From the IMG/VR virus record IMGVR_UViG_3300030101_003780, positions 3,015-27,689 of that record: a DNA stretch of 24,675 bases; one strand, given 5' to 3'. Both the position numbers and the translations under genes were made by a program. The stretch is from a virus. The notes below the pieces were generated by a model. It searched no databases. It was not told the DNA's origin and saw nothing but the letters and a program-made list of their open reading frames with translations. Shown here piece after piece: positions 1 through 24,675 of the stretch (its first letter is position 1; every line of letters begins with the position of its first letter).

Positions 1-1
1 T

Positions 2-379
2 GAGGCAATTGCACTAATCCATGATCTGCACCCAAATGACATCCTGACAAGAGAAGAGACAAACAGACTCCTTGTCTTTCACGGATTCCCCAAAATGAAT
101 CAAGGCAACTGGACACACGCAGTTGACCAAGGACTCATCACAAGGTTGTCCATCAGGAGGTTCTCAAGAAAGCATCCCAAAGGTGTGTCCCTCTTTGCCT
201 CCAATAGCACAGGCAAGAAACTGAACCTCCTTGCAAAGAGAGAGATCAGGTGGGCACTCTCCTCAAAGTATTCACACAAAGGTCTCATGACTCCTGAGGA
301 CAAATTCCAATGGATCAAGGACTTTGCCAACACGCTCTCACAGAGAGGTCATGATCACTTTCTCAATGATGAACACTGA
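2..379 (+). CDS. Hypothetical protein, 5'-truncated at window edge
   Basis: The reading frame is open from base 2, so the methionine at base 95 is probably internal and the gene begins before the window. The stretch upstream of that methionine (for example LTREETNRLLVFHGFP) reads as ordinary protein and has the same character as the rest. I do not recognise the family. The visible 125 residues are basic and mostly helical-looking, with no signal peptide, membrane segment or clear catalytic motif. The stop codon overlaps the start of the DnaA-like gene in a TGATG arrangement, so it belongs to the same plus-strand early operon as the replication genes. Position suggests a DNA metabolism role, but this is inference only. 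Confidence 0.65.
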   Translation, partial: EAIALIHDLHPNDILTREETNRLLVFHGFPKMNQGNWTHAVDQGLITRLSIRRFSRKHPKGVSLFASNSTGKKLNLLAKREIRWALSSKYSHKGLMTPEDKFQWIKDFANTLSQRGHDHFLNDEH

Positions 380-768
380 TGGGAAGTGTGTTCCTATATG
401 CTCAACCACCTGAACAGAACTCCTTTGCACATTACATGAGGACAGTCTGTGAAGAGGCAGGGATCTCCCTTGACCTTGTATGTGGTCCAACACGCAGACA
501 GGATGTGACTGACATGAGACACGTCCTGATGTGTGTGGGCACTCGTGAATATGGTCTTCCCTCTGAGGTTGTTGCACAGATGATGAGAAGGGACCGCACC
601 TGTTGCATCCACGCAGTCAAAAGGATCAGAGGCATCTGTCTTGACCCTTTTGCATTGAACTCTTACAAGCATTTGCAATCATGTCTCCACGTTGCGGATG
701 ATGTTTTTTTTGATGAGTGGGGACATCATTTCAAAACAATATCTAAATGGCTTACAGTGAAAAAATAA
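379..768 (+). CDS. Stand-alone DnaA domain IV-like DNA-binding protein
   Basis: This 129-residue protein has a central segment (about residues 42-84) that follows the DnaA domain IV pattern: a helix ending RHVLMCV, a GLPSEVVAQMM helix, then RRDRTCCIHAVKRI, which matches the DnaA signature GRDHTTVxHAxxKI. In DnaA this helix-turn-helix binds DnaA boxes. The AAA+ domain of DnaA is absent, so the protein cannot be an initiator ATPase by itself. In front of a helicase gene, a role in origin recognition or transcription control of the phage is plausible. The ATG overlaps the previous stop by one base. An eight-T run at about 707-714 lies inside the gene. DNA-binding fold fairly sure; function inferred. 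Confidence 0.6.
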   Translation: MGSVFLYAQPPEQNSFAHYMRTVCEEAGISLDLVCGPTRRQDVTDMRHVLMCVGTREYGLPSEVVAQMMRRDRTCCIHAVKRIRGICLDPFALNSYKHLQSCLHVADDVFFDEWGHHFKTISKWLTVKK

Positions 769-1043
769 CCTTTGAGATTAACCTTGACAAGGTTGACAAG
801 AATGCAGTCAGATCTGCATCCAATGGAACATGGTTGAAGATGACTATTGTCCCAACTCCTGACAACAAATACAATGAGTATCTCATCAGTCAATATGTGA
901 AAGGAGGACAGGGAGAGATCCTTGGGAATGGCAATGACCTCAACACTGTTCTCAGCAAGATCAGTGGTGGTGGAGGTTCTCAACCTGTGCCAACATCAAT
1001 GCAGTGGGAAGGCAAGAAGGGTGATGAGCCTTTGCCCTTCTAA
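747..1043 (+). CDS. Small protein with SSB-like acidic tail
   Basis: The 98-residue product has an N-terminal part (about 1-68) with alternating strand-like segments (KITFEINLDKVD, GTWLKMTIVPTPD, NEYLISQYV), then a flexible glycine-rich linker (SGGGGSQPVP) and a C-terminal tip GDEPLPF. That layout, a compact domain, a glycine linker and an acidic tip ending in Pro-Phe, is typical of bacterial single-stranded DNA-binding proteins, whose tip recruits partner proteins. The body does not show a clear SSB OB-fold signature, so this is a putative ssDNA-binding or replication accessory protein. It overlaps the DnaA-like gene by 22 bases and lies before the helicase, separated by a hairpin. Confidence 0.5.
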   Translation: MAYSEKITFEINLDKVDKNAVRSASNGTWLKMTIVPTPDNKYNEYLISQYVKGGQGEILGNGNDLNTVLSKISGGGGSQPVPTSMQWEGKKGDEPLPF

Positions 1044-1072
1044 TCAGTCCAATTAATTCAATCATTTATGAC

Positions 1073-1102
1073 AGGGCAGTTGCAACTGGTGACTGCCCTT
1101 TT
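1073..1102 (+). terminator. Hairpin with short T run after the SSB-like gene
   Basis: AGGGCAGT (1073-1080) pairs perfectly with ACTGCCCT (1092-1099) around an 11-base loop, and is followed by four T. It sits in the 75-base gap between the SSB-like gene and the helicase. It could be a weak intrinsic terminator or attenuator lowering expression of the downstream genes; the short T run makes full termination uncertain. Confidence 0.5.
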
Positions 1103-1118
1103 GAACGCCTGAAAAAAT

Positions 1119-2099
1119 ATGAGCACCCCTTTGATCCCAGTCAAAACATCATCAACCAATGTGATCCCAATCTTCAAACCATCAGAGAGAGCCTTTGATG
1201 TGGACCTTGTCAGGAAAAACACAGTGAAAGGTGGAGTGTCCACAGGGTTTGATTCCCTTGACCCATACTTCACAGTGAAGAAAGGGTTTCCCCTGTTCAT
1301 TGCAGGTGCACCCCATCATGGGAAGTCCCAATTTGTCAAGCAACTTCTTGTGAACCTGTCCAAGTTGCACGGATATGTTCACGCTGTTTATATGGGTGAG
1401 GAGGGATCAATGGATGACATTGTCTTGGAACTTGCTGAGATATACACTGGAAGGAAGGTCCTTCTCCATGATGACAGAGGGAACATCCAACAGGACATCC
1501 TGAATGATGAAGAGTTTGATCAGGTCTTCAAATGGATTGACCGCCACTTCTTTATCATATCCCCTGATCATGCAGGGATTGACTCCTTTGATGTGGACAT
1601 GTTCTATCAATGGGTGAGTGCATATGAGGAGCAACATGATGTGAAGTTTGACACCACAGTCATTGATCCTTGGAATGATCTTCAGTTGGATCTGCACACG
1701 AAGGGAGGCAGGGAGGACTTGTTTCTTGCAGATGCTCTCAAGAAGGTCAGGGACCAATCAAGAAAGCATCACAGATGTGACATCATCACCACACACATTG
1801 CCAATCCTCATGCAAGGTTCAGGACAGACCGTGGGGTCTCTTATTCACCCCCTGCAGATCCTCATTCTTGGGCAGGAGGTCAGACATGGCACAGACGTGC
1901 ATTCACCATGCTCCTTGTCTATAGACCACCCAGTCCTGACACCTTAAAGATTGGGAGATGGAGTGTTGACACCACCCTTGGTGAGACTTGGTTGTTGATC
2001 CAAAAGTCCAAACCAAAGGGAGTTGGAAAATTGGGGAAGGTCACTCTCTTCTATTGCAAGAAGACAAACACCTATAAAGAGGAGGTCCTGAATGACTAA
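1119..2099 (+). CDS. Twinkle/DnaB-type (SF4) replicative helicase domain protein
   Basis: The protein (326 residues) is a RecA-fold ATPase that should unwind DNA at the phage replication fork. It starts its core with STGFDSLDPYF (41-51), the usual lead-in of DnaB/Twinkle domains. The Walker A motif is GAPHHGKS (63-70), the region around GEEGS (93-97) fits the catalytic glutamate motif, Walker B is TTVIDPWNDL (179-188) with D183, and THIANP (225-230) fits the sensor histidine motif. The phrase IDPWN resembles the IDPYN of Twinkle-like helicases. No primase or DnaB N-terminal domain is present, so priming must come from another protein. It overlaps the next gene by 8 bases. No clear Shine-Dalgarno precedes the ATG. 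Confidence 0.85.
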   Translation: MSTPLIPVKTSSTNVIPIFKPSERAFDVDLVRKNTVKGGVSTGFDSLDPYFTVKKGFPLFIAGAPHHGKSQFVKQLLVNLSKLHGYVHAVYMGEEGSMDDIVLELAEIYTGRKVLLHDDRGNIQQDILNDEEFDQVFKWIDRHFFIISPDHAGIDSFDVDMFYQWVSAYEEQHDVKFDTTVIDPWNDLQLDLHTKGGREDLFLADALKKVRDQSRKHHRCDIITTHIANPHARFRTDRGVSYSPPADPHSWAGGQTWHRRAFTMLLVYRPPSPDTLKIGRWSVDTTLGETWLLIQKSKPKGVGKLGKVTLFYCKKTNTYKEEVLND

Positions 2100-2469
2100 A
2101 GGGATGAAGGTGGGGAGGACTCACCAAACGCAGGAATGGAGTCCACTGGACCTGATTCTGCTCAGATGCAATCTTGATGCAGGGAGGTTCAGATTGGAGA
2201 ACAGACTTGAAGAGGTCAAACAATCAGGAGAGACAGTGGATGATTCACAACTCAAAAACACTCAGGACCTGATTGAGACATTGACACAAGCAATGATTTG
2301 CCTCCATGACTTAGAGTCACAGAGAAACATTGCAAACCACAACTCCATGATTGAAAGAGCATCACACATCAAGACCATGCTCAGACTTGAGGAATCACAG
2401 GAGAAAATTCAGAAACTACAAACAGAGGGAGAGAACCTCAGGACCTCCCTGCAAAGATTCATGCGATGA
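2092..2469 (+). CDS. Hypothetical coiled-coil protein
   Basis: I do not recognise this 125-residue protein. It is highly charged and helical, with two long heptad-like stretches (about residues 30-65 and 85-122, including LRLEESQEKIQKLQTEGENL), so it probably forms a coiled coil. There is no membrane segment. The start overlaps the helicase stop by 8 bases and its own stop overlaps the next start by 4 bases (ATGCGATGA region), so it is translated as part of the same operon. A helicase accessory or loader function would fit the position but nothing in the sequence proves it. Confidence 0.6.
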   Translation: MTKGMKVGRTHQTQEWSPLDLILLRCNLDAGRFRLENRLEEVKQSGETVDDSQLKNTQDLIETLTQAMICLHDLESQRNIANHNSMIERASHIKTMLRLEESQEKIQKLQTEGENLRTSLQRFMR

Positions 2470-2858
2470 AACTTAATGACACGGAAAAAGCAACCATGAG
2501 AAGTCTGTTCACAGACAATGGACTGACAAAGGATGACATCTTCATTCACAAGCAGTTCACCATCATAAAGAGAACAGGGATTGAAAAAATCCAAGCAACA
2601 CAACAGATCACCGTTGAGTTTGAGATCATCAAGTGTGATCCTGACTTTGTGGTCATGAAGGCATATGCTTTCAAGACACATGATGATGGGACTGAGCACC
2701 GCATTGAGACCTTCGGATCTGCAACACCTCAGAACTGTGTGTCAAAGCACCTTGTGGAAATGGCAGAAAAGAGATCACTGTCACGTGCAATCCTGAAAGT
2801 CACCAATCTATATGAACATGGAGTCTTTGGTGAGGATGAAGATGTTCAAGGTGAGTGA
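2466..2858 (+). CDS. Conserved-looking phage protein, possible recombination/ssDNA accessory
   Basis: The 130-residue product has a strand-rich centre (QQITVEFEIIKCDPDFVVMKAYAF, about 45-68) followed by the segment HLVEMAEKRSLSRAILKVTNL (about 95-115). The MAEKRxxSRAIL phrase recalls a group of phage and mobile-element proteins that is often left unnamed and lies near replication or recombination genes. I cannot assign a catalytic motif. The C-terminus is acidic (FGEDEDVQGE). It overlaps the previous gene by 4 bases and the next one by at least 17. Single-strand annealing or ssDNA binding is a guess from location and helix-plus-strand layout. Confidence 0.55.
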   Translation: MKLNDTEKATMRSLFTDNGLTKDDIFIHKQFTIIKRTGIEKIQATQQITVEFEIIKCDPDFVVMKAYAFKTHDDGTEHRIETFGSATPQNCVSKHLVEMAEKRSLSRAILKVTNLYEHGVFGEDEDVQGE

Positions 2859-3126
2859 TTGGATTGATGATCACTTTGATGAACTTGAGAGACGTGTGCC
2901 TGATCGCACACGTTTTCTCTTGGAGGACACTTTGAATGACATCTACATTGAGGATGAGATGGAGATCCACCAATTCATGTGCAGGATCTTTGACCCTGAT
3001 CTCACTCCTGAAGGTGTGACAGATCTCTTCAGGGAGTTCAATGAGAGACGTGCTCCTGTCCGTGATCAATATGCTCCAAGACAAAAGGACCTCCGTGACT
3101 GGATCAGGAGTTTCTGTCTTGATTGA
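2842..3126 (+). CDS. Hypothetical acidic protein, last gene of the early operon
   Basis: The ATG at 2842 is chosen because GAGG lies six bases upstream; a start at 2812 would add ten residues (MNMESLVRMK) but lacks such a site and lengthens the overlap with the previous gene. The product is about 94 residues, rich in Asp, Glu and Arg, and predicted helical, with no motif I recognise. It ends in WIRSFCLD. Its 3' end overlaps the 3' end of the convergent integrase gene by 23 bases, which makes it the last gene of the plus-strand replication block. Confidence 0.6.
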   Translation: MFKVSDWIDDHFDELERRVPDRTRFLLEDTLNDIYIEDEMEIHQFMCRIFDPDLTPEGVTDLFREFNERRAPVRDQYAPRQKDLRDWIRSFCLD

Positions 3127-4477
3127 TAGCCTTCAGCAGTTGCATCCCTGCAACCTTGCTCATCTCCTCCTGAGTCATGTCAAGATATTTCAGGAACGCT
3201 CCCTCACTATTGTGACCAGTCAATGACATGAGTGCACCATTGGACAGGATGCCTCTCTTGTAGATGTTTGTTGCAAAGGTTCTCCTTGCAGTGTGATTGG
3301 ACACTAATTCATGCAAGGGCACACGTTGAATCTTTCCCCCATCAGACATCTTGGTTGAGACCTTGTCAATCTTCCTGTCCAGTCCTGCAATCTTGCATGC
3401 CTCTTTGATCTTTGTGTTCATCTGTTGTTCTGCACTCACCTCAGGGATGTTCCCTTTCCACTTGGTGATCACCTGACACAGTTCAGGGAGCACTGGGAGT
3501 GTGACTTGGGTCTTGGTCTTTGACTGAGTGAATGTCAGGAACTCAGGACACTTGTCTCCTGATTGCTTCCATGCATCCCTGATGATCTCAGGCATCCTTT
3601 TGAGGTCAGAGATCCTCACCCCTGTCCAACAGGCAATGATAAAGTGATCCCTGCATTTGGTCAGAGCAGTCTTCTCTCCTCCATACTTCCCACGCCCTGA
3701 GAAGTCATGTCTCCACAGGATCTCCAATTCATCCTCTGTGAGTGTTGGTTTCCTGACCTTGATCTCCTTTGGGATAAATGCTTTTGTTTGGAAGGATTTA
3801 TTCTCATGGACGTTCCTCAGATATGACTCTTTCATCCATGTCTTCAGGACCGCCTGATCTTTTGCAATGGTGTTCACACCCAATCCCTGATCACCTCTGA
3901 ACTTCTTGAAGGCTTCAAGGAACTTTGCATCCACATCTTCAAACCTGATCTCCCTTCCCCACACCTTGACCGCAAATGTGTCCAGTTGATCCTTCACTGT
4001 CCTGTATTTCTGAACCGTTCTCTCATTGATGGGAAGTCCCATCTGATTGGTCCTCTTTCCTTCCTCAGTCTCTTGGATGAACTCCTTGACCCATTGATTG
4101 AAAGTCAGGGATGCCTCAGAGATTCCTTCCTTCCTTGATTGCATCCTGTTGACTGCATCCTTGAAGGACAGGGGTGTGATCTCAACACCCTGCACTGTCA
4201 TCAATGCAAAGATCTTGCTGACGTTGTTTGTGAAGTCAGTGAGTTGATCCTGCAACCCAACACAGATTGGATTGATTGGTCTCACTTTTTGTTTCTTCGA
4301 GTCCCATGCTTTGGTGGGAACACTGATCCCTGTTGAGATCTTGACTCTCTTTTTGTCAATGAAGGTGTGCAACTGGACTGCAGATGTCTCTTTGGATGGT
4401 GAGTGAAGGTGGAGTTTGAAGTTCATCAGAGTGTGGGGGACGTTTTGGGGGACGTTTTGGGATGTTTTTAAAACCAC
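3104..4477 (-). CDS. int: Tyrosine recombinase / phage integrase
   Basis: This enzyme catalyses site-specific integration and excision of the phage. In the 457-residue frame the N-terminal part (about 18-75) looks like an arm-DNA-binding domain of the type common in Bacteroidota integrases, residues 120-225 are the SAM-like core-binding domain, and 240-440 the catalytic domain. Catalytic residues are visible: R288 in TGVRIS, a lysine in QSKTKTQ (about 320-322), H395 and R398 in HTARRT, H422 in TGH, and the nucleophile Y431 in LKYLDM. The longest frame begins at GTG 4477, but ATG 4426 (MNFKLHLH) is a credible start: the 17 extra residues are mostly encoded by the tandem repeat at 4435-4470. 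The gene lies directly beside the attP-like region, as expected. Confidence 0.95.
   Translation of the reverse strand: MVLKTSQNVPQNVPHTLMNFKLHLHSPSKETSAVQLHTFIDKKRVKISTGISVPTKAWDSKKQKVRPINPICVGLQDQLTDFTNNVSKIFALMTVQGVEITPLSFKDAVNRMQSRKEGISEASLTFNQWVKEFIQETEEGKRTNQMGLPINERTVQKYRTVKDQLDTFAVKVWGREIRFEDVDAKFLEAFKKFRGDQGLGVNTIAKDQAVLKTWMKESYLRNVHENKSFQTKAFIPKEIKVRKPTLTEDELEILWRHDFSGRGKYGGEKTALTKCRDHFIIACWTGVRISDLKRMPEIIRDAWKQSGDKCPEFLTFTQSKTKTQVTLPVLPELCQVITKWKGNIPEVSAEQQMNTKIKEACKIAGLDRKIDKVSTKMSDGGKIQRVPLHELVSNHTARRTFATNIYKRGILSNGALMSLTGHNSEGAFLKYLDMTQEEMSKVAGMQLLKAINQDRNS
4435..4470. repeat. Tandem 12-base repeats, left arm of attP (putative integrase arm sites)
   Basis: Two exact copies of GGGGGACGTTTT lie head to tail (4435-4446, 4447-4458) followed by a degenerate third (GGGATGTTTTTA, 4459-4470). 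Related copies in the same orientation occur about 200 bases away at 4666-4689, on the other side of the tRNA-like core. Paired clusters of short direct repeats on both sides of a core are characteristic of integrase arm-type sites. They overlap the 5' end of the long integrase frame. Confidence 0.7.
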
Positions 4478-4548
4478 ACAAGGTGCAATCCTTTCCTTCT
4501 TTTTCCAAATTCTGCATCATAATTCACAGTGTTCATGGGGGATTGCAC

Positions 4549-4583
4549 AAAAAAACCCCCGTGAATGCTGAGATCCACGGAGG
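4549..4583 (-). terminator. Intrinsic terminator next to the tRNA-like remnant
   Basis: On the minus strand an 8-bp GC-rich stem (CCTCCGTG pairing with CACGGGGG, one G-T pair, 12-base loop) is followed by seven T. It lies just downstream of the tRNA-like 3' end on the same strand and upstream of the integrase, so it cannot serve a phage gene reading into it within this window. The likely explanation is that it was copied from the host together with the tRNA 3' end, so that integration restores both. It would also insulate integrase from read-through. Confidence 0.75.
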
Positions 4584-4587
4584 TTGA

Positions 4588-4640
4588 CTTGTAGCCCGTA
4601 GGGGAATCGAAACCCACTCCTGAACCACCTGACTTCATTG
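4588..4640 (-). other. Putative attP core derived from a host tRNA 3' end
   Basis: Read on the minus strand, 4591-4612 gives TTTCGATTCCCCTACGGGCT plus AC, which looks like a T-loop (TTCGATT), the 3' half of a T-stem and a 7-base acceptor strand ending in a discriminator A, without CCA. The 5' half of the T-stem (GTGGG) no longer pairs well and no 5' half of a tRNA is present, so this is a fragment rather than a gene. It sits next to the integrase and between two groups of arm-like repeats. I cannot name the tRNA. The exact crossover point is unknown. Confidence 0.65.
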
Positions 4641-4665
4641 ACAATTCACACATTGTTCACACCTT

Positions 4666-4689
4666 GGGGGACGTTTCAGGGGACGTTGA
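4666..4689. repeat. Tandem repeats, right arm of attP (putative integrase arm sites)
   Basis: GGGGGACGTTTC (4666-4677) is followed at a 12-base period by AGGGGACGTTGA (4678-4689). Both match the GGGGGACGTTTT repeats at 4435-4458 in the same orientation. The group ends only three bases before the palindrome at 4693-4705, so integrase binding here could affect the promoter-like element of the holin operon. Confidence 0.7.
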
Positions 4690-4692
4690 ATC

Positions 4693-4705
4693 TTGACAGT
4701 GTCAA
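4693..4705 (+). promoter_or_regulatory. Palindromic regulatory site 1, upstream of the holin operon
   Basis: TTGACAGTGTCAA is a 5-3-5 palindrome within the longer shared string CTTGACAGTGTCAACC, found identically upstream of the portal gene and of the gene before the tail tube gene. Here it points toward the holin gene and lies 38 bases before its ATG. It contains a TTGACA-like -35 hexamer but I see no good -10 at normal spacing, so an activator- or repressor-binding site, or a phage-specific promoter, is likely. Confidence 0.7.
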
Positions 4706-4743
4706 CCCTATTCCATGCAGTGATTTCTTGATTTGTCTTAAAC

Positions 4744-5199
4744 ATGGACAGACCAAAGAAAAAACTGAAGGACACAAAGGTGGGAAAGTGGTTGAATGAC
4801 AAGACCCCAAAAGTGTTTGATGTAGTTGCTGACCTCCTCCCTGAAAAGGGAGTCCTTGGAATTGTCAAGAATCTCATTGACCAAGATCCTGACATCACTC
4901 ATGATGAGAGAATGGAACTTGAGAGACTGATCCAGTCAGAAAGGACTGCACAAGATCAGGAGATCTCCAAGAGATGGCAATCTGACAATGACTCAAACTC
5001 ATGGCTTGCCAAACACACAAGACCTGTGATCGTGCTCTCCCTTGTGGGTGCACTCTTCATTTTCATCATCCTTGACTCCTTTGACATTGCGTTTGAAGTG
5101 AGAGATGCATGGGTCTCACTTTATGAGGTCCTGATCATCACTGCAGTTGGTGGATATTTCACTCTGAGGTCTGTGTTCGATAAAAGACACAAACCATGA
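4744..5199 (+). CDS. Holin of the GTA_holin_3TM type
   Basis: Holins make the membrane lesion that releases the endolysin. This 151-residue protein has a soluble, charged N-terminal half (1-90) with RWQSDNDSNSWLAKHTRP (77-94), and a C-terminal half with hydrophobic segments at about 94-112 and 126-143, ending LRSVFDKRHKP. The order (charged helix, a Trp-containing turn, RP at the first membrane segment, then Y-F-x-LRS at the end of the last) agrees with the holin family found in gene transfer agents and many phages. It is the first gene after regulatory site 1. The stop overlaps the next start as ATGA. The endolysin is on the opposite strand about 1.6 kb away. Confidence 0.75.
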   Translation: MDRPKKKLKDTKVGKWLNDKTPKVFDVVADLLPEKGVLGIVKNLIDQDPDITHDERMELERLIQSERTAQDQEISKRWQSDNDSNSWLAKHTRPVIVLSLVGALFIFIILDSFDIAFEVRDAWVSLYEVLIITAVGGYFTLRSVFDKRHKP

Positions 5200-6212
5200 G
5201 CAAGAGAAAACTGTCCCCTGCGTGGGCATATGTTCAGCAGGAGTTGAGCAGATTCCCCAACACACCATCCCTGACCCTTGCAAAGAAGATCATGAAGGAT
5301 GCTCCTGAACTCTTCACCACAGTTGAACAGGCAAGGAGTGCCATCAGATACTTTCGAGGATCTCAAGGGAAGAAATCAAAGAAACAACTTGACACAAAGT
5401 TTGCAAGACCTTTTGATCCTTCCATGTTGAATCCGTTTGGTCTTCCTGAGACTGATGAGGTTGAGTTCCTTCCTTTCATCCTTCCTGAGGAGTGCACAAA
5501 AATTATCTTCCTTTCAGACATCCACATCCCCTATCACAATATAAGTGCTCTCACCACTGCACTGGACAAAGGGATCAGAGAGAGAGTTGACACGGTCTTC
5601 ATTGGTGGTGACTTCTTGGACTTCTATTCCCTATCATCCTTTGAGAGAGATCCACGTAGGAGATCATTCAGTGATGAACTCAAGACAGGTAAAGAGGTCC
5701 TGAAGATCATCAGGAGAGAGTTCCCTGAGGCAGAGATCTTCTATCAGATCGGGAACCATGAGGAGAGGTTTGAGAGATACATGAGAATCAAGGCTCCTGA
5801 ACTGTTGGATGTTGATGAGTTTAGGATTGACAGACTCCTTGAGTTTGACAAGTTGGACATCACCCTGATCAGTGGGAAAAGAATTGCAAAGGCAGGGAAC
5901 CTCAGCATCCTGCACGGTCATGAGTTTGGACGTGGTGGAGCATCATCAACAGTCAATCCTGCTCGTGGTCTTTACAACAAAGCAAAGGCAAGTGCAATCT
6001 GTGGACACCATCATCAGACTTCAGAAAATACTGAGAGAGACATTCATGGCAATCTGATCACCACATGGTCATCAGGATGCTTGTGTGAACTCTCACCTGA
6101 TTACATGCCCATCAACAGATGGAATCATGGATTTGCAATCATTCACATTGACCACCAGACTGGATGGTTCAAAGTTGACAATCACCGCATCATTGATGGT
6201 GAACTAATCTAA
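5196..6212 (+). CDS. Calcineurin-like metallophosphoesterase
   Basis: The 338-residue protein carries the full motif set of the two-metal phosphoesterase fold: SDIHIPYHN (D108, H110), IGGDFLDF (D139), IGNHEER (N187, H188), LHGHEFG (H240) and CGHHHQ (H271, H273). About 95 N-terminal residues precede the catalytic fold and include a helical stretch (LAKKIMKDAPELFTTVEQA) and a basic segment GSQGKKSKK that could bind nucleic acid. The substrate cannot be told from sequence; phage relatives are suspected of acting on nucleic acid or nucleotides. It is coupled to the holin gene by an ATGA overlap, an unusual partner for a lysis gene. Confidence 0.88.
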   Translation: MSKRKLSPAWAYVQQELSRFPNTPSLTLAKKIMKDAPELFTTVEQARSAIRYFRGSQGKKSKKQLDTKFARPFDPSMLNPFGLPETDEVEFLPFILPEECTKIIFLSDIHIPYHNISALTTALDKGIRERVDTVFIGGDFLDFYSLSSFERDPRRRSFSDELKTGKEVLKIIRREFPEAEIFYQIGNHEERFERYMRIKAPELLDVDEFRIDRLLEFDKLDITLISGKRIAKAGNLSILHGHEFGRGGASSTVNPARGLYNKAKASAICGHHHQTSENTERDIHGNLITTWSSGCLCELSPDYMPINRWNHGFAIIHIDHQTGWFKVDNHRIIDGELI

Positions 6213-6224
6213 AAACAAGAAAAA

Positions 6225-6386
6225 ATGACAGACTTTATCACTCAAAACTGGGGAGAGTTACTCCTTGCACTCATGGCATTCATCAAGATTGTTGTGAATC
6301 TGACACCAACTGAAAAGGACAACAAGGTCTTTGCATGGTTTGATGTCCTGATCAATGCAATCATCTCAGACCGCAGAAAGGGATAA
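6225..6386 (+). CDS. 53-residue membrane protein
   Basis: A short frame starting at ATG 6225, twelve bases after the phosphoesterase stop, encodes 53 residues: a single hydrophobic helix at about 8-26 (ELLLALMAFIKIVVNL), then TPTEKDNKV, a second amphipathic helix and a basic end ISDRRKG. The arrangement, one N-terminal membrane helix followed by a LTPTxKDxK phrase, is one I associate with small unnamed proteins in phage lysis regions. A role as antiholin, second holin or other lysis helper is inference. It ends in a 21-base convergent overlap with the VRR-NUC gene. Confidence 0.7.
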   Translation: MTDFITQNWGELLLALMAFIKIVVNLTPTEKDNKVFAWFDVLINAIISDRRKG

Positions 6387-6791
6387 ATAATCCTCAAGGA
6401 TCTGCACTGCATGATCAAAACCTTTTGCAATGGTGGACAGGTAGGATCTCTCTGAGAGGTCTTCTTTCCATTGTTTTTGATGTTTGGACACAACACCTCC
6501 CTTCTCTCTTTTCATCTCAATGCTGAGTCCGTGAAAGGGTCCTCTTGGTTCATAAATGAACACATCAGGGAATCCTCTTTTATATCCACTCGCCTTGAGT
6601 CTCTTTGCCTCAGTGATGGATGTCCTTGCTCCTCCTGCAGATGCACTCCAAAGGATCTCAGGATGTTTGGTGTCAATGTATTCTGTGAGCCGTTTCTGAT
6701 GTTCAAACTCCGATCCCTGACCGTGTCTGTTGGTGGATGATTTGATTCTCCTCCTCCTGCTCAATCTCTTTGTGTGAATGTATGTCCCCAC
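6366..6791 (-). CDS. VRR-NUC domain nuclease
   Basis: The 141-residue product belongs to the PD-(D/E)XK superfamily. After a very basic N-terminus (KRLSRRRRIKSS), the core shows GYKRGFPDVFIYEPRG (about 69-84) with the catalytic Asp of the PD motif, then LSIEMKREKGGVVSKHQKQW (about 88-107) with the E-x-K pair, and finally AKGFDHAVQILEDYL. This GxPD ... ExK ... Q ... A layout is typical of VRR-NUC proteins, which cut branched or other structured DNA and appear in many phages. Function here may be Holliday-junction or replication-intermediate processing before packaging. It overlaps the amidase gene by 31 bases, is last in the minus-strand late transcript, and converges with the plus-strand block. 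Confidence 0.85.
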   Translation of the reverse strand: MGTYIHTKRLSRRRRIKSSTNRHGQGSEFEHQKRLTEYIDTKHPEILWSASAGGARTSITEAKRLKASGYKRGFPDVFIYEPRGPFHGLSIEMKREKGGVVSKHQKQWKEDLSERSYLSTIAKGFDHAVQILEDYLSLSAV

Positions 6792-7186
6792 TTCTCAACA
6801 ACATCAAACGATGGACATGACTTATTGCTGAACTCATTGTGACCATGAATGGAGATCTCACCAAAGATGTCTCTGAGTTTGTCCACGAGTTCAAAGAATG
6901 CACACTCTTGGATCTCAGTCATGGTGTCTGATGGTTTCCCATCTTCAAGTCCTCCGATGTAACACACACCAATGGAATCATTATGACCTCTTGTGTGTGC
7001 ACCTTTCTCCCAAATGGGTCTCCCTCTTTCAACTGTTCCCAGTCCATCATTTAGGATCACGAAGTGATATCCAATGTCTCTCCAATTACGTGGGGGACTT
7101 GTGTGCCATTTTCGGATGGTCTCTGTGGTGATCTCTTTGCCCTCCTCAGTTGCACTGCAGTGAATGATGACTCTGTCAAACTTCAT
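6761..7186 (-). CDS. Endolysin: N-acetylmuramoyl-L-alanine amidase (Amidase_2 / T7 lysozyme-like)
   Basis: This 141-residue enzyme should cleave the bond between N-acetylmuramic acid and the stem peptide in peptidoglycan at lysis. Residues matching the zinc site of T7 lysozyme are visible: H9 in IIHCSAT, H116 in GHNE and C124 in KSCPSFD, with Y40 (IGYHF) and K122 as catalytic helpers. Further family marks are IRKWHTSPPRNWRDIGYHF (24-42) and GAHTRGHNDSIGVCYIGG (62-79). It is a single catalytic domain with no signal peptide or cell-wall-binding domain, so release depends on a holin. The ATG overlaps the stop of the upstream small membrane protein by 4 bases. Confidence 0.93.
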   Translation of the reverse strand: MKFDRVIIHCSATEEGKEITTETIRKWHTSPPRNWRDIGYHFVILNDGLGTVERGRPIWEKGAHTRGHNDSIGVCYIGGLEDGKPSDTMTEIQECAFFELVDKLRDIFGEISIHGHNEFSNKSCPSFDVVEKWGHTFTQRD

Positions 7187-7413
7187 TCAACTTTGTTTTT
7201 CGCTAGGAGCACCTTGATCTCCTGAATGTCTTTGAGGAGTTGTTTGACATCATCCTTGAATTCTTTGTTATCCACTTCCAGTGTGTGCACACGTGTGCTC
7301 AACTTGGAAAAATCAGACTGATGTTTGATCCATGATCCAATGAGTGCACCTGCAATCGTCAGAAATTCAAAGTGAGACAGGTTGTCCATCATGATGTTTG
7401 CAAGGTTGTTCAT
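7183..7413 (-). CDS. Small membrane-anchored coiled-coil protein in the lysis block
   Basis: The 76-residue protein has a hydrophobic segment at about 16-28 (FLTIAGALIGSWI) and then a long charged heptad region (about 35-73, LSTRVHTLEVDNKEFKDDVKQLLKDI). Such a short N-terminal membrane helix followed by a coiled coil is seen in spanin-like and other phage lysis accessory proteins. I cannot assign it to a named family, and it lacks a lipobox. AAGGA lies about seven bases before the ATG. Regulatory site 4 (7431-7443) lies 17 bases before the start, and the stop overlaps the amidase start. Confidence 0.65.
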   Translation of the reverse strand: MNNLANIMMDNLSHFEFLTIAGALIGSWIKHQSDFSKLSTRVHTLEVDNKEFKDDVKQLLKDIQEIKVLLAKNKVE

Positions 7414-7430
7414 TGTGTGTCCTTAATTCA

Positions 7431-7443
7431 TTGACGTTGTCAA
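7431..7443 (-). promoter_or_regulatory. Palindromic regulatory site 4, upstream of the lysis genes
   Basis: TTGACGTTGTCAA (plus strand) is a fourth example of the TTGAC-NNN-GTCAA palindrome. It differs from the other three in the spacer and lies closer to its gene (17 bases before ATG 7413 on the minus strand). It occupies the 33-base gap between the tail hub gene and the lysis genes, one of the few gaps in this part of the late block. Confidence 0.55.
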
Positions 7444-7446
7444 TTT

Positions 7447-10400
7447 TTATGGTGCTTTGGTGAGAATGTCGAAGTTGGCTTGCCCTGATCCACTGTTCAA
7501 CCCTGTGAATGTGGTCCAATGAGTGTAGTTGACTCCATCATTCGAGACCTCAACCTTCAGGTCTGATGGTGCTTTTGATCCTTTAGTTGCCACCACCCTG
7601 AGTGATCCCATTGGGATTGTCTGTGATGGGTATCTGATTTGAAGGAAGTTTTTGTCTTCACTTCCTGCAACCACATTCCCACTCACAAATGCAGTGCTTG
7701 TGTTATCATCAAATGCACTCCCTGCAGTCCCACTGGTCCCTGCACCAGTTTCAGGAATAAATGGGAATGTGCTTCCTGAGGACCATGTCTGTGTCGGGTT
7801 GTCTGTCCCTGCAAGATTCTCCTCTGAGAAGATTTGGACCTCTCTGATTGACATTCTTTTTGTTGTGGGTGCACCTGAGTGCATTGCAGTGATCTTCAAA
7901 TGACTGTAGGAATTGATGGATGACTGCACTCTGAATGAAAACTCAGCAACCAATGATCTCCTCAATCCTGCAGTGACTGCAATGACTTCAAGAGTCACAT
8001 CACCAATAACAGAGGAGGGTGCAAGGAATGTGATCACAGATCCACTCTGATTGAAATCTGTTCCTGATTTCAGAACACTCCCATCAGAGTCCTTGGTCAC
8101 TTGACAGACATAGGTTGTGACCCCATCAAAGTTTGATGCAGTCCATCTGACACTGTCTCCTGCACTCGGTGTTGTTGATGAGAGTGCTCCTGTTGCCGTG
8201 GTGCTCTTTGCAGGTTGATCCTCAAAGACATTTCTCAGGACATCTGCATTGACCAATTCTGTGGTCTGATCCTGAGTGTGTCCAAACTTTGTCAAGTGCT
8301 TGGATCCCACTGGACCCTTTCCCAACACACCTGTGTTCCCGAAACCCTTCCCCTTTGACACCTTGCCCTCATCATGTTCAAAGGACAGTCTCTCTCTGTT
8401 CACCATCCACGCCTCCACTGAATAGGAGTCAGACCCTCCATTGTGGGTCAATGCCATTGGTGCAAGATATTCCTCAACGTCTCCTGTGCTTGAGCAGTTA
8501 TGATGGATCACTGAGAGAATGTCAATGGGGAGAGTGTGATTCTGTGCAGTGCTCACCTGAGGAAAGATCTCTCCCCTCTGTGTGTTCAATGCTTTGCCTC
8601 TCTGATAGAGTTGCTCCCTGAGCATGGCAATGTGCAGATCAGTGTTCTCCTCAAGTCCATCAATGGCATCTGTCACACTGTTCCAGTCAGGTGAGTTCTG
8701 TGGGAATGGGATTGCATTGCTCGCACCGTGCTCAATCAATTTGATTGCTCCATCACTTTGAGTGACTCCTGAGACTGTGTTGGATCCAATGGATGTCTCA
8801 CCACAATCCAAGAACTCTGAATTGAGAGACTGTTCCACAAATACATCCCAATCTGCATCATCTGAGTTAGAACCCAATGTGACCACAAAGTCATCAATCC
8901 TGTCTGCAGGTGCACTGTTGGTGAATGATCCAATGTCATCACCGTTGTGATCATAATCAATGATGAATCCTGTTGTGATTATGTGATCAAGATCATCAAA
9001 GGTCTGTTTCACTGTTCCATCACGTGTGAGAACAATCCTGTCTATCTCAACTCTTATCCCTGAATAAGATGACAAGAACTCAGGAAGGGGAAGACATGTG
9101 AAATCAAATGACTGCAGGACATCATCCCACTGTGTTGAGTTGATCCTGTATTTGAACTCTCCATTCTGTTGTGCTTCAATATGAAGTCCTCCCACCCTGT
9201 TCCATCCACCACTTCCTTCAACAGATGCCTCAGGTTGAGAGTTGGTCCAAGGGACAATGATGTCAAAAAATCCCTCAGATGTGGTCCACTCTGCAGGATC
9301 CAAGAATATTCTGTGAAAGGCAATATCAGGATCTGTGAAATCACCATTGAATCCATTGGGCATGTCAATGTCCGTGTGATCAGATGTCTCCACATTGTAC
9401 TCACTTTTATAATAGTATGCAGTACCTCCTTGGGTGTTCACTTTGATTTTGAATCTCAGCAAGATCCTTGCTCCAATTCTTGCATCTCCGTGATCATCAA
9501 AGGCAGTCCCAGTGATTGCAGATCCAAATTCCTTGACAAGTGGTGCACTGTAAACACCTGAGAATGAGATCAGGTCCCCCTCACTCATCACAATGTCATT
9601 GTTGACTCTGTTCCTTGTCCCTGTTCCGTTGTTTGGATAATCGAGATAATTGGCTGAAGATGATCCAAAAATTGACCGCCTTCCTGCATCCTTGAAGGTC
9701 AAGGTGCATCTCTTCACAGGCAGGAGATAACTGTTGGACCATCCTGATCCCAGTCCATAGTTTGCGTCTAAGTCCACACGGAGATTCACTCCTGTCTCCT
9801 GATCTGCTTTGTCTTCATTAGATCCAAACAGGGTGATGGTACTGATGTCACCATTGTCAACCTGTGTCCTTGTCCATTTGTTAACTGTGACAGAGTCTGT
9901 GGTCCAGTTCAGGGAGTTTGCAGGAAAAAACCAAAAGGAAAACCGTGCAAGGGTGATCCGTGCTCCAAATGCATTTGCAATGTTCTCAAGAACGTCCTTG
10001 CATGAGTTGAAGTTTGCAGGTTGTTTGATTCGTCTCAGGAAGATGTCACTCTCAACATCACCATCCTCACTGAAGGTCAGAGATGAGACCACTGTTCTCT
10101 CAATCACACTGACTGGATATGGATCTCCCTGACTGCTTGGAGAGAATGACTTGATGTCATCACTGTAAAGATCCACCACTTCCCTCATCTGATATTCTGT
10201 GAACTCCCAAAAATCATGAGTAGGGATCTCATTGATGCACCGTGCAAAAATCTCTGCAATGCTCACATCATCAGTGTATGTCTCACCATTGGAATCCCTG
10301 AAGGCAACATTTGACAGTCTGTTCAATCCGCAATTCCCAACTGTGGTGAATAGGTAGGGCAGATCTTGGAGTTCATATTCCACCGCCTCATGATTGAGTG

Positions 10401-10782
10401 CCCCCACCCAATAGGGTTCCCAGTGTGTCCCTCCTGTGTCCAAATAAACTGCAAGTGCAAGTCTTGAGTCATCTGCTCTCTGAACTGCACTCCTGAGAGT
10501 CTCCATTGACCCATCATCAACAATCCAAGTGACTGAACATGATGAAGGGATGATCTGTCCACCAATGTGATCAGTAGCACCATCCCAAGAAAGGGTGAAC
10601 CCATCTCCTGCAAGTTCCATGTCTTCAACTGCAGATGAGGACAGACCAAAGTCTGTGTGTCCACTGGATGTGTCTGAGTCAATCAATTCAACTCTCCAAT
10701 GTCTTCCGCTTTGATCATAGAACTCAGACTTCAATCTTGCTCTCCAATTATTTGTCTGACTGTTGGGTGCTTGTAGTGGCAT
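7447..10782 (-). CDS. Tail hub / tip protein with C-terminal discoidin-like domain
   Basis: At 1111 residues this is the largest product and follows the tape measure, the usual place for the tail hub or receptor-binding tip. The N-terminal third (about 1-330) is strand-rich and starts with WRVELIDSD and a GFTLSWDG segment, consistent with a hub-type ring domain. The middle is a beta-rich region with few motifs; around residue 730 a short helix (HIAMLREQLYQRGKAL) may form a trimer stalk. Residues about 860-955 look like an Ig-like domain. The last 156 residues fit an F5/8 type C (discoidin) carbohydrate-binding fold: MSIREVQIF, AFDDNTSTAF, IPMGSLRVVA, APSDLKVEVSNDGVNYTHW. This end probably binds a cell-surface glycan. 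Confidence 0.8.
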   Translation of the reverse strand: MPLQAPNSQTNNWRARLKSEFYDQSGRHWRVELIDSDTSSGHTDFGLSSSAVEDMELAGDGFTLSWDGATDHIGGQIIPSSCSVTWIVDDGSMETLRSAVQRADDSRLALAVYLDTGGTHWEPYWVGALNHEAVEYELQDLPYLFTTVGNCGLNRLSNVAFRDSNGETYTDDVSIAEIFARCINEIPTHDFWEFTEYQMREVVDLYSDDIKSFSPSSQGDPYPVSVIERTVVSSLTFSEDGDVESDIFLRRIKQPANFNSCKDVLENIANAFGARITLARFSFWFFPANSLNWTTDSVTVNKWTRTQVDNGDISTITLFGSNEDKADQETGVNLRVDLDANYGLGSGWSNSYLLPVKRCTLTFKDAGRRSIFGSSSANYLDYPNNGTGTRNRVNNDIVMSEGDLISFSGVYSAPLVKEFGSAITGTAFDDHGDARIGARILLRFKIKVNTQGGTAYYYKSEYNVETSDHTDIDMPNGFNGDFTDPDIAFHRIFLDPAEWTTSEGFFDIIVPWTNSQPEASVEGSGGWNRVGGLHIEAQQNGEFKYRINSTQWDDVLQSFDFTCLPLPEFLSSYSGIRVEIDRIVLTRDGTVKQTFDDLDHIITTGFIIDYDHNGDDIGSFTNSAPADRIDDFVVTLGSNSDDADWDVFVEQSLNSEFLDCGETSIGSNTVSGVTQSDGAIKLIEHGASNAIPFPQNSPDWNSVTDAIDGLEENTDLHIAMLREQLYQRGKALNTQRGEIFPQVSTAQNHTLPIDILSVIHHNCSSTGDVEEYLAPMALTHNGGSDSYSVEAWMVNRERLSFEHDEGKVSKGKGFGNTGVLGKGPVGSKHLTKFGHTQDQTTELVNADVLRNVFEDQPAKSTTATGALSSTTPSAGDSVRWTASNFDGVTTYVCQVTKDSDGSVLKSGTDFNQSGSVITFLAPSSVIGDVTLEVIAVTAGLRRSLVAEFSFRVQSSINSYSHLKITAMHSGAPTTKRMSIREVQIFSEENLAGTDNPTQTWSSGSTFPFIPETGAGTSGTAGSAFDDNTSTAFVSGNVVAGSEDKNFLQIRYPSQTIPMGSLRVVATKGSKAPSDLKVEVSNDGVNYTHWTTFTGLNSGSGQANFDILTKAP

Positions 10783-10786
10783 GTTT

Positions 10787-13564
10787 TTATCTCCCTCTGT
10801 TTCTCATTGCACGTTCTTGACTCAGGACAATGTCCTGTCCTTTGATCCTTCCTGTGACATTCACATTGCTTGATCCAACTCCTGCCATCTGCAGGAAGGA
10901 TCCCATCTTCTCAAATGGAATCACCGCCTCTCTTCCTGAAGGGTTGTCCCCAATCATTGCGAGTGTTGGACCAAGTGTCATCCCTCCCTCTTGAAACTTT
11001 GGAATGGATGCAAAAAGTGATGTGACAATAGCAGTGAGTTTCCCTGCCTTGATTGGTGCAGATGCTCCTCCTGTTGCAATGTTATCAGGAGAGGCAGGAC
11101 TGAATGCAGATGTGATTGCATTTGCAATGGCAGTGCTGAGAGCACCCTTCAGGATGTTCAAGAAAATCTTCTTGATTGATTCCCCAAAACTCTCCCCACT
11201 GTCTGTCATTGAATCGAATCCTGCAGAAACAATCTGACCCATTGCATTCCCAACAGTTGCACCAACATCAAAGGATTCATTCAGGGTGTCCTGTGTGACT
11301 TTGGTTGAGTTGATCTCTCCCCTGAGGTTCTCAAGGACCCCACTCAATTCCTTGAATTGTTCAGTGTTTATGAAGTTGGGATCTGCAAGGATTGACTCTC
11401 TCAAGGCAGTCTCAAGTGCATTGATCATTGCAGTTGCAGTCTCCAATTCTGAGACAATCCCAAGACTCTGACTGATCTCAAGTTCTTTGAATGTCTCCTT
11501 CAGGGAGTCAATGGGAGTCAAGACATTGTCAGTCTGTTCCTTGAATTGATTCATCCTTGAGACCAATGACTGCAACTTCTCATCAGGGATGTCAAACTCT
11601 GCAGTGACAATTTTCTTGATTGCCCCTTCCAGTGCAGTGAACTTCTCTGAGTCTAAGTTCTCACCAAACAGGACCTCCAACTTCCCAATGTCCTGAATCT
11701 GTTTCTCCAATCCTGCAAGGACTGTGTCCAGTGTCTCCTTTGGTTTGTTGAGTTGATCTTTGTCAGTGTCGTCCTTGAAGATGATTTCTAAACTGCTCTC
11801 AATGTCTCCCTCTCTTTTTTCAAGTTCCTTCTCAAGTCCATCAATCTGTGTGTTGATGATCTCAACTACCTGATCAAAGTCATCCTTTAAGGTGTTGTCA
11901 GAGATCCCAAATGGATCAAGACTGGAAAGGATGTCCTGAATTGCAGGGGTGATGTTGACTCCTGCAAGATCTGCAATGATTGCAGTGTTGTTCCTTGCAA
12001 TCTCCTGATTGATCTGTCCTGTGCTCGTATCAAATGCAGGAGTGATCCCTGCCTGTGATGCTTTCAATGAATTCCGTGACAGTTCAATCTGAGTGTCAAG
12101 GAGTTTCTCCAATGCCTCAGGAGATAGATTCTGCAGTTCTGTCTCAAGTGCACGGATCTGATCTTTGATGTCTTGGACTGTCTGAACTCCTCCTCCTGAG
12201 AAGGATGACTTGATCAAGGCACTCCGTGCGGATAGTTGTTTGACAGACTCCTTCAGGGTTGAGTTTTGGATCTCAAGGATCTCAGTGAAGTCTGATGTGC
12301 TCTGCATGGCGTTTGCAGATGCAGAAGTCATTTGGAAAAGTGCAGTCCCTATTGCCAAAACTGCAACTGCTAGTGCAGTGTATGGATTAGTCAAGAGAGA
12401 TGCAGTGAACGCCCTGACCGCTATTGTTGCACCTTGAACCGCTTTGATGATGCTACCAATGGCAAAGACCAAAGGACCAAGAGCAGTTGCAAAAAGTCCA
12501 ACCTTGACAATGGTCTCCTGTGTTGATGGGTTAAGACGTTGGAATGATTGTGCAAGACTTTTGATGTCATTGACAATCACCAAGATTGTGGGAGCAAGTG
12601 CATCACCAAGTGCAATCTGTGCACCTTCAATGGCACTCTTCATCCCTGCAATCCCACCCTTTGCAGAGTCATCCATGTCCTTCGCCATGTCCAAGGCACT
12701 CCCTCCTGCATTCAGGAGTTCCTTTTGGAGATCGTTCAGGTCTTCGAGGTTCTTGCCGAATAGAGGTTGAAGGATTGCAGATCTTTTCCCAAGCACTTTG
12801 ATGGCTTGAGAATAGTCCATTGATCCATTGATGATCGCAGTGAAAGTTTTCTTGACATCAACTCCCTCAGATGCAAGTTGACTGAATGCCATCTTCAACT
12901 TTGTCCCTGCATCTGCTCCTGAGAGTCCGTTGTTAGCTAGGACCCCAAGGAGTGAAGTGGTCTCCTCAAGTGAGAATCCGAATTGAGATGACAAGATCCC
13001 TGCGTTTGCCATTGACCCTGAGAACTTCTCAAGATCAAGAGCAGAGGATCCAAATGCTTTTGCCATGACATCGCTAACACGTCCTGCCTCTGATGCCTCC
13101 AATCCAAATTGATTGATGGTCTGTTGGACCGCTTCTGCAGTTGGTGCAAGTTCTGTCCCAAATGCCTGTGCAAGTCCAAGGATTGATCCTGTTGATGCTT
13201 CAATGCCTTTGGCATTCACACCAAGTTTTGCAAGTTCCAACTGAAGTCCTGCAACCTCTGATGCACTGAACACAGTTGAGGATCCAAGATCCTTTGCACT
13301 CTTTTCCAACAGTTCAAAGTCCTTCCCAGTTGATCCTGAGATTGCTTTGACTTTTTTCATTGCCAACTCGAAGTCAGCAGATACCTTAAATGCAGATGCA
13401 CCGATTGCAACCAATGGAGCACTCACACCCAGTGACATCCCACGCCCCACAGACTGCATCTGTCCTGCAGTCTTCCTGAGTTTATTTTGAGCCTGTGAGA
13501 GTCCTTTGGTGAACTGTGATGAGTTCAGACCAAGAACTACACTGAGGAGGGATTGAGTTGCCAT
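10787..13564 (-). CDS. Tail tape measure protein
   Basis: The tape measure sets tail length and passes through the tail tube with the DNA. This 925-residue protein opens with LNSSQFTKGLSQAQNKLRKTAGQMQSVGRGM, then VSADFELAMKKVKAISG (about 62-78) and the long helical TP901-type region with LQLELAKLGVNAKGI and TTSLLGVLANNGLSGADAGTKLKMAF (about 107-230). Hydrophobic helices follow near 350-410 (VGLFATALGPLVFAIGSII, TALAVAVLAIGTALF), then coiled-coil segments and a Gly-rich end with EGGMTLGPTLAMIGDNPSGREAVIPF. With the usual rule of about 0.15 nm per residue the tail would be near 140 nm. It overlaps the tail chaperone frame by 28 bases and lacks a clear ribosome site, so translation is probably coupled. 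Confidence 0.95.
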   Translation of the reverse strand: MATQSLLSVVLGLNSSQFTKGLSQAQNKLRKTAGQMQSVGRGMSLGVSAPLVAIGASAFKVSADFELAMKKVKAISGSTGKDFELLEKSAKDLGSSTVFSASEVAGLQLELAKLGVNAKGIEASTGSILGLAQAFGTELAPTAEAVQQTINQFGLEASEAGRVSDVMAKAFGSSALDLEKFSGSMANAGILSSQFGFSLEETTSLLGVLANNGLSGADAGTKLKMAFSQLASEGVDVKKTFTAIINGSMDYSQAIKVLGKRSAILQPLFGKNLEDLNDLQKELLNAGGSALDMAKDMDDSAKGGIAGMKSAIEGAQIALGDALAPTILVIVNDIKSLAQSFQRLNPSTQETIVKVGLFATALGPLVFAIGSIIKAVQGATIAVRAFTASLLTNPYTALAVAVLAIGTALFQMTSASANAMQSTSDFTEILEIQNSTLKESVKQLSARSALIKSSFSGGGVQTVQDIKDQIRALETELQNLSPEALEKLLDTQIELSRNSLKASQAGITPAFDTSTGQINQEIARNNTAIIADLAGVNITPAIQDILSSLDPFGISDNTLKDDFDQVVEIINTQIDGLEKELEKREGDIESSLEIIFKDDTDKDQLNKPKETLDTVLAGLEKQIQDIGKLEVLFGENLDSEKFTALEGAIKKIVTAEFDIPDEKLQSLVSRMNQFKEQTDNVLTPIDSLKETFKELEISQSLGIVSELETATAMINALETALRESILADPNFINTEQFKELSGVLENLRGEINSTKVTQDTLNESFDVGATVGNAMGQIVSAGFDSMTDSGESFGESIKKIFLNILKGALSTAIANAITSAFSPASPDNIATGGASAPIKAGKLTAIVTSLFASIPKFQEGGMTLGPTLAMIGDNPSGREAVIPFEKMGSFLQMAGVGSSNVNVTGRIKGQDIVLSQERAMRNRGR

Positions 13565-13902
13565 TTTGAGATCTGTTGAATCTGTTCTTCAGTTAGTTCA
13601 TTTGTGACATTCTTTTGATTCTCCTCATCATCTGAAGAGTATGGGTGAAAGTCATGGGGACTGTAGGGTGTGGGTCTCCTCTTTGAGTCTCTGTTGGCGT
13701 TTGCCATCAGGGACAACAGACTTGATGTGTGATTCCACAAGAGTTTGTCATGATTTACTCTCCCTTGTGAATACATCGCCAACTCAAAAAAGGTCATCCC
13801 CCAAAATTGATCAGGCAACAACCCCAGTGAGAGTCCATGAGAATAAAGATCAACCCATGTGTGAGCAGAGGGAGAAGTGTCTTCACCTCCCCCTCTTGTC
13901 AG
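13537..13902 (-). CDS. Tail assembly chaperone, downstream (T-like) frame reached by -1 frameshift
   Basis: This frame is best read as the second half of a frameshift product. From the slip site it gives about 121 residues: LTRGGGEDTSPSAHTWVDL, then LLPDQFWGMTFFELAMYSQG and LLWNHTSSLLSLMANANR with KRRPTPYSPHDFHPY. The WGMTFFEL, a Trp-His/Asn-T helix and the (R/K)-(K/R)-P ... F-x-P end are what the T half of lambda-type G-T chaperones shows. The only own start would be TTG at 13821, weak and in mid-domain, while the frame stays open to the stop at 13912-13914. The fused G-T product would be about 233 residues. It overlaps the tape measure start by 28 bases, as in other siphoviruses. Confidence 0.8.
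   Translation of the reverse strand: MTRGGGEDTSPSAHTWVDLYSHGLSLGLLPDQFWGMTFFELAMYSQGRVNHDKLLWNHTSSLLSLMANANRDSKRRPTPYSPHDFHPYSSDDEENQKNVTNELTEEQIQQISKWQLNPSSV
13867..13896 (-). promoter_or_regulatory. Frameshift-stimulating hairpin
   Basis: On the minus strand AGAGGGGGAGGTG pairs over 13 bp with CACTTCTCCCTCT (two G-U pairs) around the tetraloop AAGA. The stem begins five bases after the slippery heptamer, the spacing expected for a stimulatory element of programmed -1 frameshifting. Confidence 0.8.
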
Positions 13903-14237
13903 TTTCCCGATTTATCCCCTCCCATTGAGTGTCCCATTGCCTGTCCAATCTGTTCTGAGAGTTCTTGGAACTGATCAAGATCACTGCAGATGACTGCAGA
14001 TAAATGATCAAAACCTATCTCAGGACGTTCCTTCCCTTCAAAGTCACATGCATTCATCATTCCCCAGTACACAACTGTGGGAACAAAGTCCAATGGGTCA
14101 CTGCTGACGAACTCATCAAGACCATTCAGATCAATCTTCTTGTCTTTACACAATAGCCTGAAGGCATTCAGGTTTAACAATACTTTGTGAGACTTCTTGC
14201 CCACCTTCACTGATAGTTCTCCTCTGAGTTCATTCAT
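13899..14237 (-). CDS. Tail assembly chaperone, upstream (G-like) protein
   Basis: This 112-residue protein is the G half of the tail chaperone, which coats the tape measure protein while the tail tube assembles. It starts MNELRGELSVKVGKKSHKVLLNLNAFRLLCK (strands followed by a helix), has a Leu/Val-rich middle with DFVPTVVYWGMMNACDFEG and ends in a Gly/Ser-rich tail GHSMGGDKSGN. Its last codons contain a G GGA AAC slippery site directly before the TGA stop, so a fraction of ribosomes should pass into the -1 frame and make a longer G-T protein. It lies between the tail tube and tape measure genes, the conserved position. Confidence 0.82.
   Translation of the reverse strand: MNELRGELSVKVGKKSHKVLLNLNAFRLLCKDKKIDLNGLDEFVSSDPLDFVPTVVYWGMMNACDFEGKERPEIGFDHLSAVICSDLDQFQELSEQIGQAMGHSMGGDKSGN
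13902..13908 (-). promoter_or_regulatory. -1 frameshift slippery heptamer GGGAAAC
   Basis: In the frame of the G-like gene the minus strand reads TCG GGA AAC TGA, placing G-GGA-AAC in the X-XXY-YYZ arrangement immediately before the stop. Lambda uses the close variant GGGAAAG. A slip of one base joins the G frame to the frame at 13537-13902, which is open here with its nearest upstream stop at 13912-13914. Confidence 0.85.
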
Positions 14238-14247
14238 ATCAATTCAA

Positions 14248-14679
14248 TTAAGAGAATGTTCCTGTGGTCATGTTGTGACAGTCAAAATTTGCAGTGAATG
14301 AAGTTGAATCATTCAATGGTGCACTCTCCTCAAATGAAGTGATGAATGCATCCACCTGCACAAATGGATCTCCTGTCACTCCTGATCCATATTGGAGAGT
14401 GAGTTCTGTTTTGTCTTTGACTGCATCAAATAGATGTGCACGTCCAACATTGTCATAAGCAGTGAGACCTTCAACGGTGATGCTCACACTCTGTTGTCCA
14501 GGAAGGACAGACCGTGCACCATCGTTGTCTTTGCAGACTGTTTCTATCATCTCGTTTGTGATGTTCAGGGATGCGTTTGTTCCACATGCAATCAGGTCAA
14601 AATTTGAATCACCTGAATTGTCTGCATCTTGGATGTAAACGCCCACAAGGTTCCCTTTAACTGTTCCAGTTGTTGCCAT
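14248..14679 (-). CDS. Major tail tube protein
   Basis: The 143-residue product forms the stacked rings of the tail tube. It begins with MATTGTVKGNLVGVYIQDAD, continues with a strand-turn-strand pattern, and has SVSITVEGLTAYDN and SFTANFDCHNMTTGTFS near the end, in keeping with the TP901-1/phage tail 2 type of tube proteins. It is small for the family, consistent with a single tube domain and no decorative Ig domain. The position, right after the tail terminator and before the chaperones, fits. It is probably strongly expressed; regulatory site 2 lies about 330 bases upstream, before the preceding small gene. Confidence 0.85.
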   Translation of the reverse strand: MATTGTVKGNLVGVYIQDADNSGDSNFDLIACGTNASLNITNEMIETVCKDNDGARSVLPGQQSVSITVEGLTAYDNVGRAHLFDAVKDKTELTLQYGSGVTGDPFVQVDAFITSFEESAPLNDSTSFTANFDCHNMTTGTFS

Positions 14680-14682
14680 TTT

Positions 14683-14970
14683 TTAAAGTTTTGGAGGGGT
14701 TGTTTTTTTCTTGCGTGTGGTCTTCCTTTTTGGTTTGACCACATCTTCATCATCTTTCTCTGCAGGGACCTTGTCATCGCACTCCTCACATGGCTCATCA
14801 TGCTCTTTGCAAGGGCACTCATGAGTGGGAGGAGGATCTGTGACTGTTGGGTGATGCTTTGCAAGTCCATCCTCAATGAGTTTGGATGCAACTTTTGGAT
14901 CACTGATCAATACAGTGTGTCCAACTTTCCATGACTTGCCCTGAACAGGAGAGATGATTTCCAATTTCAT
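14683..14970 (-). CDS. Small protein with Cys/His cluster and basic tail
   Basis: I do not recognise the whole protein (95 residues). The first 40 residues (MKLEIISPVQGKSWKVGHTVLIS, DPKVASKLIEDGLAKHH) resemble a short domain of phage head or tail region proteins with a beta start and an 'LIEDGLA' helix. Then comes a Pro-rich turn and HECPCKEHDEPCEECDD (about 50-66), where four Cys and two His could bind a metal ion. The end is acidic and then very basic (KPKRKTTRKKKTTPPKL), like a nucleic-acid-binding tail. It has a good ribosome site (GGAG, five bases upstream) and starts 35 bases after regulatory site 2. Its job next to the tail tube gene is unknown. Confidence 0.65.
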   Translation of the reverse strand: MKLEIISPVQGKSWKVGHTVLISDPKVASKLIEDGLAKHHPTVTDPPPTHECPCKEHDEPCEECDDKVPAEKDDEDVVKPKRKTTRKKKTTPPKL

Positions 14971-15005
14971 GACTCCAAAATTCCCCCTAAGAAGTCAGGA
15001 GGAGG

Positions 15006-15018
15006 TTGACACTGTCAA
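15006..15018 (-). promoter_or_regulatory. Palindromic regulatory site 2, upstream of the tail tube block
   Basis: On the minus strand CTTGACAGTGTCAACC is identical to the elements before the holin and portal genes. The centre lies in the 52-base gap after the tail terminator stop, and the element ends exactly 35 bases before ATG 14970. The following leader also matches the portal leader (22 of 35 aligned bases, without gaps), including AATTTTG near the start codon. Confidence 0.75.
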
Positions 15019-15022
15019 GTTC

Positions 15023-15436
15023 TTAGGTGTGAGCAGACTGCCCACTCCGTTCTGATGTGATGATGAATGTGGATTGAGTGACGAAGGTTTCATCTTCTGC
15101 ACTGATCCCCACTTGGAGATCCTCAAACCTGATGTCAAGATGAACATTGTTGACTGTCCCCACATACTTGTCAAGAGCATCTCTGAGATATGTGCTCAAT
15201 GTGTAGGACTGTCTTGGGTTGTCGGCATAGACAGACAGATCAATGGTGATGAAATCAACAAAGGATGAGTGTGACTTTGTTTCCTGTGGATCAAAGTTTG
15301 TGAGATCAACAACAATGCAAGGGAGTCCAGTTGCCTGTCTCCGTTGGATTGCGTGGATCCTGTTGGATGCTCCTGATCCCAACTCATTCATGATGGTGGA
15401 ATCTGCTTCAATGATGTCAATGATCTCTCCAATCAT
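15023..15436 (-). CDS. Tail terminator / tail completion protein
   Basis: This 137-residue protein fits the tail terminator family (DUF3168-like or lambda U-like), which caps the tail tube and joins it to the head. It starts MIGEIIDIIEADSTIMNELG, a helix seen in the family, followed by SNRIHAIQRRQATGLPCIVVDLTN and strands FVDFITIDLSVYADN, then a helix YTLSTYLRDALDKY and further strands. The order of genes (connector, closure, gp10-like, this one, tube) is the standard siphovirus order. Its start overlaps the gp10-like stop by 4 bases. It ends five bases before regulatory site 2. Confidence 0.75.
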   Translation of the reverse strand: MIGEIIDIIEADSTIMNELGSGASNRIHAIQRRQATGLPCIVVDLTNFDPQETKSHSSFVDFITIDLSVYADNPRQSYTLSTYLRDALDKYVGTVNNVHLDIRFEDLQVGISAEDETFVTQSTFIITSERSGQSAHT

Positions 15437-15915
15437 GCCTCAACTCTTTTTTTGATTTCGTTTGATATTTTCCTTTCTGCTTCACCACTCTTTGCCTTGA
15501 AGGACTTTGAGATGTACCCCTTGCCCTTCAGGGGTCTCCTTTCAATGGTTTTGGTCAGGACCCTGCCCACTCCAAATGCTCCAATGATTTGAAAATTCCC
15601 ATCTCCTCTTGCAGTGTAGGTCCCACCTCTTGCACCCAACTCAACAATGTGTGCATATGGTGCGCCCTTCTTGCCTCCTTTAGGTCCCACCAAGACAGTC
15701 TCCCCCAAGGATCTTCTCTTCTTTCCTCTCCTTGTCACAATGGACTTCCTGAGGTTCCCTGTTGCTCCCAGTGGTGCAAGTCTCTTCATCTCTCTTTTGA
15801 TTGGAGGCGCACCCTTTTTGAGGATCTTCACTGCCTCTTTTCTGCCCACTTTCTCCTCAAGTTTCCTGAGTCTTTGAGCAAGTTGTTCAGTCCCTTCAAT
15901 CTTCAGATCAACCAT
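15433..15915 (-). CDS. HK97 gp10-like head-tail joining protein
   Basis: The 160-residue, very basic protein matches the HK97 gp10 type: an N-terminal helix LKIEGTEQLAQRLRKLEEKV, then ILKKGAPPIKREMKRLAP, the family mark GNLRKSIVTRR, a strand ETVLVGPKGGKKGAPYAHIVELG, and a C-terminal helix FKAKSGEAERKISNEIKKRVEA. In HK97-like phages it sits at the neck between head and tail. It overlaps the head closure gene by 8 bases and the tail terminator gene by 4, consistent with translational coupling. Confidence 0.85.
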   Translation of the reverse strand: MVDLKIEGTEQLAQRLRKLEEKVGRKEAVKILKKGAPPIKREMKRLAPLGATGNLRKSIVTRRGKKRRSLGETVLVGPKGGKKGAPYAHIVELGARGGTYTARGDGNFQIIGAFGVGRVLTKTIERRPLKGKGYISKSFKAKSGEAERKISNEIKKRVEA

Positions 15916-16234
15916 TGTCCCTGCATGTGGTGATCAATCTCATTGCTTGATTCCTTCCAATGATCTCAATGGAGTGGATGTCATGATCTTGAGAGTTGTA
16001 TTCAATCACATTGTCCCTCTCATTGATTCCTGACTGGTATCTGATCAGGAACTCAACTCTGTCAACAGAGACCCTCTGATCTGCAGATTGTTTCTCAGTC
16101 CCTGATTTGTAGATCACTTGTGCCCAAACATTGCTGACACTAGTTGAGTCAGTGACTTCAGTGTTCCACTGGTCCACAGTTGTCCCAATGGTTTTGATTG
16201 AGATTCTCTTGTCAAGTTTTCCAATGTTCATCAA
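15908..16234 (-). CDS. Head closure protein (SPP1 gp16 / phage head-tail joining type)
   Basis: The 108-residue product has the small beta-barrel pattern of head-tail joining proteins: NIGKLDKRISIKTIG at the start, a WNTEVTD turn, VSNVWAQVIYKSG, VEFLIRYQSGINERDNVIEYN and IHSIEIIGRNQAMRLITTCRDNG. The phrases KLDKRI, VWAxV and ER-xxI are standard marks of this family, which closes the portal channel after packaging. Two consecutive Met codons occur; the second (16231) is equally good. The connector stop overlaps the start, keeping the neck genes coupled. Confidence 0.85.
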   Translation of the reverse strand: MMNIGKLDKRISIKTIGTTVDQWNTEVTDSTSVSNVWAQVIYKSGTEKQSADQRVSVDRVEFLIRYQSGINERDNVIEYNSQDHDIHSIEIIGRNQAMRLITTCRDNG

Positions 16235-16809
16235 AATGATTTGAGTCTGTAGGGGTTCATCAAATACTGAGATGACATGGGGATCTCATATTGCTTGAAG
16301 GAGGTCACATCTTGTCTGTTCTCATATAAGTGACCAATGATCAAGAGCATTGCACTCACAAGTGCAGGAGGTCTGTCTGTGGAGTCATATCCCCCAGTGA
16401 CATAAATCCTCACGGCATTGAGTTCATCTTTGACATTAGTTGGAAGATCTGTGACCCTCAACCTTGCAGGATAGTTTTTCCCATCAAGTTGAAAGTCTGA
16501 ACTCGCCACACGAGTCTCAGTCCCTGTTGTCTCATCTATATATGCAACCTTATTGGTCCCATCTGTGACCTCAACATTGATCCCCAAATGGAGATCCATG
16601 AAGTCATGAAAGTGATCATGATAAAACACACCACTGGTCCTCTGCAAAAATGTTCCTGTGTATCTCTGGACCATGTCCTGTGCACCACTGATCAATGCAG
16701 TGATCAAAGTGTCATCAGAGTCATGTTCAACTCTAAGGTGATTCTTTGCATCAACCAAAGACACCACATTCAGTGCACTCTGAAAAGTTGTCTGTTCAAA
16801 TTTCATCAT
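16231..16809 (-). CDS. Head-tail connector (HK97 gp6-like)
   Basis: The 192-residue protein follows the gp6-like connector pattern: VSLVDAKNHLRVEHDSDDTLITALISGAQDMVQRYTGTFL (about 16-55) is the classic two-helix start, with the LRVEHDxDDxLI phrase. Then come a beta-rich insertion (HLGINVEVTD to VRIYVTGGYDSTDRPPAL), and a C-terminal helix SAMLLIIGHLYENRQD followed by a tail ending NPYRLKSF. The ring attaches to the portal and receives the head closure protein. A 66-base gap with a strong hairpin separates it from the capsid gene, suggesting it is expressed less than the capsid protein. Confidence 0.88.
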   Translation of the reverse strand: MMKFEQTTFQSALNVVSLVDAKNHLRVEHDSDDTLITALISGAQDMVQRYTGTFLQRTSGVFYHDHFHDFMDLHLGINVEVTDGTNKVAYIDETTGTETRVASSDFQLDGKNYPARLRVTDLPTNVKDELNAVRIYVTGGYDSTDRPPALVSAMLLIIGHLYENRQDVTSFKQYEIPMSSQYLMNPYRLKSF

Positions 16810-16828
16810 GGGTGTGTTTTAAGTGAAG

Positions 16829-16857
16829 GAAGGGAGCACCCCAATGATGCTCCCTCC
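16829..16857 (-). terminator. Hairpin between capsid and connector genes
   Basis: GGGAGCA (16832-16838) and TGCTCCC (16848-16854) pair perfectly; on the minus-strand RNA the stem extends to about 10 bp with one G-U, and the loop is nine bases. The following sequence is pyrimidine-rich but has no long T run, so it may be a partial terminator or an RNA-stabilising hairpin that raises capsid output relative to the downstream neck genes. Confidence 0.6.
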
Positions 16858-16875
16858 ATTCTATTGGAAAACAGA

Positions 16876-18201
16876 TTAAACTGTTGTTGGTGTAGTGTCA
16901 GCAGTAAGTCCTGCAAGAACCTGAACAGATCCTGCACGTCTCACATTGCCGTTTGCATACATGTTGGCAATCAAGCGGATTGTCCCTTGGTGTGCCAATG
17001 TCAGCGGATCAATTGTCACATCCAATCCACCAAATTTTGCAATGAAGAGATCAGAAGGATCAATGAAGAAAATTGGACGCACTGCAAGAGTGTCATCTGC
17101 ATCTGCGATCCCTGAGAAGTATGTGTCAGCAACCACTGTCTGTGTTTCAACATTAGTGCTTGAGAATACTGGATAACCAAGGATCTCATTTCCAATGTTC
17201 AAGATCTGACCTCCTGCACTCTGAGAAACTCCTTTCATGTAGGCACTCATTGTCGGGTCACAAAGGATTGCAAGATTCTGTCCTGCAGGGTTGTTGCTTA
17301 AGAAAGCACCCTCATGAGCAGTCAAATCAGCATAAGATGTTGCAGATGCTGAAGTTCCTGATCCAACAGATCCATCAGTGATGTTGGTTGATGCAAAGAG
17401 GTTTGTGCTGATCACATACTGATCAAACTCATTTGCAAGAGCAACACTCATGTCACGTGCAATCACTGCATCCAATGCAGGATCTGATTGATTCAACATC
17501 TGACGTGTCAAGTCCATTCTCATGGCAAAACGCTTTGGAGAAAGTGTCACACTCTCAAAGTCTCCATCAATGTTGGAAATTGTACGAGCCTCATCAGTTT
17601 GTGATGCATTTGCATTTGGCAAGGAAGGCAAAACAAGATCTCCAGTTGCTTGGATCACTGTTGCACCCATACGCTCCAACACAGGAACTGGACGCAGTCC
17701 TTCCACCATGTTTGCATGATCAAGACCACGAACCTTGTCTCCTTGGTTCTGACCGGCTGTGTCACCCACTGTGTAGGTCTCATTTGCACGAGCCTCACCC
17801 ATCAAGAATGATGGAATTGTGATGTTTCCACGAGCAGATGCACCTGATGCATTCATCTCATTTCTTCCCTCTTGTGCCATTTCTGCCTCAAGACCAGTCA
17901 GACCGCCTTTGTTGACAATGTCTGAGATTGCTTTTGACATTGAGAACTTTCCACGGATCTCCTCCACTTCTTTGTCCTCACTCTTTGCAGATGCTTGTGC
18001 AGTCACGGCAAACATTGCCTCATTCGCCTTTGCACGTTGAATGCTTGCATCCAACTCTGCAACCTCTGCATGGATTGCATCCTGACGTGTGTTCTCATCA
18101 TCTGAGAAGTCACGGTCCTCAGTGGCAACCTTGTTCAGGAGAGTCTCCAACTCCTCAACCAATGCACCACGTTCTTCCATTAATTTCACGGAATTTTTCA
18201 T
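16876..18201 (-). CDS. HK97-fold major capsid protein
   Basis: At 441 residues, this is an HK97-type capsid protein with an N-terminal scaffolding (delta) region: residues 1-80 are a coiled coil (LMEERGALVEELETLLNKV ... AEVAELDASIQRAKANEAMF), later removed by the protease. The shell domain begins near 130 (NITIPSFLMGEA) and has VLERMGATVIQATGDLVLPSLPN, SVTLSPKRFAMRMDLTRQMLNQSDPALDAVIARDM (about 215-255), and a C-terminal P/A-domain part LIANMYANGNVRRAGSVQVL. Codon use differs from the neighbours: Arg is often CGT rather than AGA/AGG and CpG is several times more frequent, as expected for the most expressed gene. Start and protease stop overlap by 4 bases. Confidence 0.93.
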   Translation of the reverse strand: MKNSVKLMEERGALVEELETLLNKVATEDRDFSDDENTRQDAIHAEVAELDASIQRAKANEAMFAVTAQASAKSEDKEVEEIRGKFSMSKAISDIVNKGGLTGLEAEMAQEGRNEMNASGASARGNITIPSFLMGEARANETYTVGDTAGQNQGDKVRGLDHANMVEGLRPVPVLERMGATVIQATGDLVLPSLPNANASQTDEARTISNIDGDFESVTLSPKRFAMRMDLTRQMLNQSDPALDAVIARDMSVALANEFDQYVISTNLFASTNITDGSVGSGTSASATSYADLTAHEGAFLSNNPAGQNLAILCDPTMSAYMKGVSQSAGGQILNIGNEILGYPVFSSTNVETQTVVADTYFSGIADADDTLAVRPIFFIDPSDLFIAKFGGLDVTIDPLTLAHQGTIRLIANMYANGNVRRAGSVQVLAGLTADTTPTTV

Positions 18202-19730
18202 GTGATTTTTGTTTTCAGTTTTTGGAGTTCAAGCATAGACTGTGCCCACTTCACACGGTCTCTCTTTTGCTCTGTCTCCAGTTCGTTGTTTTTGTTTTCA
18301 TTCAGTGGTATCTCAGGCAGTGATCTGACCATCACTTCTGTCTGTTGGTAAGCACCATAAGTGCAGACAGAGAGGTCAATCAGTTGTCCAAGTCTTGTGA
18401 TGTGTCTGTGAGGTTTGCCATCTCTCTCTTCCCATTCGTCATCCATCACTGTGAAAGCAAATGATGCCTCATCAACATCACCTCTCTTGATGGATTCATG
18501 CAAGTCCTTTGCATAAGTCTGTGGACCCACTGGGAAGGAAAAGAAGACTCCATTTTCATCAACCTTCATGTCCAGTGTCCCCTCTCCATTCCTGCTCCTC
18601 GCAAGTGGAAAGTTGGGATCATGGTTGAAAAGCATCCTAACATCATCATTCATGACATCTTGGAAGGCGTTCTCACCAATGCTCTCAGTGAATGCACCGA
18701 GGTCTGTTGATTGATTGAATACGGATGCATATCCCTCAACACGTTGCTCATCTTGAGTCTCAGGAGTGTCCTGCCTTGACTCAATTTTTGTTGATATGAA
18801 TCTTCGTTCCATTGTGTTTGATTTTGTTCTGTAGCCATCACCATCATCATCAGTGATCTCTGAGTGTGATTTGCATGGCATGAAAACAGTTTCACCATCC
18901 AACTTCATTGAATGATGTCCACTGCATCCAATTTTCTCTGCATAAGCATTTGCCTCTTCAGGGGTTGAGAATGCTGGCTTCCCATCAATCTCTCCCACTT
19001 TTGCACGTTCATCCTCATCTTCAGATCCCTTTGTCTTCAGGGGATGTCCTGCAGGGAGAAGATCCGTGTCATGCTTTCCTGACCTGAACTTCTCATTCTT
19101 GAGTGCATAGAGTAGAGAATTGCACCTAGCAAGTCCCCACTGTTCAGGTGATGAGACTGATGGTCTCACACTTTCAGGGTTGGTTTTGTATGCACCAACA
19201 CCTCTCCTGAAACATTCACCCATCATGGGCAATGTTGCCCTGTGGACAGTGTCATCAGGATCAATTTCTTCATTGTATTGTTCCACCTTATTCTTTAGAG
19301 CAGTGGCAATGGACTCTGAGATGTTGTCATCCCATGCTCTCTCATCGGTCTTCTCAATTAATTCTCTGACCATCTCCTTCATCAAAGACTCTCCAATGTC
19401 AAGGATCACACCCCACTTCATAGAGGCAACAACCCCTGCAATGTTGGACATTGTTGGTGAGTCTTCAGGGAACTGAGATCCATCACCTCCATGACGTGCT
19501 CCCCAACTTTCTCTCTCTTTGATCCAGTCAAGAACTGAGGATGACTCATCACCTTGTCTTGCTTTGGTCCAAAGTCTAAAGGCATCATTCCCTCTGATGT
19601 TTCCTCCTGTCTTCCAAATTGCAGGATGATCCTCCTTGACCATCAGTGCAAACTCATAATCAAATTGAGGGAGATTGGAGTTCCTGAGAGAGATTGTCAG
19701 ATCCTCACCTTTTGTTGGAAAGTCTGTCAT
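18198..19730 (-). CDS. Prohead protease with long N-terminal extension
   Basis: Three parts are visible in 510 residues. Residues 20-235 form an unnamed domain with GGNIRGNDAFRLWTKARQG, WIKERESWGARH, GVVASMKWGVI, RRGVGAYKTNPESVRPSV and FRSGKHDTDLLPAGHPL; its motifs look conserved in other phage proteins. Residues 250-292 hold CSGHHSMKLDGETVFMPCKSH, a Cys/His pattern (C269, H272/273, C286, H289) that may bind metal. Residues 330-470 are the HK97-type prohead protease (U35/S78 fold): VEGYASVFNQ, catalytic H370 in LFNHDPN and S423 in DEASFAF. A 40-residue helical tail follows. The protease cleaves the capsid N-terminus during maturation. It overlaps both portal and capsid genes by 4 bases. Confidence 0.88.
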   Translation of the reverse strand: MTDFPTKGEDLTISLRNSNLPQFDYEFALMVKEDHPAIWKTGGNIRGNDAFRLWTKARQGDESSSVLDWIKERESWGARHGGDGSQFPEDSPTMSNIAGVVASMKWGVILDIGESLMKEMVRELIEKTDERAWDDNISESIATALKNKVEQYNEEIDPDDTVHRATLPMMGECFRRGVGAYKTNPESVRPSVSSPEQWGLARCNSLLYALKNEKFRSGKHDTDLLPAGHPLKTKGSEDEDERAKVGEIDGKPAFSTPEEANAYAEKIGCSGHHSMKLDGETVFMPCKSHSEITDDDGDGYRTKSNTMERRFISTKIESRQDTPETQDEQRVEGYASVFNQSTDLGAFTESIGENAFQDVMNDDVRMLFNHDPNFPLARSRNGEGTLDMKVDENGVFFSFPVGPQTYAKDLHESIKRGDVDEASFAFTVMDDEWEERDGKPHRHITRLGQLIDLSVCTYGAYQQTEVMVRSLPEIPLNENKNNELETEQKRDRVKWAQSMLELQKLKTKIT

Positions 19731-20965
19731 GATTCTGTCTCAGTTAGTTTGTCACCATATGATTGAGCACTGTCCAGTGGGATCTGATTCACTTGGATCA
19801 GGTGGACATTTCCTGTCTCACCAATTCCATTGAGATCTTCCATCTGTCGGACCTCATTGATGTTCATGAATCCGTGTTGGAGTGCAGTGGCATAGAACTC
19901 ACGCCTTGAATCAAGGTCTCCTCTCAGAAGTGACCTCATGTCAAACTTTGTCATGTATTGACCACGCTCCCTCTCAGGGATCAACTTCCTGTCCAGTTCC
20001 ATTTCAAACTTTCTTGCCCAAGGGATCAAAGTCTGTTGGGCAAAAGCAATCAGGATCTGTTCCACATTGTTGTAAGTGGTTGATCCTTCTGCCTGAATGA
20101 GAATTGGTGGGATGTTGAAGATCCTTGCAACCTCTTCCACTTGGAATTTTCTTGTCAGGATGAATTGTGCCTGATCAGGTGGAATTGTGCTCCGTTCGTA
20201 TTTCAGACCGTGCTCAAGGATAGCAGTCTCATGAGAGTTTTTGATTCCCTGATGTTGACTGCTCCATGTTTGTTTCAGTCGGTGATATTGTTCATCTGTC
20301 AGACTCTTGTCTGTCATCAGGAATCCTCCTGTGTTTCCTCCAGTGCCAAAGAACCGTGCACCATATTCCTGAGAGGCTTGTGTGATCCCAAGATTCTCCA
20401 TGTGGAGTCTGATTGGACTCTTTCCTCTGAATGCTTCAAGGATGATGAGGTCTTCATTGTAGTAGATCTCCCCTGAAACTTGGTCCCTGTAAATCATGAC
20501 ACCCTCATGGATGTCCTTCTTGATATTTGCAGGATTAAGTGGATGGAGTGCTGAAGGTCTTGATGTGATCTCACCACGTTCAATGAGTGCATATGAGCAC
20601 CCATACATGAGAGAGTCACTGATCATTCTCTCAATGAAATTGAATCCATTCAGATAATGATTTGGTTCACTGTTGAGAATGACAAAGGCAGGATGTTCTT
20701 TTGCAAGTCTCTTCCCATTCTCTGTCTCCTGATATAGGTTCAGGGGAAGTGAGGCAAGAGTTGTGCTGATCTTACTGATGGAAGCATAAACTGCAGAAAG
20801 TGACAAAGCACCCTCCTCAGTGACATTCACTCCTGCTTTGGTATTACGTCCAAAGATCCCCATGAAAGGAGATGTGATGTGAGTGCCTTGCCTCTCTTCA
20901 GAGTCAGATTTGTTGGATCTGTTCCTGAAGTATTTCAGGAAATCAAGTTCAAGTGAGAATCTCAT
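19727..20965 (-). CDS. HK97-type portal protein
   Basis: The portal forms the 12-subunit ring through which DNA enters the head. The 412 residues follow the HK97 gp3 pattern: GALSLSAVYASISKISTTLASLPLNLYQ (about 53-80), the clamp NHYLNGFNFIERMISDSLMYGCSYALIER, IIILEAFRGKSPI-like wing strands, FQVEEVARIFNIPPILIQ with TTYNNVEQILIAFAQQTLIPWARKFEMELDRKLI, and a stem RREFYATALQHGFMNINEVRQMEDLNGI. It is the first gene after regulatory site 3, at a spacing of 35 bases. AGGAG lies 14 bases before the ATG, longer than ideal. It is slightly short for the family. Confidence 0.93.
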   Translation of the reverse strand: MRFSLELDFLKYFRNRSNKSDSEERQGTHITSPFMGIFGRNTKAGVNVTEEGALSLSAVYASISKISTTLASLPLNLYQETENGKRLAKEHPAFVILNSEPNHYLNGFNFIERMISDSLMYGCSYALIERGEITSRPSALHPLNPANIKKDIHEGVMIYRDQVSGEIYYNEDLIILEAFRGKSPIRLHMENLGITQASQEYGARFFGTGGNTGGFLMTDKSLTDEQYHRLKQTWSSQHQGIKNSHETAILEHGLKYERSTIPPDQAQFILTRKFQVEEVARIFNIPPILIQAEGSTTYNNVEQILIAFAQQTLIPWARKFEMELDRKLIPERERGQYMTKFDMRSLLRGDLDSRREFYATALQHGFMNINEVRQMEDLNGIGETGNVHLIQVNQIPLDSAQSYGDKLTETES

Positions 20966-21000
20966 TTGGACAAAATTCTCCTCATTAACTCAGGAAGGGG

Positions 21001-21013
21001 TTGACACTGTCAA
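21001..21013 (-). promoter_or_regulatory. Palindromic regulatory site 3, upstream of the portal/capsid block
   Basis: The minus strand reads AACTTGACAGTGTCAACC, identical over 18 bases to the element at site 2, with the same 35-base distance to the start codon (ATG 20965). It overlaps the stop codon of the small gene before it. Its location before the portal-protease-capsid block suggests it controls head gene expression independently of read-through from the terminase genes. Confidence 0.75.
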
Positions 21014-21261
21014 GTTTCTGAACAGTCTCTCCTTTTGGTGTTCCATCTGCTCAAAACAGAGGCAAAGTTCTCATGTCCGTTGTATCTCGTCCGCCCAAAG
21101 ACAGACATGTGATCATGTTCAACACTCCAATAGGCATCTCCATGAGAATCATGTTGAGGGAGTCTGTGGAAGTATTCATCAATGAATCCCTCACGAGTTG
21201 AGATCTTTGGTGCAAGTGTCAGGAGTCTGATCAATTCATGTTGGTTTGGATTAAAGTTCAC
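21010..21261 (-). CDS. Hypothetical protein between terminase and portal
   Basis: An 83-residue frame starts in a 4-base overlap with the terminase stop and ends inside regulatory site 3. It contains many His and Asp residues (FHRLPQHDSHGDAYWSVEHDHMSVFGRT) and ISTREGFIDEY, but no family I can name; the His-rich part is not an HNH motif. The overlap with the terminase start/stop and the density of coding in this phage support that it is translated. No membrane segment. Confidence 0.55.
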   Translation of the reverse strand: MNFNPNQHELIRLLTLAPKISTREGFIDEYFHRLPQHDSHGDAYWSVEHDHMSVFGRTRYNGHENFASVLSRWNTKRRDCSET

Positions 21262-22961
21262 AGGGTTCTGATTGTGTAGTTATTAGGAATATTTGTGGAG
21301 GTTTCTGTCTGTTCAGTCATCTCCTGACCAATGGACATGATCAGGGAGATCACACCATCAATCTTGTCTCCTGACTTCTCTTTGTCAGGTTTGATGTTGC
21401 CACTGGGATCAGTCTTCAGGACCACGTTCCCAAACATCCATCTCATCACAGGATCACACCCATGTTGAATCTTCCCTTCACTCATTAACCTCTCAACGGA
21501 TTTGGATGGTGTTGACATTGAGACAAAACCTTGTCCATAGGGTTTCATTGACAGTCCATCAGAGGCAAGGTTGATCACACACTGAGAAGAGTTGAATCTG
21601 TCAAATGCAATGGACTTGATGTTGTATTTGGAGGCAAGTGGATCAGGATCATGTTTGACCTGTCCATCTGTGATGTGATATCCAGTGATGAACCTCCTAA
21701 TGGAATCATAGTCTGTGACATTGCCCTCAGTGATGAACACATTGGGCAGTGAACTGAAGTCCTGATAAATTCTTGACCCTGTTGATTGGAGTCTCTTGTT
21801 TACTGTCTCTTCTGGGATCCAGTACCAACTCCGTGTGAGATATCCTCCACCCTCAAGTCTCCACACCAATGAGAGTGCAGTGATGTCTGAGACTGATGCA
21901 AGATCCAGTCCTCCCCAACAGGGTTCACTGGGATCAGGTTCCATGTCTTCCTGATCTGACATGACAACCTCATCAGAGATCCATGTTGCAGATGAAGAGA
22001 CCCACTCATTGCAGTGCTTGGTCCTAAAGTTCACAAGCATGCTCCCACCATAATTCTGAGACTGTTGCAACTCCTTCTCCAAGTAGGACTCAGGGAGTGT
22101 CACATTCAGGGATGGATTTGCCTTGATCCACACATCAGGATCTGTGAAGTCATCATCCTCATCCAGTGTGTATATAAGAGCAAACAGAGAGTCATCTTGT
22201 GACTTGCCTTCCAAGACATCACATGTGCTCCTCATCATGTGAAAGCATGGGGAGTTGATGTTGAATCCTGCAGTGGTGATGATTGCAATCAGAGGAGATG
22301 TCCTTGATCCTGTTGCACTCTTCAAGACGTTCAGGAGATCTGCATCCTTGTGTGCATGGAACTCATCAAGGACTGCACAGTGCACATTGAGTCCATCAAG
22401 ACTCTTCGCATCACTGGACAGGGGTTCTGCTTTTGAATGACTGGAAGGGACTGCAAGGTTATTCCTGAGGATCTTGATCCGTTTGTTGAGATGTGGTGAT
22501 GACCTGACCATCCTTGTGGCTTCATCATGACAGATCCTTGCTTGATCTCTCTTTGTTGCTCCCCATACAACCTCACTCCCCTGTTCACCATCAAAGTCAA
22601 GCATGGCAAGACCGATCCCTGCAAGGAGTTGGGTCTTCCCGTTTTTTCTTGCAACCTGACAGTAAAAGGTTGAGAACCGCCTTGACCCATCATCTCTCTT
22701 CCATCCAAAGATGTTTGCAATTGCGAACTGTTGCCAAGGGAGAAGTGTGAAGGGTTGTCCTGCCCACTTGCCTTTGGAATGATGAAGGAATCTCTCAAAG
22801 AACTGGATGAACCTGTGTGCATCATTGTGATCAAACCAAAGACCCCTATCATGACAGTTGTTTAAGTCATCAAGGTGTCTCTGACAGGCAAGGGTGATCC
22901 ATTTGGATGTGGTGATCTTGCCATTGATCACATCATGTGCATACTGGTCCCAAACTGTCAT
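21258..22961 (-). CDS. terL: Terminase large subunit (HK97 / Terminase_1 type)
   Basis: The large terminase pumps phage DNA into the prohead and cuts it. The 567 residues show the ATPase part first: LPWQQFAIANIFGWKRDDGSRRF (about 74-96), Walker A-like VARKNGKT (103-110), and Walker B AVLDEFHAHK (196-205, D199 and E200), with the motif IAIITTAGFN (225-234). The nuclease part has GGLDLASVSDITALSL (350-365, D353 and D359) and ends with DKIDGVISLIMS, which supplies the last acidic residue. The pattern fits the HK97-like group that works with a P27-type small subunit, found next to it with a 4-base overlap. Confidence 0.95.
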   Translation of the reverse strand: MTVWDQYAHDVINGKITTSKWITLACQRHLDDLNNCHDRGLWFDHNDAHRFIQFFERFLHHSKGKWAGQPFTLLPWQQFAIANIFGWKRDDGSRRFSTFYCQVARKNGKTQLLAGIGLAMLDFDGEQGSEVVWGATKRDQARICHDEATRMVRSSPHLNKRIKILRNNLAVPSSHSKAEPLSSDAKSLDGLNVHCAVLDEFHAHKDADLLNVLKSATGSRTSPLIAIITTAGFNINSPCFHMMRSTCDVLEGKSQDDSLFALIYTLDEDDDFTDPDVWIKANPSLNVTLPESYLEKELQQSQNYGGSMLVNFRTKHCNEWVSSSATWISDEVVMSDQEDMEPDPSEPCWGGLDLASVSDITALSLVWRLEGGGYLTRSWYWIPEETVNKRLQSTGSRIYQDFSSLPNVFITEGNVTDYDSIRRFITGYHITDGQVKHDPDPLASKYNIKSIAFDRFNSSQCVINLASDGLSMKPYGQGFVSMSTPSKSVERLMSEGKIQHGCDPVMRWMFGNVVLKTDPSGNIKPDKEKSGDKIDGVISLIMSIGQEMTEQTETSTNIPNNYTIRTL

Positions 22962-23428
22962 CCACTTGATCCTGTTTTTAGGGTGAGATATGGATCCTCA
23001 AGATCCTTCTTGATGTTGCTGAATGACATCAACTTCTCCCTATCTGCAGGAGAGAGTCCCAACTTTGCTGAAAGTGTCAGGACATTCTTGACTGCACGTT
23101 CAAATGCAGTGAAGGTCCCTGTGATGTTTGTTGCACCTGAGTCAAACTCTTGGACTACATCATCAAGATCCTTGATCTCATTGGATGCCTGAATCATGAT
23201 GTCAATATTTTTGGCAAGGACACTCAACAACATTGCATCCACCTGATAAAGGACAGATGCATCATTCAGGTGATCAATGGTCAGATCATAAAAGTGACGT
23301 GCACTCTCATTCAGGTAAATCACAGGGTCAGGGAACTCAGACCTGTCAACTGTTGACTCCCTTGGAGTGATGTCACGATCAGGACGAAGTGTCCCTTGAA
23401 CTGCTTTGAGTGTTTTGCTTTTCTTCAT
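22958..23428 (-). CDS. terS: Terminase small subunit (P27 family)
   Basis: The 156-residue protein should recognise the packaging site and load the large subunit. The family pattern is present: KTLKAVQGTLRPDRD near the start, PDPVIYLNESARHFYDLTIDHLNDASVLYQVDAMLLSVLAKNIDIMIQAS (about 34-83; the L-x-x-x-D-xxxL phrase is typical of P27), and a C-terminal part AFERAVKNVLTLSAKLGLSPADREKLM (about 108-135), which matches the family's 'LGLSPxxRxKL' end. It directly precedes the large subunit with a 4-base overlap. Confidence 0.9.
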   Translation of the reverse strand: MKKSKTLKAVQGTLRPDRDITPRESTVDRSEFPDPVIYLNESARHFYDLTIDHLNDASVLYQVDAMLLSVLAKNIDIMIQASNEIKDLDDVVQEFDSGATNITGTFTAFERAVKNVLTLSAKLGLSPADREKLMSFSNIKKDLEDPYLTLKTGSSG

Positions 23429-23434
23429 AGTTGT

Positions 23435-24352
23435 TTAAAGTCCACAATGTCCAGAGTCACAGTCTGACTCCCACTCCTCCAAGTCAAGGGTCATCTGTGT
23501 TCTGTGTTTTTTTATTTCTTCATATTTCATCTCACTCTTCCACGTGCCTTGAAGCCTGCCATTGAGACGGTCCTTCTCATCCCAAAAAACTCCTTTGGAT
23601 GCTGATTTTTGTCTGAGGATCTTCAACTTCTCTTGCTCCTTCCTATTGAACCAACTCATCTTATTTGGATGTGCCTCAAACATCTGTCTGAGGAGAAGTG
23701 GGTTTCTGTGAAAACATCCAACACAGTTGTTAAGAGGTGCAAACCTCACTGGCTTGTCCTTCCAAAACTCCACAATCTGATCCTTGAAGATTCCATCATC
23801 AATCAGTGGGAATGTTGGAGTCTGCCACGCAATTGTCTCCCATTTGTTTTTGCCATTTGGATGCTTTCCAACAACATCCTTGAACTCAAGGAGACCATCA
23901 TCATTGAGACGGTCCTTCATATTGTTTGCCCGTCTTTGCTCATTTGCCCTGAACCCAATCTGCATCTTGACTGGATCGGTGCATGTTGATCTCCACTGCC
24001 TGAACAGTGGTCTCAATTTCATCTCAACAGTGCAATATCTGTGGAGCTTGTTTGGCAACCATCCTCCCTTGTGTTCAACCACATCATCAAAAGTGCTTCC
24101 CACAACCATGTCAATGGATCTCCCCATGTACTGCTCCAAGTCCATCATGGTGTAGATGATCATGTCATCCTCAAGTGTCCCAATGACCTCACTCCCTGTT
24201 TTCTCTTGAATATATTGGGAGCATGCAGGGTCAGTGAATGCACAATCTGTGTCAGTGGTTGTGACCAGTGCAAACCAGTTGAAGTCTGAGGGATAGTTGA
24301 CTGCAACATATGCGGATGTCATGCCTCCTGATATGCTTGTGACAGTCTTCAT
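23435..24352 (-). CDS. PAPS reductase-like PP-loop enzyme
   Basis: The 305-residue protein belongs to the adenine nucleotide alpha hydrolase superfamily. The PP-loop SGGMTSAY (8-15) binds ATP or an adenylated substrate, and HRYCTVEMKLRPL (104-116) matches the RxCTxxLKxxP phrase of PAPS reductases and related thiolation enzymes. It also has a CVGCFHRNPLL segment (210-220) and a C-terminal CDSGHC (298-303), so thiol or Fe-S chemistry is plausible. Phages carry many such genes of unknown substrate; possibilities include sulfur transfer, or nucleic acid modification. It precedes the small terminase gene by six bases and overlaps the gene before it by 4, so it is co-transcribed with packaging genes. 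Confidence 0.75.
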   Translation of the reverse strand: MKTVTSISGGMTSAYVAVNYPSDFNWFALVTTTDTDCAFTDPACSQYIQEKTGSEVIGTLEDDMIIYTMMDLEQYMGRSIDMVVGSTFDDVVEHKGGWLPNKLHRYCTVEMKLRPLFRQWRSTCTDPVKMQIGFRANEQRRANNMKDRLNDDGLLEFKDVVGKHPNGKNKWETIAWQTPTFPLIDDGIFKDQIVEFWKDKPVRFAPLNNCVGCFHRNPLLLRQMFEAHPNKMSWFNRKEQEKLKILRQKSASKGVFWDEKDRLNGRLQGTWKSEMKYEEIKKHRTQMTLDLEEWESDCDSGHCGL

Positions 24353-24636
24353 AGTGTGTCAGTGTAGAACAGGAAGTCAGAGTCATTTCCACTGTCCTCC
24401 TCCCAGTCACAGATTTGCTCCTCCAAGTCCTGAAGGATCTTGAGACTCACCAACTCAAAGACAATCTCAGTGATGTCTGTCCCTTTGAAGATGAATCTTG
24501 TGAGTTCCACACTTGAGTTCTCAGGAGGTTGTCCTGATCCATCTGAATAATATGGAACACCACTGTCTCCTTTGTGGTATATGTATTCAACCTCCACTGC
24601 AGGATCTGTGGTCACTTCCCAATCAAACCATCTCAT
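24349..24636 (-). CDS. Hypothetical acidic protein
   Basis: The 95-residue product is strongly acidic (SVELTRFIFKGTDITEIVFELVSL, CDWEEDSGNDSDFLF) and I do not recognise it. It may be a small globular protein with strands at both ends. A strong ribosome site (GGAGGGGGAG) lies just before the ATG, and its stop overlaps the PP-loop gene's start by 4 bases, so both are likely translated together. It could be a partner of the PP-loop enzyme, but only neighbourhood supports this. Confidence 0.6.
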   Translation of the reverse strand: MRWFDWEVTTDPAVEVEYIYHKGDSGVPYYSDGSGQPPENSSVELTRFIFKGTDITEIVFELVSLKILQDLEEQICDWEEDSGNDSDFLFYTDTL

Positions 24637-24675
24637 GACTCCCCCTCCGATTCTCTGCCTGAAAAAAGAGAAGAC
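24633..24675 (-). CDS. Possible C-terminal end of an upstream gene
   Basis: On the minus strand one frame is open from the window edge and stops at TGA in a 4-base ATGA overlap with the next gene, giving a tail of about 13 residues (SSLFSGRESEGES). The junction style is the same as elsewhere in the block, but the piece is too short to identify. Confidence 0.35.
   Translation of the reverse strand, partial: SSLFSGRESEGES

Follow-up and report, generated by a model that had tools for sequence, protein, structure and literature searches.

In attachment sites of the lambda type, such as those of lambda and mycobacteriophage L5, a core is flanked on either side by arm-type sites, and the integrase carries a small N-terminal arm domain. 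The Bacteroides integrases IntDOT and NBU1 IntN1 are built from arm, SAM-like core-binding, and catalytic domains, and NBU1 uses the end of a tRNA. In the Islander tRNA-targeting islands and prophages, attP contains a tRNA 3' fragment; integration restores the tRNA, and the displaced fragment is found at the far end (PMC4383910). In the KplE1 prophage, whose intS gene is located at argW, the sites for the integrase fall partly within its own promoter or right next to it, which leads to negative autoregulation (PMC2951348).

We analyzed a 24,675 bp stretch of DNA (the window) that is part of a 27,689 bp virus record. It is the genome of a temperate phage, with genes for a holin-like protein, a metallophosphoesterase, a portal, a major head protein, and a large terminase (Pfam, PHROG). 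Its att region has the holin gene on one side and a tyrosine integrase gene on the other. We are almost certain of the reading taken as a whole, in which positions 4435–4689 are an attP, the integrase would join CCCCTACGGGCTAC to the 3' end of a host tRNA-Glu(UUC), and the phage is a temperate tailed phage of presumably marine Flavobacteriales.

The locus resembles the lambda and L5 sites in its flanking arm-type sites and in the N-terminal arm domain of its integrase, and its arm sites are tandem direct repeats as in L5. It differs from them in that the arms are 12 bp head-to-tail arrays in one orientation with two and three copies, that the core is a tRNA-Glu end, and that, among near-identical relatives, the arm unit is switched jointly with the arm domain. 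Like the Islander elements, the window attP carries a tRNA 3' fragment; relative to them, the host lineage and the tRNA-Glu site have been worked out here, and a terminator is added behind the tRNA end. As at KplE1, tRNA and integrase follow one another in the same direction; the window differs in having a Bacteroidota-type promoter position, with an arm array just past the promoter and before the ATG, and in that repression is a prediction. The attP is thus typical of the tRNA-directed type, to which a site, a host family, and relatives are now added; what is new is that arm repeats and arm domain co-vary on a constant core.

Features of the attP and its integrase, in window coordinates
Feature	Positions	Strand	Sequence or remark
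Tyrosine integrase, 440 aa	3104..4426	-	ATG 4426-4424; start from alignment with the G001 integrase
Arm repeat, integrase side (P')	4435..4446	+	GGGGGACGTTTT, exact; minus strand AAAACGTCCCCC
Arm repeat, integrase side (P')	4447..4458	+	GGGGGACGTTTT, exact
Third arm repeat, degenerate, shortened	4459..4468	+	GGGATGTTTT
Probable integrase promoter position	4478..4508	-	TTG-N20-CACCTTGT, aligned with relatives
Intrinsic terminator, immediately behind tRNA end	4548..4585	-	hairpin stem 4585-4554, then T run
att core, 14 bp	4591..4604	-	CCCCTACGGGCTAC; common to the window phage, all relatives, and host tRNA-Glu
tRNA-Glu(UUC) 3' end, 21 nt, T-loop to acceptor end	4591..4611	-	TTCGATTCCCCTACGGGCTAC
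Arm repeat, far side (P)	4666..4677	+	GGGGGACGTTTC
Arm repeat, far side (P)	4678..4689	+	AGGGGACGTTGA
13-bp dyad adjoining P repeats	4693..4705		TTGACAGTGTCAA; one of 4 such sites in the window

An earlier sequence-only reading of this DNA had described two exact and one degenerate repeat on the left and two variants on the right, with a 12-base period and with an intrinsic terminator between the arrays, and we found all of these elements where it had placed them. All arm repeats on both sides share one orientation and a 12-base spacing, and the four occurrences of GGGGACGT in the entire window all fall in the att region. The best local match between the left and right arrays scores 17, a value reached by none of 2000 shuffles (maximum 14). 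The terminator hairpin (-21.5 kcal/mol, z = -5.5) is strong for its composition. A tRNA remnant is also present, but the extent that had been given to it (4549-4612) was wrong, as only 4591-4611 is tRNA. In keeping with a remnant of only 21 nt, ARAGORN called no tRNA in the window and Rfam returned nothing real at the att locus. The T-stem base before TTCGATT is the last of GGGT in the window versus GGGG in host tRNAs, a difference that lies outside the 14 bp core.

The sequence-only reading had proposed that the tRNA 3' end be sought in bacterial genomes. Among the 156 matches to TYRAWTCCCCTACGGGCTAC listed for genome contigs, which are mostly from Bacteroidota, 149 are tRNA-Glu (139 with anticodon UUC and 10 with CUC); in viral contigs, 68 of the 71 matches listed are whole tRNA-Glu genes, and the remaining three include the attP of a related phage, G001. 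The tRNA is a Bacteroidota tRNA-Glu(UUC). On the phage side, the cores of four relatives (G502, L299, L302, and L298) read GTAGCCC, TTAGCCC, or TTGGCCC, then CCTAC, then GGGCTAC, which makes a complete or nearly complete 7-5-7 dyad, and their identity to the tRNA starts at CCCC. This starting point makes the 14 bp CCCCTACGGGCTAC the minimal shared core, and the crossover is placed within it, at the border between the T-stem and the acceptor stem. The core dyad may be the core-type site of the integrase. When a host tRNA and the window attP were joined in silico, ARAGORN called an intact tRNA-Glu in the resulting attL, and called none in attP or attR alone.

In many Flavobacteriia and Sphingobacteriia, tRNA-Glu lies in tandem or right before the start of an rpsT-like gene (L078, L083, L138, and similar loci). 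We considered that integration might cut this gene off from its promoter, and dropped the idea because the host family mostly has a terminator behind tRNA-Glu. G001 also has, in the outer part of its P region (L003, 5709-5740), the sequence GATTCCCATCAGGACTCGAACCCCTCC, which resembles another tRNA T-arm, oriented the opposite way.

The integrase matches Arm-DNA-bind_5 (PF17293), Phage_int_SAM_5 (PF13102), and Phage_integrase (PF00589; score 24.4, below the cut-off of 27.1), and belongs to phrog_1. It shares the three-domain Bacteroidota architecture of IntDOT and IntN1, a likeness at the level of architecture. Residues R271, H378, R381, H405, and Y414, which we take to be the catalytic residues, are invariant across four members. 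The best matches among annotated phages are less than 30% identical, and no profile match was found among solved structures. In the frame used by the sequence-only reading, which opens mechanically at GTG 4477, the left repeats overlapped the 5' end of the coding sequence; alignment with G001 places the start at ATG 4426, so that the overlap disappears and the left array lies in the integrase leader, separated from the start codon by 8 bp.

No annotated phage matches the attP of the window at the DNA level, and an exact 30-mer spanning the tRNA end was not found in viral contigs. A terminase search returned one near-identical fragment (L205, 99%), which by synteny is expected to stop before the att region. 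The related phage G001 (IMGVR_UViG_3300025890_000012) has ends that are identical over 59 bp, so that its genome is closed, at about 26.1 kb; it shares the layout of the window and is 70–80% identical to it at the DNA level, in blocks over most of its length. The window also encodes, at 379-768, a small phage protein with a DnaA C-terminal DNA-binding domain (PF08299).

Integrated relatives place this type of element at tRNA-Glu. A 9.2 kb contig (L034, IMGVR_UViG_3300025876_001441), whose integrase is 44% identical to that of the window, runs from a host promoter through tRNA-Glu, terminator, arm repeats, and integrase into phage genes as far as the terminase. An integrase profile search of the Flavobacteriales family that contains G003 gave strong matches in four genomes: in G502, G505, and G448 the integrase starts 177–187 bp behind the tRNA-Glu core (the core-to-ATG distance in the window is 164 bp), and in G506, where tRNA and integrase are on separate contigs, the element is probably also integrated at tRNA-Glu. 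In a 399-genome sample of the order, all hits with an E value of 1e-60 or better were in genomes that also belong to this family. Over the stretch that runs from the core up to the first arm repeat, G448 and the G001 attP share 83% identity. The sequence-only reading had called the locus an attP and had suggested looking for related prophages at the tRNA; prophages and islands related to the window phage are indeed integrated exactly at Bacteroidota tRNA-Glu(UUC), and ARAGORN finds the tRNA intact in L034, G448, G502, and G505. All integrated cases are relatives, and no integrated copy of the window phage itself was found; the closest, G448, has a partial integrase that is 72% identical to that of the window within the covered part of the core-binding domain. 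Three further free attPs (L298, L299, and L302) repeat the design, so that the layout is conserved in five free attPs. This conservation, the integrated relatives at tRNA-Glu, and the shuffle tests leave a negligible probability that the locus merely combines, by chance or through decay, simple repeats with a fragment resembling a tRNA and plays no part in integration. Nothing was found in favor of this reading, which the integrated relatives already refute.

The far junction of an integrated element, with its displaced core copy, was seen in relatives only. The contigs of the G448 and L034 prophages end before any such junction. On contig C8 of G502, extra core copies lie at 71840 and 79109, and in front of each stand P-arm repeats that resemble the ones ahead of the integrase (identical to them over 23 bp at 71840); a decayed attR-type junction at 83667 shares 89% identity with G001 across 61 bp. 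These copies and the decayed junction indicate that elements stack at tRNA-Glu. Within 67840-83680 of this contig (L277), several elements are stacked behind a single tRNA-Glu, with a core copy at the boundary of each. Their cargo looks bacterial and not phage-derived, with proteins resembling, for example, photolyases and amine oxidases; integrases of this clade seem to mobilize islands other than phages as well. An empty-site pair for G502 was sought by tblastn with genes downstream of empty tRNA-Glu sites, and none was obtained.

Integrase relatives in G302 and G451 were rejected as members because they fall in a different clade. The corresponding prophages (G302:C1, 661551-676125, and G451:C24) pair a related terminase with a distant integrase; in G302 this integrase follows tRNA-Arg(UCU) and is preceded by short tandem repeats of its own, which shows that related phages use another tRNA target.

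The arm unit differs between relatives. Read towards the integrase in the integrase-side copies, it is AAAACGTCCCCC in the window, AAAATGGCCCAC in G001, A(A/T)(A/T)(A/T)TGGACCCC in G448, ATTTTGGCCCCC in L034, ACGACCCACATC in L299 and L302, AACGACACACGA in L298, and, as a two-unit block, GGCACAACAATGGGAACAACAAA in G502 and G505. Only the integrase-side array is visible in L034 and G448; in all six elements in which both sides can be read (the window, G001, L298, L299, L302, and G502), the same unit flanks the core on both sides. A matrix of P against P' arms is strongest on the diagonal, with each P arm best matching the P' arm of its own or of a near-identical phage, and each of the observed matches was reached by 0 of 2000 shuffles. 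The nearest cross-match is that of the G001 P arm with the L034 P' arm (14, versus 15 for its own), and the units of these two phages are similar.

Both arms co-vary with the arm domain. L299 and L302 have arm domains that are 99% identical and share an identical unit. L034 and L302 are 98% identical in their catalytic domains but 55% identical in their arm domains, and their units differ. Likewise, G001 and G448 are 97–99% identical over residues 71-181 and 64% identical in their arm domains, again with different units. In these comparisons the arm unit tracks the N-terminal arm domain of the integrase and not the remainder of the enzyme. Synonymous divergence between G001 and G448 jumps in the arm domain (dS 0.91 versus 0.17), which points to module exchange rather than point selection. 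The sequence-only reading had taken the 12-base unit for the arm site, and covariation with the arm domain suggests that it behaves as one.

A 13-mer dyad, TTGACNNNGTCAA, recurs in the window at 4693-4705, 7431-7443, 15006-15018, and 21001-21013, each time between genes, and G001 has it at the four equivalent places (852, 3790, 11514, and 16603). With four occurrences in the whole record against 0.15 expected under a Markov model, these dyads look like dispersed prophage repressor operators. One of them is 3 bp from the right array, so other regulators probably bind nearby, and the left array, in the integrase leader, is where a repressor would act. The 12 bp repeats could on these grounds be operators of a separate repressor or excisionase beside a real att core, but we regard this as improbable, given that the repeat tracks the N-terminal domain in the three pairs compared above and that one unit flanks both sides of the core in every readable element. 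Arm sites for the integrase are the reading that we retain.

A hairpin with a T run stands right behind the core in every attP and integrated element that we examined from the clade, and its sequence varies between groups of relatives. The sequence-only reading had the terminator captured from the host together with the tRNA end. In L299, L302, and L034, the terminator is nearly identical to one behind tRNA-Glu in hosts in which no element was found there: those of L302 and L034 are almost exactly those of G500, G501, and G003, loci where no integrase was found. For L034, comparisons with these loci score 77–91 (shuffle maximum 25), and the similarity stops just past the T run. The tRNA of L034 is from another host group (GTTCGTCCAGGGG), whose native terminators differ, and the terminator therefore moves with the phage. 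Capture from a host thus seems probable in the L299/L302/L034 group. It is nonetheless quite conceivable, if somewhat short of an even chance, that the terminators evolved in the phages and that their likeness to host terminators reflects scars of decayed elements. Among 275 sequences that follow tRNA-Glu, none clearly matches the terminator of the window (best score 30, shuffle maximum 26) or that of G001, so that the proposed capture is supported in the relatives and lacks a source for the window among these sequences, and in G513 a decayed element left its terminator in the host; the matches of L302 and L034 to loci where no integrase was found argue for capture.

The consensus TTG-N20-TAnnTTT(G) is a Bacteroidota-type promoter. 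It occurs 93–94 bp after the core in six relatives (G001, G448, L034, L298, L299, and L302); in the window the 20-base spacing is kept and the -7 box is poor. Because the arm array lies between the promoter position and the ATG, repression by bound integrase is likely from the layout. In E. coli, integrase genes that follow a tRNA in the same direction are negatively autoregulated (PMC2951348), and by analogy autorepression, which the sequence-only reading had raised, is plausible for the window integrase, which is co-directional with its tRNA.

The mechanism that we propose would proceed as follows. The integrase would recombine the 14 bp core of the phage with the identical sequence in which the host tRNA-Glu(UUC) gene ends; its N-terminal domain would bind both tandem 12 bp arrays, and its catalytic domain would cut within the core. 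The 5' part of the host tRNA would be joined to the 3' copy from the phage, so that the tRNA is rebuilt. The phage terminator, now behind the rebuilt tRNA, would end tRNA transcription and shield the co-directional integrase gene, and integrase bound to the array just downstream of the promoter position would probably repress its own gene.

More tentatively, and with considerable doubt on our part, phages that compete for a single tRNA-Glu site may diversify a private arm code, in which arm domain and 12 bp repeats are swapped together as one module and the core, the terminator, and the catalytic domain are left unchanged; elements stacked at one tRNA would thereby avoid mutual excision. The analysis assigns a host site, tRNA-Glu in a Flavobacteriales family, to an uncultured phage group known from metagenomes alone. 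Nearly identical integrases that differ jointly in arm domain and repeat are a natural experiment on arm-site reading, and with them both arm-site specificity and any avoidance of cross-excision through it by prophages that share one attB become directly testable.
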